Shown: positions 1-64,000 of the stretch, piece by piece | Numbering within the stretch: position 1 is the first letter of the stretch | Layout of the letters: every line of letters starts with the position of its first letter | DNA from: Streptomyces barringtoniae | Lineage (GTDB): Bacteria > Actinomycetota > Actinomycetes > Streptomycetales > Streptomycetaceae | Direction of reading: 5' to 3' | Assembly (NCBI RefSeq): GCF_020819595.1 | Contig: NZ_JAJHNP010000023.1 | Location: forward strand, 62,001-126,000 | Length of the DNA stretch: 64,000 nt | The notes under the pieces: model-generated | What the model was told of the DNA's origin: nothing | The model's input: only the letters and a program-made list of their open reading frames with translations | The model's database searches: none | Program-made: the position numbers and the translations under genes

Positions 1-140
1 GGGGTAATGATTTGGCGACATTTAGTCACCCCTTCGGGGGATGAAGTGGTGCCACTTTCTGGGTAAGGGGTTGACGCGACCCGCCCGGAATGATTGCTGT
101 GCCGGGGTATATCCGGGGTATATCCAGGCGTACGAACCAC

Positions 141-180
141 ACGAAAGGGGCCCCGCGGCACTCCGCGGGGCCCCTTTCGT
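141..180. terminator. Terminator downstream of msiK
   Basis: A near-perfect 18-bp inverted repeat with a 4-nt loop (CACT at 159-162) lies about 40 nt past the msiK stop. One arm begins ACGAAAGGGGCCCC and the other ends GGGGCCCCTTTCGT. It could act in both directions. The sequence before it (1-140) shows no gene; it carries two copies of GTATATCC near 107 and 118 and a small AAGTGGTGCCACTT palindrome at 44-57. Confidence 0.75.
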
Positions 181-221
181 CAACTCGGCGCAAACGCGCA
201 GCTCAGTCGGCGTGAACGCGT

Positions 222-1358
<1,137 letters not shown>

Positions 1359-1572
1359 GGTGATGGGCCCCCTTCTACCGGCAGGAACGTGCCGGACGAT
1401 CCGTTGTAGGAAGGTGGTTGGTGTAGTCCACACGAGTGAACTGCGCGAACTGGCTCAGGACGGTACCCGGCGTTCACCCGTCTGTCAGTACCTCGACGAC
1501 TGTGAACTTCGCGGAAATTTTCGACAGGACCCGTCGCGGACCTGGGTACACTGCACGAGCACCCAGGTGCAC

Positions 1573-1646
1573 GCCTCCTTAGCTCAGCTGGTCAGAGCGC
1601 CGCTCTTGTAAAGCGAAGGTCGTCGGTTCGAATCCGACAGGGGGCT
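1573..1646 (+). tRNA. tRNA-Thr (anticodon UGU)
   Basis: A full cloverleaf is visible. The acceptor 5' strand GCCTCCT pairs with AGGGGGC (1639-1645); the D arm is AGCTCAGCTGGTCAGAGC; the anticodon arm has loop CTTGTAA (TGT); the T arm has the loop TTCGAAT. No CCA is encoded. A TACACT hexamer at 1547-1552 is a possible -10. The gene's 3' half serves as the attachment site of the element that follows and is duplicated at 7706-7749. The tRNA here stays intact across the junction. Confidence 0.93.
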
Positions 1647-1647
1647 C
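1604..1647 (+). repeat. Attachment core at left end of island (in tRNA-Thr)
   Basis: These 44 bp, from the anticodon loop to the 3' end of tRNA-Thr, are repeated exactly at 7706-7749. The match breaks at both sides (C versus A before it, T versus C after it). This is the classical signature of tyrosine-recombinase integration into a tRNA 3' end, so it marks the left junction of a 6.1-kb island. Confidence 0.85.
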
Positions 1648-1662
1648 TAGCTCTACCTGCAT

Positions 1663-1697
1663 CAACGCCCTCACGATCCATGATCGTGAGGGCGTTG
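1663..1697. terminator. Hairpin between tRNA-Thr and integrase stub
   Basis: A 16-bp perfect stem (CAACGCCCTCACGATC and its complement) with a 3-nt loop lies 17 nt after the tRNA and 27 nt before the end of the convergent integrase fragment. It probably terminates both transcripts. Confidence 0.7.
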
Positions 1698-1720
1698 ACG
1701 GTAGTTCTTGACGGCAGTTC
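1695..1720 (+). repeat. Paired 13-bp repeats, possible integrase arm sites (left)
   Basis: TTGACGGTAGTTC is followed immediately by TTGACGGCAGTTC. The same two-unit layout recurs at 4822, 7589 and, with a changed core (TGACATC), at 6109. The position between attachment core and integrase gene suits arm-type binding sites of a tyrosine recombinase. Confidence 0.55.
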
Positions 1721-1723
1721 CCT

Positions 1724-2005
1724 CTACCGGCGCCGCCTGAGCAGGCGATCCATGTGCCCCATGGCCTCTCGCCGGTCGCCGTCGCTCACGTGCGTGTAGA
1801 CGTTCATCGTCACCGCGATCTGGGAGTGGCCCAGGATCTCCATCACGGTTCGGGGCGCGACCCCGGCCGCGAACAACAGCGACGCGCAGCCGTGGCGGGT
1901 GTCGTGCAAGCGGATCTGCGGGAGGTCGGCGGAGGCCGCGATCCGGAGGAACGACCGGTACAGGTTCCGCGGCTCGATCGGCCGACCGCTGCGAGTGGTG
2001 AACAC
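1724..2005 (-). pseudogene. Tyrosine recombinase (integrase), C-terminal stub
   Basis: About 93 residues of the catalytic domain of a phage-type integrase remain. HDTRHGCASLL carries the conserved H-x-x-R, LGH the next His, and TMNVYTH the nucleophilic Tyr. The N-terminal SAM-like and core-binding parts are missing: in-frame coding can be followed back only to about 2050 before a stop. It lies just inside the left attachment core in the orientation expected for an integrase next to attL. Since about three quarters of a normal 380-450-aa integrase is gone, the element should be unable to excise unaided. The remnant recognition of the family is firm; the name of the parent element is not known. 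Confidence 0.8.
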
Positions 2006-2360
2006 ACCGCGCGCCTCAAGTTCTCCCGTTGGGTCGGCGAGTACGGCAGCATGCCCGGCGCTCGGTCACCCTCACCGACGAGGAGACCGATGAGCAGCTG
2101 GCCGTGTGGCTGGACGAACCCGACGGGTGAGGCCACAAGGCTTAGGCCAACCTCCTGCCAACAAGCCCTCCCGGCGGCTCTGAACGCGGGGATAACACCA
2201 GGTCAGATCGGGTTTTCGGTGTCGCTGACGACCGGTCTTGAAAACCGACGCTGCACGAGCGGTAGAAATTTCCCTACTTGCATCAAGCCCTCTTCCTGCG
2301 GTTTCTTCGCCGATGGGGGCCTTCTCGCGGGGCGGGGCGGGCCGTCTGCTTCTCCCGTCC
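2006..2360. other. Degraded island DNA with a coding tail and a tRNA-like arm
   Basis: No intact gene is seen. On the + strand an open stretch ends at 2129 with residues RSVTLTDEETDEQLAVWLDE then PDG and stop; it has good codon usage but no start, so it looks like the tail of a lost gene. At 2232-2248 the string CCGGTCTTGAAAACCGA resembles the anticodon arm of a serine tRNA (loop CTTGAAA, anticodon TGA), without the rest of a tRNA. Confidence 0.4.
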
Positions 2361-2720
2361 TCACAGGATCGGGCCGTGCTCGTCGGCCTCGCCAGCCGCG
2401 CTGAGGCCCGTGTGCTTACGGATCACGCTCTCCACGGCGTCGGGATCGTCCGGGGTGATGAACGGACGTACGCCCCGGCCGATGTCGAGGATGAGCCCGA
2501 TGCTCTTTCCCGGCCGTTGCGGATCCAGGTTCGTCCAGTAAAGCGGGTTCGCGGTCCCCCAGATGCGCCCCCGTCCTGTGAGGACGCTCATCGTGACGCG
2601 GCGGACCGAGCGGATCGTCGCGTAGGGGATGTGCTTCGTCCCCCAGGGGAAGTAGTAGCCGCGGATCCGAAGGGCCTCGGGCGTGCATTCGATCCAGCGG
2701 TCCCGGTATGTGTGAGGCAT
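2361..2720 (-). CDS. Small PH-domain-like protein of unknown function
   Basis: A 119-residue soluble protein. The start at 2720 (MPHTYRDRW) has an excellent ribosome binding site, GGAGGAG, 7 nt upstream, so the longer reading to 2825 is rejected. The sequence pattern RGYYFPWGTKHIPYATIRSVRRV followed by a Trp-rich strand region (WGTANPLYWTNLD) and a C-terminal helix is typical of the beta-barrel plus helix of bacterial PH-like domains; this is a fold impression, not a proven homology. It lies inside the tRNA-Thr island next to the repetitive secreted protein, and both have nearly identical GGAGGAG leaders. Confidence 0.7.
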   Translation of the reverse strand: MPHTYRDRWIECTPEALRIRGYYFPWGTKHIPYATIRSVRRVTMSVLTGRGRIWGTANPLYWTNLDPQRPGKSIGLILDIGRGVRPFITPDDPDAVESVIRKHTGLSAAGEADEHGPIL

Positions 2721-3002
2721 GGAAATCTCCTCCAGTGGCAGAAGGGCATGGGGGTGGTGCGGGTGAGCCGCATACTCTGCGTAAGCCCGTGTCTCAAGTA
2801 GGCCGAGGCCGTCGCATTGCGTCATGACACTGCACTTCCAGGCTCGGCACGCGGAACGGTCGCTCCAATTACTTCAGGAGACGACTATGCGAACGCATGA
2901 AAAGGCCCGCGTTTTCCCGCTGTGGAAATTCGACGAACTGGCTGGAAGCGTGACTGCTGGACCCCTCACTCACTCGGTGCCACCCCCGCGTTTGGTCCCA
3001 GA

Positions 3003-3485
3003 TTAGGCCTGGGGCGTTTCCGCTGGCATTTCCGGTGGCTGGTTGTCGCGGCCGTTGGGGTCAGGGTTGCAGCCGAGGTCGGTGGCCTCGCAGTTGTTGG
3101 ATCCGTTGTCATGCGGGGATGGTGTTTCCGGTGGCTGGTTGTCGCGGCCGTTGGGGTCAGGGTTGCAGCCGAGGTCGGTGGCCTCGCAGTTGTTGGATCC
3201 GTTGTCATGCGGGGATGGTGTTTCCAGTGGCTGGTTGTCGCGGCCGTTGGGGTCAGGGTTGCAGCCGAGGTCGGTGGCCTCGCAGTTGGGAGTATTGGCG
3301 CGGGAGTTGCTCTCGCTCGAACCATTGCGGTGGCCGTGGTGACCGCGAGTCGCTGACGTTATGGTTGCGGTGTGCGACGTTGCCGGGGCGGCGAATGCAC
3401 TGGCGGGCACCAGCGCGCCTCCAGCGGCCAAGGCGGTTGAGGCGGCAAGTATCGTAAGGCGCTGCGTACGGGAGGTGCGGATCAT
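3003..3485 (-). CDS. Secreted protein with three 32-residue Cys-containing repeats
   Basis: A 160-aa protein of unknown function. The start at 3485 (MIRTSRTQRL) is fixed by GGAGGAG 7 nt upstream. Residues 1-33 form a signal peptide ending near ASAFAA. After a His/Ser/Asn-rich linker come three almost identical 32-residue units, each opening NCEATDLGCNPDPNGRDNQP, with two cysteines per unit that could form a disulfide; the last unit is shortened at the C terminus. The encoding DNA is a 96-bp tandem repeat (copies begin near 3031, 3127 and 3223), so copy number may vary. Asp/Asn/Gly-rich spacing hints at metal binding but no named motif matches. No sorting signal is visible. Confidence 0.75.
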   Translation of the reverse strand: MIRTSRTQRLTILAASTALAAGGALVPASAFAAPATSHTATITSATRGHHGHRNGSSESNSRANTPNCEATDLGCNPDPNGRDNQPLETPSPHDNGSNNCEATDLGCNPDPNGRDNQPPETPSPHDNGSNNCEATDLGCNPDPNGRDNQPPEMPAETPQA

Positions 3486-3801
3486 GGAAGTTCTCCTCCA
3501 GTGAGAAGCGTTAAGGGGTTGTTGAACGGCCCTGGCGATGCACGGGTACTTCACCGGGATGCATGTCAGGTAAATGGCGCAGTCGGAATTATTTCGGACG
3601 ATGCGGGCGACAATCTACTCTGCGTCAACCACGTCTCAATTAAGGCCCCAGCGTTCGAATTCTGTCACGTCGCGGAATCTCGGGGCTTGACAGATGGTGG
3701 CGGGTCCTCTATTCGAGACATCGCCCCCGTTGTTGCCGCTTCCTGAAGACTGACGCCATACCGGGGATTAGGAACTGCCGGACGGCGAACGCCAGGAGGT
3801 T

Positions 3802-3927
3802 ATGGAGACGATCGCGGCAGCTTTGGTCGGGCGTGGAGCGTCTCGCGTCGTCGAGGCGGTAGGAGCGTCACACGAGTCGCCGGGGCTCCCAGCAAGAGCC
3901 GTCTACCGTGGACCCCAGGGCGAGTGA
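3802..3927 (+). other. Possible small ORF or 5'-truncated gene remnant
   Basis: A 41-codon frame starting METIAAALVGRGASRVVEAV sits behind AGGAGG only 2 nt from the ATG. The frame is also open and sensible upstream (GERQEV) to a stop at 3769, so it may be the tail of a longer gene. No family is recognised. Confidence 0.25.
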
Positions 3928-4100
3928 CAGTGACACTCGCGGCGGGGGAGATCCCTCCTGGTCCTGGGTGCTCCAGCAGGGTCTGGGGAAGGAGCGGGAG
4001 TCGCGCTCTTCCCCCATACCTCCCCCATGAAGAGCGCAACTTCGCTTTTTGCCTGGTCATCGGCATCGAAGCCAGCCCGCTGTGAATCTGTCGGCTCAGC

Positions 4101-4130
4101 CTTCCCGGGTTCGAATCCTGGCGCCCCGCA
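4101..4130 (+). repeat. tRNA 3'-end fragment (T arm and acceptor strand)
   Basis: CCGGG-TTCGAAT-CCTGG forms a T arm, followed by the acceptor-like strand CGCCCCG and CA. No 5' half that could complete a cloverleaf is present upstream. The arrangement tRNA 3' end, hairpin, short direct repeats mirrors the left end of the island, so it may be a leftover attachment junction of a different element that used another tRNA. Confidence 0.5.
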
Positions 4131-4136
4131 CGGTAA

Positions 4137-4182
4137 CGAGAGTCCCGGTGACCTGCGAATACGGCAGGTCGCCGGGCTCTCG
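4137..4182. terminator. Strong hairpin behind the tRNA fragment
   Basis: A roughly 19-bp stem (CGAGAGTCCCGGTGACCTGC against GCAGGTCGCCGGGCTCTCG, one mismatch) with a 7-nt loop follows the tRNA fragment by 6 nt. It fits a transcription terminator carried along with the tRNA end. Confidence 0.65.
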
Positions 4183-4340
4183 TCGTATCGCCGAGTGATC
4201 AGTGGACTGTCTCGGGCTGTCTCGTTGCTGCGGTAGTACCGGGGTCTCAGGAGGCGCATGACCGGCTTGCCGGTCTCGACACGTGCTCACGAGCCTCGAT
4301 CCATGCCGGGATGAACGCACCTCACGGGGTATGTTTTATT

Positions 4341-4360
4341 CCGATTTACAGCCAAATCGG
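4341..4360. promoter_or_regulatory. Inverted repeat CCGATTT-N6-AAATCGG, candidate operator
   Basis: A perfect 7-bp inverted repeat with a 6-bp spacer ends directly against the ribosome binding site AAGGAG of the small ORF at 4372. Its AT-rich core stands out in this genome. The placement would let a repressor or an RNA hairpin block translation. The binding protein is unknown. Confidence 0.45.
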
Positions 4361-4371
4361 AAGGAGCAGCT

Positions 4372-4473
4372 GTGATCCTCTCGGAAATCTTGGAGCTTTT
4401 GGCGCGCCTCACTCACGTCCCCATCGAGGTGCAGCATTGTCTTACCGCACTGGCCAAGCACTGTCGTTTCTAG
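4372..4473 (+). CDS. Candidate 33-residue small protein
   Basis: GTG start preceded by GGAAGGAG at a 5-nt spacing, then 33 codons to TAG. The peptide begins MILSEILELLARLTHVPIEV and ends with a Cys-rich, basic tail (KHCRF). The first 15 residues form a plausible amphipathic helix. The strong ribosome binding site and the operator-like repeat at 4341-4360 are the only arguments that it is real. No homologue is recognised. It lies in the decayed part of the island. Confidence 0.35.
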   Translation: MILSEILELLARLTHVPIEVQHCLTALAKHCRF

Positions 4474-4821
4474 GGTGCGTAACTAGCCCAGCACCGGGGC
4501 CCGTTGCTCTGCTCGGCCGGGGGGGCTCATGGCTGTGCGAGCGGTCCCGCTGATACGACTTGGCGGGCGATGTAGCGATGACCCTGGTCTGCCGGTGGAA
4601 CGGCCTTTCGTAGCCACCTTCCGGTGGGGCAGACGTGGAGTGACCGTCGATTTCGTTTTCGAAACCGCAGTTCGGGGGTCGTCCTCCGCACGGTCTGTAA
4701 ATCTGCCAGCCGTGCCGGATGGGGCCGTCTCTGAGCCGTCTGGGGACGGCTGGTCGGTCTCGAAGGCCGTGGTGGTGTGGCGCTGGCGTCAGAGTGTGGT
4801 CACTCCACGGACGGCGACGCA

Positions 4822-4847
4822 CTGACGGCAGTCGTTGACGGCAACAA
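4822..4847 (+). repeat. Paired 13-bp repeats (internal copy)
   Basis: CTGACGGCAGTCG followed by TTGACGGCAACAA repeats the layout at 1695 and 7589. The 60 bp after it (up to TGTACCTCGC near 4880) also resembles the sequence after the right-end copy, so this looks like a diverged duplicate of an attachment-site arm inside the island. Confidence 0.5.
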
Positions 4848-5120
4848 GCGCGCACTTTGCCGTACCCCGGGAACCCCTCGTGTACCTCGCTGGCAAGGTC
4901 TGAGCGACGAGGGCGAGGCCACTGAACCAGCGGGGTGAACTCGCCCATCGGCGCTCAGGTGCCCTGTACCAGCGGCCGGCCGGATCGGTCACGGGTGCTG
5001 GGCCCCGGTACTTGGGGCTGGAGGCCATGAAGCTGGACGAGAATGGCAATCCAGACTGGGGGTGGACGTCAGAGGCGTAGTTGCCTGGGCTGCTTGCAGC
5101 CGTCTCTCAAAGGTAGCCCG

Positions 5121-5954
5121 CTATTGGTCGTCGTTCGTGTCTGGCCTGTCAGTCACTTCGGGGACTCTATGCCCGGGAAGCAAGCGCTTCGCCGTTTCGT
5201 TGGCATCGGGTTTAAGGCCGAGCTGAGTCAGTGCCGCAGTGGTTTTAAGCTGATCCTTCAGCTTAGGGTCGTCGACTCGTTCTATTAGAGCCGTTGCTTT
5301 CCCGAAACGGTCATCTTCATCGATCTTGGCTGCAATTACTCCAGCCTCCTGGGTGACTCTATCTTCCTTCAGTCGGGCCTGGCGGTTCAGAACCCCGCCT
5401 GCCGTTGTGATCAAAGCGCCCGAAAGGCCGGTAACCAACTTTACATCCCTGCCACCGTCCCGGAAAGCGATGAGGGCTCCGCTGGTCAGGATGATAATGC
5501 CGCCAAGAATCATGAACCCTACGCTCACCCAGAACATCACTGTGGAGTGTGTAAGTAGGCGATTCAGGTATTCGAGGTGAAATTTTTGCCGTTGCTCGGG
5601 GAGTGGAGCGGGTTTCTCTTCTCCGGTAGGTATTTCAGCATTGGTGGTGCCGACGGCGAGGCTGCCAGCTTGGATGACAGCATTGTCGCCCGTCACTACA
5701 ATTCCGGAATTTGATTGGAATGCTGTCTTCGCCCAGATGTCACGCAAGCGGTGACCGGTCCCGAAAAACTGGTCTAATTTCACCGCTGCTTCGAGTGGCG
5801 GAAGCCTTAAACCGTGCTCTACTCTGCTCAGGTAATGCGCAGTGTACCCGGTCTCAGTGGCGACTCTCTTGAGAGGGAGATTCTTTTCATCTCGAATTCG
5901 TCGCATCTCCGAACCAAACAAAGACCTATCCGGTGGATCCGGTGTGGTTGGCAC
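5121..5954 (-). CDS. HTH (XRE-like) protein with two-TM TRADD-N-associated-type domain
   Basis: A 277-aa predicted membrane-anchored regulator. Residues 12-66 match a Cro/C1-type helix-turn-helix (RVATETGYTAHYLSRVEHG). Residues 83-102 form a glycine-punctuated hydrophobic strand segment (SGIVVTGDNAVIQAGSLAVG). Residues 120-195 contain a charged helix (HLEYLNRLLTH) and two membrane segments at about 138-163 and 173-190. This resembles the two-transmembrane domain reported beside TRADD-N-like modules in bacterial conflict proteins; that assignment is from memory. A soluble charged tail of about 80 residues follows. GTG start at 5954 with GGGGGG upstream. Base composition is lower in GC than the neighbours and it sits in the integrative island, so it was probably acquired by transfer. 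A DNA-binding domain at a membrane suggests sensing or defence regulation; no partner gene is adjacent. Confidence 0.7.
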   Translation of the reverse strand: MPTTPDPPDRSLFGSEMRRIRDEKNLPLKRVATETGYTAHYLSRVEHGLRLPPLEAAVKLDQFFGTGHRLRDIWAKTAFQSNSGIVVTGDNAVIQAGSLAVGTTNAEIPTGEEKPAPLPEQRQKFHLEYLNRLLTHSTVMFWVSVGFMILGGIIILTSGALIAFRDGGRDVKLVTGLSGALITTAGGVLNRQARLKEDRVTQEAGVIAAKIDEDDRFGKATALIERVDDPKLKDQLKTTAALTQLGLKPDANETAKRLLPGHRVPEVTDRPDTNDDQ

Positions 5955-6108
5955 GGGCGTCCCCCCTTGTGCAAGGCACTGTGGATCATGCGGGCCTGAG
6001 GTCTGTCAGCTTTCTGGCATCAGGCTAGCCGTTGACATCGACTGGCGGACAGCTTGGCGTATGGCGCGACTGCGGCCAGGCGGTGGAAGCCGCAGTACAT
6101 GAGCTGCC

Positions 6109-6134
6109 CTGACATCAGCCGTTGACATCAACAG
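6109..6134 (+). repeat. Paired 13-bp repeats with altered core (TGACATC)
   Basis: CTGACATCAGCCG followed by TTGACATCAACAG has exactly the 13-bp period of the other three pairs, but GACATC replaces GACGGC in both units. A further GTTGACATCGAC occurs at 6031. The concerted change suggests arm sites of a related integrase with different specificity. Confidence 0.5.
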
Positions 6135-6320
6135 CGGCGCACGAACGCGTACGTTGGCACACCCGCCCTCGATGCGTGAGCTAACAAGCTCCAGCAGGCC
6201 AGCGGTCGGCGATGGTGGTTCACGCGCCTACGGATCAGGTGGCCTTGTGGCTGACCTTTCCGACGCAGACAGGCAAGGCCTGCCCATGTGGTTGGCGCGC
6301 TACGCCGCGGAGGTGCGGGG

Positions 6321-6354
6321 TGGTGTCGCCGGTTCGACCCCGGCCCAGCCACAC
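6321..6354 (+). repeat. tRNA-like T arm and acceptor strand fragment
   Basis: GCCGG-TTCGACC-CCGGC makes a perfect T arm and is followed by CCAGCCAC. No complete tRNA can be folded at normal length, although GTGGCTG occurs at 6247. It lies about 185 bp after the altered arm-like pair, the same order as at the island's right end, so it may be another relic attachment site. Confidence 0.45.
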
Positions 6355-6370
6355 CGCCCTATCGGGGCAT

Positions 6371-6402
6371 ACACCCCCGCCGAAGATCATCGGCGGGGGT
6401 GT
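6371..6402. terminator. Terminator of the beta-helix protein gene
   Basis: A 13-bp perfect stem (ACACCCCCGCCGA and complement) with a 6-nt loop lies 36 nt past the stop of the gene at 6438-7208, which is read towards it. Confidence 0.75.
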
Positions 6403-6437
6403 TTCGCGTCGGCTACGGCATCGCCCGTTCGGCGTGG

Positions 6438-7208
6438 TCAGCAGCCGGACACGGCAGTGCAGTTGTTGGGGACGTTGCCGCTCACCGTGGAACGGACCAG
6501 CGTCACGGTGCCGGCGAAGTTGAAGATGCCGCCACCGCTGATGGTCGCGGTGTTGTTCTGCACTGTGGAGCCGGTCAGCGTCAGCGAGCCGGAGTCATTG
6601 AAGATGCCGCCGCCGGTAGGGGCGCTGTTGTTCTGCACCGTGCTGCGGTCCAGAATCGCCATGCCGCTGTTGTAGATGCCGCCGCCACCGTCCGTCGCGG
6701 TGTTGTTCTGCACCACCGAGCTGGTCAGCATCAATGTGGAACCGCCGGTGCTGATGATGCCGCCGCCGCGAAAGGCGGTGTTGTTCTGCACCGTGGAGCG
6801 GGTCAGTGTCAGAGAGCCGTCGTTGAGGATGCCGCCGCCCAGGGTGGCAGAACCGTCCGTGATGACCAGGTTTCGCAGGGTCGCTTGGACGCCCGCGCGG
6901 ACGTCGACGGTGGTGCCGGCGTGGTTGCCGTCGAGGACCGCGTTTCTGAGACCGACCAGGGTCACAGTCTTGGCGAGGGTGAAGTTGCCGATGCACGTCC
7001 CCCGCACCCGCAGCGTCGCCCCTGGGGCGGCGGCGATGAGCGCGGGCTGCAGGGCGCCGGGGTTGGCGTCGCAGTCCACCATGGTGGGCTGCGCAACGGC
7101 GACGGGACTGGTGCCGAGGAGACCGACCGCCACTGCCCCCGCGCTTGCGATCACCGTCGTCGCTCTTACCCACCAGCGCCACAGTGCCCGATCCGCCCGC
7201 ATCACCAT
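6438..7208 (-). CDS. Secreted right-handed beta-helix repeat protein
   Basis: A 256-aa extracellular protein. The ATG at 7208 follows AGGAGAAGG at 6 nt; the in-frame reading further upstream is out of character. Residues 1-40 are a signal peptide with Arg/Trp-rich n-region and a hydrophobic core ending near SPVAVAQ. From about residue 95 the chain is built of repeated strands such as LTRSTVQNNTAFRGGGI, with GGGI(I/F/Y)N turns recurring five times. That is the signature of parallel beta-helix proteins of the polymorphic-repeat or pectate-lyase-like kind. No catalytic residues are evident, so a binding or surface role is more likely than an enzyme. Two cysteines near each end could close disulfides. 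It is cargo of the tRNA-Thr island. Confidence 0.8.
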   Translation of the reverse strand: MVMRADRALWRWWVRATTVIASAGAVAVGLLGTSPVAVAQPTMVDCDANPGALQPALIAAAPGATLRVRGTCIGNFTLAKTVTLVGLRNAVLDGNHAGTTVDVRAGVQATLRNLVITDGSATLGGGILNDGSLTLTRSTVQNNTAFRGGGIISTGGSTLMLTSSVVQNNTATDGGGGIYNSGMAILDRSTVQNNSAPTGGGIFNDSGSLTLTGSTVQNNTATISGGGIFNFAGTVTLVRSTVSGNVPNNCTAVSGC

Positions 7209-7588
7209 GTGCCTTCTCCTGTCTGTACCTGGCGAAGGACCATCGGCCCTGCCTGTCCGTTGTCCCCCTGGCCCTGCTTTCGTGCGCCGACTTTCTGCGA
7301 GCGCACCCACGGCCAGAACAACGGATGCCCTGGTCGGTGGTGGCCGCGGTGGTTGCGCCCCGCGCATCGCCCGGATGGGCGGGGGCAATGCCCGGTCTGG
7401 CCCACAGCCGCTCGGCGTGCAGGCGTTTCCTACGGGTACGCAGGGCGCGTGAGGGGCCCTGATCGGAGGCGGGTGTGGACAGGTCTCCTTCGAGGCGTTG
7501 AGCCCGGAATCAGGTGGAGCGGAGACGGCCACCACCCGACACCGACGGTCCCTGGCCAGGCTGTTCTCACCACGAGGTCGGCTCCGCG
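7209..7588. other. Gene-free right part of the island
   Basis: Only the leader of the beta-helix gene is recognised here. Open frames in this stretch are opposite-strand artefacts of GC-rich sequence. Confidence 0.5.
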
Positions 7589-7614
7589 TTGACGGCGGTC
7601 CTTGACGGCAACAG
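7589..7614 (+). repeat. Paired 13-bp repeats, possible integrase arm sites (right)
   Basis: TTGACGGCGGTCC followed by TTGACGGCAACAG lies about 92 bp before the right attachment core. It matches the left pair in period and core. Confidence 0.55.
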
Positions 7615-7705
7615 CGGTGGACGTCGCTGTATCCGGGGGCACTGTTGTGTACCTCGCGGGTCGGGCAAGCCGGCCCTATTCCTGGCCTGGCGACCGGCAG
7701 AAGGA

Positions 7706-7749
7706 TCTTGTAAAGCGAAGGTCGTCGGTTCGAATCCGACAGGGGGCTC
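7706..7749 (+). repeat. Attachment core at right end of island
   Basis: This is an exact 44-bp copy of the 3' part of tRNA-Thr (anticodon loop to 3' end). The preceding sequence is not tRNA 5' sequence, so no second functional tRNA is made. Together with 1604-1647 it bounds the island. The hairpin at 7757-7792 is probably the original chromosomal sequence behind the tRNA. Confidence 0.85.
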
Positions 7750-7756
7750 CAGACAA

Positions 7757-7792
7757 CCGGGCCGACCTGGGGTTTCCCTCGGGTCGGCCCGG
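7757..7792. terminator. Terminator between the att site and the FAD oxidoreductase
   Basis: An 11-bp perfect stem (CCGGGCCGACC and complement) with a 14-nt loop sits 14 nt past the oxidoreductase stop. It was likely the tRNA-Thr terminator before the island inserted. Confidence 0.7.
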
Positions 7793-7805
7793 TCGCGTCG
7801 GTCCT

Positions 7806-9212
7806 TCAGTGCCGCCCCGCCACGCGGTCCGCCGCCTTCGCCAGGCGGGAGGACTCCGTTCCCGGGCGCAGGCGTTCGCGCTGGTCGGCGGTGCGGTAGG
7901 TGGCGTACATGCCGTGGACGCCGAGCCAGCGGAAGGGTTCGGGCTCCCACTTGCGGACCTTGTGGTTGACCCAGGGCAGGTCGGTCAGCTCGGTGCGGCC
8001 GCCCTGGCCGGAGTCCTGTCGGACCAGGTCGCTCAGGGTGCGGGCGGCCAGGTTGGTGGTGGCGACGCCGGAGCCGACGTAGCCGCCGGCCCAGCCGAGG
8101 CCCGTGGAGCGGTCGAGGGTCACCGTGGCGCACCAGTCGCGGGGTACGCCGAGGACGCCCGACCAGGCGTGTGTCACGCGGACGCCGGCGAGGGCCGGGA
8201 AGAAGCGGGTCAGGATCTCCCGGAGGGCTTCGACGGTCGCCTCCTGCGTGCGGCCGTCGTTGTCCGTCCTCGATCCGAAGCGGTACGGGATGCCCCGGCC
8301 GCCGAGGGCGATGCGGCCGTCGGCGGTGCGCTGGGCGTACATGTAGGCGTGGGCCATGTCGCCGAGGGCTTCGCGGCCCTCCCAGCCGATGGCCGCCCAC
8401 TGGTCCTCGGTCAGCGGCTCGGTGGCGATCATGGAGGAGTTCATGGGGAGCCAGGTGCGCCGCTGGCCCTTCAGGGACGCGGTGAAGCCCTCGGTGCAGC
8501 GCAGGATGTACGGGGCGCGGACGGTGCCGTAGGGGGTGACGGCGTGCTTGGGGCGGATCTCGGTGACCGGGGTCGACTCGTGGATCGTGACGCCGAGGGC
8601 CTCCACCGCCGCCGCGAGGCCCTTGACCAGCTTGACGGGGTGCAGGCGGGCGCCGTGCGGGGTCCAGGTGGAGCCGACCGCGTCGGCGATGCGGATGCGT
8701 TCGGCGGTCTGCCGGGCGCCGTACAGTTCCCGGTCCTTCTCGCCGTACGACAGCTCGTGCTCGTGGAAGGCCTTCAGGCGGGCCAGTTGGGCGGGGGTGG
8801 TGGCCACTTCGAGGACGCCGCCTGTGTGGATGTCGGCGTCGATGCCCTCGGCCTCGGCCACCGCGACCACCTCGGCGACGGTGTCGTTCATCGCCTTCTG
8901 CAGGCGTACGGCGGCTTCGTGGCCGTGCAGCCGGGCGTACCGGTCGCGGCCGGCGATGCCGTTGTAGAGCCAGCCGCCGTTGCGGCCGGAGGCGCCGTAG
9001 CCGCAGAACTTCTGTTCCAGGACGGTGATGCGGAGGAAGGGGGCCGCCTTCTTCAGGTAGTACGCGGTCCACAGGCCGGTGTAGCCGCCGCCGATGATCG
9101 CGACGTCGGCGGTCGCGTCCCCGGGCAGTGGCTCGCGTACCGCGGGGAGGCCGTCGTCCGCGTACCAGAAGGAGATCCCGCCGTTGACGACACTGCTTGC
9201 CGAGCTGCTCAT
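7806..9212 (-). CDS. FAD-dependent amine/amino-acid oxidoreductase (DAO family)
   Basis: A 468-aa flavoenzyme that should oxidise a C-N bond of an amine or amino acid using FAD, in the cytoplasm. The dinucleotide fold motif GGGYTG is at residues 41-46, and a C-terminal AGGYVGSGVATTNLAARTLSDLV segment is the second FAD-contact region of the DadA/glycine-oxidase/PuuB group. The length fits gamma-glutamylputrescine-oxidase-like proteins, but no polyamine genes are adjacent, so the substrate is open. The start ATG at 9212 has TAACGT exactly 7 nt before it and no Shine-Dalgarno, which suggests a leaderless transcript. Confidence 0.8.
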   Translation of the reverse strand: MSSSASSVVNGGISFWYADDGLPAVREPLPGDATADVAIIGGGYTGLWTAYYLKKAAPFLRITVLEQKFCGYGASGRNGGWLYNGIAGRDRYARLHGHEAAVRLQKAMNDTVAEVVAVAEAEGIDADIHTGGVLEVATTPAQLARLKAFHEHELSYGEKDRELYGARQTAERIRIADAVGSTWTPHGARLHPVKLVKGLAAAVEALGVTIHESTPVTEIRPKHAVTPYGTVRAPYILRCTEGFTASLKGQRRTWLPMNSSMIATEPLTEDQWAAIGWEGREALGDMAHAYMYAQRTADGRIALGGRGIPYRFGSRTDNDGRTQEATVEALREILTRFFPALAGVRVTHAWSGVLGVPRDWCATVTLDRSTGLGWAGGYVGSGVATTNLAARTLSDLVRQDSGQGGRTELTDLPWVNHKVRKWEPEPFRWLGVHGMYATYRTADQRERLRPGTESSRLAKAADRVAGRH

Positions 9213-9222
9213 GGCCGGGACG

Positions 9223-9921
9223 TTAACCCCTGGGGGCGGCCAGTGTCTCCTTCGGATTCCATGCTTTTCCGCGGCCTCTGGTCAGGGGGTAGCAGGCCAG
9301 TCCGATCAGTACGGAGACGAAGTGGCCCAGTTCGGTGAAGGTGCGTCCTTCGGCCAGGGGCAGGATGAAGACGACGAGGATGACCAGGAGGTACGCATAG
9401 CGCCAGGGCGGTGCGATGCGGTAGGTGAGGACGCCGATGACGCCGGCCAGTGCGTAACTGACGCCGATGTCCAGGGTGTTGAGGGCGGAGTACGGGGCCA
9501 TGCCGTCGCGGACGGCCTTCAGCAGGGCGCCCTCGCTGATGAGCGTGGCCAGGACGTGGGCCAGGACGCACACCGCGAACCAGCGGGCCGTGCCGAGCCA
9601 GCGTTCGGCGGGTGCGTGGAAGACGGTGTACAGCAGCACGTAGGGGAGCCAGCGGCCGCTGTCGATCCACATCGCGCTGGCCACGAGGACCCGTACGGGG
9701 TTGTGTGACAGTTCGTGGATGTTGGTCGACCGCTGCCGCAGGAAGTGCTGCTCGAACTCCGGCGACATCTGGTGCAGCGCGACGGTCGTGACGAACAGGA
9801 CCGCCAGCCACACGTACGCGCCGGGAGCACTGCGGATGTACGCCCATACGCCGCCGAGGCCCCGGTTGATTCGCATGAGCCGATTCACGCACGCCGGCAT
9901 CGTCCGGTTCGTGATTGACAT
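9223..9921 (-). CDS. Rhomboid-like membrane protein
   Basis: A 232-aa integral membrane protein with about six hydrophobic segments. The order of features fits the actinobacterial rhomboid-like family: a helix-2 region with HVLATLISE, a GVSYALAG segment where rhomboid proteases carry GxSx, and a late GHFVSVLIG that could supply the partner His. If these residues are the dyad it would be an intramembrane serine protease; the S-Y in place of S-G makes activity uncertain. It lies 10 nt upstream of the oxidoreductase start on the same strand. The end of the gene is certain; the start at 9921 has only a GGGG stretch nearby. Confidence 0.7.
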   Translation of the reverse strand: MSITNRTMPACVNRLMRINRGLGGVWAYIRSAPGAYVWLAVLFVTTVALHQMSPEFEQHFLRQRSTNIHELSHNPVRVLVASAMWIDSGRWLPYVLLYTVFHAPAERWLGTARWFAVCVLAHVLATLISEGALLKAVRDGMAPYSALNTLDIGVSYALAGVIGVLTYRIAPPWRYAYLLVILVVFILPLAEGRTFTELGHFVSVLIGLACYPLTRGRGKAWNPKETLAAPRG

Positions 9922-9986
9922 CCCCGGCGACCGCGCGGAGGCCCGGGCCGGAGATCGCCCGGCGGCTCGCGGGTTAGCCTCGCCGC

Positions 9987-10466
9987 ATGATTCGTACCGC
10001 GATACCCGCCGACGTCCCCGTCATCCATGCCCTGGTCCGTGAGCTGGCCGAGTACGAGAAGGCGCCGCAGGAGGCGCGGGCGACCGAGGAGCAGCTGCGG
10101 GAGGCGCTGTTCGGGGAGCGGCCGGCGGCGTTCGCGCACATGGCGGTGGACGACGCCACCGGCGAGGCCGTGGGGTTCGCGCTGTGGTTCCTGAACTTCT
10201 CGACCTGGCGTGGGGTGCACGGGATCTACCTGGAGGACCTGTACGTCCGGCCCGGTGCCCGCGGCGGCGGGCACGGGCGGGCGTTGCTGACGGAGCTGGC
10301 GCGGATCTGTGTGGAGCGCGGGTACGGGCGGCTGGAGTGGTCGGTGCTGGACTGGAACAGGCCCGCGATCGGGTTCTACGAGGCGCTGGGCGCCCGTCCG
10401 CAGGACGAGTGGACGGTGTACCGGCTGACGGACGGGGCGCTGGCGGCGTTGGGGTCAGGTCACTGA
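9987..10466 (+). CDS. GNAT-family N-acetyltransferase (diamine acetyltransferase-like)
   Basis: A 159-aa single-domain acetyltransferase using acetyl-CoA. Motif A is LYVRPGARGGGHGRALLTELARI (residues about 88-110, R/Q-x-x-G-x-G/A type), and the C-terminal LEWSVLDWNRPAIGFYEALGA is the conserved beta5-helix region of spermidine/spermine-type GNATs. The substrate is therefore probably a polyamine or a similar small amine, by family. TAGCCT lies 6 nt before the ATG, so the mRNA is likely leaderless. The last 12 nt overlap the convergent exporter gene. Confidence 0.82.
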   Translation: MIRTAIPADVPVIHALVRELAEYEKAPQEARATEEQLREALFGERPAAFAHMAVDDATGEAVGFALWFLNFSTWRGVHGIYLEDLYVRPGARGGGHGRALLTELARICVERGYGRLEWSVLDWNRPAIGFYEALGARPQDEWTVYRLTDGALAALGSGH

Positions 10467-11969
10467 CTCGGGTACCGGGGCGTCGGCCGGCACCCCGTGT
10501 TTCGGGGCCTTGGCCGTGACCATCAGGCCGGCCGTCAGGCCCGCCAGGAGCATCACGCCGGCCGCCCACCAGATGGCGGTGGTGTAGCCGTGGACGACGC
10601 CGGCCGGGACCACGAGGGCCTTGGGCGCGCCGGTGCGCAGGTGGGCGGTGATGTAGGCGGTGCTGCTGGTGGTGGCGATGGTGTTGAGCAGCGCCGTACC
10701 GATCGAACCGCCCACCTGCTGCGAGGTGTTGACGGTCGCGGAGGTGACGCCGGAGTCGCGGGGTGCGACGCCGGAGGTCGCGGTGGCGAACACGGGCATG
10801 AAGGTCAGGCCCATGCCGAGGCCCATGAGGACGAGGGCGGGCAGGATCTCGGTGGTGTAGGAGGAGTGGACCGTCATGCGGGTGAGGAGCGCCATCCCGC
10901 CCGCGGCGAGGACCATGCCGGGGGCCATGAGCATGCGCGGTGCCACATGCTGCAGCAGCCGTGCGGAGATCTGCGTGGAGCCGGTGATGATCGCGGCGGT
11001 GAGCGGCAGGTAGGCGAGGCCCGTTCTGACCGGCGAGTAGCCGAGGATGATCTGCAGGTAGTAGGTCATGAACAGGAACAGGCCGAACATGCCGATCGTC
11101 GCGAGCATCATGGTCAGGAAGCAGCCGGCGCGGTTGCGGTCCTTGATGATGTGCAGCGGGAGCAGGGGGCTCGGGGCGCGGTTCTGCCACCAGACGAACG
11201 CGGTGAGCAGCAGGAGCCCGCTCGCGAAGAGGGCGAGGACCAGCGGGTCGCTCCAGCCGCGCGGCTCCGCCTCGCTGAAGCCGTAGACGATCGCGACGAG
11301 GCCGCCGCAGCCGAGCAGGACGCCGGGCACGTCGAGGCCGGCCTCGCGGTGGCCCGGGCGGTCGTGCAGGAGAGCGAAGGCGCCGACCACGGCGAGGACG
11401 GCGATGGGCACGTTGACGTACAGGCACCAGCGCCAGTTGAGGTACTCGGTGAGCAGGCCGCCGACGATGAACCCGATCGCCGAGCCGCTGCCGGCGAGGG
11501 CGCCGTACACGCCGAAGGCCTTGCCGCGTTCGCGGGGGTCGGTGAAGGTCGTGGTCAGCAGGGAGAGCGCGGAGGGCGCGAGGACGGCGGCGAAGGCGCC
11601 CTGCAGCGCGCGGGCGCCGAACAGCATGCCGGAGCTGGTGGCGGCGCCGCCGATGGCCGAGGCGACGGCGAAGCCGATGAGTCCGATGACGAAGGTGCGT
11701 TTGCGTCCGACGAGGTCGGCGATGCGGCCGCCGAGCAGGAGGAGGCCGCCGAAGGCGAGGGTGTAGGCGGTGATCACCCACTGCCGGTTGCCGTCGGACA
11801 TGTGCAGGGCGTGCTGGGCGGAGGGGAGCGCGATGTTCACGATCGTCGCGTCCAGGACGACCATCAGCTGGGCGAGGGCGATGACGACGAGGCCCCACCA
11901 GCGGTGCGGATCGGTCCCCTCGGGGGTCTTCCGGAAGGGGCCGGCTTCACCCGTTCGGCCGATACTCAT
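10455..11969 (-). CDS. MFS drug:H+ antiporter, DHA2 family (14 TMS)
   Basis: A 504-aa exporter. The N-terminal helix carries LAQLMVVLDATIVNIALPSAQ (motif D1 of the DHA2/EmrB-QacA group), followed by GGRIADLVGRKRTF (motif A loop) and GSAIGFIVGGLL (motif C), and there are about 14 hydrophobic segments. It should expel lipophilic compounds by proton exchange. I prefer the ATG at 11969 (MSIGRTGE) because upstream sequence is low in hydrophobicity and runs into the neighbouring gene. The C-terminal end overlaps the convergent acetyltransferase by 12 nt. No regulator gene is adjacent. Confidence 0.85.
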   Translation of the reverse strand: MSIGRTGEAGPFRKTPEGTDPHRWWGLVVIALAQLMVVLDATIVNIALPSAQHALHMSDGNRQWVITAYTLAFGGLLLLGGRIADLVGRKRTFVIGLIGFAVASAIGGAATSSGMLFGARALQGAFAAVLAPSALSLLTTTFTDPRERGKAFGVYGALAGSGSAIGFIVGGLLTEYLNWRWCLYVNVPIAVLAVVGAFALLHDRPGHREAGLDVPGVLLGCGGLVAIVYGFSEAEPRGWSDPLVLALFASGLLLLTAFVWWQNRAPSPLLPLHIIKDRNRAGCFLTMMLATIGMFGLFLFMTYYLQIILGYSPVRTGLAYLPLTAAIITGSTQISARLLQHVAPRMLMAPGMVLAAGGMALLTRMTVHSSYTTEILPALVLMGLGMGLTFMPVFATATSGVAPRDSGVTSATVNTSQQVGGSIGTALLNTIATTSSTAYITAHLRTGAPKALVVPAGVVHGYTTAIWWAAGVMLLAGLTAGLMVTAKAPKHGVPADAPVPESVT

Positions 11970-12058
11970 CTGGCCAGAAGACCACGAATCAGGGCGTATT
12001 GCATCCGTGTGTGCGTTCCGGCCGTCCGGGGCGCTGCCCGTGGGTTTCGGCGGGTGCT

Positions 12059-13029
12059 TCATGGCTCCAGTACCACCTTTCCGATCGATCCGCGGTTCTC
12101 GAGTGCGCGGTGCGCGGCGGCCGCGTCCGCGAGGGGGAAACGGGTGACGGCGGGACGCAGCCGGCCGTGGGCGGCCTCGGCGAGCGCGCGCTGTTCGAGT
12201 GCGTGCAGGCCGCCCGCCCTGCGGAGCATCTCGGGGCCGAGCACGGACCGGGAGACGCCCTCGACGAGGTACCCCCCGCCCTCCCCGATGCCTCCGCCGA
12301 CCAGCCGAAGACCAGGTGCCGCCCGCCGGGCCCGAGGAGGGCGACGGCCTGCCGGGCCGCCTCGCCGCCGACGCCGTCGTAGACGATCGAGGCCTGCCCG
12401 GCCCCGAGGTCGGCCCGGACCTTCGCGGGCCAGGCGGTGTCGGTGTAGTCGACGGCGAGATCGGCGCCGTTCGCCCGGACCCGGGCCGCCTTCTCCGGGC
12501 CGCCCGCGAGTCCGACCACGGTGGCGCCGGCGTTCTTGGCGTACTGCACGAGCAGGGTGCCGACGCCCCCGGCGGCGGCCGGTACGACCACCACGTCCTC
12601 CGGCCCCGGCTCGGCGAACTGCACGATCCCGAGCGCCGTACGGCCTGTGCCGATCATGGCGACGGCGGCGGCGAAGTCCAGGTTCCGCGGGATCTCGTGC
12701 ACCCGGTCGACGCCGGTGACGGCGAGTTCGGCGTACCCTCCGGGCGCGAGACCGAGGTGAGCCACGACCCGCCTGCCGAGCCACAGCCCGTCGACGCCGT
12801 CGCCGAGCGCGTCCACGACCCCGGCGACCTCGCGGCCGGGCACGGTCGGCAGGGCGGGCCGCTCGGGCAGCGGGCCCCGGTGTCCGGCGCGCAGGGCGGC
12901 GTCGAGCAGGTGCACCCCGGCCGCGGCGACCGCGATCCGCACCCGGCCCGGTCCGGGGACCGGGTCCGGGGCCTGCTCGTAGGTGAGGTTCTCGGCGGGA
13001 CCGAAGGCGTACAGGCGGACGGCGTGCAT
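12059..13029 (-). pseudogene. Quinone oxidoreductase (zinc-type ADH superfamily), frameshifted
   Basis: The intact gene would encode an NADPH:quinone-reductase-like enzyme of about 324 aa. From MHAVRLYAF to RHLVFGWSA the protein reads in one frame, including GRVRIAVAAAGVHLLDAALR and the nucleotide fold AAAGGVGTLLVQYAKNAGATVVGL. From GGIGEGGGYLVEGV to the end ENRGSIGKVVLEP it reads in another. The switch lies in GGTCGGCGGAGG at about 12290-12300; one missing base would restore it. This is a recent frameshift or a sequencing error. A SoxR-type palindrome at 13075-13094 sits in the promoter. By family and context this resembles the SoxR-regulated quinone reductase of Streptomyces. The 13029 ATG follows GGGGGG. 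Confidence 0.75.
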
Positions 13030-13066
13030 GGTGACCCCCCAGGAGGACGGCTGTGTCATCGCATCC

Positions 13067-13097
13067 ACGCTCCGACCTCAAGCGCGCTTGAGGTCAA
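13067..13097 (-). promoter_or_regulatory. SoxR-type operator/promoter before the quinone oxidoreductase
   Basis: The 20-bp perfect palindrome ACCTCAAGCGCGCTTGAGGT (13075-13094) matches the SoxR box CCTCAAG-N4-CTTGAGG recalled from enteric bacteria and Streptomyces. Read towards the oxidoreductase, TTGACC (13097-13092) and GAGCGT (13072-13067) are separated by 19 bp, the long spacer typical of MerR-family activated promoters. The box overlaps the stop codon of the upstream gene. No soxR gene is in the window. Confidence 0.7.
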
Positions 13098-14274
13098 GGA
13101 CGGGCCGGCCGAGGATCAGGGACACCGCGGTGACCGCGCTGTTGAAGGACACCTCCGACAGCACGCCCGGCGCCGCCACCTGGTCGCCGGCGAGATAGAC
13201 CCCGTCGCCGCGGTCCACGGCGGGCCGGTCCCGCCAGCTGCTCCCCGGCAGGTCCAGGGCCCCGGTACGGCCGTCCGCCACTGCCTCCCGCCGCCAGGTC
13301 AGCCGCTCCCGCCAGCCCGGGAAGCCCAGGTCGAGGAGGTGCTCGGCGCGGGCGAGACCGTCGGCGCGGGACTCGCCCGGCGCGATCGGGAACTGGCCCT
13401 GGATCAGCTGCTCCCCGGCCGGGGCGAGGGACGGATCGGGTGCCGTGCACCGCTCCAGCCAGCCGGTTGCGTCGAGGTCGGAGAGGACGAAGGGGTCACC
13501 GCGCCGGGCGCGTACGGCGAGGTCGAGCAGGACGGTACGGCCGCTCGGCCAGGTCAGCGAGTCGTCGCCGAGCAGCCGCCGGGCGGCGGCCAGCGAGGTG
13601 GCGACGACCACGGGGGCGCCGGTGGGCAGTGCGTCGACGCGGGACAGGGTCTCGACGCGCACGCCCAGGTTCCAGGCCCGTGCGGCCATCCGGTCGATCA
13701 GGGAGGCCCAGCCGCCGACCGGGTAGTGCGCCTCCGGCGGCAGCTTGGTGGCCCGGCGCAGCCGTTCCTGCACGAACGCGGCGGACAGGGAGCCGGGGTC
13801 GTGGTGGAAGAGCGCGACGGCCGCGTAGTGCGCGGCGGCGCGGGCCCCCTCCTCCCCGGCGACACCGGTCGCCCAGGACAGGAAGTCGGCGTCGACGGGC
13901 GCCTGCCGGACGCCGGGGCGCAGCAGCTTCAGCATCCCGAAGGGCGGGGTGCGGCGCAGCGCGCCGTGGTGCCGCAGCCGCAGCCGGGCGGCCTCCAGGG
14001 CCGGGATCGGGGCGAGCGGACCGATCAGCTTCCGCTGCCTGAGCCAGGTCCAGTGCGGGCCGCCGTTGTAGAGGGCGTGCGGGCCCTCGTTGGTGCGGTA
14101 CGGCCCCTCGGCGGTGCGGGCCCGGCCGCCCAGGGTGTGATGGGCCTCGTACACGGTGACCTCGGCACCTGCCTCGGCGGCGGTGATCGCGGCGGTGAGC
14201 CCGGCGAAGCCGCCGCCGACGACGGTGATGCGGTGCGCGGTGCGGCGCAGGGGACGCTGCATGGGGTGGTTCAC
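13078..14274 (-). CDS. FAD-dependent desaturase/amine-oxidase-like protein
   Basis: A 398-aa flavoprotein. VVGGGFAGLTAAITAAEAGAEVTVYE near residue 20 is the N-terminal FAD fold, followed by LGGRART (the GGR-x-x motif of amine oxidases and phytoene desaturases). The C-terminal VYLAGDQVAAPGVLSEVSFNSAVTAVSLI is the second FAD site of that superfamily. The substrate is unknown; no carotenoid genes are adjacent. GTG at 14274 follows GGAGGG at 7 nt and is better placed than the ATG at 14262. Its stop lies inside the SoxR-type palindrome of the next gene, so read-through and induced transcription may both reach the oxidoreductase pseudogene. Confidence 0.75.
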   Translation of the reverse strand: MNHPMQRPLRRTAHRITVVGGGFAGLTAAITAAEAGAEVTVYEAHHTLGGRARTAEGPYRTNEGPHALYNGGPHWTWLRQRKLIGPLAPIPALEAARLRLRHHGALRRTPPFGMLKLLRPGVRQAPVDADFLSWATGVAGEEGARAAAHYAAVALFHHDPGSLSAAFVQERLRRATKLPPEAHYPVGGWASLIDRMAARAWNLGVRVETLSRVDALPTGAPVVVATSLAAARRLLGDDSLTWPSGRTVLLDLAVRARRGDPFVLSDLDATGWLERCTAPDPSLAPAGEQLIQGQFPIAPGESRADGLARAEHLLDLGFPGWRERLTWRREAVADGRTGALDLPGSSWRDRPAVDRGDGVYLAGDQVAAPGVLSEVSFNSAVTAVSLILGRPVLDLKRA

Positions 14275-14388
14275 GGGTGGGCCCTCCCTCGGATCGGTAC
14301 ACGGACTGCCTGGCGGGGCCGGAATGTGACATCGCCAGGGTTTCCCCAGGTCAGAGGGATTGTCAGTGGTGGGGTGCAGCATGGGGGC

Positions 14389-15078
14389 ATGGCGAGGAGA
14401 GCGACGGGCGGCCGTGCGGCGGGCCGGGCAGGGGTGAAGGGCGCGCGACGGCCGGAGCTGCGGCTGCCGCCCCTTCGTCCGTGGCCGGCGGGCGAGTTGG
14501 AGCCGGACGGGGACTACGACGGGCTGGACTTCAGGGAGGCCGACCTGACCGGGCAGGACGGCGTGGGCGCCCGGTTCATGGACTGCGCGCTCACCGGCTG
14601 CCTGATGGACGGCACGGCGCTGGGCCGGGCCAGAGTGCTGGACTCGGTCCTGACCGGGCTGCGCGGGGTGGGCACGCATCTCGCCGAGTCCACGTTCCGG
14701 GACGTCGAGCTGATCGACGCCCGGCTGGGCGGCACCCAGCTGCACGGCGCCGTCCTGGAGCGGGTCGTGGTCCGCGGCGGCAAGATCGACTACCTCAACA
14801 TGCGTGAGGCCCGCCTGGAGGACGTCGTCTTCGAGTCCTGCGTCCTGGTCGAGCCGGACTTCGCGGGCGCGACACTGGAGCGGGTGGAGTTCGTCGACTG
14901 CGCGCTGAGAGAGGCCGACTTCGGCGGCGCGACACTGCAGGACGTGGACCTGCGCGGGGCCGCGCCACTGGAGATCGTGCGGGGGCTGGACCGGCTGTCG
15001 GGAGCGGTGATCAGCACGGGGCAACTGCTGGATCTGGCACCGGTGTTGGCGGCGGAGCTGGGGATCCGGGTGGAGTAG
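14389..15078 (+). CDS. Pentapeptide-repeat protein
   Basis: A 229-aa protein made largely of A(D/N)Lxx-type pentapeptides, for example DFREADLTGQD, DCALTGCLMDG and EADFGGATLQDVDLRGA, which stack into a right-handed quadrilateral beta-helix. The N-terminal 30 residues are basic and Pro-rich. Some relatives mimic DNA and protect gyrase, but most have no known role; nothing here decides. It is transcribed divergently from the FAD protein. The first 25 codons are rich in Arg/Gly/Ala, so a start further in is possible. Confidence 0.8.
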   Translation: MARRATGGRAAGRAGVKGARRPELRLPPLRPWPAGELEPDGDYDGLDFREADLTGQDGVGARFMDCALTGCLMDGTALGRARVLDSVLTGLRGVGTHLAESTFRDVELIDARLGGTQLHGAVLERVVVRGGKIDYLNMREARLEDVVFESCVLVEPDFAGATLERVEFVDCALREADFGGATLQDVDLRGAAPLEIVRGLDRLSGAVISTGQLLDLAPVLAAELGIRVE

Positions 15079-15081
15079 GCC

Positions 15082-15615
15082 CTACGGCACGCGTGGAAAG
15101 CGGGCCTGGAGTGTCCAGACGGCCGGGTTCTCCGACAGGTCCTCGTGCAGGTCGGTCAGGTCGGCGATCAGGTCGTGCAGGAAGTCGCGGGCCTCGCGGC
15201 GCAGTTCGGCGTGGGAGAAGGACAGCGGGGACTCCTCGGCCGGCACCCAGTCGGCGCTGATGTCGACCCAGCCGAAGCGGCGCTCGAACAGCATCCGGTC
15301 GGTGGACTCGGTGAAGTCCAGCTCCGCGCGCTGCGGGCGGGCGGCGCGGGAGCCCATCGGGTCCCGGTCCAGCCGCTCCACGATGTCGCACAGCGCCCAC
15401 GCGAAGTCCAGCACCGGCACCCATCCCCAGGCTGTGGACAGCTCCCGGTCCGTCTTCGTGTCCGCGAGATACACGTCACCGCAGAACAGGTCGTGCCGCA
15501 GCGCGTGGACGTCCGCGCGGCGGTAGTCGGTCTGCGGGGGGTCCGGGAACCGGTTGGAGAGGGCGTAGCCGATGTCGAGCACGGAAGAGATGGTGTCACG
15601 CCCCGGCAGGACCAC
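15082..15615 (-). CDS. Conserved hypothetical protein of Streptomyces
   Basis: A 177-aa acidic, Trp-rich soluble protein without a signal peptide or membrane segment. Features are DYRRADVHALRHDLFCGDVYL near residue 30, WGWVPVLDFAWALCDIVERL near 65 and FERRFGWVDISADWVPAEESPLSF near 110. I know similar proteins only as uncharacterised family members. It is convergent with the pentapeptide gene (3-nt gap) and divergent from the M1 peptidase. The start at 15615 is a GTG without a clear ribosome binding site. Confidence 0.65.
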   Translation of the reverse strand: MVLPGRDTISSVLDIGYALSNRFPDPPQTDYRRADVHALRHDLFCGDVYLADTKTDRELSTAWGWVPVLDFAWALCDIVERLDRDPMGSRAARPQRAELDFTESTDRMLFERRFGWVDISADWVPAEESPLSFSHAELRREARDFLHDLIADLTDLHEDLSENPAVWTLQARFPRVP

Positions 15616-15659
15616 CGGACACTCGGATCACTCGGACCCCGGCACTTAAGATCACTGAC

Positions 15660-17051
15660 ATGTCCAGATCCGTACGCCTTGTGCCGGCCGTCGCGGCCCT
15701 GCTCGCCCTCGCTCTGACCGGCACCGCATGCGACGGCGGGGTGCGCGGCACCCCCGGCGGCTCAGGTGTACGCGACCCCTACTTCCCGAAGGCCGGCAAC
15801 GGCGGCTACGACGTCGGGCACTACGACCTCACCCTGGACTACACCCCTTCCACCCGCCGTCTCACCGGCACGGCGGTCATCACCGCCCGCGCCACCCAGG
15901 ACCTGTCAGCCTTCGACCTCGATCTGGCCGGGCTGCACGTCGACTCGGTCACCGTCGAGGGCAAGGAGGCCCGCTTCAACCGGGCCGGCCAGGAACTCAC
16001 CGTCCGCCCGCACGACGACCTGAGCAGGGGCGAGACCTTCCGGACCACCGTCCGCTACTCGGGCAGCCCGCAGACCCTCACCGACCCCGACGGCTCCAAG
16101 GAGGGCTGGCTGCCCACCGCCGACGGCGCCCTCGGCCTCGGCGAACCCGTCGGCTCCATGGCCTGGTTCCCCGGCAACGACCACCCCTCCGACAAGGCGA
16201 CCTACGACATCACCATCACCGTCCCGGAGGGCCTGCAGGCCGTCTCCAACGGAGAGTTGGCCGACCAGTCCACCAAGGGCGGCCGTGCGACCTGGCACTG
16301 GCACACCGCGCAGCCCATGGCGAGCTACCTCGCCACGGTCGCCGTCGGCCACTTCGACCTCACCCGCAGCACCGGGCCGCACGGCCTGCCGATCCTCACC
16401 GCCGTCGACCCCACCCAGGCGAAGGCGAGCGAGAAGGTGCTCGCGCAGCTCCCCGAGATCATCAGGTGGGAGGAGATCAACTTCGGGCCCTACCCCTTCT
16501 CCTCCACCGGCGCGATCGTCGACCGCCCCGATGACGCCGGCTACGCCCTGGAGACCCAGAACCGGCCCGTCATACCCGGCACCCCGGACACCGGAACCCT
16601 CGTGCACGAACTCGCCCACCAGTGGTACGGCGACTCGGTCACCCCGAAGTCCTGGCAGGACATGTGGCTCAACGAGGGCTTCGCCACCTACGCGGAGTGG
16701 CTGTGGCGGGAGGACCACGGCGGCGAGAGCGTCCAGCAGACCTTCATGGACTACTACGACGGCGACGACAAGGCCGTCTGGGCCTACCCGCCCGCGAAAC
16801 CGTCGAGCGCCGCCCATATCTCCGACAGTCCCGTCTACGAGCGTGGCGCGATGGTCCTGCAGAAGATCCGGCAGAAGGTCGGCGACGACGCGTTCTACGA
16901 CATCATCCAGGGCTGGGCCGCCGCCCACCGCGGCGGCAACGTCACCACGGCCGACTTCACGGCGTACGTGGAGAAGAAGGCCCCGCACCAGGACTTCACC
17001 GAGATCTGGAAGGACTGGCTGTACGGAGACGGCAAACCGGCCCATCCGTGA
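15660..17051 (+). CDS. Secreted M1-family metallopeptidase (lipoprotein)
   Basis: A 463-aa aminopeptidase-type enzyme. The N terminus has a signal sequence with lipobox LTGTAC, so Cys22 or so is probably lipidated. The zinc site HELAHQWYGD is near residue 316 with the third ligand Glu in NEGFATYAEW 18 residues later, and GSMAWFPGND stands where M1 enzymes have the substrate-recognition GAMEN-type loop. It lacks the large C-terminal ERAP-type domain and is short for the family, as in other Streptomyces M1 lipoproteins. TAAGAT lies 7 nt before the ATG, consistent with a leaderless mRNA. Confidence 0.85.
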   Translation: MSRSVRLVPAVAALLALALTGTACDGGVRGTPGGSGVRDPYFPKAGNGGYDVGHYDLTLDYTPSTRRLTGTAVITARATQDLSAFDLDLAGLHVDSVTVEGKEARFNRAGQELTVRPHDDLSRGETFRTTVRYSGSPQTLTDPDGSKEGWLPTADGALGLGEPVGSMAWFPGNDHPSDKATYDITITVPEGLQAVSNGELADQSTKGGRATWHWHTAQPMASYLATVAVGHFDLTRSTGPHGLPILTAVDPTQAKASEKVLAQLPEIIRWEEINFGPYPFSSTGAIVDRPDDAGYALETQNRPVIPGTPDTGTLVHELAHQWYGDSVTPKSWQDMWLNEGFATYAEWLWREDHGGESVQQTFMDYYDGDDKAVWAYPPAKPSSAAHISDSPVYERGAMVLQKIRQKVGDDAFYDIIQGWAAAHRGGNVTTADFTAYVEKKAPHQDFTEIWKDWLYGDGKPAHP

Positions 17052-17143
17052 CGGGCACCTCGGCCGGCTCCGGCGCGAGCCGTTCGAGGAACATGGCAGG
17101 ACACCATCCGCAGGTACCCACCACATTCGGGGGACGGAAGACG

Positions 17144-17557
17144 ATGACCATCCAGCCACCGCCGTACGGCAGTCAGCCCCTGGCACCGATGCCGCCCCCA
17201 CCGGGCGCCGCTCCGCAGGGCTTCGGCCCGCCGCCCCAGTACGGCTACGCCCCGTCGCCACCACAACCACCCGTCTCCGGCCCTGAGTTCATGGCGGTCG
17301 ACCGCCACAATTCGATCGTGGTCGACACGGAGGGCGTGGCCTTCGAGAGCCATGGCCTGTCCGCGGACTTCCCCTGGCAGCAGATCCGCAGCGCCCACTT
17401 CAAGGCGAGCCCGTCCGGCAAGCACCTGATGATGGCGGTGGTCCTTGTGGACGGCAGGGTCTTCGAGTGCGTGGTGGAGGCGAAGCCGAGGGCGAAGCTG
17501 GGGGAGTGGTTCGCTCAGCTGGCGGCGGTGCTGGGGTACTACCGCCCGATGGGCTGA
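17144..17557 (+). CDS. Hypothetical protein with Pro-rich N terminus and PH-like C terminus
   Basis: A 137-aa protein. Residues 1-48 are Pro/Gln/Gly/Tyr-rich (PPPYGSQPLAP and similar), a low-complexity tail common in actinobacterial membrane-associated proteins. Residues 50-137 form a compact beta-rich domain with SIVVDTEGVAFESHGLSADFPWQQIRS, which looks like the first strands of a bacterial PH-type domain. There is no membrane segment. GGGGGACGG before the ATG gives the start. It follows the M1 peptidase by 92 nt on the same strand and may be cotranscribed. Confidence 0.65.
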   Translation: MTIQPPPYGSQPLAPMPPPPGAAPQGFGPPPQYGYAPSPPQPPVSGPEFMAVDRHNSIVVDTEGVAFESHGLSADFPWQQIRSAHFKASPSGKHLMMAVVLVDGRVFECVVEAKPRAKLGEWFAQLAAVLGYYRPMG

Positions 17558-17598
17558 GAGGGCTCGGCGCCGGGCGAACCCGCCGTGCGACCGAGGGT

Positions 17599-19836
17599 TC
17601 ACCGAGTCCGGGAGTGTTCCTCCCAGTGCGCCAACTCTTCACGGGTGGCAAGTACGTCGGGATGGTCCGGGCCCAGGACGCGTACCTGCTCGTTCAGCAG
17701 GTACGTGAACGAGACCGCCGCGCCGGCCGCGTCTCCGGCCCGGCCGCGCCAGTGGGCGTGACCGCGGTGGGCGGCGAAGACCTTCAGCCAATTGGAGCGG
17801 ACCAGCGCCTCATTGCCGTACGGCCCGCTCCGCGGCTGGAGGCCGCCGGTGCCGCGCAGTGTGCGGAGCAGGTCGTTCAGCAGTGTTTCGTACGTGATCG
17901 CCGCCCCGTACGCGTCCCCCGACTCGCCCTGCACGCGTGCGAGTTCGGCGGCCGTCTCGAGGGCGTACGAGGAGTCGGCGCCGAACGACCGCTGCTGCAG
18001 TGGGAGCAGTTCGGCGTACGCCGCCACCGCCCCGGCGGTGTCGCCCGCCGCCTCCCGCCAGCGGCCCAGCGCCGCACGCGCGGCGAACGTACGCGCATGG
18101 TGCGGGCCGAACACCCGGCTCTGCCGGTCGACGATTGCGGCGTACCCGGCCGCGGCCCCGTGCGCGTCGCCGGACACTCCCTGCCAGTGGGCCTGCCGGG
18201 CGCAGGCGGCTTCCAGGCTCGGGGACTCGGGGCCCTGGCGGCGCAGCACCTCACCGGCCAGCCACGCGAAGTGGTCCCGGGCCCCGGTCGCCGACCGGCC
18301 TGTCGTGCCGAGGAGTTCGCCCGTACGGAACAGCAGCTCGTGGGTGTCGGGGTGCGGGTCCTCGAAGAGTTCGTTGAGGGACACGCCCAAAGTGCCGGGC
18401 GCCGGAGGGGTGAACGGTGACCACAGCGCGGCCGCGGCGTGTGCGCGCAGCACGTCGGCGGCGTCGGCGAGCACCGGGACGAAGGCGGGATCCGCGCCGT
18501 GCGCGTCAGCGGCCTTGACCCAGGCCGACGCGACCGTCCGGGCCAGGCCCCGGATCCGGTCCGCGGGCAGCCCCTCGCGCACCGCCCGTTGCAGCACCGG
18601 ATGCACGCGCACCGCACGGTACGGATCGCCCGACCCGCGCGGCTCGTAGTCGATCAGCCCCAGTCGGTCCAGAACGCCGAGCGCTGCCGTGATGTCCTCG
18701 CCGCGCAGGAACTGTCCCGGCGACGGGGTGGCGCGTTGCTGTTGGACGTAGTCGGCGCAAGCCTGGTTGGTGAAGACCGAGGCCGGTGCTCCCGCGGCGG
18801 GCAGGAGCGACGCCACCTCCATCAGGGGGCGCGCCAGTTCCGTCGGGGGCAGCCGGTCGGCTCGGTTGAGCAACGACCTCCACGCCTCGGTCACGGCGAA
18901 GCCCTGCCCGTCGGGCAGGGCGCCCGGCCCCGGCAGGAGCCCGGAGAGCGGGCGCCCCCGACGGGCCCCGCTGCTGTCGTCCGCGCCGTCGAGCAGGTCG
19001 TACTCGCGCAGCAGGCCGAGGTACGTGCCGCAGTCCTGTCCCGAGCCGGCGAGGCCGGCCGCCACCTGGGCGAGCGCCAGCGGCAGGAAGCCCAACTCCC
19101 GGGCCAGGGCATCCAGGTCGGAGGCCGGCCCCGGATCACGTCCGTAGGCGGCCAGCGCCTCGGAGAGGTATGTCGTCGCCTCGTCCGGGGTGAATCCGCC
19201 GACCGGGACCACCGCACGGTTCGGTGCCGGCTGTGCCACGTCCCGGCGCCGGGTGGTGACCAGCACCTCGCCGTCCTGGTTCTGCGGAGGCCACAGGCCC
19301 CGCAGATCCTCGGGATCGGCCACGTCGTCGAGCACGATCAGCCAACGGCGCCGCGGGCCCCCGGCATCGGGCCGCAGCCAGGCGAGGAATGCCTGCGCCG
19401 CCTGTTCGGCTGCGGCCGTACCCGAGCCGCCGGCCGGGTCCGCACCGGTGATGTCGGCGATGGCATGGGCGTACGCGGCGACGACGGCCTCGCGGTCGGT
19501 GCCGGCGACCCACAGGAGCAGGTCGACTCGCTTCTCCTGCCAGGCCGCACGCGCGAACCGGGCGGCCTGCTGCGTCTTGCCCACGCCCGCGGTACCGACA
19601 AGGACCGTGCAGCGCACGGCGGTCGACGCGGCATCGGCGTTCGTCCGCTCGTCGAGCGCGGGGCGCGGCTGGAAGCAGCGGGCCGCAGCCGGAATCACCC
19701 CCAGCTGGAGCGGCCAGGATGCCGGCGAGCGGTGGTTGGCGTAGTACGAGACCTGGTCGGCGTGCCCCACGGCCATGCCGTGGTGACTGGCCTGGACGAC
19801 GTACGGCGGCGACGAGGCGGGGGACACGGACGACAC
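17599..19836 (-). CDS. NB-ARC/TPR STAND protein (NLR-like)
   Basis: A predicted ATP-switch signalling protein of about 745 aa. Using the GTG at 19836, residues 13-35 are a Gly/Ala-rich segment (QASHHGMAVGHADQVSYYAN), Walker A GTAGVGKT is at 81-88, Walker B RWLIVLDDVAD near 165, the NB-ARC TTRRRD sensor follows, and ELGFLPLALAQVAAGL is the GLPL-type motif. A winged-helix region carries VHPVLQRAVREGLP. The last 250 residues are TPR-like with GPHHARTFAARAALGRW and GPDHPDVLATREELAHW units. The start is uncertain: GTGs at 19836 and 19827 both lack a ribosome binding site. The gene starts 72 nt after the stop of a small partner gene on the same strand. Bacterial NLR-like proteins often act in defence; the effector here is not obvious. 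Confidence 0.82.
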   Translation of the reverse strand: MSSVSPASSPPYVVQASHHGMAVGHADQVSYYANHRSPASWPLQLGVIPAAARCFQPRPALDERTNADAASTAVRCTVLVGTAGVGKTQQAARFARAAWQEKRVDLLLWVAGTDREAVVAAYAHAIADITGADPAGGSGTAAAEQAAQAFLAWLRPDAGGPRRRWLIVLDDVADPEDLRGLWPPQNQDGEVLVTTRRRDVAQPAPNRAVVPVGGFTPDEATTYLSEALAAYGRDPGPASDLDALARELGFLPLALAQVAAGLAGSGQDCGTYLGLLREYDLLDGADDSSGARRGRPLSGLLPGPGALPDGQGFAVTEAWRSLLNRADRLPPTELARPLMEVASLLPAAGAPASVFTNQACADYVQQQRATPSPGQFLRGEDITAALGVLDRLGLIDYEPRGSGDPYRAVRVHPVLQRAVREGLPADRIRGLARTVASAWVKAADAHGADPAFVPVLADAADVLRAHAAAALWSPFTPPAPGTLGVSLNELFEDPHPDTHELLFRTGELLGTTGRSATGARDHFAWLAGEVLRRQGPESPSLEAACARQAHWQGVSGDAHGAAAGYAAIVDRQSRVFGPHHARTFAARAALGRWREAAGDTAGAVAAYAELLPLQQRSFGADSSYALETAAELARVQGESGDAYGAAITYETLLNDLLRTLRGTGGLQPRSGPYGNEALVRSNWLKVFAAHRGHAHWRGRAGDAAGAAVSFTYLLNEQVRVLGPDHPDVLATREELAHWEEHSRTR

Positions 19837-19907
19837 GGAGGACGCGGAGAAAGCGGAGTCCGGGAAGGATGAGGAGAAGTGAGGGCTGCTGTCGTCAGCC
19901 GGTCCGT

Positions 19908-20399
19908 TCAGCCCTGGGACGGAGCCGGCGGCGGAGGGGGGCTCAGCTGTACTCCTCCGTTGATCACCGCGGCGGCGACCGAGCCGTTGTCGGCGCTGAT
20001 GCTCAGGTCCCCGCCGACGGCGAGCCCGCCGTCCCCGGCCGTCGGCCCCGGCGCCGCGTGCGTGTCGAGCAGCGCCCGCAGCTGCGCGGCGGCCGACGCC
20101 CGTTCGTCCTCCGTCAGGCCCTCCAGCAGACTCTCGAACCTGGCCTGCCACAGGGCCTCGTGCCGGATGCGCATCCGCTCCGCCGGTACGCCGGTGCCGG
20201 CGCTCCCCGGAGCTGCCGCCGCGAGGTCGGCCGCCGTCCGGTCCAGGCGCGCCAGCTCACCGGACTCCCGTTCGGCGTCACCCCGCCCGAACCATGTGGC
20301 CACATGCTGACGGAACGCCGCCCATGCCTCCGTACCGGCGGCTTGGACCACCGCGGTTCCCCCAGCGGTCGCCAGCCCCACCAAAGCCTCCGGCAGCAC
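19908..20399 (-). CDS. Small partner protein with Gly-rich, amyloid-motif-like C terminus
   Basis: A 163-aa protein read just before the NB-ARC gene. The GTG at 20399 follows GGAAGGGGG, so the longer in-frame reading is rejected. An N-terminal hydrophobic stretch (LPEALVGLATAGGTAVVQAAG) is followed by a helical middle (residues 40-110) and a C terminus from 122 with GDGGLAVGGDLSISADNGSV and INGGVQL, then a Pro-rich tail. The G-x-AVG string also occurs near the N terminus of the NB-ARC protein. Gene pairs of this layout are known from bacterial amyloid-signalling work, where a shared motif links receptor and effector; applying that here is inference. Confidence 0.65.
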   Translation of the reverse strand: MLPEALVGLATAGGTAVVQAAGTEAWAAFRQHVATWFGRGDAERESGELARLDRTAADLAAAAPGSAGTGVPAERMRIRHEALWQARFESLLEGLTEDERASAAAQLRALLDTHAAPGPTAGDGGLAVGGDLSISADNGSVAAAVINGGVQLSPPPPPAPSQG

Positions 20400-20577
20400 G
20401 CGCGGTCCCCCTTCCGTGCCGGTCGCCAACGAGCCCGTTGATCCTATCGTCGGTGCCTTCTTCGACGCCGGGCGTTTTCTGCACGAGGGATCCACGGATC
20501 AGCGCAGGCTCTCTCACCGGGGGAGCGCCCGGCCGCGGCACACCGCAGGCCGGGGCTCCCGCACGGTGCAGCGTCCG

Positions 20578-21153
20578 TCAGACGTTGACGCCGAAGTCCT
20601 GGGCGATGCCGACCAGGCCCGAGGCGTAACCCTGGCCCACCGCGCGGAACTTCCACTCCGCGCCGTTGCGGTACAGCTCGCCGAAGATCATGGCCGTCTC
20701 GGTGGCGGCGTCCTCGGAGAGGTCGTAGCGGGCGATCTCGGCGCCGCCGGCCTGGTTGACGATGCGGATGTAGGCGTTGCGGACCTGGCCGAAGTTCTGG
20801 CCGCGGTTCTCGGCGTCGTAGATGGAGACCGGGAAGACGACCTTGTCGATGTCGGCCGGGAGCGCGGCCAGGTTGACGTTGATCGCCTCGTCGTCGCCCT
20901 CGCCCTCGCCGGTGCGGTTGTCACCGGTGTGGACGATGGTGTTGTCCGGGGTCTGCTTGTTGTTGAAGAAGACGAAGTGCGCGTCCGAGTAGACCTTGCC
21001 CTGGGTGTTGACCGCGATGGCGGAGGCGTCCAGGTCGAAGTCCGTGCCGGTGGTGGTGCGGACGTCCCAGCCGAGGCCCACGGTGACGGCGGTCAGGCCC
21101 GGAGCCTCCTTGGTGAGCGAGACGTTGCCACCCTTGGACAGGCTTACAGCCAT
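20578..21153 (-). CDS. TerD-family calcium-binding stress protein
   Basis: A 191-aa TerD homologue of normal length. [20 protein letters not shown] is the family N terminus. DFDLDASA and [15 protein letters not shown] are the acidic loops that bind calcium in TerD structures. The family is linked to tellurite resistance, general stress and development in Streptomyces; the exact action is unknown. It is encoded alone, without the other ter genes. The ATG at 21153 follows AAGGAAAGG. Confidence 0.88.
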
Positions 21154-21348
21154 GTTGGGAGTCCTTTCCTTGGATATGTGTGGTGCAGTGCCGTTGAAGC
21201 TACCGTCACCGGGAAGAACGTCGAGGGGGGTACCCGTGGTTCCGGCTCCCTTTACCTTTTTTACCGAGCACCTTCTTCGCCGGCCGTGCGGTCGCGGGCC
21301 CGGAAATCCAGGTGACGTGGACCGGGCGGGACCGGGAAGATGGACCGC

Positions 21349-21777
21349 ATGTCCGGTCCCTACGTCATCCGTGGCTCCGTCTCCCTTCCCGAGGCCGAGC
21401 TGATGTGGCGTTTCTCCAGGTCGTCCGGGCCCGGTGGGCAGCACGTCAACACCAGTGACTCGCAGGTGGAGCTGCGCTTCGACCTCGCCCGCACCGAGTC
21501 GCTGCCCGCGGTCTGGAAGGAGCGGGCGCTCAAGCGGCTCGCGGGCCGGCTCGTCGACGGCGTGGTGACCGTACGGGCCTCCGAGCACCGCTCCCAGTGG
21601 CGCAACCGCGAGACCGCCGCCGTGCGCCTCGCCGCCCTGCTCGCGGAGGCCAGCGCGCCCCCGCCCAAGCCGCGCAGACCGACCCGGATCCCGCGCGGCA
21701 TCAACGAACGCCGGCTGCGGGAGAAGAAGCAGCGCTCGGAGACGAAGCGGGGCCGCACGGGCCGGGACTGGGGGTGA
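21349..21777 (+). CDS. arfB: Ribosome-rescue peptidyl-tRNA hydrolase ArfB
   Basis: A 142-aa rescue factor that frees ribosomes stalled without a stop codon. [21 protein letters not shown] contains the GGQ catalytic loop of class-I release factors, and the basic C-terminal tail ([21 protein letters not shown]) is the segment that enters the empty mRNA channel. No codon-recognition domain is present, as expected. I take the ATG at 21349 (MSGPYVIRG), with GGGAAG 9 nt upstream; an ATG three codons earlier is possible. Confidence 0.88.
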
Positions 21778-21924
21778 GCCCGGCGGGCGCGGGGAGGCGC
21801 CCGTCACCCGCACGGCTGCCCTCGCGCCTGTGAGCCGTCACATCCGGGGCCTTGCGTTCGTCAGTGAGTCAGTGAGCCGGCGAGTCGGCCGGCCACCAGG
21901 GCGACGGAGAGGCCGGGCATCCCG

Positions 21925-22785
21925 ATGAGCGACAACGAACGGCGGCAGCGCGACGACGAGTTTCTCGCCGAGCGGTTCGAGGCGTACCGGGGGCATCTGC
22001 GGGCCGTCGCCTACCGGATGCTGGGCTCGGCCGCGGAGGCCGAGGACGCGGTGCAGGAGGCGTGGTTCCGGCTGAGCCGGTCCGACACGCGTGAGGTGGG
22101 CAACCTCGGGGGCTGGCTGACGACCGTCGTCGGCCGGGTCTGCCTCGACCTGCTCCGCTCCCGCCGCTCGCGGGGCGAGGAGCCCCTGGACACCTGGCGT
22201 CCCGGGGCCTCCGCCGAGCCGGACCCCGCGCAGGACGCGGTGCTCGCGGACTCGGTCGGGGTGGCCCTGCTGGTCGTCCTCGACACGCTTTCGCCGGCCG
22301 AGCGGCTGGCGTTCGTGCTGCACGATCTGTTCGGGGTGCCGTTCGAGGAGGTCGGCGGGATCCTCGGGCGCAGCCCGGCCGCGGCACGACAGCTGGCCAG
22401 CCGGGCGCGGCGCCGGGTGCGGGGCGCGGACGCGCCGGAGGCGGACCTGGTGCGGCAGCGGGAGGTGGTCGACGCGTTCCTGGCGGCCGCACGGGAGGGG
22501 GACTTCGACGGCCTGCTGGAGGTGCTCGACCCGGACGTGGTGGCGCGCAGCGAGGCGGGTGTGACCGCCGGCGCCGTTCCGGTCGCCTCCGGGGCGAGGA
22601 GCTTCGCCCATCTGGCCCGTGTGGCGCGTCCCGCGCTGGTGGACGGGGCGACGGGGCTGGTCGTGTACGCCGAGGGCCGCCTCGAGCGGGTTCTGGCGTT
22701 CACCTTCGTCGCCGACCGCATCACGGCCATCGACATCGTGACGGACCCGGAGGACCTGGCCGAGCTGACCGTCGAGCCGGCGTAG
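21925..22785 (+). CDS. ECF RNA polymerase sigma factor, ECF41/SigJ type
   Basis: A 286-aa extracytoplasmic-function sigma factor. Region 2 is seen in YRGHLRAVAYRMLGSAAEAEDAVQEAWFRL, the family-typical linker in GGWLTTVVGRVCLDLLRSRRSRGEE, and region 4 in LSPAERLAFVLHDLFGVPFEEVGGILGRSPAAARQL. Residues 190-286 are a SnoaL-like C-terminal domain (FDGLLEVLDPDVVARSEAG) that in ECF41 factors modulates activity in place of an anti-sigma factor. ECF41 genes usually lie beside a carboxymuconolactone-decarboxylase or oxidoreductase gene; here the neighbour is a convergent flavin reductase. Confidence 0.87.
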   Translation: MSDNERRQRDDEFLAERFEAYRGHLRAVAYRMLGSAAEAEDAVQEAWFRLSRSDTREVGNLGGWLTTVVGRVCLDLLRSRRSRGEEPLDTWRPGASAEPDPAQDAVLADSVGVALLVVLDTLSPAERLAFVLHDLFGVPFEEVGGILGRSPAAARQLASRARRRVRGADAPEADLVRQREVVDAFLAAAREGDFDGLLEVLDPDVVARSEAGVTAGAVPVASGARSFAHLARVARPALVDGATGLVVYAEGRLERVLAFTFVADRITAIDIVTDPEDLAELTVEPA

Positions 22786-22998
22786 CCGGGCCGCAGGGTC
22801 ACCGCAGGGCCGGCACCCCCCACCGTCCCCACCGTCGCGCCCCCCGTAGGCCTCCCCGTCCGGCCGTAAACCCAGCCCCGGACAGAAGCTTTCCGGGTCG
22901 TCCGCAGCGTCGAAGTTCGCGGGGTGACTTCTACCGGACGGGGGGGCATCCGCGCAGCGCCGGAATTCGGATCCGTTCGCCGCCACGGAATATCGCGG

Positions 22999-23571
22999 TC
23001 ACCCCAACTGCCGGTATCTGCCCCGGAAGTACATCAGCGGCCCGCCCTCCGCGCTCGGGACGTGCGCGGTCAGCACGCGGCCGATGACGAGGGTGTGGTC
23101 GCCGGCCGTCACCCGCTGCTCGGTGCGGCACTCCAGCGTGGCCAGCGCGCCGCCCACCAGCGGGGCGCCGGTGGCCTCGCCGCGGGCGTAGGGGATGTCG
23201 TCGAAGAGCAGACGGTCGCTGATGCGGCCCTTCATGGCGAAGCGGCCCGCGATGTGCCGCTGGCTCTCGGCGAGGACCGACACCGCCCACAGGGGCTGTT
23301 CGTCGAGCAGGTCGTCCATGCGGGCGCCCGTGCGCAGGCTCACCAGGACCAGTGGCGGGTCGAGGGAGACGGACATGAAGGCGGTGGCGGTCATGCCGAC
23401 GTCCTCCATGTCCGGCGCGCCCGGGTCGTCCGGGTCCAGCGGCGGCTCCTGCGCGGTCACCAGGACCACTCCCGCGGCCAGCCGGGACATCGCGGCCCGG
23501 AACTCGTCGTTGCTCACCCCCTCAGCATGCCCGGAAGCGGCGGTGGCGGTGGGTGAGGCGGTCTTCAGCAC
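22999..23571 (-). CDS. Flavin reductase family protein (FMN-binding split barrel)
   Basis: A 190-aa FMN-binding protein. Residues 24-45 (DEFRAAMSRLAAGVVLVTAQ), VGMTATAFMSVSLDPPLVLVSL and the late AGDHTLVIGRVL are the three hallmark segments of the flavin-reductase-like domain that reduces FMN/FAD with NAD(P)H for a monooxygenase partner. The partner is not adjacent. The start GTG at 23571 has TAGCGT exactly 7 nt upstream, pointing to a leaderless mRNA and supporting this start. Confidence 0.83.
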   Translation of the reverse strand: MLKTASPTATAASGHAEGVSNDEFRAAMSRLAAGVVLVTAQEPPLDPDDPGAPDMEDVGMTATAFMSVSLDPPLVLVSLRTGARMDDLLDEQPLWAVSVLAESQRHIAGRFAMKGRISDRLLFDDIPYARGEATGAPLVGGALATLECRTEQRVTAGDHTLVIGRVLTAHVPSAEGGPLMYFRGRYRQLG

Positions 23572-23907
23572 GCCCGAAACGCTAGTCTCCGCCCCGCACG
23601 GGCCGCATCGGGCCTTCGCCCGAGCCGGGTCCTAGGACCAACGGAGGACCGCTGTGTGCATCATGTGAACAGACCCCAAAAGTTTGCGTTCAGTAAACGC
23701 CCGCGGAAATCGCGGAAATACCACTCAATTGTTCATGTTCGGCTGTGACTTGAGTCACAAGGGCCAGGAATTGTTGACCCTGTGTACCGAGTGGGCAGCG
23801 CGCTGTGATTCAGTGGCGGGGAAACTGGAACGCACCGTAAGAGGCACCCTTAAGAAGCGCCGAAGACAACCCTTGATTCGCTGCGAGGTCTCGGGGGGAG
23901 GGCGAGC
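23572..23907. other. cdgB upstream region
   Basis: No gene in 336 bp. It contains the divergent leaderless promoter of the flavin reductase gene (TAGCGT at 23584-23579), a small GCGTT-N5-AACGC repeat at 23693-23707, and the Crp-like site at 23744-23759. The region is AT-richer than the surroundings, as expected for a regulated promoter. Confidence 0.55.
23744..23759. promoter_or_regulatory. Crp-like binding site TGTGA-N6-TCACA
   Basis: TGTGACTTGAGTCACA is a perfect match to the CRP consensus half-sites and to GTG-N6-GNCAC, recalled for Streptomyces Crp. It lies 149 nt before the cdgB start. BldD is the known regulator of cdgB in S. coelicolor, and its operator shares TGAC/GTCA half-sites, so a BldD site is the alternative reading. 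Confidence 0.5.
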
Positions 23908-25563
23908 ATGGAGACCGAGTCGGAGCCGTATGTCCGTCTTGCGTCCCTGCGACAGCTGCACCAGGTCATGGCCGACATGAACACGGCACGCAGCCTGGCC
24001 GACACACTGCAGACCGTCGCCGACGGCGCCGTACAAGCCCTCGGGTACGAGATGGCGTGCGTGAACCTCGTACGCCCCGACGGCGATCTCGTCGTCGCCG
24101 CGTTCGCCGGGAACTCCGCCGCCGAGGCCCTGATCACCGGCCGGGTCGGCTCCCGCGAGTCCTGGGAGCGGCGGCTGAACATGGGCGAGCGCTGGGGCGA
24201 CCTGGTCTTCATACCGCACACCGAGGGCTGGGTGCTGGACGACGACGACGTACCCCAGTGGTTCACGGACGGGCCCGCGCCCCGCTTCGAGGACGAGTGG
24301 CACCCCTCCGACCGCCTCTTCGCCCCCATGTACACGCCGGGCGTCTCGGGCGGCGCCAGCGGTGAGCTGCTCGGGGTCATCTCCGTCGACCGGCCGCGCA
24401 ACGGCCGCCACCCCGGCGCCTGGGGCCGCGAGGCCCTGCAGATGTACGCCTTCCAGGCCGCCATCGCGATCAGCAACGCCCGGCTGCGCGCCAACATGCA
24501 GCGCGCCCTGGTCCGCCTGGAGCGCGATCAGCAGGCCCTGCGCGCCAGCGAGGAATCCTTCCGGCAGGCGTTCGAGTACGCCCCCTCGGGCATGGCCATC
24601 GCCGAGATGGGCGGCGACCAGCACGGCCGCATACTGCGCACCAACGACGCCCTGTGCCGGCTGCTCGGCCGCCCGGCCTCGGCGATGCGCCGCTACTCCT
24701 TCTCCGACCTCGTCCACCCCGAGGACATCGGCACGCTCCTGCGGACCTCCGCCGAGGGCGGCCGTGCGGAACTCCGCCTCGGCCGCCGCGACGGCACGTA
24801 CGTCTGGGTGAGCCTGCGCAACAGTGTCGTCGCGGACGCCGCCGACGGCCCCCGCTTCCTCCTCACCCACGTCGAGGACATAGAGGAACGCAAGCGCCGC
24901 GAGCTGCAGCTCGCCCACCGCGCCTCCCACGACTCGCTCACCGGCCTGCCCAACTCGGCCGAGCTGCGCTCCCGCCTGTCCGCCCGGCTGTGCCGGCGCC
25001 CGGCCCACAGCGGCGAGCTGGAGTCCCTGGACGCGGCCTACGGCCACCCCGCCTTCGACGGCCCCGCGGCCCACGGCTTCGACTACCGGCCGGGGACGGA
25101 GACGTACGACACCTTCGACCACCACGTCCACACGGTCGCCCCCGAGGACGGCCGCGACGACGGCACCAAGGGCCTCGCGGTGCTCTTCTGCGACCTCGAC
25201 GGCTTCAAGTCGATCAACGACCGCTTCGGGCACAACGCGGGCGACGCGGTACTGATCGAGGTGGCCCACCGGCTCTCGCGCGGTGTCCGGGACGGCGACA
25301 CGGTCGCCCGGCTCGGCGGCGACGAGTTCGTGATCCTCGCCGACGGCCTCGGCCGGGCCGACGCCCAGGACCTCGCCGTACGGCTGCGGAACGAGATCAT
25401 CCAGCCGATCCGAGCCGAGGGCCGGGCCGTCCGGGTGGGCGCGAGCTTCGGCATCGGGTGGGCACACTGCGGCATGACCGCGGACGAAGTGTTGAAGTCG
25501 GCCGACGAGCGGATGTACGTAGAGAAACGATCTCGTCCCAAACAGCACAGGCGCGCCGGATGA
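23908..25563 (+). CDS. cdgB: GAF-PAS-GGDEF diguanylate cyclase CdgB
   Basis: A 551-aa cytoplasmic signalling enzyme that makes cyclic di-GMP from GTP. A GAF domain spans about residues 15-200, a PAS/PAC domain about 205-330 (FRQAFEYAPSGMAIAEMGG, then THVEDIEERKRRE), and the GGDEF domain about 335-545 with RLGGDEFVILADGL near 470. The product-inhibition I-site RDGD lies five residues before GGDEF, so feedback control is expected. ATG at 23908 has a GGGGGGAGGG leader. In S. coelicolor the enzyme with this architecture at this locus (CdgB) controls development under BldD; the symbol is given by architecture and neighbourhood. Confidence 0.85.
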   Translation: METESEPYVRLASLRQLHQVMADMNTARSLADTLQTVADGAVQALGYEMACVNLVRPDGDLVVAAFAGNSAAEALITGRVGSRESWERRLNMGERWGDLVFIPHTEGWVLDDDDVPQWFTDGPAPRFEDEWHPSDRLFAPMYTPGVSGGASGELLGVISVDRPRNGRHPGAWGREALQMYAFQAAIAISNARLRANMQRALVRLERDQQALRASEESFRQAFEYAPSGMAIAEMGGDQHGRILRTNDALCRLLGRPASAMRRYSFSDLVHPEDIGTLLRTSAEGGRAELRLGRRDGTYVWVSLRNSVVADAADGPRFLLTHVEDIEERKRRELQLAHRASHDSLTGLPNSAELRSRLSARLCRRPAHSGELESLDAAYGHPAFDGPAAHGFDYRPGTETYDTFDHHVHTVAPEDGRDDGTKGLAVLFCDLDGFKSINDRFGHNAGDAVLIEVAHRLSRGVRDGDTVARLGGDEFVILADGLGRADAQDLAVRLRNEIIQPIRAEGRAVRVGASFGIGWAHCGMTADEVLKSADERMYVEKRSRPKQHRRAG

Positions 25564-25679
25564 TCCCCAGGTCAGCGAGTTGATGCGGTCCGAGGCACCC
25601 GTTTGGCTCAGTCAGAGCGGGTAGGCTCGCCCTTCAGACCTGTACCGCATCCACCCGCACCCGCTGAGGAGACCTAGGG

Positions 25680-26600
25680 ATGACGCCCGGCGAAAACGGC
25701 CCGAGCACGCCCGAGGACGACGACCCGTTCGGCTACCTGTACGCCGACGGCCAGGCCAGAGGCGCCCAGCCGCCGTCCGGCGGTTACGGCTACCCGAACT
25801 CGGTCAGCAGGGTGCGGACGGTCGGTGAGCGGCAGTACGGCCAGCCGGCCGCGCCGCAGCAGCAGGGCGCCTACGGCCAGCCGAACGCCTACTACCAGGC
25901 CCCGGAGACCGTGCCCGGCGGCGCCCCGACCAGCCGGCCGCCGGCACCGCCGGCTCCCGGCCGCCGCGGCCCGAACACCAGGGGCCTGCTGATCGGCGCG
26001 ATCGCGGTGGTCGCCGCGGTCGTCATAGGCATTGGCGTGGCGATGCTCAACGGCAACTCGGACGACGGCAAGACCGGCAACCAGGCGGGCGGCACCCCGA
26101 GCCAGTCCCAGGGCCAGGGCCAGAGCCCGAGCCCGTCGAGCAGCAACTCGGCGGCGAGCGGTGAGCTGCCGAAGGTCGACGGGTCCGACAAAAGCCTCCA
26201 ACTGGCCGGTGGCGCCGCCGTGGCCTCGGACGTCTCCGGCGCACGGTCCGCGGACGGCCGTTACGTGGGCGGGCTGAACCAACCGGGTGCCTCGGTGACC
26301 TGGACGGTCAACGACATCCCCGAGGACGGTGCGTACACCCTCTTCGTGAACTACAGCGCCTCCGGCGGCGACCAGGCGATGTCCGTCACCGTGAACGGCA
26401 AGCCGTTCGGTGGCAAGCTGGGCCTGAAGAACTGGCGGAGCGCCGCCGACGGCGACTTCGCCAAGGGCTGGACCAGGTCGTATGTGTGGCCGACCCTCCA
26501 GAAGGGTTCCAACACGATCTCCATCTCCTGCCAGCCCGGCGACCAGTGCAACGTGCTGATCGACCAGCTCTGGATCAAGAAGGGGCAGGTCAAGAGCTGA
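25680..26600 (+). CDS. Membrane-anchored carbohydrate-binding (CBM6/35-like) protein
   Basis: A 306-aa type II membrane protein. Residues 1-98 are a Pro/Gln/Tyr/Gly-rich cytoplasmic tail, 104-122 a single transmembrane helix (LLIGAIAVVAAVVIGIGVAML), 125-160 a Ser/Gln-rich spacer and 170-306 a beta-sandwich. That domain carries VSGARSADGRYVGGLNQPGASVTWTVNDI, YTLFVNYSASGGDQAMSVTVNG and a final CNVLIDQLWIKK, features of CBM6/CBM35-type sugar-binding modules. No catalytic domain is present, so it probably senses or holds an extracellular glycan. GAGGAG precedes the ATG. It follows cdgB directly. Confidence 0.75.
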   Translation: MTPGENGPSTPEDDDPFGYLYADGQARGAQPPSGGYGYPNSVSRVRTVGERQYGQPAAPQQQGAYGQPNAYYQAPETVPGGAPTSRPPAPPAPGRRGPNTRGLLIGAIAVVAAVVIGIGVAMLNGNSDDGKTGNQAGGTPSQSQGQGQSPSPSSSNSAASGELPKVDGSDKSLQLAGGAAVASDVSGARSADGRYVGGLNQPGASVTWTVNDIPEDGAYTLFVNYSASGGDQAMSVTVNGKPFGGKLGLKNWRSAADGDFAKGWTRSYVWPTLQKGSNTISISCQPGDQCNVLIDQLWIKKGQVKS

Positions 26601-26886
26601 GTCGCCCAGCGAACTGAGGAACGTCGTCTCTGCGGCCGGTACCCAGCCGCTCGGTCGGCAGACCCACCACGACGCCGGCGGTGGCCACGGCCACCGCCGG
26701 CGTCATGGAGAGGGCATGCACTCCTGGCGTCCACGTCAGAAGCATCAGGCCGACGAGGAAGCAGGTCACCCAACTGCAGGCGGCATCCGGCATGGTGCCG
26801 ACGGCGGGCGAGGGGCGGATCGCCATGGCCAGGGCGACGGGTGAGGACATCGGCCGGAGCACGCAGGAGCCGAACGACCTTTCCAC
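26590..26886 (-). CDS. Possible small membrane protein
   Basis: A 98-codon frame opening with GTG 7 nt after the kinase stop on the same strand. Its third-position G/C content is high, as in real genes here, and residues 35-80 are hydrophobic (CSWVTCFLVGLMLLTWTPG). However it has no recognised homologue, overlaps the end of the convergent gene by 11 nt and contains the hairpin at 26671-26704. It may be a remnant or a chance frame. Confidence 0.3.
   Translation of the reverse strand: MERSFGSCVLRPMSSPVALAMAIRPSPAVGTMPDAACSWVTCFLVGLMLLTWTPGVHALSMTPAVAVATAGVVVGLPTERLGTGRRDDVPQFAGRLSS
26671..26704. terminator. Hairpin between convergent genes
   Basis: A 16-bp perfect inverted repeat (GACGCCGGCGGTGGCC and complement) with almost no loop lies between the binding-protein gene and the kinase gene, which converge on it. 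A bidirectional terminator is likely. Confidence 0.6.
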
Positions 26887-26892
26887 AGGTGA

Positions 26893-27822
26893 TCACGCGG
26901 CGCTGGCCACCCCGGTCACCGCCACCCGCCCCCGCAGCTCCTCGTACACGGCGGGGTCGAACTCGCCAGCGGCCGGGGACCGTACGGTCGCCGCTGACAA
27001 GGCGACCGCGCGAGCCAGCCGCTCCGGCCAGGGGAGCCGCTCCACGAGCCCCGACAGGAGTCCGGCGACCGCGGAGTCGCCCGCACCCGTCGGATTGCCG
27101 CGTACGCGGGCGGGTGGGGTGGCGCGCCAGCGGCCCTGTGGGGTGGCGGCGAGGAGGCCGTCCGCGCCGAGGGAGGCCACGACCGCGTGGGCGCCCCGGC
27201 GGCGGGCGTCCTGCGTGGCGCGCAACGGCTCGTGGGAACCGGTGAGTTCGGCCAGTTCGTCGGCGTTGGGTTTGACGAGGTCGGGGCGGGCGGCGACCCC
27301 GCGGCGCAGGGGTTCGCCGCTGGTGTCCAGCAGGACGGGGACGCCGGCCGACCGGGCCGCGCGGACCAGGTTCGCGTACGTCCCCACCGGCACGCCCGGC
27401 GGCAGGCTGCCGCACAGGGCCACCGCGGAGGCTCCGGCCAGCAGTTCCTCGTAGTGGTCCAGGAACGCGCCCCACTCCGTCGGCGCGATCTGCGGGCCCG
27501 GCTCGTTCAACTGCGTGGTGTCACCCGACAGTTCGTCGACGACGGCGATCGTGCGGCGGGTCGCCCCCGCGACCGGCACCAGTGCGTCCGTCAGACCGGG
27601 GACGCCGGCGAGCCGTTCGCGTATCGCCCGGCCCGTGCCGCCGCCCGCGAAGCCCGTGACCGTCACCTCGTGCCCGAGCGCGGCCAGCACCCGGGCCACG
27701 TTCACGCCCTTGCCGCCGGGTCGCTCGATGACCTCAGAGACCCGGTGCGAGGCGTGCGGCCGTAGCGACCGTACCCGGTAGGTCAGGTCGAGAGCGGTGT
27801 TGAGCGTGACCGTGAGGATCAC
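26893..27822 (-). CDS. PfkB-family hexose kinase (1-phosphofructokinase type)
   Basis: A 309-aa sugar kinase. NTALDLTYRV, RPGGKGVNVARVLAALGHEV (PfkB signature 1) and the catalytic GNPTGAGDSAVAGLLSGL (signature 2, with the base Asp) are all present. The group includes fructose-1-phosphate, tagatose-6-phosphate and related kinases. Its position just behind nagKA on the same strand suggests an amino-sugar or sugar-phosphate substrate. The GTG at 27822 has GGGAGG upstream. A strong hairpin separates it from nagA, so it may have its own promoter. Confidence 0.82.
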   Translation of the reverse strand: MILTVTLNTALDLTYRVRSLRPHASHRVSEVIERPGGKGVNVARVLAALGHEVTVTGFAGGGTGRAIRERLAGVPGLTDALVPVAGATRRTIAVVDELSGDTTQLNEPGPQIAPTEWGAFLDHYEELLAGASAVALCGSLPPGVPVGTYANLVRAARSAGVPVLLDTSGEPLRRGVAARPDLVKPNADELAELTGSHEPLRATQDARRRGAHAVVASLGADGLLAATPQGRWRATPPARVRGNPTGAGDSAVAGLLSGLVERLPWPERLARAVALSAATVRSPAAGEFDPAVYEELRGRVAVTGVASAA

Positions 27823-27888
27823 CCGGGCCGACCTCCCTCGAAGTCCGTGCGCGTGTCATCGGTTCCGGGGGCACGATCATGCCAAACA

Positions 27889-27924
27889 GACGGCGGCCGG
27901 CCCAGTCATGAGCCGGCCGCCGTC
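27889..27924. terminator. Terminator of nagKA
   Basis: A 13-bp perfect stem (GACGGCGGCCGGC and complement) with a 10-nt loop starts 20 nt after the nagA stop. Confidence 0.75.
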
Positions 27925-27943
27925 GAGGGAAAAGACGGGCAGA

Positions 27944-29089
27944 TCAGGCCAGTTGGGGCGGGATCACCACCCACTCGCCCCGTCGCATCACGCCCTTGAG
28001 GCCGAAGTCCCCGTCCAGCACCAGCAGGTCGGCGTCCTTGCCCGGCTCCAGCGAGCCGACGCGGTCGGAGAGGCCCAGCAGGCGGGCCGGGTTCGCGGAC
28101 AAGGCCTGTACGGCGTCCTCGACCGGCAGCCTGTCGACGGTCACCGCCCGCCTGAACGCGCGGTCCAGGGTGAGCGTCGAGCCCGCGATGGAGCCGCCCT
28201 CCACCAGCCGGGCCACCCCCTCGCTGACCTCGACCTCCAGCGGGCCCAGCATGTAACGGCCGTCGCCGATGCCGGCCGCGTCCATCGCGTCCGTGATGAA
28301 CGCGACCCGGTCCGCCCCCGCCCGGTGGAAGGCCAGCTCCAGCGCGGCCGGGTGGAGGTGCGTGCCGTCGTTGATCAGCTCGACCGTGACCCGCTCGTCC
28401 TCGAGCAGGGCGGCGATGGGGCCCGGCGCCCGGTGGTTCAGGGCCGGCATCGCGTTGAACAGGTGGGTGGCGACCGTGGCGCCCGCGTCGATGGCCTCGA
28501 CCGTCTGCTCGTACGTGGCGTCCGTGTGCCCGATCGCCGCGATCACACCGTGCTCGGCGAGCAGCCGTACCGACTCGATGCCGCCCGGCAGTTCGGTCGC
28601 GAGGGTGACCATCTTCGCCCTGCCGCGCGCCGCGTCGATCAGCTTGCGGACCTCGGCCGGGTCCGGGTCGCGCAGCAGCGCCTCGGAGTGCGCGCCCTTG
28701 CGGCACGGCGAGATGAACGGCCCCTCGAAGTGGATGCCCGCGATGTCGCCCTGCTCGGCCAGTTCGCTCAGCAGCCCCGCCTGGCGGACCAGCAGGTCCA
28801 TCTCGTCGGTGACGGTGGAGGCCACCAGGGTGGTGGTGCCGTGCGCGCGGTGGGTGCCCAGGGCCGTCATGATCTGGTCCGGGGTGCCGGAGAAGGAGGC
28901 TCCGCCGCCGCCGTGGTTGTGGATGTCGACGAAGCCGGGGATCAGCCAGTGGCCGCCCACGTCGATCACGTCGGCATTCTCGGGAGCGGTCGCCGCGATC
29001 TTCGTACCCTCGACGACCACGCGCCCGTCGTCCACGACCCCGGTGGGCAGCACCACCCGAGCACCTGCGAGAACCAAGCTGGGAGCCAT
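27944..29089 (-). CDS. nagA: N-acetylglucosamine-6-phosphate deacetylase
   Basis: A 381-aa amidohydrolase that converts GlcNAc-6-phosphate to glucosamine-6-phosphate, the central step of amino-sugar use. The metal-site motif PGFVDIHNHGGGG is near residue 52, then HFEGPFISPCRKGAH, and further histidines in GHTDATYEQ, ATHLFNAMPALNHRAPG and the catalytic FITDAMDAAG. The ATG overlaps the stop of nagK (TGATG), so the two are translationally coupled. A dre-like DasR site lies before nagK. The Streptomyces nagKA pair is the recalled parallel. Confidence 0.92.
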   Translation of the reverse strand: MAPSLVLAGARVVLPTGVVDDGRVVVEGTKIAATAPENADVIDVGGHWLIPGFVDIHNHGGGGASFSGTPDQIMTALGTHRAHGTTTLVASTVTDEMDLLVRQAGLLSELAEQGDIAGIHFEGPFISPCRKGAHSEALLRDPDPAEVRKLIDAARGRAKMVTLATELPGGIESVRLLAEHGVIAAIGHTDATYEQTVEAIDAGATVATHLFNAMPALNHRAPGPIAALLEDERVTVELINDGTHLHPAALELAFHRAGADRVAFITDAMDAAGIGDGRYMLGPLEVEVSEGVARLVEGGSIAGSTLTLDRAFRRAVTVDRLPVEDAVQALSANPARLLGLSDRVGSLEPGKDADLLVLDGDFGLKGVMRRGEWVVIPPQLA

Positions 29090-30108
29090 CAGGCGGTTAC
29101 CTCCGAGGGGTCGGTGGAGTCGGGGTCGGTGGAATCGAGATCGGTGGAATCGAGATCGGTGGAGTCGGGGTCGGGGCGGACGGGTCCGGCGCTGTCGAGG
29201 AGGTCGCGGGCCAGCAGGCCCGCGCCCAGGCAGCCGGCGGCGTCGCCGAGGGCGGCGGGGACGAGGGCCGGCAGCTTCTGGAAGGTGACCCGCTGCCGCA
29301 CGGCCTCCCGCAGCGGCTGGAACAACACTTCCCCCGCCTCGGCGAGACCGCCACCGATGATCAGGGTGCGCGGGTCCAGCAGGGTGAGCGCGGTGACCAG
29401 GCCGTCGGCGAGCGCGTCGACCGCCTCCTGCCAGACCCGGACGGCGTTCGGGTCGCCGGACGCGACGGCCTTGGCGCAGTCGGCGGCGTCCGCGTCCGGG
29501 TCTCCGCAGGCGGCCGCCCAGGCCTCGCTGACGGCGGACGCGGAGGCGTACCGCTCCAGGCAGCCGTGCTGCCCGCAGGGGCACGAGATCCCACCGGGCC
29601 GTACGACCACATGGCCGATCTCGCCCGCGAAGCCGTGCGCGCCCGCCTCCACCCGGCCGTCGATGCCGATGGCGCCCGCGATCCCGGTGCCGAGCGGTAC
29701 GAACAGGAACCGGTCGGCGCCCCTGCCCGCGCCGATCCGGCCCTCGGCGAGGCCGCCGGTGCGCACGTCGTGGCCGAGGGCGACGGGGATGCCGAGCCGC
29801 TCGCCGAGCAGCGCGCGCAGCGGTACGTCCCGCCAGCCGAGGTTGGCCGCGTAGGAGGCGATGCCCCGCTCCTCGTCGACGATGCCGGGGACGGCGATGC
29901 CGACAGCGGCGGCGGCCTCGCCGTAGCGCTGCAGGCCGTACGCGTGCAGGTCGGCGGCGAAGTCGAGGATCGTCGCGACCACCGCGTCCGGTCCGCGCTC
30001 GCGGCCGGTGGCGCGGCGGGCGCGGTGCAGCAGTTCGCCGTCGTCGCCGACGAGGGCGGCCTTCATCCCGGTACCGCCCACGTCCAGGGCGATGACATGT
30101 CTCACCAC
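29089..30108 (-). CDS. nagK: ROK-family N-acetylglucosamine/hexose kinase
   Basis: A 339-aa ATP-dependent sugar kinase. The phosphate-1 motif ALDVGGTGMKAALV opens the protein. GHDVRTGGLAE contains the catalytic Asp, and the ROK zinc motif is PGGISCPCGQHGCLERYAS (CxCGxxGCxE). LDPRTLIIGGGLAE is the adenosine site. By operon with nagA it should phosphorylate GlcNAc. The last 25 residues are a five-fold repeat of an acidic unit (DSTDL/DSTDP), encoded by a 15-nt repeat at about 29105-29170; it is not part of the fold and could vary in length. Its stop overlaps the nagA start. Confidence 0.85.
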   Translation of the reverse strand: MVRHVIALDVGGTGMKAALVGDDGELLHRARRATGRERGPDAVVATILDFAADLHAYGLQRYGEAAAAVGIAVPGIVDEERGIASYAANLGWRDVPLRALLGERLGIPVALGHDVRTGGLAEGRIGAGRGADRFLFVPLGTGIAGAIGIDGRVEAGAHGFAGEIGHVVVRPGGISCPCGQHGCLERYASASAVSEAWAAACGDPDADAADCAKAVASGDPNAVRVWQEAVDALADGLVTALTLLDPRTLIIGGGLAEAGEVLFQPLREAVRQRVTFQKLPALVPAALGDAAGCLGAGLLARDLLDSAGPVRPDPDSTDLDSTDLDSTDPDSTDPSEVTA

Positions 30109-30135
30109 GGTCCTAGTGTGACCCTCCCACCCGCG

Positions 30136-30151
30136 AGAGGTCTAGTCCACT
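30136..30151. promoter_or_regulatory. dre-like DasR operator between nagK and solute-binding gene
   Basis: AGAGGTCTAGTCCACT matches 14 of 16 positions of the recalled DasR element AGTGGTCTAGACCACT. A weaker second copy, CGTGGTGTAGACCTTA, follows at 30154-30169. The site lies 28 nt from the nagK start and 60 nt from the divergent gene, so one GntR-type repressor released by glucosamine-6-phosphate could control both. Confidence 0.7.
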
Positions 30152-30210
30152 CACGTGGTGTAGACCTTACGTGTCCATATATTGAACGGTCAGACAGCAG
30201 GGTTGGGGCG

Positions 30211-31509
30211 TTGAGGTTGCGTCGGCGTACGGCAGGAACGATCGCGGTGGCGTCCGCACTGGGCATGACGGCGGTCCTCGGCGGCTGCGGGAGTACGGGC
30301 TCCTCCGACGTCACGTTGAGACTCGTCGCCGCCGACTACGGCGACTCTCCCGCCAACAGTTCGCAGAAGTACTGGGACACCCTGGCCAAGGAGTACGAGT
30401 CGAAGCACCCCGGTGTGAAGATCGACGTCAGCGTGTACTCGTGGAACGACGTCGACGCCAAGGTCAAGGACATGGTCGCCGCCGGCCACGCCCCCGACCT
30501 GGCCCAGATCGGCGCCTACGCCGACTACGCCGCCGCCGGCAAGCTCTACCCCGCCTCCGACCTGCTCTCCATACGGACCCAGGCCGACTTCCTCTCCCAG
30601 CTCTCCGACGCCGGGCAGTGGAACCACACGCAGTACGGCATCCCCTTCGCCGCCTCCACGCGCGTGCTCTTCTACAACAAGACCCTGTTCGCCAAGGCCG
30701 GCATCACCCCGCCCACCACCTGGGACGAGCTCGCCGCCGATGCCAGGGCGCTCAAGGACAAGGGCGTGAAGTACCCCCTCGCGCTGCCGCTCGGCCCCGA
30801 GGAGGCCCAGGCCGAGACCATGCAGTGGCTGCTCAGCGGCAGCAGCGGCAACAACGGCGGCAGTGGCTACACCGACGACATCGGCACCTACACCATCGAC
30901 TCCGCGCAGAACGTCCAGACCTTCACCTGGCTCAAGGACGACCTGGTCGACAAGGGCCTGACCGGGCCGGTCGCGCCCGGCAAGCTCAACCGCGCGACCG
31001 CGTTCGCCGCCTTCGCCGACGGTCAGGTCGGCATGCTCGACGGGCACCCCACGCTGATCCAGCAGGCCGAGAAGAAGGGCGTGCAGTTCGGCATGGTGCC
31101 GATGCCGGGGCGCACCGGCAGGACCAGGGCCTCCATGGGCGTCGCCGACTGGATGATGGCCTTCAGGCAGAACGGGCACCGCGACCGGACAGGCGACTTC
31201 CTCAACTTCGTCTACACCGAGAAGAACGTCCTGGCCTTCTCCCGCGAGTACGGCCTCCTCCCGGTCACCGGCTCCGCGTCCAACGCCATGAGCGAGTCGG
31301 ACGCCGCCCCCGACAAGGCCCTGCGCCCCTTCCTCGGCGAGCTGCCCACCTCCGAGCTGTATCCCGTCGGCAAGACCTCCTGGGCGTCGGTCAGCGCGGC
31401 CGTGAAGCAGAACATCGGCCAGGCCGTCGCCCCCGGGGCCGATCCCGCCGGCGTCCTGACCCGCCTCCAGGCGACGGCGACGGCGGCGGACAGCAGCGCC
31501 AAGAACTGA
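30211..31509 (+). CDS. ABC sugar-importer solute-binding lipoprotein
   Basis: A 432-aa extracellular binding protein (MalE/NgcE type). A twin-arginine-like basic start and hydrophobic stretch end at the lipobox LGGC, so the mature protein is lipid-anchored. The body has the usual YWDTLAKEYESKHPGVKIDV opening, YGIPFAASTRVLFYNKTLF hinge segment and a C-terminal EYGLLPVTGSASN. The best start is TTG at 30211 with AGGG upstream; no ATG or GTG fits. No permease genes follow, so it must work with permeases encoded elsewhere, probably energised by MsiK. The shared DasR-type site suggests a chito-oligosaccharide or amino-sugar ligand; that is inference. Confidence 0.82.
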   Translation: MRLRRRTAGTIAVASALGMTAVLGGCGSTGSSDVTLRLVAADYGDSPANSSQKYWDTLAKEYESKHPGVKIDVSVYSWNDVDAKVKDMVAAGHAPDLAQIGAYADYAAAGKLYPASDLLSIRTQADFLSQLSDAGQWNHTQYGIPFAASTRVLFYNKTLFAKAGITPPTTWDELAADARALKDKGVKYPLALPLGPEEAQAETMQWLLSGSSGNNGGSGYTDDIGTYTIDSAQNVQTFTWLKDDLVDKGLTGPVAPGKLNRATAFAAFADGQVGMLDGHPTLIQQAEKKGVQFGMVPMPGRTGRTRASMGVADWMMAFRQNGHRDRTGDFLNFVYTEKNVLAFSREYGLLPVTGSASNAMSESDAAPDKALRPFLGELPTSELYPVGKTSWASVSAAVKQNIGQAVAPGADPAGVLTRLQATATAADSSAKN

Positions 31510-31544
31510 GCGCCGCTGTCAGCGCCCACCGTTACGGTGACTGC

Positions 31545-31769
31545 ATGGAACTCGCCCCACGCGAACAGGCCATCCTCGCCCTCGAGCGCCGCGGCTTCCC
31601 CGGCCCCGGCGCCAAGGAACGGGCGATACGCGAGGAACTGGGCCTGTCCCCGGTCCGCTACTACCACCTCCTGAACGCGTTGCTGGACGACGAGCGGGCA
31701 CTGGCGGCGGACCCGGTGACGGTGAACCGCCTGCGCCGGGTGCGGGACTCACGGCGCGCGGAGCGCTGA
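31545..31769 (+). CDS. DUF3263 small DNA-binding-like protein
   Basis: A 74-aa protein matching the actinobacterial DUF3263 family: PREQAILALERRGFPGPGAKERAIREELGLSPVRYYHLLNALLDD looks like a helix-turn-helix related to sigma-factor region 4. Function is unknown; binding to DNA or RNA polymerase is plausible. TACGGT stands 6 nt before the ATG, consistent with a leaderless mRNA. It lies 35 nt after the binding-protein gene. Confidence 0.82.
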   Translation: MELAPREQAILALERRGFPGPGAKERAIREELGLSPVRYYHLLNALLDDERALAADPVTVNRLRRVRDSRRAER

Positions 31770-31852
31770 GCCGCCGCCCCGGCGGGCGGGAAACGGGGGC
31801 CGGGGGCGAAGCACCAGGAGTGTTCCGGGCCCGCGCTGGATAGTGTCGCTGT

Positions 31853-32686
31853 ATGGACCCTCTGCCGACCCCGCAGACCCAGCCCGGCCGGGACGGACTG
31901 GCCGCGTTCCTCGCCAAGCCGAGCGCCGCGACTGTCGGTCTGGACTTCGACGGCACCCTGGCCCCCATCGTCGCCGACCCCGAGCAGGCCCGCGCCCACC
32001 CCGAGGCCGTACCCGCACTCGCAGCCCTGGCTCCCAAGGTCGCCTCCGTCGCCGTGATCACCGGCCGCCCCGCCGGCGTCGCGGTCCGCTACGGCGGCTT
32101 CGCCGGTGTCCCCGGCCTGGAGCACCTGACCGTCCTCGGCCACTACGGCGCCGAACGCTGGGACGCGGTCACCGGCACCGTCACCGCCCCGCCCCCGCAC
32201 CCCGGCGTCGCCGCGGCCCGCGCCGAGCTGCCGGGCGTGCTGGACCGCGCCGGCGCCTGGCACGGCACCTGGATCGAGGAGAAGGGCCGGGCGGTCGCGG
32301 TGCACACCCGCCGCGCCGACGACCCGCAGGCCGCGTTCGAGGCCCTGCGCGGCCCCCTCTCCGACCTCGCCGCCCGCCACGGCCTGGTGGTCGAACCCGG
32401 CCGCCTGGTCCTGGAACTGCGCCCGCCGGGCATGGACAAGGGCGTGGCGCTCGCCGACCACGTCCGCAGGACCGGCGCCGAGTCCGTCCTCTACGCCGGC
32501 GACGACCTCGGCGACCTCCCCGCCTTCGCCGCCGTGCAGGAACTCCGCGCCGAGGGCCTCCCCGGCCTGCTGGTCTGCAGCGGCAGCACGGAGGTCACGG
32601 AGCTGGCGGAACGAGCCGATGTGGTGGTCGACGGCCCGCCCGGTGTCGTACACCTGCTGCGGACCCTCGCCGCTCAGCTGGACTGA
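31853..32686 (+). CDS. otsB: Trehalose-6-phosphate phosphatase
   Basis: A 277-aa HAD-superfamily phosphatase that makes trehalose from trehalose-6-phosphate. Motif 1 is GLDFDGTLAP (residues 28-37, with the nucleophilic Asp), the cap domain follows HYGAERWD, and motif 4 is YAGDDLGDLPAF near residue 215. The length is normal. It is convergent with otsA and their ends overlap by 13 nt, so the pair is not an operon. TAGTGT lies 6 nt before the ATG, which points to a leaderless transcript. Confidence 0.92.
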   Translation: MDPLPTPQTQPGRDGLAAFLAKPSAATVGLDFDGTLAPIVADPEQARAHPEAVPALAALAPKVASVAVITGRPAGVAVRYGGFAGVPGLEHLTVLGHYGAERWDAVTGTVTAPPPHPGVAAARAELPGVLDRAGAWHGTWIEEKGRAVAVHTRRADDPQAAFEALRGPLSDLAARHGLVVEPGRLVLELRPPGMDKGVALADHVRRTGAESVLYAGDDLGDLPAFAAVQELRAEGLPGLLVCSGSTEVTELAERADVVVDGPPGVVHLLRTLAAQLD

Positions 32687-34122
32687 AGCTCCTCCAGCGC
32701 CTCCAGCTGCTGAAGGAACCACCGGGCGGGCGGCAACGCGGTGGCGGCCGCCGCCAGCCGCTTGGACCGCTCCGCCCGCTCGTCCGCCGGCATGCTCAAC
32801 GCGGAGTGCAACGCGTCGGCCGTGCCCCCGATGTCGTACGGGTTCACCACGAGCGCGTCGGTGCCCAGTTCCTCGTACGCTCCCGCCTCTCGCGACAGCA
32901 CCAGCGCGCAGCCCTCGTCGGAGACGACCGGTACCTCCTTGGCGACCAGGTTCATGCCGTCCCGGATGGGGTTGACCAGCGCCACGTCGGCGAGCCGGTA
33001 CGCGGCCAGGGAGCGTGCGAAGTCGTCCTTGACGTGCAGGACGACCGGCGTCCAACCGGCCGTACCGAAGGTCGAGTTGATCTCCTCGGCCACCCGCTGG
33101 ACCTCGGCCGTGTAGTCCCGGTACACGGCGAGGTCCTGCCGCGACGGGTACGCGAACGCGAGGTGCACCACCCGTTCACGCCACTCGGGGTGGTCGTCCA
33201 GCAGCTGCCGGTACGCCAGCAGGCCGCGCACGATGTTCTTGGACAGCTCGGTGCGGTCGACGCGCACGATGGTGCTGCGGCCTTCGCCGATCTCCGCGCG
33301 CAGCGCCGCCATCCGCTCGTCCACATCGGGCTCATGGGCCCGCTTGCGCAGGAAGTCGGCGTCCGCGCCGAGCCCGTGCACACCGACCCGCATGGCCGGG
33401 GCCCCGGGTCCCAGCACCGCGTGGCAGCACGCCGTGAACGCGTCCGCCCAGCGCCTGGTCAGGAACGCCGCCCGGTCCGCGCCCAGGATGCCGTTCAGCA
33501 GCTCGGCGGCGATGTCGTCGGGCAGCAGCCGGAAGTACTCCGGGGGCGCCCACGGCGTGTGCGAGAAGTGGCCGATCCGCAGGTCGGGGCGGAGTGCGCG
33601 GAGCATGCCGGGCACCAGGCACAGGTGGTAGTCCTGCACCAGCACCGCCGCCCCCTCGGCCGCCGCCTCGGCGAGTGCCTCGGCGAACGCGCGGTTGTAG
33701 GCCTCGTACGACGACCACTGCCGCCGGAACTCCGCGTCGAAGACCGGCTCCAGCGGGGTCTGGTACAGCATGTGGTGCACGAACCACAGCACCGAGTTGG
33801 CGATGCCGTTGTAGGCGTCCGAGTGCACCTGCGCGTCGATGTCCAGCATCCGCACCCGCTGCCCGCCGGTGTCCTCGACCGGCAGCAGCCCGCCGCGCGC
33901 ACGCCGTACGGCCTCCCGGTCGCCGTCGCCGAGCGCCGCGCACACCCACAGCGAGTCCGCGTCCGGCCCGATGGCCGACAGCCCCGAGACCAGCCCGCCG
34001 CCGCCCCGCTTGGCGCGCAGCGAGCCGGCCCCCTCCTCGTCGTCCACCGTGTACGAAACCGGGCCGCGGTTGGACGCGACCAGCACCTGAGCTCTCTCGG
34101 CAGCACCGTGCGTGGAAGCCAT
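32674..34122 (-). CDS. otsA: Trehalose-6-phosphate synthase
   Basis: A 482-aa GT20 glycosyltransferase that joins glucose (from UDP- or GDP-glucose) to glucose-6-phosphate. The N terminus ASNRGPVSYT and KRGGGGLVSGL form the sugar-phosphate loop; VQDYHLCLVPGMLR, SHTPWAPPEYFRLLP and the C-terminal NPIRDGMNLVAKE with SREAGAYEELG are conserved nucleotide-sugar contacts. I start at the ATG 34122 (MASTHG), where TAGGTT lies 7 nt upstream (leaderless). It follows gpgS on the same strand after 82 nt. Together with otsB it supplies trehalose. Confidence 0.92.
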   Translation of the reverse strand: MASTHGAAERAQVLVASNRGPVSYTVDDEEGAGSLRAKRGGGGLVSGLSAIGPDADSLWVCAALGDGDREAVRRARGGLLPVEDTGGQRVRMLDIDAQVHSDAYNGIANSVLWFVHHMLYQTPLEPVFDAEFRRQWSSYEAYNRAFAEALAEAAAEGAAVLVQDYHLCLVPGMLRALRPDLRIGHFSHTPWAPPEYFRLLPDDIAAELLNGILGADRAAFLTRRWADAFTACCHAVLGPGAPAMRVGVHGLGADADFLRKRAHEPDVDERMAALRAEIGEGRSTIVRVDRTELSKNIVRGLLAYRQLLDDHPEWRERVVHLAFAYPSRQDLAVYRDYTAEVQRVAEEINSTFGTAGWTPVVLHVKDDFARSLAAYRLADVALVNPIRDGMNLVAKEVPVVSDEGCALVLSREAGAYEELGTDALVVNPYDIGGTADALHSALSMPADERAERSKRLAAAATALPPARWFLQQLEALEELQSS

Positions 34123-34204
34123 GGTCCTCAACCTAGCCCGGCCCGGAAACGCTCAAACGTACGGCCACGCCCGGCACGCCGCCGTATACGACCCCGCGAC
34201 CGGT

Positions 34205-35149
34205 TCACGCCACCCTGCGCTCGGCGTACTCCGCGATCTCCACCATCGGCGGCCGTTCCTCGGTGTCCACCGAGTAGGTGCGCGGCTCGAAGCCGTCCTC
34301 GCCCCGCTCGAACTGGGTGAGGGAGGGGCGGATCAGATGGCCGCGGGCCAGCCGGAGCTGGGCCGTGCGGTAGATCGCCGCCGCCATCCTGCCGAGCGCC
34401 TGTCCGTCCTGGTGGCGGTGCTTGCGCACGCCCACGTCCACCTGCGCCAGTGCGTCGAGGCCGACCAGGTGCAGGGCGTCCACCAGCATGCCCAGCTCCA
34501 CGCCGTACCCGACGGGGAACGGCAGCTGCTCCAGCAGCGAGCGCCGGGCCGCGTACTCGCCGCCGAGCGGCTGCACGAAGCCGGCCAGCTGCGGCCAGTG
34601 CATGTTCAGCAGCGGGCGGGCCATCAGCTCGGTGACCCGGCCGCCCTGCCCGGTGGCGCCGCCCAGCGGGCGGTCGTACATGCCCTTGACCAGGTCCACC
34701 CCGGGCTCGGTGAGCAGCGGGCCGACGATCCCGCAGACGAAGTCGGAGGAGAACTCCCTCAGGTCCGCGTCGATGAAACAGACGATGTCCCCGTCGGTGA
34801 CCAGGAGCGAGCGCCACAGCACCTCACCCTTTCCGGGGACGGCGGGGACGCGGGGCAGGATCTCGTCCCGGTGAACGACCCGCGCGCCCGCGGCGGCGGC
34901 GACCTCGGAGGTGCGGTCGGTGGAGCCGGAGTCGACCACCACGATCTCGTCGACGAGGGGGACCTGCTCCACGAGGTCGTGGCGGATGATCGCGACGATG
35001 TCGCCGACCGTCTCCTCCTCGTTGAGCGCGGGCAGTACGACACTGATCGTCTGGCCGGTGCGCTGCTTGGCGGCCAGGATCCGGTGGAGCGGGCGATCGG
35101 CCACGGACCAGGAGCGGGTGGCCAGCCAGCGCTCGACTTCTTCCAGCAC
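34205..35149 (-). CDS. gpgS: Glucosyl-3-phosphoglycerate synthase
   Basis: A 314-aa GT81/GT2-like enzyme that transfers glucose from a nucleotide donor to 3-phosphoglycerate, the first step to glucosylglycerate or methylglucose lipopolysaccharide. Seen are SVVLPALNEEETVGDIV, VDEIVVVDSGSTDRTSEVA (donor binding), PGKGEVLWRSL and the metal motif DADL in VCFIDADLREFS. The C-terminal tail has VGVRKHRHQDGQALGRMA. GTG at 35149 is preceded by GAGGAG. It lies upstream of otsA on the same strand, giving a compatible-solute cluster. Confidence 0.88.
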   Translation of the reverse strand: MLEEVERWLATRSWSVADRPLHRILAAKQRTGQTISVVLPALNEEETVGDIVAIIRHDLVEQVPLVDEIVVVDSGSTDRTSEVAAAAGARVVHRDEILPRVPAVPGKGEVLWRSLLVTDGDIVCFIDADLREFSSDFVCGIVGPLLTEPGVDLVKGMYDRPLGGATGQGGRVTELMARPLLNMHWPQLAGFVQPLGGEYAARRSLLEQLPFPVGYGVELGMLVDALHLVGLDALAQVDVGVRKHRHQDGQALGRMAAAIYRTAQLRLARGHLIRPSLTQFERGEDGFEPRTYSVDTEERPPMVEIAEYAERRVA

Positions 35150-35312
35150 GGTCTGCGGCTCCTCACTGTTCGTGATGGCACGGGCTGCACCGTGTGATCC
35201 ATCTCGCGGTTCGGACGACTATCTCAACTGTCCTGGCCTTCGGTTACAGTCTTGAACAACGCCGATGACCATCGCATGTCGAGGGCCGGAGGGCGTTCAC
35301 AACCGCATACCG

Positions 35313-35447
35313 CTCATCCAGAGGGGCAGAGGGAAACGGCCCGATGAAGCCCCGGCAACCCTCCAGTCGGTTCTCGCTCCGCGAGGCTCCCGGCTAGGGA
35401 AGGTGCCAAATCCGTCTCACGGCGAGGTGCGTCGTGAGGAAGATGAG
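35313..35447 (+). ncRNA. SAM-I (S-box) riboswitch
   Basis: All conserved elements are visible. P1 is CTCATC (35313-35318) with GATGAG (35442-35447). Inside are CAGAGGGGCAGAGGGAAACGG, CCCGATGAAGCCCCGGCAACC, the J3/4 string AAGGTGCCAAATCC and the P4 arm CTCACG...CGTGAG. It should bind S-adenosylmethionine. GGAG at the P1 3' side can pair with CTCC just before the start codon, and GGCGAGG in the P4 loop can pair with CCTCGCC (35457-35463), so control is probably translational. The target is threonine synthase. Confidence 0.93.
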
Positions 35448-35466
35448 GAGAAAGGGCCTCGCCTCC

Positions 35467-36750
35467 ATGGCTGTGCAGACAGTTGCAAGCTCCACCGATT
35501 CCACCGTAGACCTCGGTCCCGCCGCGGCCCTGAGCTGTCGCGAGTGCGGCCACCGCGTCCCGCTCGGCCCGGTGTTCGCCTGCGAGGAGTGTTTCGGCCC
35601 GCTGGAGATCGCCTACGACTTCTCCGCCTACGACACCGAAGAGCTGCGCCGCCGTATCGAGTCCGGTCCCGCGAACATCTGGCGGTACGCGCCGCTGCTG
35701 CCGGTCCCGGCCGACGTCGCCGACAAGCCGAACCTGAACCCGGGCTGGACGAAGCTCGTCAAGGCCGACAACCTCGCGCGTGAACTCGGCATCACCGGCG
35801 GCCTGTTCGTCAAGGACGACTCCGGCAACCCGACCCACTCCTTCAAGGACCGCGTGGTGGCCCAGGCCCTGGAGGCCGCCCGCGCCTTCGGCTTCACCAC
35901 CCTGTCCTGCTCCTCCACCGGCAACCTCGCCGGTGCCGTCGGCGCGGCCGCGGCCCGGGCCGGCTTCCGCTCCTGCGTGTTCATCCCGCACGACCTGGAG
36001 CAGGGCAAGGTCGTCATGGCCGCGATCTACGGCGGCGACCTCGTCGGCATCGAGGGCAACTACGACGACGTGAACCGCTTCTGTTCCGAGCTGATCGGCG
36101 ACCCGGCCGGCGAGGGCTGGGGCTTCGTCAACGTCAACCTGCGGCCGTACTACGCCGAGGGCTCCAAGACCCTCGCGTACGAGATCTGCGAGCAGCTCGG
36201 CTGGCGGCTGCCCGACCAGATCGTGGTCCCGATCGCCTCCGGCTCCCAGCTCACGAAGATCGACAAGGGACTGCAGGAGCTGATCAAGCTCGGTCTGGTC
36301 GAGGACAAGCCGTACAAGATCTTCGGTGCGCAGGCCGAGGGCTGCTCGCCGGTGTCCACCGCCTTCAAGGCCGGGCACGACGTCGTACGGCCCCAGAAGC
36401 CGAACACCATCGCCAAGTCCCTCGCCATCGGCAACCCGGCCGACGGGCCGTACGTCCTGGACATCGCGCGCCGCACCGGCGGTGCCGTGGAGGACGTGAC
36501 GGACGAGGAAGTCGTCGACGCCATCAAGCTGCTGGCCCGCACCGAGGGCATCTTCGCCGAGACCGCGGGCGGTGTGACCGTCGGCGTCACCCGCAAGCTG
36601 GTCAAGGACGGCGTCCTGGACCCGACGAAGACCACGGTGGTCCTCAACACCGGCGATGGCCTGAAGACCCTCGACGCGGTGGCCGGTACGGGGCTGACCG
36701 CGACGATTCGTCCCAACCTCGACTCGTTCCACGAGGCCGGACTCGCGTAG
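35467..36750 (+). CDS. thrC: Threonine synthase
   Basis: A 427-aa pyridoxal-phosphate enzyme that turns O-phosphohomoserine into threonine. A rubredoxin-like N-terminal piece with CRECG and CEECF leads into the catalytic domain; the PLP lysine is in NPTHSFKDR, the phosphate cup follows SSTGNLAGAVGAAAARAG, and IASGSQLTK is a later active-site loop. The start ATG 35467 (MAVQT) is the normal family N terminus; an in-frame ATG at 35434 lies inside the riboswitch P1 and is unlikely. A SAM-I riboswitch directly controls it. Confidence 0.93.
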   Translation: MAVQTVASSTDSTVDLGPAAALSCRECGHRVPLGPVFACEECFGPLEIAYDFSAYDTEELRRRIESGPANIWRYAPLLPVPADVADKPNLNPGWTKLVKADNLARELGITGGLFVKDDSGNPTHSFKDRVVAQALEAARAFGFTTLSCSSTGNLAGAVGAAAARAGFRSCVFIPHDLEQGKVVMAAIYGGDLVGIEGNYDDVNRFCSELIGDPAGEGWGFVNVNLRPYYAEGSKTLAYEICEQLGWRLPDQIVVPIASGSQLTKIDKGLQELIKLGLVEDKPYKIFGAQAEGCSPVSTAFKAGHDVVRPQKPNTIAKSLAIGNPADGPYVLDIARRTGGAVEDVTDEEVVDAIKLLARTEGIFAETAGGVTVGVTRKLVKDGVLDPTKTTVVLNTGDGLKTLDAVAGTGLTATIRPNLDSFHEAGLA

Positions 36751-36757
36751 CCGTTAT

Positions 36758-36808
36758 CGTCTGCGGGCCGCGGGGCCTGGTCGCGCCACGCGGCGGCAGC
36801 CGCAGACG
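36758..36808. terminator. Long hairpin after thrC
   Basis: CGTCTGCGG (36758-36766) pairs with CCGCAGACG (36800-36808), with further pairing inside (GCCGCG/CGCGGC). A second compact hairpin GCGCCCC-TTCC-GGGGGCGC follows at 36821-36839. Confidence 0.6.
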
Positions 36809-36863
36809 AAACACGGCCCCGCGCCCCTTCCGGGGGCGCCTACCCTGACCGGAGGTCACAAGC

Positions 36864-37139
36864 ATGAGCGTCACTGTCCGCATCCCGACCATCCTGCGCA
36901 CCTACACGGGCGGGCAGGCCGAGGTCGCCGCCGAGGGCGCGACCCTCGCCGAGGTCATCGCCGACCTGGAGAAGAACCACACCGGCATCGCCGCCCGCGT
37001 CCTGGACGACCAGGGCAAGCTGCGCCGGTTCGTCAATGTGTACGTCAACGACGACGACGTCCGCTTCGAGCAGGGCCTGGAGACCGCCACCCCGGACGGC
37101 GCCGGAGTCTCCATCATTCCGGCCGTCGCCGGCGGCTGA
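36864..37139 (+). CDS. MoaD/ThiS-family sulfur-carrier protein
   Basis: A 91-aa ubiquitin-fold protein ending in the diglycine AVAGG, through which it is adenylated and thiocarboxylated. RIPTILRTYTGGQAEVAAEGATLAEVIADLEKNHTGI and VNVYVNDDDVRFEQGLETATPDGAGVSIIP give the fold. Length and context near thrC suit the CysO type that delivers sulfide for cysteine synthesis, but no cysM or mec gene is adjacent. GGAGG stands 8 nt before the ATG. Confidence 0.82.
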   Translation: MSVTVRIPTILRTYTGGQAEVAAEGATLAEVIADLEKNHTGIAARVLDDQGKLRRFVNVYVNDDDVRFEQGLETATPDGAGVSIIPAVAGG

Positions 37140-37571
37140 TCGTTACCTTAGGTAACGTCAGTTACGCATTGTTCATGGAATTGCCTCCTCCGCGAGAGAA
37201 GCGGAGGGGGCAATTCTGTGTGATTGAGCGCGGTAGAGTTGGGGAACGCGCTCCGGGGCCGACCGGTCGGGAGCCTTGTATTCATGCCGCACGCCCGACA
37301 AGAAGTAGCCAAAGTCGGCGCGTCTTATGCGGCTTTTGTGGTGATCTGAGGGGCCCGACTTGCCCTGAAGTCGGGTGAATTCTCATCACATTCCGGACCG
37401 TTCCCGTCCAGAATTCTCGTCCGATTGACCTGTTGCAGACGGCAGTTGGACAGATACATTCAGCCGCGGTCGACGCGTTCCGGCGCACGCCCCCGACCAA
37501 TGGGGGGTGAGGTCTGACCCGGGTCCGCGAAGTGTGGATCTGTGCAAGGGCCAGTAATAGGGGAGTTAGGC
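37140..37571. other. Non-coding region between sulfur-carrier and cold-shock genes
   Basis: It begins with the inverted repeat CGTTACCT-T-AGGTAACG (37141-37157) of unknown role and the terminator at 37179-37215. A second hairpin CCCGACTT-N6-AAGTCGGG is at 37354-37375. A candidate promoter for the cold-shock gene is TTGCAG (37433) with TACATT (37455) at 16-bp spacing, giving a leader of about 100 nt, as usual for csp genes. No ORF is supported. Confidence 0.5.
37179..37215. terminator. Terminator after the sulfur-carrier gene
   Basis: A 15-bp stem (AATTGCCTCCTCCGC against GCGGAGGGGGCAATT, one G-T pair) with a 7-nt loop. Confidence 0.75.
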
Positions 37572-37778
37572 ATGGCTCAGGGCACCGTCAAGTGGTTCAA
37601 CGCGGAGAAGGGGTACGGCTTCATCGCGGTCGACGGTGGTGCGGATGTTTTCGTCCACTACAGCGCGATCCAGATGGACGGTTACCGCACCCTGGAAGAG
37701 GGACAGCGGGTCGACTTCGAGATCTCGCAGGGTCAGAAGGGCCCGCAGGCGGACATGGTCCGGCTGGCGACCAGCTGA
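37572..37778 (+). CDS. Cold-shock protein (CspA family)
   Basis: A 68-aa single OB-fold nucleic-acid chaperone. RNP1 is KGYGFIAV and RNP2 is [25 protein letters not shown] is the canonical N terminus. GGGGAG precedes the ATG at 37572, so the longer reading from 37542 is rejected. It lies directly upstream of groEL2 but has its own strong terminator at 37821-37852. Confidence 0.93.
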
Positions 37779-37820
37779 AGCACGCGTCGGCAGACAGCGA
37801 CGTTCTTCTGTTCATCTTCG

Positions 37821-37852
37821 AAGGGTCCGTACCTCCTGGGGTACGGACCCTT
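37821..37852. terminator. Terminator of the cold-shock gene
   Basis: A 13-bp perfect stem (AAGGGTCCGTACC and complement) with a 6-nt loop, 43 nt past the stop. Confidence 0.85.
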
Positions 37853-37913
37853 CGTCATGCCCGGCGCCCCCTGTTCGCGCGCGGCTGAGCGCTCCCCCGC
37901 CATGCCCGAGGCG

Positions 37914-37976
37914 CTTGCACTCGGGGGTGCCGAGTGCTAATCATTGGCGTTAGCACTCTGAAGGTGAGAGTGACAG
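37914..37976 (+). promoter_or_regulatory. groEL2 promoter with tandem CIRCE elements (HrcA)
   Basis: The first CIRCE is CTTGCACTC-N9-GAGTGCTAA (37914-37940). A promoter is embedded in it: TTGCAC (37915-37920), 17 bp, TAATCA (37938-37943). A second, half-degenerate copy TTAGCACTC-N9-GAGTGACAG lies at 37950-37976, over the expected transcription start. HrcA bound at either would block initiation until heat shock. Confidence 0.85.
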
Positions 37977-37995
37977 TGAAGGACCGGGTCGGTGA

Positions 37996-39726
<1,731 letters not shown>

Positions 39727-39759
39727 TCGACCTGACGGTTGATCGCCTGTCCTTCGGAC

Positions 39760-39801
39760 CGAGGGCGGCACTCCCAGCTTGTGGCTGGGGTGCCGCCCTC
39801 G
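39760..39801. terminator. Terminator of groEL2
   Basis: A 19-bp stem (CGAGGGCGGCACTCCCAGC and complement, one G-T pair) with a TTGT loop, 34 nt past the stop. Confidence 0.88.
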
Positions 39802-39816
39802 GGCGTTTGCCGAAGG

Positions 39817-40461
39817 CTAGGTCCTCGGTGTGACCGCCACCGACAGCGTGTCGCCCGGCCTCAGCCTGTTGTAGAGCCATACGGCGTTCTTCGTGTCGAG
39901 GCCGATCCAGGCGCCGCGGGGGCCGCAGGCGAGTGAGCCGACGTAGAGGCTGGACCTGTCGGTGCCGCGCAGCTCGACCACGTACGGTTCGGCCACCTTG
40001 CAGGCGGACTTGGTGAGTCCGTAGGCCGTGTCCCGTGTGAGGTCGAGTTTCGCGGCGACGGTCAGCAGGCCGGCGGAGGGGCGGGTCGGGTAGCCCGAGG
40101 TGATGCGCATGACCCGGCCGTCGACGGTCAGGGCCCGCTTCTCGAAGTCCACCGTGCCGGTGACCGGGGTCGCGAGAGGGGTGGGGGTGGGAGTGGGGGA
40201 CGCCGGGAGCCGGGGAGCGGTGGCCGCCGGGGCCTGGCGGTGGGCCGGAGTGCCGTCGCCCGGGTTCAGCGCGAGTGCGAAGGCCGCCAGGGCGAGGGCC
40301 GCGGCGCCCGCGCCGAGGACGAGGACCGTGCGACGGCGGCGGCCCCGGCGGACGGCGCGGCGGCGGATCCCGGGAGCGCCGAGGGCCGGCGGGGTCTCGT
40401 TCGCCGTCGCCAACTCGCGGAGTGCGGTGGTCAGGTCGTCCGGGACGAGGTCATCCGACAC
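39817..40461 (-). CDS. Single-pass membrane protein, possible anti-sigma partner with L,D-transpeptidase-like exterior
   Basis: A 214-aa protein. Residues 1-40 are cytoplasmic and end in a strongly basic [12 protein letters not shown] run, about 41-60 is a transmembrane helix, followed by a Pro/Thr-rich spacer and an extracytoplasmic domain from about 95. That domain opens TGTVDFEKRALTVDGRVMRITSGYPTRPSAGLLTV and ends with ACGPRGAWIGLDTKNAVWLYNRLRPGDTLSV, which resembles a YkuD L,D-transpeptidase without the usual SHGC order; catalytic competence is doubtful. GTG at 40461 follows AAGGAGGG and overlaps the sigma-factor gene by 11 nt. The overlap suggests it controls that sigma factor, by inference. 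Confidence 0.6.
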   Translation of the reverse strand: MSDDLVPDDLTTALRELATANETPPALGAPGIRRRAVRRGRRRRTVLVLGAGAAALALAAFALALNPGDGTPAHRQAPAATAPRLPASPTPTPTPLATPVTGTVDFEKRALTVDGRVMRITSGYPTRPSAGLLTVAAKLDLTRDTAYGLTKSACKVAEPYVVELRGTDRSSLYVGSLACGPRGAWIGLDTKNAVWLYNRLRPGDTLSVAVTPRT

Positions 40462-40966
40462 GGCCGCCCTCCTTCCGTACCGGCTCATCGGCCTCGTCCG
40501 TGCCCAGCTGCTTCGCCAGTGCCGCCCGGCCCCGGGACAGCCGGGCCTTGACCGTGCCCACGGGCGCGCCGGTCTCGGAGGCTACCTGCTCGACACTCAA
40601 GTCGCACAGATGGTGCAGGACGATCGCCAACCGCTGCGCCTGGGGCAATTGGCGCAACGCGGCCACCAGGGCGGTGTGTTCGGGACCGGGGCCGGGAGTC
40701 GACTCGGGCGGCGTGTGCCGTCGCATCAGTTCCAGCCAGCGCCTGGCGCGCCGCCAGCGGCTGACCGCCAGCCGTACGGCGACCGTGCGGATCCAGGCCT
40801 CGGGGGCGCTGTCGGCCAGGAAGGACTTCCGCCGGTCCCAGGCGCGTACGAACGCCTCCTGCACCACGTCCTGGGCCTCGCCGTGGTCTCCGGTGAAGGC
40901 ATAGAGCTGCCCGGTCAGGCGGGGGAAGGCCGCCGCGTAGAAAGCGTCGAACTCGTCCTCGGTCAT
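40451..40966 (-). CDS. ECF sigma factor (SigE-family type)
   Basis: A 171-aa RNA polymerase sigma factor. Region 2 is FYAAAFPRLTGQLYAFTGDHGEAQDVVQEAFVRAWDRR, with the DVVQEAF core-binding motif; region 4 is LPQAQRLAIVLHHLCDLSVEQVASETGAPVGTVKARLSRGRAALAKQL. GGCGGAGGG precedes the ATG. The downstream gene encodes a membrane protein overlapping by 11 nt, a typical sigma/anti-sigma layout, although the partner has no recognised anti-sigma domain. Confidence 0.87.
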   Translation of the reverse strand: MTEDEFDAFYAAAFPRLTGQLYAFTGDHGEAQDVVQEAFVRAWDRRKSFLADSAPEAWIRTVAVRLAVSRWRRARRWLELMRRHTPPESTPGPGPEHTALVAALRQLPQAQRLAIVLHHLCDLSVEQVASETGAPVGTVKARLSRGRAALAKQLGTDEADEPVRKEGGRVG

Positions 40967-41134
40967 GCCCTCCGCCGGAGTCTTGCCGCGTCTTGCTGAG
41001 TCTTACCGGGTCTCTCTGCTGTCTTTCTGTGTCTTGCGTTTCCCGTGCAACCCGCCTGTCCCGCCCGTGCGTACAGGTCCCGTGGGCCGCGAGCGCGGCG
41101 TACATCGAAACACACGTGACCGAAGGAGAAGACG

Positions 41135-42199
41135 ATGCGGACGGGTGCCCGGATCCATGACGACTTCGCCGCCTGCGCGCGCGCCTGCTGGCCCCGGCTC
41201 CTCGTCACCGCGCGGTTGCTCACCGAGGACCTGCCCGAGGCGGAGGAACTGGCGCGGAGGACGCTGATACGGGTGTACGCGCGCTGGCGCCGCGTTCCGC
41301 GCAACGACGTCGACTTCCACGTACGGCGTCACCTCGTGCGGAGCCGGCTGCGGCGGCCGTGGCCGCTCGTGGGCCGTGCCGCCCGGCAGCGGGCCGTGCT
41401 GGTGCTGCGGTACGGCGAGGGGCTGCCGGACGCGCAGATCGGTCAGCTGCTCGGCATCTCCAAGGGCGCGGTGCGCCACGTCGCCAGGCGTGGGACGAAG
41501 GCGGCCGGGGGTGACGAACAGCGGCTGCGCGAGGCCTACGCCGCCGTGGCCGCTGACGTGGTTCCCGGCCCGCTCCCGCTGGACGCGGTGACCGCACGGG
41601 GGCGGGCGAGGCGGCGGCGCCGGGCCGCGGTGGCCGCCGGTGCCTGCGCGGTGGTGCTGGTGGCCGGGGGCTCCCTCGCCGTCGGCCGGATCGCCGGGAG
41701 CGGCCACGGTGAGTCGTCCGGTACGGCGGGCAGTCGGGCGGTGGGTTCCGTACGGATCGTGGCGCCCGGGGAGCGGGTGCAGGCGGCGCCCGGCGTGGAG
41801 ATGTGGCTGACCGCGGACGGCAGCCACTGGTCGACGCCGCAACAGGCCGACCAGTTCCGCGGGTTGGACGCCTACTCGCGCCACGAGCCGGGGGTGTCCC
41901 TGCAGGCGGAGCCGGTCGAGGGCAGGTACTTCCTGTCCGGCCTGTACTACGGCGTCACCGGGGACCCGGGACGCGTCGAGCTGAGCACCGGTCACCGTCG
42001 GGTCGCCGCCAAGGTGCTCACCCTGGCGGGCAGTCCCGGCTGGGGGGTCTGGTACGCGACCACGTCGCTGTCCGCACAGGACACCAAGGCGCTCATCGTC
42101 GAGGGTATGGAGAAGACCCGGGGCGGTGAGGGCGTCAGGGTGTACGACGCCGCGGGCGCCGTCGTGGCACGGCTGCGGAGCGGGGGGTGGTCGGCATGA
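41135..42199 (+). CDS. Sigma-factor-like domain fused to a TM helix and extracellular domain
   Basis: A 354-aa fusion. Residues 10-75 resemble sigma region 2 (WPRLLVTARLLTEDLPEAEELARRTLIRVYARW), but the core-binding DLVQ motif reads ELAR. Residues 80-125 are a good region 4 (RQRAVLVLRYGEGLPDAQIGQLLGISKGAVRHVARRG). A transmembrane helix lies at 164-184. The remaining 170 residues are outside the membrane and include VEMWLTADGSHWSTPQQADQF and GRYFLSGLYYGV; no family is recognised. GAAGGAGAAG precedes the ATG. The stop overlaps the next start (ATGA), so it is coupled to the penicillin-binding protein gene. It could be a membrane-held sigma factor or a DNA-binding sensor. Confidence 0.75.
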   Translation: MRTGARIHDDFAACARACWPRLLVTARLLTEDLPEAEELARRTLIRVYARWRRVPRNDVDFHVRRHLVRSRLRRPWPLVGRAARQRAVLVLRYGEGLPDAQIGQLLGISKGAVRHVARRGTKAAGGDEQRLREAYAAVAADVVPGPLPLDAVTARGRARRRRRAAVAAGACAVVLVAGGSLAVGRIAGSGHGESSGTAGSRAVGSVRIVAPGERVQAAPGVEMWLTADGSHWSTPQQADQFRGLDAYSRHEPGVSLQAEPVEGRYFLSGLYYGVTGDPGRVELSTGHRRVAAKVLTLAGSPGWGVWYATTSLSAQDTKALIVEGMEKTRGGEGVRVYDAAGAVVARLRSGGWSA

Positions 42200-43929
42200 C
42201 CCCGGAGCTCAAGGAGGAACCCACGGAGAGGCCCGAGGAGGAGCCCAGGGAGGGGCCCAGGGAGTGGCCCGAGGAGGAACCGCAGAAGGCGCCCAAGAAG
42301 GCGCCCAAGAAGGCGCGCGTACGCGCGAGTTCGCGGCGCGTCCCGTTCCGCGTCCGTCTGCGCCGCAACCGTGGCCGTATCGCGCGTCGCCTGCTGGTCG
42401 CCTTCCTTCTCCTGTTCGCCCTGCTGTGCGGGGCGGTCGTCGTGGCGTACAAGCTCACCGTCATTCCCGAGCCGCATCCAGACACGGTCGTCCAGAGCAC
42501 CGTCTTCCTCGACGAGAAGGGCGCCTACCTGGGCCGCCGCGGTCCGGTCGACCGTCAGGAAGTGCCGCTGTCGCAGGTCCCGCGGTATGTGCAGGACGCG
42601 GTGATCGCCGCAGAGAACCGTTCCTTCCGGACCGACTCCGGCGTGTCCCCGAAGGCCCTCGTCCGTGCCGTCGCGGCGGCGCTGATCGGCGGCGAACGGC
42701 AGGGCGGCTCCACCATCACCCAGCAGTACGTCAAGAACGCGCTGCTCAGCCCCGAGCAGACCCTGTCACGCAAGGCGCGCGAGGCGCTGATCGCGGTCAA
42801 GCTGGACCGCACGCGCTCCAAGGACGAGATCCTGGAGGGCTACCTCAACACCGTGTACTTCGGCCGGGGCGCCGCCGGCATCCAGTCGGCCGCGCGCAAC
42901 TACTTCGACGTCGACACCAGGAACCTCACGGTCTCCCAGGGTGCGGCCCTGGCCGCCATCATCAACCTCCCCTCCTACTACGAGAAGGCCGGCTCGGACC
43001 CGAAGGTCACGGCGACGCTCCAGAAGCGCTGGGAGTGGGTGCTGGACGCGATGGCGTCGAGCGGGGACATCACGGCGAAACAGCGCTCCGGGGCCCGCTT
43101 CCCGGCGTTCCGGTTCTATCCGCCGGGGGCGACCGACGGGCAGCGGCAGTACCTGATCGACGTCGCGGCGAAAGAGGCCGCCGACCGGCTCGGCATCAGC
43201 GAGGACCAGCTGGCGCGCGGCGGCTACACCGTGCGCACCACCTTCGACCTCCCCCTGCAGGTCTCCACGGCGGAACTGGTCAAGGGGCAGACGGCAGGCA
43301 AGGGGGTACGGCTGCACACCGCCGTCGTGGGCATGGAGCCCGGCGACGGTGCGGTGCGGGTGCTGTACGGGGGGTCGGACTACGCCCGGCAACCCTTCAA
43401 CGACGCGGTGAGCGGGGCGGTGGAGGCGGGTACGGTGATGACGCCGCTGGAGAGGATGCCGTTCGGGGCGCCGCTGACCGGGTTCCCGAAGACGGCCGCG
43501 CCCACTCCGCTGAGGCTCACGTCGGCGTACGCGGCGGTCGCGGCCGACGGCATGTACGCCGCGCCGTACACCGTCGCCCGTATCACCCGCGACGGCCGCA
43601 CCGTCTACTCCGCGCATCCCGACCGCCACCGGGTCCTGCCCGGGCAGGCGGCCCGCACGGCGGCCACGCCGCTCCAGGCCGGTGCCGGGGCCACCCCGGT
43701 CGCAGGCCCTCCGGCGAGCCTGTTCACGGCGGGAGCGGGCGGCGGCATCACCCGTCGCACGGTGTGGACCGTCGCCTACGACGCCCGGCTCACCCTGACC
43801 GTCACCCTCTTCGCCGACAAGCCGGGCAAGAAGAAGGACACGACGGTGCCTGCGCAGCTGCCGGCGGATCCCTCACCGACAGGGTTCACGGAACAGACGG
43901 CGACCCAGCTCTGGGGTCGCTTGAGGTGA
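42196..43929 (+). CDS. Class-A PBP-like glycosyltransferase with degenerate transpeptidase domain
   Basis: A 577-aa membrane protein that should polymerise lipid II. Residues 1-60 are a charged Pro/Glu/Lys cytoplasmic tail, 64-86 the anchor, 130-270 a GT51 domain. In GT51, motif 1 reads AAENRSFRTDSG (Glu kept, usual Asp and His replaced), motif 2 GGSTITQQYVKN and motif 3 SRKAREALIAVKLD are normal. The transpeptidase part is damaged: at 411-418 AGTVMTPL stands where GSTFKP (catalytic Ser and Lys) is expected, about 80 residues of the domain core are missing, and no KTG is found (ITRRTVWTVAYD instead). So cross-linking activity is very unlikely. ATG 42196 overlaps the upstream stop. Confidence 0.8.
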   Translation: MTPELKEEPTERPEEEPREGPREWPEEEPQKAPKKAPKKARVRASSRRVPFRVRLRRNRGRIARRLLVAFLLLFALLCGAVVVAYKLTVIPEPHPDTVVQSTVFLDEKGAYLGRRGPVDRQEVPLSQVPRYVQDAVIAAENRSFRTDSGVSPKALVRAVAAALIGGERQGGSTITQQYVKNALLSPEQTLSRKAREALIAVKLDRTRSKDEILEGYLNTVYFGRGAAGIQSAARNYFDVDTRNLTVSQGAALAAIINLPSYYEKAGSDPKVTATLQKRWEWVLDAMASSGDITAKQRSGARFPAFRFYPPGATDGQRQYLIDVAAKEAADRLGISEDQLARGGYTVRTTFDLPLQVSTAELVKGQTAGKGVRLHTAVVGMEPGDGAVRVLYGGSDYARQPFNDAVSGAVEAGTVMTPLERMPFGAPLTGFPKTAAPTPLRLTSAYAAVAADGMYAAPYTVARITRDGRTVYSAHPDRHRVLPGQAARTAATPLQAGAGATPVAGPPASLFTAGAGGGITRRTVWTVAYDARLTLTVTLFADKPGKKKDTTVPAQLPADPSPTGFTEQTATQLWGRLR

Positions 43930-44029
43930 TCGGAGTGTGAGCGGCGCCACGCAAAGGATTCCCGTGGGGCGGAATGTGGGGCAGCGCATAGGTGATTACT
44001 TAAGAAGCTGCAACAATGCGTGCTCACAT

Positions 44030-44039
44030 ACCGATCGGT
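44030..44039. promoter_or_regulatory. Palindrome ACCGATCGGT before the flavin oxidoreductase
   Basis: A perfect 10-bp palindrome 30 nt before the GTG start. TetR-family operators in actinobacteria often have such ACCGnnCGGT cores, and old-yellow-enzyme genes are often induced by electrophiles through such repressors. No regulator gene is adjacent. Confidence 0.35.
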
Positions 44040-44069
44040 TTAACCCCGCCACCCACGAGGAGCCCCCAC

Positions 44070-45194
44070 GTGACCGTCACGACGCCCGCCTCCCGCGCGG
44101 CCCAGATCCTGTCCCGCCCGATCGCGCTCAACGGTCTCACCGTTCCCAACCGGATCGTGATGGCGCCGATGACCCGCATGTTCTCCCCGGGCGGCGTCCC
44201 CGGCGAGGACGTCCGCTCGTACTACGCCCGCCGGGCCGCCGCCGGGGTCGGCCTGATCGTCACCGAGGGCACGTACGTGGGTCACGAGTCGGCCGGCAAC
44301 AGCGGGCGCGTGCCCCGGTTCCACGGCGAGGAGCAGCTGGCGGGCTGGGCGAAGGTCGCCGAGGACGTGCACGCGGCGGGCGGCACGATCGTCCCGCAGC
44401 TGTGGCACATCGGCATGGTCCGCAAGGACGGCGACGCCCCCTTCCCGGACGCCCCCGCGATGGGCCCCTCCGGCCTGGTCGCCGCGGACGCCGAGCCCAC
44501 CGGCAAGGCGATGACGCAGGCTGACCTGGACGACGTCGTCGCCGCGTTCGCCAAGGCCGCCGCGGATGCCGAGCGCATCGGCTTCGACGGTGTGGAGATC
44601 CACGGCGCCCACGGCTACCTCGTCGACCAGTTCCTGTGGGAGGGCACCAACCGCCGTACCGACGCCTACGGCGGCGACCCGGTGGCCCGCACCCAGTTCG
44701 CGGCGGAGATCGTCGCCGCGGTCCGTGAGGCGGTCTCGGCCGAGTTCCCGATCATCTTCCGCTACTCGCAGTGGAAGCAGCAGGACTACACCGCCCGGCT
44801 CGCCGAGACCCCCGAGGAGCTGGAGGCGATCCTCACGCCGCTCGCCGCGGCCGGCGTCGACGTCTTCCACGCCTCCACCCGCCGCTACTGGCTGCCGGAG
44901 TTCGACGGTTCGGACCTGAACCTGGCCGGCTGGACCAAGAAGCTCACCGGCAAGCAGGTCATCACCGTCGGCTCGGTCGGCCTCGACGGCGAGTTCCTGG
45001 GCGCCTTCCAGGGCCAGGGCTCCGAGGTCAAGGGCATCGACAACCTCCTCGACCGCCTGGAGGCCGACGAGTTCGACATGGTCGCCGTGGGCCGCGCGCT
45101 GCTCCAGGACCCGGAGTGGGCGGCCAAGGTGCTCGCCGACCGCTTCGACGAGCTGAAGCCGTACGACGCGGCGTCCCTGAAGACGCTCAGCTGA
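44070..45194 (+). CDS. NADH:flavin oxidoreductase (old yellow enzyme family)
   Basis: A 374-aa FMN enzyme that reduces alkenes conjugated to carbonyl groups. VPNRIVMAPMTRMFSPGG is the FMN-binding N terminus, PQLWHIGM the Gln/His region, FDGVEIHGAHGYLVDQFLWEGTNRRTDAYGG the signature barrel strand, and FDMVAVGRALLQDPEWAAKV the phosphate site. HGAHG keeps both substrate-binding histidines. GTG at 44070 is set by GAGGAG at 7 nt. Monocistronic. Confidence 0.9.
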   Translation: MTVTTPASRAAQILSRPIALNGLTVPNRIVMAPMTRMFSPGGVPGEDVRSYYARRAAAGVGLIVTEGTYVGHESAGNSGRVPRFHGEEQLAGWAKVAEDVHAAGGTIVPQLWHIGMVRKDGDAPFPDAPAMGPSGLVAADAEPTGKAMTQADLDDVVAAFAKAAADAERIGFDGVEIHGAHGYLVDQFLWEGTNRRTDAYGGDPVARTQFAAEIVAAVREAVSAEFPIIFRYSQWKQQDYTARLAETPEELEAILTPLAAAGVDVFHASTRRYWLPEFDGSDLNLAGWTKKLTGKQVITVGSVGLDGEFLGAFQGQGSEVKGIDNLLDRLEADEFDMVAVGRALLQDPEWAAKVLADRFDELKPYDAASLKTLS

Positions 45195-45211
45195 GCCCCC
45201 CGCGGGTGTGG

Positions 45212-45784
45212 CTACAGAGGGCCGTTCATCGGCTCGATGTCGACGCGCACGGGGGTGCCCCACACCCGCAGCACCTCGTAGTCGGTGAACTCGTGCACGA
45301 GCCGGTAGGCCATGGCGGGCCGGGACCCGCGCCGCTGGGCGGCGAGATACGCCTCGGCCTCCCGCCGGTCCCGCCGCGGTGTCCCGCACAGCTGCCACTC
45401 CTGCCCGTTCCAGGCCTCAGGCAGCCAGCGCTGCTGGGGCTGGGGCCGGTCACCGCGCACCCCGTACCGGGAGGGCGCGGTGGCCACGGGCTCGGCGGCG
45501 GCCGGCCGGCCCTGGAACTCCGAGCGGCGGGCCGCCCGGCGCCGGGTCTCGCAGAGCAGGCACAGATCGGGCGCGCTCTCGTCCACGGGGCCCTGGGGAT
45601 GCTCGGGGCAGCGGGTGCTGGGCGCGCTGTTCCCGGCGCTCTCGTCCACGAGGTCGAGTGCCCGGCGCAGATCCGCCTTGATCTCGTGCAGCCGGGCGTC
45701 CGGGGTGTCGGCGGTCAGGGCTTCCCCGTGCTCCCCGAGAAGCCGGAGCGCCCTACCGAGGGCGGCGAGCTGGGCGTGGTTCAT
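45212..45784 (-). CDS. Hypothetical protein with Cys/His cluster
   Basis: A 190-aa soluble protein. Residues 1-50 form an amphipathic helix pair ([20 protein letters not shown]). A CPEH...CLLC cluster at about residues 60-80 could hold a zinc ion. The C-terminal half has WNGQEWQLCGTPRRDRREAEAYLAAQRRG and VLRVWGTPVRVDIEPM, reminiscent of small actinobacterial DNA- or protein-binding proteins without a name. It is convergent with the flavin oxidoreductase. The start at 45784 is the most natural N terminus but lacks a clear ribosome binding site. Confidence 0.65.
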   Translation of the reverse strand: MNHAQLAALGRALRLLGEHGEALTADTPDARLHEIKADLRRALDLVDESAGNSAPSTRCPEHPQGPVDESAPDLCLLCETRRRAARRSEFQGRPAAAEPVATAPSRYGVRGDRPQPQQRWLPEAWNGQEWQLCGTPRRDRREAEAYLAAQRRGSRPAMAYRLVHEFTDYEVLRVWGTPVRVDIEPMNGPL

Positions 45785-45933
45785 GGTCGGCCTGCGTAGT
45801 CCTTGAGTTCCTCGGTGTCCAGTTCGAGGCCGACGACCCGGGCGGGGTCGGGCGGCTCCACTGGGGATCCTCAAGGGTAACGGGGTCCTTGGCCGTCAAC
45901 CGGGGGAGCCGGGAGCGCCGTAGGGTGTGCACC

Positions 45934-46605
45934 GTGCTGCCGAGACGCCTGATCGACGTTCTCCACCGCTTCAACGCCGCCCACCCCTGGGACCACAACG
46001 CCCACTATCACCGGTGGCTGCTGCGGCAGTTGCCCCGCCGGTTCGGCAGGGCTCTGGACGTGGGGTGCGGCAGTGGGGATCTGGCTCGGTTGCTGGCCGG
46101 GCGGGGGGAGCGGGTGCTGGGGGTCGACGCGGACCCGGAGATCCTTCGGCGGGCCCGGGAGCTGACCGACGCCGCCGCCCCCGTCACCTACACCCTCGCC
46201 TCCGCCCCGGACGGTCTTCCGCCGGGGCCGTACGACGTCGTCACCTGTGTGGCCGTGCTCCACCACCTCCCCTTCGCCGAGACCCTCACCCGGCTCCGGC
46301 GGGAGCTCGCGCCCGGTGGCACCCTGGTGGTCGTCGGCTGTGCCCGGGCCGCGAGCCCCGTCGATCACGCGCTCGGGCTGGTCGCCCTACCGCTCAACCT
46401 GCTGACCGGGTGGGTGAAGAACCGCGGGCGGCCCACCACCCACCGGCCCGTCTCGATGACCGCGCCGACCCGTGAACCCGAGCTGTCCTTCGCCGGCATC
46501 GTCCGGCAGGCGCGCCGCCTGCTGCCCGGCGCCCGGCTCCGGCGGCGGCTCTTCTGGCGGTACACCCTCGTCTGGCGTGCCCCTGGCGATCCGTCAGGCC
46601 ACTGA
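45934..46605 (+). CDS. Class I SAM-dependent methyltransferase
   Basis: A 223-aa methyltransferase. Motif I is ALDVGCGSGDLARLLA, motif II VLGVDADPEIL, and the post-I region PYDVVTCVAVLHHLPF fits the UbiE/small-molecule group. After the Rossmann core comes a hydrophobic segment (ALGLVALPLNLLTGWV) and a C-terminal tail with FWRYTLVWRAP. The substrate is unknown. GTG at 45934 (MLPRRLIDVLHRF) is chosen because TAGGGT lies exactly 7 nt upstream, a leaderless layout; GTG 45925 and the ORF start at 45889 lack any signal. Confidence 0.82.
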   Translation: MLPRRLIDVLHRFNAAHPWDHNAHYHRWLLRQLPRRFGRALDVGCGSGDLARLLAGRGERVLGVDADPEILRRARELTDAAAPVTYTLASAPDGLPPGPYDVVTCVAVLHHLPFAETLTRLRRELAPGGTLVVVGCARAASPVDHALGLVALPLNLLTGWVKNRGRPTTHRPVSMTAPTREPELSFAGIVRQARRLLPGARLRRRLFWRYTLVWRAPGDPSGH

Positions 46606-46622
46606 GGGCCGGCGCCCGGTCG

Positions 46623-46853
46623 TCAGCCGGTGATGCGGTCGAGGGCGCTCTGCGCCCCGCAGGCGGGGACGGCGGTGAGGGCGCCGGCGGCCAGGGTCAG
46701 CGGCGAGACGGGACTGAACGCGGGGAGCAGGGCGAGGTTCTCGACACACGCCCGCGCGTCTGCGTCGGACCCGCGGACGTCGGCGTGGGCGGGGGCGGCC
46801 AGGGCGGCGGCGGAGGCCGTGAGGACGGCGGTGACCAGGAGCTTCTTCATCAT
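46623..46853 (-). CDS. Small secreted protein
   Basis: A 76-aa exported protein of unknown function. MMKKLLVTAVLTASAAALAAPAHA is a clean Sec signal peptide, leaving a mature chain of about 52 residues with two cysteines (ACVEN and VPACG), one pair that could form a disulfide, like rodlin-type and other small surface proteins of Streptomyces. It follows the PTS gene by 29 nt on the same strand. Confidence 0.65.
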   Translation of the reverse strand: MMKKLLVTAVLTASAAALAAPAHADVRGSDADARACVENLALLPAFSPVSPLTLAAGALTAVPACGAQSALDRITG

Positions 46854-46882
46854 GCCCGGGGAACGACCGGTCGCACGGTACG

Positions 46883-48334
46883 TCACGCCTGTGCGCCCGC
46901 TCGGGGGCGGCGGGGGAAGCCGAAGGCGTAGGTGGCCAGGAAGCCGACCAGATAGCCGGTGAGGAGGCCGCCGGCATAGATCGCCGCCGCCGTTCCCATG
47001 CCTCTGTTGCCCGTCAGCAGCGGGAACAGGGCCCAGCCGGACGGGCCGATGGCCGTCGCGCCCACCCTGGTGCCGAGCATCGCGAAGAAGCCGACGAACG
47101 CCCCGCCCGCCGCCCCGCCCGCGCAGGCGGTCAGGAAGGGGCGGCCCAGCGGCAGGGACACGCCGTAGATCAACGGCTCGCCGACGCCCAGCAGGCCCGC
47201 CGGGAGGGCCGAGCGGATCGTCGTACGCAAGGACGCGTGGGAGACGTCGTGGCGCAGGCGGACGTGGACCGCGAGCGCCGCGCCGACCTGGCCCGCTCCC
47301 GCCATGGCCAGCAGGGGGAGCAGGACGGTGTAGCCCTGCTGCTCGATGAGGGTGGTGTGGATGGGGATGAGGGCCTGGTGCAGACCCAGCATGACCAGGG
47401 GGAGGAAGAGACCCCCGAGGAGCAGTCCGGCCACCGCTCCGGCGGTGGCCAGCAGCCAGGTCGCCGCCGTGCCGATCACCGTCGCCACCACTCCGGCCGC
47501 GTACATCAGGCCGTACAGCGTCACCAGGCCCGAGACCAGGACGGTGACCGTGGGGGTGAGGAGAACGTCCAGCGCGCCCGGCACCCGGCCCCGGACCCAC
47601 TTCTCCACGCGGGTCGCCAGCAGCGCGGCCGCGAGGGCGCCGAGCACCCCGCCCTGGCCGGGGGCGAGGTGGGTGCCGAACGCCGACACCCTCGCCACGC
47701 CCGGGTACACGACCACGGCCGCCACGGCGCCGCCCAGCACGGGTGTGCCGCCGAACTCCTTCGCCGTGTTGTGGCCGACGAACACCGCGATCAGGGCCAG
47801 GAAGGCGGAGGCGGCACAGGAGAGGGCCGGGGTCAGGGACGGCAGCCAACCGGTGTTCAGCAGCAGGCCGTTGAGGCCGGACAGCACGCCGCAGCCGATC
47901 AGGGCGGGAATGAGGGGGACGAAGACGTTCGCGACCCGGCGCAGGGCGGTCTTGAGGGGGGTGGCCTGCTCCCTCGTCTCCCCCGGATTCGTCACCTCCC
48001 CCGGCTTCGTCACCTCCCCCGGCTTCGTCACCGCCCCCGTCTCTCCCGGCAGGGTGTCGCCGGGCTCGGGCCGGCCCGTGGCGGCGACCCGTGCCTCCAC
48101 CTCCGCCGTGACCTCGTCGACCACCCCGGGCCCGAGCACGATCTGGAGGGCCGGCCCGTCGGACACCAGCCCGAGCACGCCGGGCAGGGCCCGCAGCCCC
48201 TCCGCGTCCACCGCCGCCGGGTCGGCGAGGGCCAGCCGGAGGCGGGTCATGCAGTAGGTCGCGGAGGTGACGTTGGCCGGGCCGCCGACCCGGTCGAGGA
48301 GGGCGGTCGCGGTGGAGGCGGGGTCGTTGCGCAC
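46883..48334 (-). CDS. PTS permease EIIBC, probably for N-acetylmuramic acid
   Basis: A 483-aa phosphotransferase permease. Residues 1-90 are the EIIB domain with the phosphocysteine in TYCMTRLRL (Cys28). An extended Thr/Pro/Gly/Glu linker follows, containing three six-residue repeats (VTKPGE type). From about 135 on there is an EIIC domain with ten or so hydrophobic segments, GHNTAKEFGGTPVLGGAVAA and GLGVGEPLIYGVSLPLG-like active-site loops. The neighbouring murQ and RpiR-type genes make MurNAc the likely substrate, imported as MurNAc-6-phosphate; EIIA must come from elsewhere. GTG at 48334, 16 nt after murQ. Confidence 0.82.
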   Translation of the reverse strand: MRNDPASTATALLDRVGGPANVTSATYCMTRLRLALADPAAVDAEGLRALPGVLGLVSDGPALQIVLGPGVVDEVTAEVEARVAATGRPEPGDTLPGETGAVTKPGEVTKPGEVTNPGETREQATPLKTALRRVANVFVPLIPALIGCGVLSGLNGLLLNTGWLPSLTPALSCAASAFLALIAVFVGHNTAKEFGGTPVLGGAVAAVVVYPGVARVSAFGTHLAPGQGGVLGALAAALLATRVEKWVRGRVPGALDVLLTPTVTVLVSGLVTLYGLMYAAGVVATVIGTAATWLLATAGAVAGLLLGGLFLPLVMLGLHQALIPIHTTLIEQQGYTVLLPLLAMAGAGQVGAALAVHVRLRHDVSHASLRTTIRSALPAGLLGVGEPLIYGVSLPLGRPFLTACAGGAAGGAFVGFFAMLGTRVGATAIGPSGWALFPLLTGNRGMGTAAAIYAGGLLTGYLVGFLATYAFGFPRRPRAGAQA

Positions 48335-48350
48335 GCCCCGAGCGTGCGGG

Positions 48351-49274
48351 TCAGCGGCCCGCGTGCGCCAGCGCGGCACGCAGATGGCCGCCGGACTCCT
48401 CCAGAAGGCGGGCGGCCGTCGGGCCGTCGACGTCGGCGAGGAGGGTGAGGATCGCGTGCTTCACCTCGCCGCCGGACTCGGTGAGAGCCCTCTCGATCTC
48501 CTCGTCGGAGGCGCCCGTGGCCAGGGAGACGATCCGGCGGGAGCGGGCGCGGAGTTTGTCGTTGGAGGCGCGGACGTCGACCATCAGGTTCCCGTACGTC
48601 TTGCCGAGCCGGATCATCGTGATGGTCGAGAGCATGTTGAGGACCAGCTTCTGTGCCGTGCCGGCCTTCAGGCGCGTGGAGCCGGTGATCAGCTCCGGGC
48701 CCACGACGACCTCGATGCCGTGCTCGGCGGCGGCCGCGAGCGCGCTGTGCTCGTTGCAGGCCAGACCGATGGTCAGCGCGCCCAGGGCGCGGGCGTGTTC
48801 GACGGCGCCGATCGCGTACGGGGTGCGGCCGGAGGCGGAGATGCCGACGACGGTGTCCTCGGGGGTGGGTTTGAGGGCGTCCAGGTCGCGGTGGGCCAGC
48901 TCCGCGGAGTCCTCGGCGCCCTCGACGGAGGTCACCATCGCCTCGGGTCCGCCCGCGATCAGGCCGACGACCCGGGCGGGGTCGGTGTTGAAGGTGGGCG
49001 GGCACTCGGAGGCGTCCAGTACGCCGAGCCGGCCGGCGGTGCCGGCACCGGCGTAGATCAGCCGCCCGCCGCGCGCCATGCGTTCGGCGACGGCGTCGAT
49101 GGCGGTGGCGATCCGGGGCAGCTGCACCGCCACGGCCGCGGGCACGCCCGCGTCCTCACCGTTCATCAGGCGGGCGATGTCGAGGGTGGACAGGCGGTCG
49201 ATGTCGGCGAGCTCGGGGCGGAAGGCTTCGGTGGTCAGGGAAGCCAACTGCTGACGCAGGTCATGCGAGGTCAT
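48351..49274 (-). CDS. murQ: N-acetylmuramic acid 6-phosphate etherase
   Basis: A 307-aa SIS-domain lyase that splits the lactyl ether of MurNAc-6-phosphate to GlcNAc-6-phosphate and lactate, feeding NagA. RLIYAGAGTAGRLGVLDASECPPTFNTDP is the sugar-phosphate site, and EGAEDSAELAHRDL contains the catalytic Glu; GISASGRTPYAIGAVEHAR is the second loop. The ATG 49274 (MTSHDLRQQL) is the family N terminus. It lies between the RpiR regulator and the PTS gene in one operon. Confidence 0.93.
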   Translation of the reverse strand: MTSHDLRQQLASLTTEAFRPELADIDRLSTLDIARLMNGEDAGVPAAVAVQLPRIATAIDAVAERMARGGRLIYAGAGTAGRLGVLDASECPPTFNTDPARVVGLIAGGPEAMVTSVEGAEDSAELAHRDLDALKPTPEDTVVGISASGRTPYAIGAVEHARALGALTIGLACNEHSALAAAAEHGIEVVVGPELITGSTRLKAGTAQKLVLNMLSTITMIRLGKTYGNLMVDVRASNDKLRARSRRIVSLATGASDEEIERALTESGGEVKHAILTLLADVDGPTAARLLEESGGHLRAALAHAGR

Positions 49275-49348
49275 GGGGGGTGGCTCTCTCAGGTCTGGGT
49301 GCCGTTGTGCGTGCTGTTGCTCACCCGGGACTGGTGACCTGGGCTCGG

Positions 49349-50254
49349 TCACCTGGGGCTGGTGCGATGCCGGTGCGCCAGCGCCTCGTACGACGCGGCC
49401 AGCGCGGGTGCCGCCGTCTCGTACGTACGCTGGGCCACTCCCACGAACAGGCAGTCCACCACGAGCAGTTGGCTCGTCCGCGAGGACATCGCGGCCGGTC
49501 GCAGCTCGCTCTCCCGTGAGGTGGACGTGGTCAGCACGTGGTCGGCGTACTGGGTGACCGGCGAGTCCGGTCGGCCGGTGATGGCCACGGTCGTGGCCCC
49601 GTGCTCGAAGGCGACCCGCAGCGGCTCGATGACGTCCCCCGTCGAGCCGGAGTGGGTGATGGCGATCGCCACGTCACCCGAACGGAGCTGCACCGCGTTG
49701 GTCACGGCGAGGTGCGGATCGCTGTGGGCGTGCGCTATGAGGCCTATGCGCAGGAGCTTCTGGGTGAGGTCCTGGGCGACGAGCCCGGACGCCCCGACGC
49801 CGTACACGTCGGTGCGGCGGGCGCCGGCCAGGGCGTTCACCGCGGCGCCGAGCTGGACCGTGTCGAGTCCGGCGGCCGTGTCGGCGAGGGTCTGCTGCTC
49901 CTCGTAGGCCAGCTTGGTGACGACGTCGGCGATGGGGTCGTCCACCGCGATGTCGGTCGTGATCGCCGGCGCCCGGCCCGACTGCTGCTGCGCGGCGAGG
50001 CCCGCGAGGGCCAGACGCAGGTCCCGGTAACCCGGATAGCCGAGCAGGCGGGCGGTGCGTACGACCGTGGCCTCGCTGGTGCCGGTGAGCTCGGCGAGGC
50101 CCGTGACCGTGAGGGCGGCGCAGCCGGCCGGGTCGCTCGCGACGGCCTCCGCGACGCGCTGCATGGAGCGGGTCATGGAGGGGGCGAGGGTGCGCACCTT
50201 GGCGGCGAGGGAACCACCCGGACCGCCGAAAATTTCCTTCACGTCCTGGGTCAC
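49349..50254 (-). CDS. RpiR-family regulator of the MurNAc operon (MurR-like)
   Basis: A 301-aa transcription factor. Residues 30-90 hold the RpiR helix-turn-helix (VTGLAELTGTSEATVVRTARLLGYPGYRDLRLAL). The rest is a SIS sugar-phosphate-binding domain with VYGVGASGLVAQDLTQKLLRIG and AIAITHSGSTGDVIEPLRVA. The natural effector would be MurNAc-6-phosphate. The GTG at 50254 is the best start but lacks a ribosome binding site. Two AT-rich palindromes flank it and may be its own operator. Confidence 0.82.
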   Translation of the reverse strand: MTQDVKEIFGGPGGSLAAKVRTLAPSMTRSMQRVAEAVASDPAGCAALTVTGLAELTGTSEATVVRTARLLGYPGYRDLRLALAGLAAQQQSGRAPAITTDIAVDDPIADVVTKLAYEEQQTLADTAAGLDTVQLGAAVNALAGARRTDVYGVGASGLVAQDLTQKLLRIGLIAHAHSDPHLAVTNAVQLRSGDVAIAITHSGSTGDVIEPLRVAFEHGATTVAITGRPDSPVTQYADHVLTTSTSRESELRPAAMSSRTSQLLVVDCLFVGVAQRTYETAAPALAASYEALAHRHRTSPR

Positions 50255-50271
50255 AAGTGAAAGATATTTTC
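50228..50271. promoter_or_regulatory. AT-rich palindromes at the murR start, candidate RpiR operator
   Basis: GAAAATTTC (50228-50236, inside the first codons) and GAAAGATATTTTC (50259-50271, just upstream) share GAAA/TTTC half-sites. They stand out in GC-rich DNA and lie where an autorepressor would act. Confidence 0.4.
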
Positions 50272-50301
50272 GGTTCGGTGTCGGGGTCAAGAGTGCGCAC
50301 A

Positions 50302-50694
50302 ATGGGTTCCATGGATCCCATCAGTCCCCTTGAGCAGGCCCTGCATGCCGCCCGAGCCCTCGTGCTCGCCGATCTGGTCGCGGGCGACGTCGCGGAGGCG
50401 GACGTGGTCTCGCTGGTCGAGGAGTCCGTGGTGGAGCGGCGCTGGTGGGTCGAGCAGTGGCCGGAGGGCGCGTCCTGCATCGCCGGGCTGATCGCACAGG
50501 ACGTGCAGGACGCGCTGCTGGACCGGTACGGCCGCTGGCCGCTGTGCCCGGTGTGCGGCTCCGGTGACCCGCACGCGCTGGACGTGGAGCCCGAACTGGG
50601 TCCCGACCCGCACTGGGTGTGCCACAAGGCGGGCGTGAAGGTCGCGGCGGTGGGCTCGCTGAGCTCGGCCACGGGCGGAATGACCTCGTCGTGA
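50302..50694 (+). CDS. Small protein with C-terminal zinc-ribbon-like motif
   Basis: A 130-aa protein, conserved hypothetical in my reading. Residues 10-75 are helical and acidic (ARALVLADLVAGDVAEADVVSLVEESVVERRWW). The C-terminal part has CPVCGSGDPHALDVEPELG then WVCHKAG, a possible C-x2-C...C-x-H metal site. It is divergent from murR and its stop overlaps the next start (GTGA), so the two + genes are coupled. ATGs at 50302 and 50311 are both possible. Confidence 0.65.
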   Translation: MGSMDPISPLEQALHAARALVLADLVAGDVAEADVVSLVEESVVERRWWVEQWPEGASCIAGLIAQDVQDALLDRYGRWPLCPVCGSGDPHALDVEPELGPDPHWVCHKAGVKVAAVGSLSSATGGMTSS

Positions 50695-50969
50695 CGCTGT
50701 ACATCGACCCGCCCGCCTGGCCTGGACACGGCCGCATGTGGTCGCACGTGGTCAGCGATGTGTCGTACGACGAACTCCACGCGTTCGCCGAGCGGCTGGG
50801 CGTACCGAGACGCGCCTTCGAGCGCGACCACTACGACCTTCCGTCGCACCGGTACGCGGACGCGGTGACCGCCGGGGCGGTGGAGGTCAGCAGCCGCGAA
50901 GTGGTGCGGCTGCTGCGGGAGTCGGGGCTGCGCAGGCCCAAGGGGCTTGTTCAGCGGCGCAGTTCGTAG
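50691..50969 (+). CDS. DUF4031 family protein
   Basis: A 92-aa protein matching the small DUF4031 family: TLYIDPPAWPGHGRMWSHVVSDVSYDELHAFAERLGVPRRAFERDHYDLP. The conserved Asp, Trp-Ser-His and Asp-His-Tyr residues look like an active or metal site, but no reaction is known. GTG start overlaps the previous stop by 3 nt. Its end overlaps the convergent acetyltransferase gene. Confidence 0.82.
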   Translation: MTLYIDPPAWPGHGRMWSHVVSDVSYDELHAFAERLGVPRRAFERDHYDLPSHRYADAVTAGAVEVSSREVVRLLRESGLRRPKGLVQRRSS

Positions 50970-52021
50970 GCCAGCTCGGCGTCGTCCTCACTGCTCACCG
51001 GGACGAACCCGACCCGGGTGACCACCGCCTGCGAGGCGGTGTTGTCCCGGTGGACGGTCGCGAAGAGGGAGCTGACGTCCTCGCGGGCCAGCGCCCAGTC
51101 CGCGAGCGCGCGCAGGGCCTCGGTGGCGTACCCCTGACCCCGGGCGCCCTCGACCAGGTCGTAGCCGATCTCCACCCGGCCGTCGTCGTCCGGTACGCCG
51201 TGGAAGCCGATGCCGCCGATCGCGCGGCCGTCCTCGTGCCGTACGAGCGCGAAGACCCCGAACTCCGGGCGGTGCACGCCCGCCTGGTACGCCTTCACCA
51301 GCATCCCGACGGCGTCCCGGGTGCCCTCGTACGGGCCGCCTTCGAGCCAGGTGAGGCCGCCGTCGCCGCCCAGGCGCAGATCGTGGGCGGCGGCCGGGCG
51401 GAGGCCGGTGAGGGTGAGGCGCTCGGCCGGGACGACGAGGTTGTTCCGCCAGCGCCACTCGGCGACGGGGGCGCGGCCGGGCAGCTCGCCGCGGCCGGTG
51501 GCCCACAGCAGGGTCGGCCAGGGGGCGGGGCCGGGCTGGACGTGCGGGAAGAGGCAGGCCAGGAGGGACTCGGCCAGCTCGGCCGGCGGCTCGTAGGCGA
51601 TCCCGAGAGCCTCGGCCATGTCCCGTGTGTGCAGCAGCACTTCGGCGATGCCCATCGCCGCGAAGCCCTCGGCGTCGGCGCTGCCGAAGGGGTAGGGGTG
51701 GAAGCCGCGGACACCGGGCTCGGCGGTGCGGACGGCGGCGGCGAGCAGGGCGCCGGTCGTCTCGATGACGTGCAGCAGGCCCGCGTTGTCCGTGCCCTCG
51801 TCGAGGGTGAGCTCGAAGGGGACATAGGCGTCCTGTGCGCGTCCGGCCAGGTTGGCGGCGTAGGCGATCAGGTCGTCGGCGACATGGACGGCGGTGGCGT
51901 GGCAGTCCCACTCCAGCCCTTTGGCCCGTACCGCCCGCCAGTCCTGGTCCACCGCCGCGCGCAGTGCCGCCGTGCAGCCCGCCACGGCCTCGGTCACATC
52001 GTCCCCGTTTATCGGTCGCAT
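50951..52021 (-). CDS. DinB-like (mycothiol-dependent type) domain fused to GNAT acetyltransferase
   Basis: A 356-aa two-domain protein. Residues 1-195 resemble the DinB/maleylpyruvate-isomerase-like helical bundle (CHATAVHVADDLIAYAANLAG, then EVLLHTRDMAEALG with the metal His residues). Residues 200-356 are a GNAT acetyltransferase: EIGYDLVEGARGQGYATEALRALADWAL is motif A and VHRDNTASQAVVTRVGF motif B, as in RimJ/L-type enzymes. Joint action on a thiol conjugate is possible but unproven. TAGGGT lies 7 nt before the ATG (leaderless). Confidence 0.8.
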   Translation of the reverse strand: MRPINGDDVTEAVAGCTAALRAAVDQDWRAVRAKGLEWDCHATAVHVADDLIAYAANLAGRAQDAYVPFELTLDEGTDNAGLLHVIETTGALLAAAVRTAEPGVRGFHPYPFGSADAEGFAAMGIAEVLLHTRDMAEALGIAYEPPAELAESLLACLFPHVQPGPAPWPTLLWATGRGELPGRAPVAEWRWRNNLVVPAERLTLTGLRPAAAHDLRLGGDGGLTWLEGGPYEGTRDAVGMLVKAYQAGVHRPEFGVFALVRHEDGRAIGGIGFHGVPDDDGRVEIGYDLVEGARGQGYATEALRALADWALAREDVSSLFATVHRDNTASQAVVTRVGFVPVSSEDDAELAYELRR

Positions 52022-52049
52022 GGGGCGAACCCTAGGCGGCCCGCATCCC

Positions 52050-52694
52050 TCAGGGCGACAGCATTTCCAGCTCGGAGGCGAGGTTGTAGCGGGCGGTTGA
52101 CTCCCAGTGCTCCTGCCCGTAGGGAGTGCGGAACAGCCGGGGCAGGGCGAGGAGTTGGCACAAAACGGCCGAACGGCCCTCCCGGAAGGCGTCGTTCTGC
52201 ACGAAGTGGTACTCCTCGCGCACCTCGGCGGTGTAGACGGCGTACGCCGACGGGGGCGCGGCCAGGATCGCGAGGTCGGCGTCGCACAGCACCTGGCCGT
52301 CGCGGTCGTCGTCGGCCGGGTCGTGCGTGAAGGTGAGCCGGACCAGCCGGGCCACCTCGGCGGTCTTCTCCTGAGAGACCCCGGCCTCGGGGAGCGCGCG
52401 TTCGGCGAGGCGGGCCGAGCGCTCCTCGTTCTCGGACCGCTCCGGCAGGTAGACGGCGTCGTGGAACCAGGCCGCCAGGCGTACGACGTCCGGGTCGGCT
52501 GCGTACTTCTCCAGGACGTCGACGTGGTCGAGGACCGCGGCGAGGTGGGCCACCGTGTGGTAGCGGCGCTGCGGTTCCTGCCAGCGGACGAGCAGGTTGT
52601 CGGCGTACGGCGCGGGGTCGGGTCCGCCGCCCGGGGCTCGGGCTGCTTCCAGCGTACGGGCGAAACGGAGGCGCAGGGCGTCGAGGTCGGCCAT
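52050..52694 (-). CDS. HD-superfamily metal-dependent phosphohydrolase-like protein
   Basis: A 214-aa helical protein. YHTVAHLAAVLDHVD and LAAWFHDAVYLPERSENEERSARLAERAL carry the His and His-Asp ligands of the HD fold. LTFTHDPADDDRDGQVLCDADLAILAA supplies the later His and Asp. Family members of about 200 aa are known only as predicted phosphohydrolases. ATG 52694 follows GGGAG closely. It is divergent from the next gene, from which it is separated by 47 nt. Confidence 0.8.
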   Translation of the reverse strand: MADLDALRLRFARTLEAARAPGGGPDPAPYADNLLVRWQEPQRRYHTVAHLAAVLDHVDVLEKYAADPDVVRLAAWFHDAVYLPERSENEERSARLAERALPEAGVSQEKTAEVARLVRLTFTHDPADDDRDGQVLCDADLAILAAPPSAYAVYTAEVREEYHFVQNDAFREGRSAVLCQLLALPRLFRTPYGQEHWESTARYNLASELEMLSP

Positions 52695-52741
52695 GCCGTC
52701 ATTCTCCCGCCGGGCGGCCCGATGCACCTAGCGTGGCGCCC

Positions 52742-53410
52742 ATGACTGACGTACAGGAAGTACGGGATCCCGAACTCCCCGGCCGGCTGCTCACTCTGGA
52801 GCGGGACGCCCTGATACCGCTGCTGCGGTCGCGGCCGGACGCGGACTTCGCGCTGCCGACCGCCGCGTGTCCGGGGTGGTCGGTGCGGGATGTGCTGGCG
52901 CACTGCTCGGCCGCGTTGCTGCGGGTGGTGGAGGGCCGGTTCGAGAAGGGCGTGTTCTCGCCCGAGTCCAACGACCGGGACATCGCCGAGCGGGCCGCGT
53001 GGCCGAACGCGCGGGTCGTGGACGAGCTGGAGCGCGGGATGACCGAGGCGGGGCCGGTGATCGCGAGGGCGGGCGGGGTGCTCGACATGATCGCGCTGGG
53101 CGAGTGGGTGCACGCCGGTGACGTGCGCGAGGTCTTCGATGCGCCGGGGGCGTACGCGGGGGCCGGGCTGCCGGACGCGCTGACGCTGCTCGTCCGGATC
53201 ACCCGGGAGAAGGCGCACCTGCCCCTGCACGCCGACCTCGACGACATGGACGAGCCGCTGCGGCTCGGCGCGGCGGTGGCGGCGGGCCCGCCCGCGCGCT
53301 ACATCGGCGGCGCGGCCACCCTCGTACGGCTGTACGCGGGGCGGCCGGTGAACGCAGGCGGATACGAGCTGGCCGGCGCGCGGGAGGGGGAACTCAACAT
53401 CTTCGGGTGA
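52742..53410 (+). CDS. Maleylpyruvate isomerase-type mycothiol-dependent (DinB) protein
   Basis: A 222-aa helical-bundle enzyme of the actinobacterial family that uses mycothiol as cofactor. FALPTAACPGWSVRDVLAHCSAALLRVVEG is the N-terminal metal/His region; EWVHAGDVREVFDAPGAYAG has the central His-Asp; the C-terminal ELAGAREGELNIFG end is typical. The specific substrate is unknown. TAGCGT lies 7 nt before the ATG, implying a leaderless mRNA. Confidence 0.82.
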   Translation: MTDVQEVRDPELPGRLLTLERDALIPLLRSRPDADFALPTAACPGWSVRDVLAHCSAALLRVVEGRFEKGVFSPESNDRDIAERAAWPNARVVDELERGMTEAGPVIARAGGVLDMIALGEWVHAGDVREVFDAPGAYAGAGLPDALTLLVRITREKAHLPLHADLDDMDEPLRLGAAVAAGPPARYIGGAATLVRLYAGRPVNAGGYELAGAREGELNIFG

Positions 53411-53482
53411 AGGGCGCCCCCGCACAGGCGTAGTCTTGGAATTGGACTAGACCTGTAGCGACCGTCGGACGAATGGGGTGCC

Positions 53483-54175
53483 ATGAGCAAGCGTGCAGTC
53501 CTGGAGGTGATCGCGCTCGACGTCGAGGACGCGGTCGCCGCCCAGGCCGGAGGCGCGGACCGCCTGGAGCTGGTCACCGACATGGCGGCCGACGGGCTCA
53601 GCCCGGCGCCCGCCACCGTCGCCGGGATCCGGGCCGCCGTCGACATCGACCTGCGCGTGATGCTCCGTCTCGCGGACGGGTTCGCGGCCGGAGACGTGGA
53701 CCGCCTGGTCCGGGTGGCCGGTGACCTGCGCGGGGCCGGCGCCGACCAGTTCGTCCTCGGCTTCCTCGGCGTGGACGGCGCGGTCGACCTGGCCGCCGTC
53801 GAGCGGGTGGCCGGCCTGCTGGACGGCTGCGCGTGGACGTTCCACCGGGCGATCGACCGCGCCGCCGACCGCGACGCCCTGCGCAAGCAGCTCGCCGACC
53901 TGCCGGGCCTCGACACCTACCTCACCGCGGGCGCCGCCGAAGGGGTGGACGCGGGACTGCCGACGCTGGAGGCCGAGGCGGGCCGGCGGGGAGAGCCCGG
54001 GTACGGCCAGACGCTCCTGGTCGGCGGCGGCCTGCGGCTGGACCACGTGCCGCGGCTGCGGGCCGCCGGCATCGACGCCTTCCACATCGGCGGGGCGGCC
54101 CGGCCCTCCGGGTGGGAGGGGCCGGTTTCCGCGGGAGCCGTGCGGGAGTGGCGCAGGGTGCTGGACGGGGAGTAG
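53483..54175 (+). CDS. cutC: CutC family protein
   Basis: A 230-aa TIM-barrel protein. LEVIALDVEDAVAAQAGGADRLELVTDMAADGLSPA is the family N terminus; VMLRLADGF, FVLGFLGVDGAVD, WTFHRAIDRA and TLLVGGGLR are further conserved strands. The family was first linked to copper tolerance, but direct evidence is weak, and the true reaction is unknown. GGGGTG lies before the ATG. Next to it is a membrane protein gene on the other strand. Confidence 0.88.
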   Translation: MSKRAVLEVIALDVEDAVAAQAGGADRLELVTDMAADGLSPAPATVAGIRAAVDIDLRVMLRLADGFAAGDVDRLVRVAGDLRGAGADQFVLGFLGVDGAVDLAAVERVAGLLDGCAWTFHRAIDRAADRDALRKQLADLPGLDTYLTAGAAEGVDAGLPTLEAEAGRRGEPGYGQTLLVGGGLRLDHVPRLRAAGIDAFHIGGAARPSGWEGPVSAGAVREWRRVLDGE

Positions 54176-54196
54176 GACGGCCCCCGTCCGGCGTCG

Positions 54197-54886
54197 TCAC
54201 GCGGTCGCGAGCACGACGAGGACGAAGAGGAACACCAGGCAGAAGCCGGTGAGCGGGACCAGGCCGATCATTCCGGCCGGGCGCCGCAGGACCGGGCGGC
54301 CCGGGTCCAGGCCGGGGCCGAAGGCGGCCGTCGGCGCGGGGAGCTTCCGGATCCTGGCCAGGGTGAAGAGGTTGATCAGCAGCGTGATGGGCGTGATGAT
54401 CATCGACATCGGACCCCACCAGCCCTGCGCCATCGTGTCCGACTGCATCTTCCGGAAGACGGCGAGCGCGCAGGTCTGGCAGAAGGTGCCCTTCCGCCAC
54501 AGGTTCCGCATCACGATCAGCATGCCCTGATGGCCGCGGACCGTCACCCGCGCGGCGGGCGCGGCTCCGCACACCTCGCACCCGGGGCCCGAGGGCGAGG
54601 GGGCGGCGGACGGGTGGGCGCCGGGGGCCTGCTGGTACGGAGCGGCCTGGCCGTAGTCGGCGGGCGCCGGCTGGGGCGGGTACGGCGCCGGAGCCTGCTG
54701 GTACGGACCGGGTGCCGGCTGCTGGTACGCCCCGGGCGCCTGTGCGTACGGTCCAGGTGCCTGCTGCTGGTATGCCCCGGGCGCCTGCTGGTACGGCCCA
54801 GGTGCCTGCTGGTACGGACCCGGCTGCTGCGCGTACGGCCCTGGAGCCTGCGGGTAGCCGGGGTGCGGGGACGGCGGTGTGCTCAA
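54197..54886 (-). CDS. Membrane protein with long Pro/Gln/Gly/Tyr-rich repeats
   Basis: A 229-aa protein. Residues 1-105 are about ten imperfect repeats of AP-GPYQQ, a low-complexity cytoplasmic tail. A CEVCG...CQTC pair with basic spacing at about 108-145 may bind zinc. Two membrane segments follow (MSMIITPITLLINLFTLA and MIGLVPLTGFCLVFLFVLVV). The best start is TTG at 54886, with GAAAGG 6 nt upstream; a GTG at 54922 lacks a signal. No function is known. Confidence 0.7.
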   Translation of the reverse strand: MSTPPSPHPGYPQAPGPYAQQPGPYQQAPGPYQQAPGAYQQQAPGPYAQAPGAYQQPAPGPYQQAPAPYPPQPAPADYGQAAPYQQAPGAHPSAAPSPSGPGCEVCGAAPAARVTVRGHQGMLIVMRNLWRKGTFCQTCALAVFRKMQSDTMAQGWWGPMSMIITPITLLINLFTLARIRKLPAPTAAFGPGLDPGRPVLRRPAGMIGLVPLTGFCLVFLFVLVVLATA

Positions 54887-54942
54887 CGGAGGCCTTTCCA
54901 CGGGGACATGCCGGGACGGCACGACACCCTAGCCGCGTGCCC

Positions 54943-57006
54943 TCAGGCCAACTGAGCCGGTACCGGTGCCGCGTGGGTCACGATCAGTCCGGACACCGCA
55001 CGCGTGAGCGCCACGTACAGCCGCCGCAGCCCCGTGCGCTCGTCCGGCTCGCCGTCCACCACCGCCTGCGGCTCGTCCAGGACCACGTAGTCGTACTCCA
55101 GACCCTTGGCGAGGGACGCCGGGACGAGGGTGAGGCGGGTCTCCTGGGTGGTTTCCTCGCCGGGGGCCAGGCAGGTGATCCCCGCCGCCGTCAGGGCCTC
55201 GGCGAGCGCCGGGATGCGGGCGTCGGCGGCGATCAGGCCGGTCGAGCCCTCGTTGCGCAGCAACTCCTCGCAGGCGGCGACGACGTCGGACGTGTCCGCG
55301 ATCGCACGGACCTCGAAGAAGCCGGGGTTCTCACGGACGGAGGCCACCGGGGTGAGGCCGGGGGCGATGTGCGGCAGGAGGCGGGAGGCGTAGGTGATGA
55401 CGTCGGTGGGGACGCGGAAACCGGCCGTCAGCTCCTCGACGACCCCGTCCCGCTTGCCGAGATGGGCCAGCGCCTCGTCCCAGCCGCGGGTCGCCCAGGG
55501 AGTGGTGCCCTGCGCCAGGTCGCCCAGCACCGTCGCGCTGCCCGTGGTGCAGCGGCGGCCGACGGCCCGGTACTGCATGGGGGACAGGTCCTGGGCCTCG
55601 TCCAGGACGACGTGGCCCAGCGAGTGCGTGCGCTGGATCAGATCGGCCGCCTCGTCGATCAGTACCGCGTCCGCCGCCGACCACCTGGCCGACTTCACAC
55701 TGCGCACCGGCTTGGCCCACAGGATCGTCTTCTGCTCGTCCTCGTCCAGGACCCCGGCGGCGTGCTCGGCGAGGAAGTCCGCGTCCGTCAGCAGGCGCAG
55801 GACGAGTTTCGCCGGGTCCACGGCCGGCCAGATCTCCTTCACGGCCGCCTTCACCGCGCCGTTGCGGGCGACCGCGTCCTGCACCCGGTCGTCCGGAGCC
55901 TCGCCCGAGCGCTCCATCTGGACCAGCACCGCGTGCGCGATCCGCTGCGGCAGTGCCTCGCGGGCGGCGCCGTAACGGATGTCCCGCTCCAGCAACTCCC
56001 GGGCGAGCTCCTCCAGTTCGTACGCGGGGACCCGCCAGCGCCGGGAGCCGCGCACCACCACGACCGCCTCCGTCGGCATGGTCACGTGGGAGTACAGGGC
56101 CCGCCGCAGCACCTCGGCCATCCGGGCGTCGCCCTTGATCACGGCGGCGGCCGCGTCGTCGGTGCCGCGCACCTCCACATGCGCGACCAGGTCGTCCACG
56201 GTGGCCTGCTGCACCGCCAACTCGCCCAGCGCAGGCAGGACTTGTTCGATGTAGTGCAGGAAGGACCGGTTCGGCCCGATGACCAGGGTGCCGGTGCGGG
56301 CGAGCCGTTCCCGGTGGGCGTAGAGGAGGTAGGCGACCCGGTGCAGGCCGACGGCGGTCTTTCCGGTGCCGGGGCCGCCCTGGACGCAGACCGTGCCGGA
56401 CAGACCGGAGCGGACGATCTCGTCCTGCTCGGGCTGGATGGTGGCGACGATGTCCCGCATGGGGCCGACGCGCGGCCGCTCGATCTCCTGCTGGAGCAGC
56501 TTGCTGGTGGCCGCCGCCTCGGCCGGGTCGGAGAGGTGCTCGTCCTCGTACGCGGTCAGGTCGCCGCCGGTGTAGCCGAAGCGGCGGCGCAGCCCGACGT
56601 CCATCGTGTCCTTCTTGGAGGCCCGGTAGAACGGCTGCGAGACCGGGGCGCGCCAGTCGATGACCATGGGGTCGCCGTCGGCGTCGTGGACATGCCGCCG
56701 CCCGATGTAGAAACGCTCGCCCTCCGCTCCTTCTGCCCGGTCCGCGCCGGGTGCGTGCAGGTAGTCCAGCCTGCCGAAGAACAGCGGGGTGTCGCTGAGG
56801 TCGGCCAGTGCCCTGATCCGCTCGTCGATCTGGCGGGACAGCACTTCGGCGTTGACCCAGTTCGCGGTGACGTCCCGGATGTCCAGCGACTCCACGTCCT
56901 CGCGCATGGCGCGCAGCGCGGCGCGGGAGGAGGCGAGGTGGGAGCGTTCTCGGGCCAGGGGGTCGGCGTGGCGTTCGTCGAGCGGTTCGTGGGCGGGCGC
57001 GGACAA
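54943..57006 (-). CDS. helR: HelR-like RNA polymerase recycling ATPase (UvrD/HelD superfamily)
   Basis: A 687-aa ATPase that displaces RNA polymerase from DNA. A long N-terminal coiled arm (residues 1-80) precedes LFFGRLDYLHAPGADRAEG, FYIGRRHVHDADGDPMVIDWRAPVSQPFYRASKKD, and the Walker A VCVQGGPGTGKTAVGLHR. Walker B is HVVLDEAQDLSPMQYR; AGFRVPTDVITYA and LTRAVSGLIVTH are helicase motifs IV-VI. The DYLHA and RxPVSQPFY strings and the length match HelD/HelR more than UvrD. Some HelR proteins give rifamycin resistance, but no rifamycin-associated palindrome is seen upstream. It lies directly downstream of the lasso transporter. Confidence 0.75.
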   Translation of the reverse strand: MSAPAHEPLDERHADPLARERSHLASSRAALRAMREDVESLDIRDVTANWVNAEVLSRQIDERIRALADLSDTPLFFGRLDYLHAPGADRAEGAEGERFYIGRRHVHDADGDPMVIDWRAPVSQPFYRASKKDTMDVGLRRRFGYTGGDLTAYEDEHLSDPAEAAATSKLLQQEIERPRVGPMRDIVATIQPEQDEIVRSGLSGTVCVQGGPGTGKTAVGLHRVAYLLYAHRERLARTGTLVIGPNRSFLHYIEQVLPALGELAVQQATVDDLVAHVEVRGTDDAAAAVIKGDARMAEVLRRALYSHVTMPTEAVVVVRGSRRWRVPAYELEELARELLERDIRYGAAREALPQRIAHAVLVQMERSGEAPDDRVQDAVARNGAVKAAVKEIWPAVDPAKLVLRLLTDADFLAEHAAGVLDEDEQKTILWAKPVRSVKSARWSAADAVLIDEAADLIQRTHSLGHVVLDEAQDLSPMQYRAVGRRCTTGSATVLGDLAQGTTPWATRGWDEALAHLGKRDGVVEELTAGFRVPTDVITYASRLLPHIAPGLTPVASVRENPGFFEVRAIADTSDVVAACEELLRNEGSTGLIAADARIPALAEALTAAGITCLAPGEETTQETRLTLVPASLAKGLEYDYVVLDEPQAVVDGEPDERTGLRRLYVALTRAVSGLIVTHAAPVPAQLA

Positions 57007-57119
57007 GGGGGTGCCTCCGGATCTGCTCTTGGCATGACAGGGGGCCGTCCGGTTTCCGTCCGGGCGGCGGCTCTCCGCGAGGGGGAGGCGGGCAAGAGCG
57101 GAGATTCTAAGGGAACCAC

Positions 57120-58943
57120 TCAGGGACGGGCCAGCGAATTGTTCGCGGACGCAGGCGCCGGGCGGACCGCCTGCGCCGTCGCCAGCCGCCGGTACACCGA
57201 ACTGGCGGTGAGCAGCTCCTCATGACGACCGCACGCGGTGACCCGGCCCTGCTCCAGGACGACGATCCGGTCCGCGTGCTGAACGGTGGAGAGCCGGTGC
57301 GCGATGACGAGGACCGCGCACTCCTCGGTGATGTCCTTCAGGGCCGCGGTGAGCGCGGCCTCGTTGAGGGCGTCGAGGTGGGAGGTGGGTTCGTCCAGGA
57401 GCAGCAGCGCCGGGCGGGTGAGCAGGGCACGGGCCAGGGCGACGCGCTGGCGCTCGCCGCCCGACAGAGTGGCGCCGTGTTCCCCGACGGTGCCGTGCAG
57501 GCCGCCGGGCAGCCGCTCGGCCACCTCCTCGAGGCGGGCCAGCCTCAGGGCCCGGCGCACCTCGTCCTCCGTGGCGTCCGGGCGGCCGTAGACGATGTTG
57601 TCGTGGAGCGTGCCGCGCACGACATGGCTGCTCTGGTCCACGATCGCGAGCCCGGCCCGGCCGGCGTCGCGGGAGAGCTCCGCGGCGGGGCGCCCGTGGA
57701 AGCGGAGCCGGCCCGCGTCGGGTTCGTAGAACCGGGCGGCCAGCGCGAACACGGTGCTTTTGCCCGCCCCGGACAGTCCGACGAGGGCGACCTGCCGGCG
57801 CTGCGGCACGGTGAAGGAGACCCCGCGCAGCACCGGCCGCCCCGGCCGGTAGGCGAAGTGGACGTCCTCCAGTTCGAGGGCCGGTGGTCCGAGGGCCGGT
57901 CCGTGCGCGGGTGGCAGCGGCGCGGGCGCCGCGGGGCCGGTGGGCTCGACGGGCAGCTTCAGGGTCTGCTCGATGCGCAGGTGGGCGCCCATGCCCCGCT
58001 GGATCAGGCCGGCCGCGCGGAACACCGAGGACAGCGGGACGACGAGGTAGGAGGCGTACAGCAGGAACGCGACCAGGTCGCCCAGGGAGTGACCGTGGCC
58101 GTGGGCGCGCAGGCCTCCGACGACGAGGACCAGCAGGAAGGAGCCCTGGACGGCGAGTTCGACGGCCGAGCTCATGACCGCGGCGTACTTCGCGGCGCGC
58201 ACTCCGGCGGCGCAGGCCTCGTCGACGCGGGCGCCGATGCGGGCCGCCTCACGCTGCTCGGCGCGGTACACACGGACCATGGCGAGCGCACCCAGGGCGC
58301 GTTCGAGGTCGGCGGCGACGGCGCCGACGGACGACTGCAGGCGCTCCGAAGCGGTGCGGATGCCCCGCAGCAGCAGGGCGACCACGGCCGCCGCAGTCGC
58401 CACGGTCGCCGTGACGAGCACCAGCAGCAGCGGGTCGAGCCAGGCCATCAGGGCCAGCGCGCCGACGGAGACCACCGCCCCGGTGACCAGGTCGACCAGC
58501 GCCTGGGCGACCACCTCGCGCAGCAGGGTGGTGTCGGCGGTCACCCGCGCGATCAGGTCGCCGCCGCGCTGCCGGTCGTACTCCCGCATCTCCAGCCGCA
58601 GCAGTCGCCCCACCAGGGTGTGGCGCAGTTGTCGTACGACGCCTTCGCCGGTCCGCTCCAGCAGGAAACGGCCGGCGGCGCCGGTGCCGGCCTCGGCGGC
58701 GAACAGGGCCGTGAGCAGCAGCAGCGGCGGCCAGAGGGGCTGCTGCCCGCTGCTGGCGTCCACCACCCGTTTGGCCAGCAACGGCTGGGCGAGCCCCAGC
58801 GCGGACGCCACCAGGGTCAGCGTGGTGGCCAGGGCTATCGCACCGCGGTGGCGGGCGGTGAGCCGGCACACGGCGAGGATCGCGGCCCGCGTGGACCGGT
58901 CGGTGTCGTCCTCGCCGCGGGCCTCCTGCTCACCGGCCGTCAT
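57120..58943 (-). CDS. Lasso-peptide ABC exporter (protein D)
   Basis: A 607-aa fused ABC half-transporter exporting the mature lasso peptide. Six membrane segments occupy residues 30-320; the ATPase follows with Walker A VGLSGAGKST, signature TLSGGERQRVALARALLT and Walker B LLLDEPTSHLD. No peptidase-C39 domain is present, as usual for lasso D proteins. Its start overlaps the B2 stop by 4 nt. Last gene of the lasso cluster. Confidence 0.9.
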   Translation of the reverse strand: MTAGEQEARGEDDTDRSTRAAILAVCRLTARHRGAIALATTLTLVASALGLAQPLLAKRVVDASSGQQPLWPPLLLLTALFAAEAGTGAAGRFLLERTGEGVVRQLRHTLVGRLLRLEMREYDRQRGGDLIARVTADTTLLREVVAQALVDLVTGAVVSVGALALMAWLDPLLLVLVTATVATAAAVVALLLRGIRTASERLQSSVGAVAADLERALGALAMVRVYRAEQREAARIGARVDEACAAGVRAAKYAAVMSSAVELAVQGSFLLVLVVGGLRAHGHGHSLGDLVAFLLYASYLVVPLSSVFRAAGLIQRGMGAHLRIEQTLKLPVEPTGPAAPAPLPPAHGPALGPPALELEDVHFAYRPGRPVLRGVSFTVPQRRQVALVGLSGAGKSTVFALAARFYEPDAGRLRFHGRPAAELSRDAGRAGLAIVDQSSHVVRGTLHDNIVYGRPDATEDEVRRALRLARLEEVAERLPGGLHGTVGEHGATLSGGERQRVALARALLTRPALLLLDEPTSHLDALNEAALTAALKDITEECAVLVIAHRLSTVQHADRIVVLEQGRVTACGRHEELLTASSVYRRLATAQAVRPAPASANNSLARP

Positions 58944-59365
58944 CGCCGTACCGGCCCGACGGCCATCAGACGGGCGAAGTAGCCGTCGGGCGCGCCCTCG
59001 CCGACCGGCAGGCCCTCCGCCTCGATCCAGGCGTGCGCGGTGAACGGCGGTACGACGCGGACGCCCGTGCACCAGGTCGGCCAGGTGCCGCCGAGACGGC
59101 ACAGGAGGGCGGCCCCGAGGGAGCGGGGCAGGCAGCCCTTGGGCCCGGCGCAGCGCAGGCTCACCGCGCACACGGCGTCGCGGGCGCGCAGGGCCTGGGC
59201 CGCGGTCGCGGGGGCGGCGCCGCGGCGCAGCAGGCCGAGGGCGGCGCGGATGTGACGGGGTGGCAGCAGGGAGAGGACGACGGCCGGCAGGAGGACCGTG
59301 CGGGCGGCGAGGCGGCGGCCGAGGGGAACCCCGTACGGCCGCTCCAGGGCACTGGGCGTGCTCAT
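58940..59365 (-). CDS. Lasso-peptide leader peptidase B2 (transglutaminase-like)
   Basis: A 141-aa cysteine protease that removes the leader. The nucleophile is Cys78 in KGCLPRSLG, the base His111 in FTAHAWIEAEG. An N-terminal hydrophobic stretch could tie it to the membrane. It is the separate B2 of a split B protein; B1 precedes it, overlapping by 4 nt. Family motifs are complete. Confidence 0.92.
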   Translation of the reverse strand: MSTPSALERPYGVPLGRRLAARTVLLPAVVLSLLPPRHIRAALGLLRRGAAPATAAQALRARDAVCAVSLRCAGPKGCLPRSLGAALLCRLGGTWPTWCTGVRVVPPFTAHAWIEAEGLPVGEGAPDGYFARLMAVGPVRR

Positions 59366-59616
59366 TCGGCCAGCCCGCCGGCGCGCAGCTGCTCCACCAG
59401 GGCGTCGACGTCGGCCCGTGCGCGGCCGGGGTCGACGTCGAACGCCTCCGCGACCGCCGCCGTCGCGGCCGCCTCGTCACCGCCCGCCATGAGCGTGTCG
59501 ACCACCAGGGTCGCGGTGGGGTTCAGCTCCCAGTACTCGCCGGAGCGCTGGTCGAGGAGGACGGTGCCGTAGTCGGTCTTCGCGGTGCAGATCTCGGCAC
59601 CGAACCGCAATGCCAT
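59362..59616 (-). CDS. Lasso-peptide precursor recognition protein B1 (PqqD-like)
   Basis: An 84-aa RiPP recognition element that holds the leader peptide and presents it to B2 and C. TVLLDQRSGEYWELNPTATLVVDTLMAGG is the winged-helix strand-turn of PqqD/RRE proteins, followed by a helix rich in Ala/Asp. ATG at 59616 lies 33 nt after the cyclase stop with GAAGGAGAG upstream. The stop overlaps B2. Confidence 0.92.
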   Translation of the reverse strand: MALRFGAEICTAKTDYGTVLLDQRSGEYWELNPTATLVVDTLMAGGDEAAATAAVAEAFDVDPGRARADVDALVEQLRAGGLAE

Positions 59617-59649
59617 GACGGCTCTCCTTCGTGGGTTTCGTCGGTCGGG

Positions 59650-61497
59650 TCACTTCGGTACGTCGTGCCGCGTACGGCCGAGCGCGCGCAGCCACACCTC
59701 GACCGAGATGGTCGAGTACAGGACGGCCTCCCGCAGGTGCCGGGTGGCGGGGCGCTCCGCCAGCCGGCGCAGCACGTCGCCGTCCACCAGGCCCAGCCGT
59801 TCCAGCCGCGAGTCCTCCCACAGCGCCTTCAGGTCGCCGCGGTGCTCGCGCAGCCCGTCGGCCGCGTCCCTGGCTGCGGTGGCCTTGTCGGTCCGGCGCA
59901 GGCACTCCTCGGGCACGATGCCGCGCATGGCCGCGGTCAGGAGCGGCTTGTACTGCCAGGGCGAGACGCGTTCGTCGGGGCGCACGGCGAGGGCGGCCTC
60001 GATGACCCGGTCGTCGAGGAACGGCGAGGCCATGGGCAGCCCGCAGCGGGCCGCCATGTGGTCCCACTGCCGGATGATGCGGGTGCAGTTGCGGATCTGT
60101 TCCAGGTCGGCGTGGAGTCCCCGGTCGGGGTGCAGCGGCCGGGTCCGCCGGGCGGCCGTGCGCAGTGCCCTGCGGGTCAGGTGCTCGGCCTCCGGTGTCA
60201 CCCATTCGAACAGGCGCGGGCTCATGCCCCAGCCGAGGCTGGTGGCGACCGTCGGGGCCAGCGGGTCGCGCAGCCGGTGCTCCGCGTCCGCCAGCCAGGT
60301 GCCGTAGGGGCGGGAGTCGGCCAGGGTGGCGAGCATGGGGCCGAGCGGCCACTGCCACAGCGCCTTGAAGCCGCGCAGCTGCCGCAGCGCGAACAGCGGG
60401 CGGCGCCGGGCCAGCCGGTGGTAGTACGCCTCGGAGCACCAGGCCACGTGGTCGCCCCCGATGCCCGTCAGATGCACCCGGCTGCCCCGTTCGGCCATGG
60501 CCGGCAGGTGGTGCAGGACACGCGCGCGGTCCATGACGCCGATGGTGGGCTCGTCCAGTACGTCGTCGATGTCGAGGAGTCCGGTGTAGACGAGGGGTGA
60601 GGCCTCGGCGTCCCAGATGACGTGCTCGACGTCCGGCAGGGCGGCGGCGGCCCGCTTCGCCCAGTGCAGGTCGGTGTCGGCGGGGTCGCGTCCGGGCCAG
60701 GTGGAGGCCACGACGCGGGCCGGTGAGCGGTCGGCGAGGAAGCAGACGGAGGTGGAGTCGAGGCCGCCGGACAGGTCGCAGCTGACCGTGCCGCCGTGCC
60801 TGGTGCGGGCGTGGACGGCATCGGCGAGGGCCTCGCGGACCCGGGGGGCGCCGGTGCGCAGCGGGACGACCGGTTCCGGGGGTGTCCACCAGCGGGTGTG
60901 GCGTGCGCCTTGGCCGTCGGGTGCGAGGATCAGCGCCTCGTGCGGGGCGACGGCGGTGACGCCGGGCCACAGCGGTTCGTCGAGCAGGGGGTGCGGAACG
61001 GGCCAGAGCAGCCGTACGGCCAGGCGTTCCGGCGCCGGTTCGACGCCGAGCGCGGCGGCCAGGACGTCCGCCCGGGTCGCGGCCACCCGGGTGCCGGCGA
61101 CCGGTGCGTGGAAGACCAGCCGGAGACCGGAGGCCGTGCCCTGCACCCGGATCCGCCCGTCGAGGGCGGCGACCAGGTGGCAGCTGCCGGGCAGCGAACG
61201 GGCCCAGGCGTCCAGCGCGGCGAGGTCGCGCAGGGAGCGGGCGACCCGCTGCAGTTCCGTGGCGTCGACGGGGACGCAGCCGACGAGGGCGAGGGCGGCG
61301 GGGCCGACACGGGCGCTGACGATCTCCTGGTCGTGCCAGTGGCCCACGAGCCAGGGCCGGCCCGAGGCGTGATCGAGGCTGCGGGTGCCGGGGCGGGCGA
61401 AGGAGCGGGCCACGGCGGCCGCGTCCGCGCGGTCGGCGAAGACCGCGAAGTGCGCGTCGCCGTGGCCCGTCCCCGCACTTGCGTGCAGATCAGTCAT
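59650..61497 (-). CDS. Lasso-peptide macrolactam synthetase C (asparagine-synthetase-like)
   Basis: A 615-aa ATP-dependent cyclase that adenylates the ring-acceptor Asp and joins it to the new N terminus. SCDLSGGLDSTSVCFLAD is the PP-loop; GIGGDHVAWCSE and PFLDDRVIEAAL (later synthetase motifs) are present. The N-terminal glutaminase-like half lacks the Cys2 nucleophile. Length is normal for class II lasso C proteins. It starts 35 nt after the precursor stop. Confidence 0.92.
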   Translation of the reverse strand: MTDLHASAGTGHGDAHFAVFADRADAAAVARSFARPGTRSLDHASGRPWLVGHWHDQEIVSARVGPAALALVGCVPVDATELQRVARSLRDLAALDAWARSLPGSCHLVAALDGRIRVQGTASGLRLVFHAPVAGTRVAATRADVLAAALGVEPAPERLAVRLLWPVPHPLLDEPLWPGVTAVAPHEALILAPDGQGARHTRWWTPPEPVVPLRTGAPRVREALADAVHARTRHGGTVSCDLSGGLDSTSVCFLADRSPARVVASTWPGRDPADTDLHWAKRAAAALPDVEHVIWDAEASPLVYTGLLDIDDVLDEPTIGVMDRARVLHHLPAMAERGSRVHLTGIGGDHVAWCSEAYYHRLARRRPLFALRQLRGFKALWQWPLGPMLATLADSRPYGTWLADAEHRLRDPLAPTVATSLGWGMSPRLFEWVTPEAEHLTRRALRTAARRTRPLHPDRGLHADLEQIRNCTRIIRQWDHMAARCGLPMASPFLDDRVIEAALAVRPDERVSPWQYKPLLTAAMRGIVPEECLRRTDKATAARDAADGLREHRGDLKALWEDSRLERLGLVDGDVLRRLAERPATRHLREAVLYSTISVEVWLRALGRTRHDVPK

Positions 61498-61531
61498 GAC
61501 GTCGAGGCAGAGGCCGTCGCTCGTCCGCCGT

Positions 61532-61642
61532 TCAGTTCTTGCTCAGGATGAGCCGGTCGTTGCCGTGGCGCTGCAGCAGCCCGGTCTCCTTGCGGAAGGA
61601 ACCGAGTCGGACGAGGGTCGGTGCCTCGTAGGCCTTCTTCAT
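61532..61642 (-). CDS. Citrulassin-type lasso-peptide precursor (A)
   Basis: A 36-residue precursor that general gene finders may miss. The start codon at 61642 is preceded by GAAGGAGAG at 8 nt. The leader begins MKKAYEAPTLVRLG and matches the recognition motif YxxPxLxxxGxxxxxTG, with Tyr5, Pro8, Leu10, Gly14 and the essential Thr at -2 (Thr20) before Gly21. The predicted core is LLQRHGNDRLILSKN (15 residues). It closely follows citrulassin A, whose core I recall as LLGLAGNDRLVLSKN: Leu1 would be joined to Asp8 (8-residue ring), and Arg9 is the residue converted to citrulline in that family by an unlinked deiminase. All processing genes follow on the same strand. Confidence 0.9.
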   Translation of the reverse strand: MKKAYEAPTLVRLGSFRKETGLLQRHGNDRLILSKN

Positions 61643-62080
61643 GACGTGTTCTCTCCTTCGCTGGTTGTCTCTCCGCCCCCCGAGGGCGGCCTGTCACCAG
61701 CTAGCCGGGGAGCGGGGCGGCCCGACAAGATGGGGGAGAACAGTCGGATTGTCTGCAGATTCCGTCCGATGATGGTGTGTTCGAGCGCTGAACGGGCGCC
61801 TGTGCGGCAGAGGTCCGCGCTCCGCAGGTGCCGGTGGCGTGTGCCGGAGGAACGTTTTCACGTGGACCGCGGCGCGGCGGCAGGACCCCGGCCGGAACGG
61901 GCGCGGGAGGGGATTGCGAGGGCGCACTCCGGTCGGTGCCGCGAATCCGGATGAGGACCCCTAGGGGGCGAGGCCGCCCGGCGTAGGGGGAGCGCTCCGC
62001 CCTGAGAGGTAGGCGAAGAAGCAGGAGATTGGCTCTGGAGATTGATGCCGGTCACACCGGGTGAGAGCGACTATGAAGGC
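61643..62080. other. Lasso promoter region and gene-free stretch
   Basis: 438 bp without a supported gene. The lasso promoter must lie in its left part. The right part carries a CCCCTAGGGG palindrome near 61957-61966. Open frames here have no family signal. Confidence 0.5.
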
Positions 62081-62263
62081 ATGAGCGCAGCAACCATCTC
62101 TCCAGGCCCTGTACGACCGCCGGCCGGCGCCACAGCCGTGGACGGCCCGCATCACCACTGGCTCGGCAACGCCCTGCGCGCCGTCAAGGTGTTCGCGGAG
62201 GCGGCGTTCGGCGTCGTGATCCTCGGCGAGTACGGCGAGGAAGCGGGCATACGCCGCAAGTGA
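62081..62263 (+). CDS. Hypothetical 60-residue protein
   Basis: ATG at 62081 preceded by GAAGG. The peptide runs MSAATISPGP to GEEAGIRRK, with a PHHHWLGNALRAVKVFAEAAFGVVILGEY segment that forms one hydrophobic helix, possibly membrane-associated. Similar short ORFs occur in Streptomyces, often before large genes; function unknown. It precedes the GT87 pseudogene by 18 nt. Confidence 0.6.
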   Translation: MSAATISPGPVRPPAGATAVDGPHHHWLGNALRAVKVFAEAAFGVVILGEYGEEAGIRRK

Positions 62264-62281
62264 CCGCATAGGGTCGCGTCC

Positions 62282-62827
62282 GTGCCACCACAGACGGTGC
62301 GGAAACGGACGGCAGCCCTCCTCCTGGCCCTCTCCCTCGCCGCCTTCGCCGCGTTGTGCGTCCTGCAGCACGCACCCATGGCCGACCTGCTCGTCTACCG
62401 CGCCGAGGGCGCGGCCGTGGCCCACGGCACCGATCTGTACGGCTTCACCGTCACCCGGTGGCGCCTCCCCGCGACCTACCCGCCCTTCGCCGCGATCCTG
62501 TTCGTCCCGGCGGCCTGGCTCCCCCTCCCGGCCCTGAAGGCGGCCTTCCTCGCGGGCAACGCGCTCCTGCTCGCCGCCCTGATCGCCCTCTCGGCCCGCC
62601 TCGCGGGAAGAACGGTCTCCCGGCCCCTGCTCGGCACGGCCACGGCCCTGTTCCTCCGGCTCGTCCCGCACGAGGGCGCCCGCGACCTCCGCCTGCCCTG
62701 GTGGCAACAGCCCCTGGCATCGCCGTACCCGCTGCTGGGGCCGGCGCTGGTCGCGGCGGCGGCGCTCCGGGCGGCTCAGCCGGTGCTGTCCTCCGCCAGG
62801 ATCTCGTCGGCGTCCACGATCCGGTAG
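62282..62827 (+). pseudogene. GT87-type mannosyltransferase, internally deleted
   Basis: The first 120 codons look like the N terminus of a DUF2029/GT87 polyprenol-mannose-using transferase: a membrane start, MADLLVYRAEGAAVAHGTDLYG and LPATYPPFAAILFVPAAWLPL. The sequence then jumps to RLVPHEGARDLRLPWWQQPLASPYPLLGPALVAAAAL, which is normally the C-terminal end of a protein of about 400 aa, then runs into the convergent helicase gene. About 250 codons are missing without loss of frame. TAGGGT sits 7 nt before the GTG (leaderless layout), so it may still be transcribed. Confidence 0.7.
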
Positions 62828-64000
62828 GAGTAGCCCTGTTCGGCCAGGAAGCGCTGGCGGTGGGCGGCGAAGTCCTGGTCGATGGTGTCGCGGGCGACGA
62901 CCGAGTAGAAGTGGGCCTGGTGGCCGTCGGCCTTGGGGCGCAGGACGCGGCCGAGGCGCTGGGCCTCCTCCTGGCGGGAGCCGAAGGTGCCGGACACCTG
63001 GACGGCGACCGTCGCCTCCGGCAGGTCGATGGAGAAGTTCGCGACCTTCGACACCACCAGCACGCTGATCTCGCCCTCCCTGAAGGCGTCGAAGAGCTTC
63101 TCGCGCTGGGCGTTGGAGGTCTCGCCCTTGATGACGGGGGCGTTCAAGTGCTCGCCCAGTTCGTCGAGTTGGTCGATGTACTGGCCGATGACGAGGATCT
63201 GCTGCCCGGCGAAGCGGCGGACGATCGCCTCCGTCACCTTCCGCTTGGTGTCCGTCGTCGCGCAGAAGCGGTACTTCTCCTCCGTCTCGGCGGTGGCGTA
63301 CGCCAGCCGCTCGGTGTCCGTCAGGTTCACCCGGACCTCGACGCAGTCGGCCGGCGCGATGTAGCCCTGCGCCTCGATCTCCTTCCAGGGCGCGTCGAAC
63401 CGCTTCGGCCCGATGAGGGAGAACACGTCCGACTCGCGGCCGTCCTCGCGGACGAGGGTGGCCGTCAGGCCGAGCCGGCGCCGGGCCTGGAGATCCGCCG
63501 TGAACTTGAAGACGGGAGCGGGCAGCAGGTGCACCTCGTCGTAGACGATCAGGCCCCAGTCCCGGGAGTCGAAGAGTTCGAGGTGGGGGTAGATCCCCTT
63601 CCGCTTGGTGGTCAGCACCTGGTAGGTGGCGATGGTGACCGGGCGGATCTCCTTCTTCGTGCCGCTGTACTCGCCGATCTCGTCCTCGGTCAGCGAGGTC
63701 CGCTTCACCAGCTCGTGCTTCCACTGACGGGCCGAGACGGTGTTGGTGACCAGGATGAGCGTCGTGGACTTGGCCTGGGCCATGGATCCTGCGCCCACCA
63801 GTGTCTTACCGGCACCGCACGGCAGCACGACGACGCCGCTGCCGCCGTGCCAGAAGTTCTCCACGGCCTGCTTCTGGTACGGCCTGAGGGCCCAGCCGTC
63901 CTCCAGCAGCTCGATCGGGTGCGCCTCACCGTCGACGTACCCGGCGAGGTCCTCGGCCGGCCAGCCCAGTTTCAGCAGCACCTGCTTGATCTGCCCGCGC
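62776..64000 (-). CDS. XPB-like DNA repair helicase, C-terminal part (runs off window)
   Basis: The reading frame continues to the window edge and beyond, so only about 408 codons are here out of about 550 for bacterial XPB. Present are Walker A LPCGAGKTLVGA, the DEVH box YDEVHLLPA, GLTATLVREDGRE (the RED motif), the SAT-like motif, and helicase domain 2 with VLVVSKVANFSIDLPEA and QRLGRVLRPKADG. It is a 3'-5' DNA helicase of superfamily 2. An ATG at 63981 is internal. The 3' end overlaps the GT87 pseudogene. Confidence 0.9.
   Translation of the reverse strand, partial: RGQIKQVLLKLGWPAEDLAGYVDGEAHPIELLEDGWALRPYQKQAVENFWHGGSGVVVLPCGAGKTLVGAGSMAQAKSTTLILVTNTVSARQWKHELVKRTSLTEDEIGEYSGTKKEIRPVTIATYQVLTTKRKGIYPHLELFDSRDWGLIVYDEVHLLPAPVFKFTADLQARRRLGLTATLVREDGRESDVFSLIGPKRFDAPWKEIEAQGYIAPADCVEVRVNLTDTERLAYATAETEEKYRFCATTDTKRKVTEAIVRRFAGQQILVIGQYIDQLDELGEHLNAPVIKGETSNAQREKLFDAFREGEISVLVVSKVANFSIDLPEATVAVQVSGTFGSRQEEAQRLGRVLRPKADGHQAHFYSVVARDTIDQDFAAHRQRFLAEQGYSYRIVDADEILAEDSTG

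Follow-up and report, generated by a model that had tools for sequence, protein, structure and literature searches.

A decayed sigma factor fused to its membrane partner adjoins a GT51 protein with a ruined transpeptidase domain in a conserved Streptomyces gene block

The window (the whole 64,000-nucleotide stretch of Streptomyces barringtoniae DNA analysed here) contains four neighbouring genes that are a conserved unit and would make up a module for cell-wall stress in which one sigma system is intact and the other ruined. On our preferred reading, to which we give a little less than an even chance, wall sensing by an ECF sigma factor and its anti-sigma-like partner leads to production of a transpeptidase-free glycan polymerase together with a membrane-bound pseudo-sigma. 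The four genes and the overlap between two of them are as follows.

41135 to 42199, plus strand: SIGTM, a sigma-TM-exterior fusion of 354 aa, a decayed ECF2 joined to its former TM/exterior partner per comparison with unfused ECF2 and ASF2
42196 to 43929, plus strand: pseudo-PBP, a GT51 protein of 577 aa
42196 to 42199, plus strand: ATGA stop/start overlap of SIGTM and pseudo-PBP, read from the sequence
40451 to 40966, minus strand: ECF1, an intact SigE-family (TIGR02983) ECF sigma factor, per its score against that model
39817 to 40488, minus strand: ASF1, an anti-sigma-like protein, per a profile of 22 orthologues

The stop codon of SIGTM shares ATGA with the ATG start of the pseudo-PBP in the window sequence, an overlap by which the two genes are likely translationally coupled. 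ECF1 overlaps ASF1 on the minus strand, and the SIGTM/pseudo-PBP operon is divergent from them on the plus strand. The earlier note had described this four-gene arrangement, with the stop/start overlap, the divergent pair and the coordinates 41135-43929, and had proposed co-conservation across Streptomyces as a check; the sequence bears out the former, and the genome comparison finds the latter. The pseudo-PBP was found in 19 of 150 Streptomyces genomes, adjoining SIGTM or its unfused parts with ECF1 nearby in 18 of them, while in the 19th a contig end cuts the locus at the PBP start. Among 16 loci fetched from a family sample, the pseudo-PBP was present in 5, all with the whole block (5/5). 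None of the fusions (21/21) or pseudo-PBPs (24/24) checked has an internal stop; one further PBP, at locus L009, is frameshifted and lies with a secreted EXT protein (EXT being the exterior domain of SIGTM), with no sigma part in between. Because the frames are open and the gene block is kept, the four genes are more than chance neighbours, and a chance reading was rejected on the co-conservation across genomes and on a motif found in 32/32 ECF1 loci that have a divergent known envelope gene (below). A link to the cell wall is supported by relatives in which a true L,D-transpeptidase occupies the same divergent place beside ECF1.

Genes were called with a home-made program using GC content by codon position and Shine-Dalgarno sequences, which misjudged some starts, and coordinates of BLAST hits were used for L013 (ASF1), L025 (ECF2), L075 and L077. 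Locus L011 duplicates L007 and was dropped from later counts, and the alignments omit ASF2 of L027 and ASF1 of L020. All dN/dS values are simple Nei-Gojobori estimates on GC-rich DNA.

ECF1 scores 179.4 bits against TIGR02983, above the cut-off of 141.55, which places it in that family, and its dN/dS is 0.11-0.22 in three clades. One promoter-like site lies between it and SIGTM.

41046 to 41075, plus strand: TGCAACC-N14-GTGCGTACA, reading into the SIGTM/pseudo-PBP operon

TGCAACC and GTGCGTA are invariant in 19/19 aligned intergenic regions. Counted over 41 ECF1 loci, the core motif GCAACC-GTGCGTA is present in 32/32 with a divergent known envelope gene and in 1/9 without such a gene; the site occurs once in its own 9-Mb genome, with 0.01 expected in the window. 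As the site is conserved in all 32 loci and found once in the genome, ECF1 is likely the working sigma factor of the module. The candidate site at 41046-41075 is probably its promoter, and that ECF1 has apparently a single target, the divergent operon, is strongly indicated by these motif counts. In S. coelicolor, L,D-transpeptidases and PBPs are under the control of the sigma-E envelope stress system, and listed sigma-E promoters have -35 elements similar to that of the ECF1 site (PMC6767563); another ECF factor might thus read the site. ECF1 differs from sigma-E in having ASF1 and apparently one target; for sigma-E, no anti-sigma is known and the regulon is broad. Two loci without known partner genes, L044 and L045, each have ECF1 beside another secreted-looking gene, with the motif in L044 and a near-motif in L045.

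ASF1 has a short segment in the cytoplasm, a single hydrophobic helix identified by inspection and an L,D-transpeptidase-like exterior. The 22-orthologue ASF1 profile matches M. tuberculosis LdtMt3 (5.7e-9) and is YkuD-like, and YkuD is retrieved at E <= 1 in 10/22 members (best 1.8e-9), the window's own ASF1 not among them. The motif HG[CST] is found in 1/22 ASF1 sequences (L025, near the membrane in the alignment), so that the catalytic HGC is missing from the family at large, and THGC is present in 10/10 L,D-transpeptidase genes beside ECF1. Judged by these motifs, the ASF1 exterior is a dead L,D-transpeptidase, and its location where a sensor would be is supported. The LdtMt3 match upholds the L,D-transpeptidase-like exterior described earlier, but the protein that carries it is anti-sigma-like and without the catalytic HGC. 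Searches of the open-licence literature returned nothing specific on an L,D-transpeptidase with an ECF factor. Sigma-V/RsiV is reportedly an ECF/anti-sigma pair whose exterior reads lysozyme; ASF1 would resemble RsiV in an anti-sigma exterior reading a wall-related signal and differs in that this exterior is a dead L,D-transpeptidase.

In the pseudo-PBP, one domain is intact and the other is ruined.

42544 to 43053, plus strand: GT51 glycosyltransferase domain, residues 117-286 (Pfam 7.7e-57; Glu140 and Glu196 kept)
43213 to 43926, plus strand: transpeptidase remnant, residues 340-577, without SxxK, SxN or an aligned KTG

Against Pfam, the protein yields GT51 at 192 bits and no transpeptidase match. 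Glu140 and Glu196 are invariant in 20/20 aligned orthologues, as expected of a class A PBP GT51 domain; in the same 20/20, SxxK has been lost and GAG stands where KTG would align, which bears out the ruined transpeptidase domain proposed before. An unaligned KTGTT occurs in L019, within a variable stretch. When two ordinary PBPs of the genome are set beside 4 pseudo-PBPs, the SxN-bearing stretch is absent from 4/4 of the latter. The protein thus resembles class A PBPs and monofunctional glycosyltransferases in its intact GT51 domain and membrane anchor, and is unlike both in carrying ~240 residues of dead transpeptidase without SxxK, SxN or an aligned KTG. Two ordinary PBPs of the genome share the Glu-Asn motif of the GT51 domain (three further GT51 loci lay outside this comparison), and the idea that GT51 motif 1 is ruined, with Glu-Asn for Glu-Asp, was dropped on that ground. 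Since the catalytic Glu residues are kept and the GT domain shows the strongest constraint in the operon (lowest dN/dS, 0.11-0.20), the pseudo-PBP is probably an enzyme and an output of the module rather than a sensor. The earlier proposal that degenerate wall enzymes may act as sensors accordingly stands for the ASF1 exterior, which is in a sensor position, but not for the pseudo-PBP, whose intact and constrained GT domain led us to reject that role. Loss of the transpeptidase motifs is observed, and from it we infer loss of activity; with a transpeptidase that does not work, the pseudo-PBP should offer beta-lactams no target.

SIGTM can be divided into five parts.

41156 to 41344, plus strand: sigma region 2 remnant, residues 8-70, per comparison with unfused ECF2; region 2.2 Gln replaced by Arg
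41372 to 41500, plus strand: sigma region 4 remnant, residues 80-122, per Pfam and comparison with unfused ECF2; 8-aa linker to region 2, normally ~40
41504 to 41578, plus strand: cytoplasmic anti-sigma-like segment, residues 124-148, per hhalign against the ASF1 segment; model helix 128-141
41579 to 41674, plus strand: membrane helix region, model helix 149-180 (AF2 model; hydrophobic run by inspection)
41750 to 42196, plus strand: EXT exterior domain, residues 206-354, an Ig-like beta sandwich in the AF2 model

Pfam retrieves sigma region 4 in SIGTM at residues 83-120 (E 1.3e-8) and no region 2 at E <= 1; TIGR02983 matches in two stretches at 85.3 bits, below the 141.55 cut-off, which leaves SIGTM outside the SigE family. 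The comparison of sigma parts covered 21 fusions, 18 ECF2 that are unfused and ECF1 from 16 of its 41 loci. The region 2.2 Gln, whose role we take from sigma-32/sigma-70 work to be core binding, is gone in 21/21 fusions (Arg in 20, His in 1) and retained in 17/18 unfused ECF2 and 16/16 ECF1; the sole unfused ECF2 without it, in L072, has Arg and a 20-aa linker. The linker between regions 2 and 4 spans 40-43 aa in the 17 Gln-keeping unfused ECF2, 6-18 aa in 17/21 fusions and 31-47 aa in the remaining 4/21. SIGTM of the window has Arg at the Gln position, an 8-aa linker and no NNN motif of region 2.4, and so lacks these SigE-type features; its sigma part is probably no working sigma factor. That sigma, membrane and exterior parts form one chain, as noted before, is confirmed, but the sigma part departs from a normal sigma domain, having lost the region 2.2 Gln and the linker, and with these the sequence-level features of the RNA polymerase contact surface once expected of it. 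A normal membrane-tethered sigma factor was rejected on the combined loss of the region 2.2 Gln, the region 2.4 motif and the linker.

Membrane sigma/anti-sigma fusions have been described, namely IutY (P. putida), ECF52 (SCO4117), ECF53, ECF48 and ECF36, so the statement in the earlier note that no system of this form is described was too broad (IutY and ECF52; PMC8999054). SIGTM resembles IutY and ECF52 in combining a sigma domain and a membrane anti-sigma-like part in one chain, followed by an exterior (PMC8999054, PMC5826349). The ECF52-type order of sigma domain, membrane helix and exterior is found in SIGTM (helix by inspection), and the zinc-finger anti-sigma domain and carbohydrate-binding module of that type are absent at Pfam E <= 1; neither occurs among the 25 of 31 Pfam families listed for a 42-member set. 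SIGTM is unlike these fusions in that its sigma part is without the normal linker and the region 2.2 Gln, and in that its gene overlaps that of the pseudo-PBP and, judging by the promoter-like site, is probably controlled by a different sigma factor. Such described fusions (IutY and ECF52; PMC8999054, PMC5826349) lend precedent to SIGTM being still a sigma factor that proteolysis sets free, as happens with IutY and has been proposed for SCO4117; nevertheless, with the region 2.2 Gln, the region 2.4 NNN motif and most of the linker lost and a score under the TIGR02983 cut-off, we regard this as very improbable.

AF2 models were obtained for the whole SIGTM chain (pLDDT 87, pTM 0.55) and for EXT (pLDDT 88, pTM 0.85). 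EXT has no Pfam match in the window protein and no solved relative by sequence (best E 0.024, a designed protein), and by fold yields only common Ig-like matches (best Z 6.2). Its profile matches 50/200 family genomes and 4/296 phylum genomes. SIGTM could mainly be a partner of the pseudo-PBP, with EXT activating or positioning the glycosyltransferase and the sigma remnant serving as a folded cytoplasmic cap or dock. The ATGA overlap, the adjacency of the two genes in 18/18 resolvable cases and the L009 locus all fit such a role, but EXT is present without a PBP match in 10/10 fetched loci of other genera (L062-L071), and in each of the three clades the sigma remnant has dN/dS point estimates below those of EXT, although the ranges overlap. 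We consider this role unlikely, if not negligibly so.

Pooled dN/dS in the three clades is 0.37-0.41 for pseudo-sigma region 2, 0.25-0.35 for region 4 and a near-neutral 0.84-1.47 for the PBP N-tail; bootstrap ranges in the groEL clade (region 2, 0.19-0.89; N-tail, 0.55-2.90) partly overlap. By these estimates the sigma remnant looks still constrained. Stepwise decay is visible from L021 to the window locus, and this, with the missing sigma part in L009, would suit a non-functional relic carried by the TM/EXT part; we find that quite improbable, as 21/21 frames are open and in each of the three clades the remnant has a lower dN/dS than the PBP tail, which is near neutral. A membrane-tethered DNA-binding regulator acting via the region 4 helix-turn-helix only would account for region 4 being the best recognised part (Pfam 1.3e-8) and for its low dN/dS. 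Yet region 2 also looks constrained, and in the divergent intergenic region the ECF1-type motif alone is invariant, other blocks being moderate, which makes such a regulator improbable.

The cytoplasmic segments of ASF1 and SIGTM are similar: alignments of 16 and 12 chosen rows give an hhalign probability of 91 (E 1e-6), a score that short, Arg-rich segments can inflate. The sigma part of the SIGTM model is compact like SigW-RsiW (Z 14.6, rmsd 2.7 over 124); by fold it comes closest to free SigG1 (Z 16.0), and SigJ too is compact (Z 12.3). Polymerase-bound sigmas match the model either in region 2 alone (rmsd 1.1 over 72-73 at best) or as a whole with rmsd ~27. PhyR, an alphaproteobacterial anti-anti-sigma response regulator with a receiver domain, has a similarly compact sigma fold, to which the predicted model fits with Z 13.6 (4qic_C; rmsd 2.6 over 117); weak Pfam matches to PhyR sigma models, in 11/42 and 5/42 members, were set aside. 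SIGTM is thus predicted to share with PhyR a compact sigma fold not used as a sigma factor, and is unlike it in being a membrane protein with no receiver domain in the Pfam scan at E <= 1. As the compact fold is common to free SigG1 and SigJ, it is not specific to PhyR likeness. No fitting open-licence paper on pseudo-sigma or degenerate sigma factors was found.

In the joint model of wall sensing and polymerase output, ASF1 would hold ECF1 at rest, its dead L,D-transpeptidase exterior presumably reading the state of the peptidoglycan; upon a signal, ECF1 would be freed to transcribe essentially one target, the divergent operon. The operon would yield SIGTM, a pseudo-sigma anchored in the membrane with an anti-sigma-like segment and an outward EXT, and a glycan polymerase whose transpeptidase does not work. 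The likeliest role left to the sigma fold of SIGTM would be mimicry: it might bind the anti-sigma segment in ASF1 or the one in SIGTM itself, setting the level of free ECF1 under the gating of EXT. Its grounds are the fold, the segment similarity and the constraint, and this weakest step is a tentative one that we think rather more apt to fail than to hold. The module looks like a single-promoter ECF system with a dead L,D-transpeptidase as presumed wall sensor and a transpeptidase-free polymerase as output, could help explain how Streptomyces withstands wall antibiotics, and makes sigma mimicry outside PhyR testable in SIGTM. L009, with EXT, a frameshifted pseudo-PBP and no sigma part, counts against the joint model, as do the four of 21 fusions with a 31-47 aa linker.

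By sequence comparison, the fusion is derived from an ordinary ECF factor (ECF2) and its neighbouring TM partner (ASF2). A fuller account would have a sigma factor become a membrane non-sigma signalling protein via traceable intermediates, first losing core-binding and promoter features, then fusing to its own anti-sigma and now, as a mimic, tuning a second sigma/anti-sigma pair with a dead L,D-transpeptidase sensor, with a glycan polymerase that is proof against beta-lactams made from the same operon; we hold this whole chain of events to be doubtful. If true, a transcription factor would, unusually, have become a membrane signalling part. Living relatives show how such a factor can cease to be one, from an intact ECF2 operon through capture of the pseudo-PBP, decay of RNA polymerase features and fusion to the membrane partner to loss of the linker, and unfused LDT-EXTsec-ECF2-ASF2-pseudoPBP operons persist in L021 and L033. 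In two PBP trees, one rooted by choice on L021/L033 and the second on two other PBPs, the decayed group forms a split (support 1.0 and 0.99) with the unfused intact L021/L033 outside; on these trees, decay of the sigma factor came before fusion. A split of all fused members is present in the first tree only (0.98), and fusion may therefore have occurred once or twice.

The module consists of four genes, in a genome of 9.04 Mb, with a divergent region of 168 bases separating ECF1 from SIGTM:

39817-40488, reading leftwards with ECF1: ASF1, an anti-sigma-like protein with an L,D-transpeptidase-like exterior
40451-40966, reading leftwards from the divergent region: ECF1, an intact ECF sigma factor
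41135-42199, reading rightwards: SIGTM, a decayed ECF2 sigma factor fused to its transmembrane partner ASF2, which carries the exterior domain EXT
42196-43929, reading rightwards: the PBP-like gene (pseudo-PBP, GT51 with a transpeptidase remnant), whose start overlaps the SIGTM stop in ATGA

Against TIGR02983, ECF1 scores 179.4 bits, above the cut-off of 141.55, and SIGTM scores 85.3 bits, well under it; region 4 is SIGTM's sole Pfam match.

The earlier note had taken these four genes for one module, and their co-conservation across Streptomyces bears this out. A single sample of 150 genomes yielded SIGTM-like matches in 25 (E <= 1e-20), pseudo-PBP matches in 19 (E <= 1e-140) and ECF1 matches in 57 (E <= 1e-50). 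Eighteen of the 19 pseudo-PBPs adjoin SIGTM or its unfused parts, a few kb from ECF1, and the 19th (G001) has a contig edge at its start. In the remaining seven of the 25 SIGTM-hit genomes there are EXT genes, usually accompanied by ECF2, and no pseudo-PBP match. A family sample supplied 16 loci; five of them have the pseudo-PBP, and all five the whole block (L072-L075, L077). In a sample of 200 family genomes, an EXT profile found matches in 50, spread over 7 of the 17 genera; in a phylum sample of 296 genomes it matched only 4, every one from the window's genus.

Related loci hold the parts in several arrangements, ASF2 being a transmembrane protein that shares its exterior domain with SIGTM. 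ECF1-ASF1 occurs without any such divergent neighbour in L036-L040, with a divergent L,D-transpeptidase (LDT) gene in L041-L043, L046 and L047, and beside LDT and a secreted EXT protein in L034. LDT, EXT, ECF2 and ASF2 are present in L025 (L035 is cut by a contig end) and are joined by the pseudo-PBP in L021 and L033; in L021 there is a 4-base overlap between ASF2 and the end of ECF2. ECF2, ASF2 and PBP are found in L072, LDT, fusion and PBP in L031, fusion and PBP in L022, L029 and L032, and fusion and PBP with a short linker in L007, L008, L010, L012-L020, L073-L075, L077 and the window. EXT-ECF2-ASF2 operons also lie away from ECF1 (L023, L024, L026-L028, L076) and in other genera (L062-L067). 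ECF2/ASF2 arrived as a second pair, then lost sigma features and fused. L071 (4385-7003), a locus from another genus, has ECF2-like and EXT-like genes after an L,D-transpeptidase gene and gave no PBP match, so the LDT-EXT link may predate the pseudo-PBP. L009:5838-8130 encodes a secreted EXT protein and then a pseudo-PBP frameshifted near its start, with no sigma part between; by inspection, a recombinase-like ORF lies nearby.

To describe the decay of the sigma part, 21 fusions were compared with 18 unfused ECF2 and 16 of 41 ECF1. The region 2.2 Gln, which touches core enzyme in sigma-70 and sigma-32, is present in 17/18 unfused ECF2 and 16/16 ECF1; the fusions have Arg there in 20/21 and His in one (L075). 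In sigma-32, Gln to Arg reportedly lowers core binding. Region 2.4 NNN occurs in 13 of the 17 Gln-bearing ECF2 versus none of the 21 fusions. Linkers measure 40-43 aa in those 17 ECF2, 38-41 aa in ECF1, 6-18 aa in 17 of the 21 fusions and 31-47 aa in the other four; the 47-aa linker of the L032 fusion (3111-4265) is partly Gly/His-rich, unlike that of ECF2. The ECF2 of L072 is unfused yet decayed (Arg, 20-aa linker, no NNN), and the decayed group that includes it is split from intact L021/L033 in two PBP trees (support 1.0 and 0.99; the second with two other PBPs as outgroup); therefore, decay started before fusion. A split of all fused forms appears in the first tree only (0.98), and fusion may have occurred once or twice.

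The AF2 model of SIGTM (pLDDT 87, pTM 0.55) runs from the sigma part through a helix (128-141) and a long helix (149-180) to EXT. The modelled sigma part is compact and resembles SigG1 (Z 16.0), SigW with RsiW (Z 14.6) and PhyR 4qic_C (Z 13.6); polymerase-bound sigmas align through region 2 alone (best rmsd 1.1 over 72-73) or at ~27 rmsd overall. Compactness alone is no proof of mimicry, because free SigG1 and SigJ are also compact. EXT modelled alone (pLDDT 88, pTM 0.85) is an Ig-like sandwich; a fold search matched nothing specific, and a sequence search against known structures found no relative.

Pfam recognises a complete GT51 domain in the pseudo-PBP and no transpeptidase. In 20/20 aligned orthologues SxxK is gone and GAG stands at the aligned KTG position. 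GT51 Glu140 and Glu196 are also invariant in 20/20, and the glycosyltransferase may still be active. The L072 protein retains the SxxK Ser but not the Lys, and about 90 residues including SxN are absent from four pseudo-PBPs relative to two ordinary PBPs of the genome. As the genome has six GT51 genes, the pseudo-PBP is an addition. The L019 pseudo-PBP (7558-9324) has KTGTT in a variable stretch ahead of the aligned GAG site.

Judged by sequence, the ASF1 exterior is a degenerate L,D-transpeptidase. A 22-member ASF1 profile matched LdtMt3 at 5.7e-9, and YkuD matches 10/22 members. THGC is found in 10/10 LDT genes adjoining ECF1, and HG[CST] in only 1/22 ASF1, near the membrane. The cytoplasmic segments of ASF1 and ASF2/SIGTM are similar (hhalign probability 91, E 1e-6; the segments compared are short and Arg-rich and come from chosen rows).

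In the divergent region, TGCAACC and GTGCGTA are invariant in 19/19 aligned regions, where mean column identity is 26%. All 32 ECF1 loci that have a known envelope gene in the divergent place carry the core motif, as does one (L044) of the nine that lack such a gene. A search of 18 genomes found the motif at ECF1 in all 15 with ECF1 and nowhere in the three without; further sites totalled 6 versus 10 for a reversed control pattern, and the window's own genome has exactly one site. L042, L043 and L047, whose genomes (G081, G016, G080) yielded no SIGTM/EXT-type match in the 150-genome sample, retain the site, so ECF1, not ECF2, is its likely reader. L044 has another secreted-looking gene at the divergent place: two 139-aa secreted-looking ORFs of identical translation (5694-6110 and 7438-7854) flank ECF1 in opposite orientation, either an inverted duplication or an assembly artefact, the 7438 copy lying downstream of an ECF1-type motif at 7071.

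Reading frames are open in 21/21 fusions. Pooled Nei-Gojobori dN/dS in three clades (in clade order) was 0.37, 0.37 and 0.41 for SIGTM region 2, 0.26, 0.25 and 0.35 for region 4, 0.89, 0.54 and 0.52 for EXT, 1.20, 0.84 and 1.47 for the PBP N-tail, 0.60, 0.36 and 0.35 for the transpeptidase remnant, 0.15, 0.20 and 0.11 for the GT domain and 0.11, 0.15 and 0.22 for ECF1; these serve for ordering only, because ranges partly overlap and such estimates are crude for DNA this rich in GC. In the window's clade, pairwise values for a flanking gene used as control were 0.18-0.47. On the open frames and the order of these ratios, the SIGTM sigma part appears not to be simply dying.

We propose that ECF1/ASF1 is the working sensor-switch, probably for a wall signal, its divergent target being L,D-transpeptidase in some relatives and the SIGTM-polymerase operon in the window. 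Sigma mimicry is familiar from PhyR, and the pseudo-sigma SIGTM is predicted, most likely, to bind anti-sigma segments by mimicry; putative cross-binding is plausible because the ASF1 and SIGTM segments are similar. Membrane sigma/anti-sigma fusions are already described (PMC8999054, PMC5826349), and S. coelicolor sigma-E controls L,D-transpeptidases and PBPs (PMC6767563). Searches of open-licence literature yielded no decayed fusion of sigma and anti-sigma that is coupled to a pseudo-PBP, and no anti-sigma whose exterior is a dead L,D-transpeptidase.

Within one set of loci, only those of the window's clade (L007, L008, L010, L011) have groEL (38104-39726 in the window) beside the module. At the other loci the module has different neighbours, pointing to a move of either the module or groEL.
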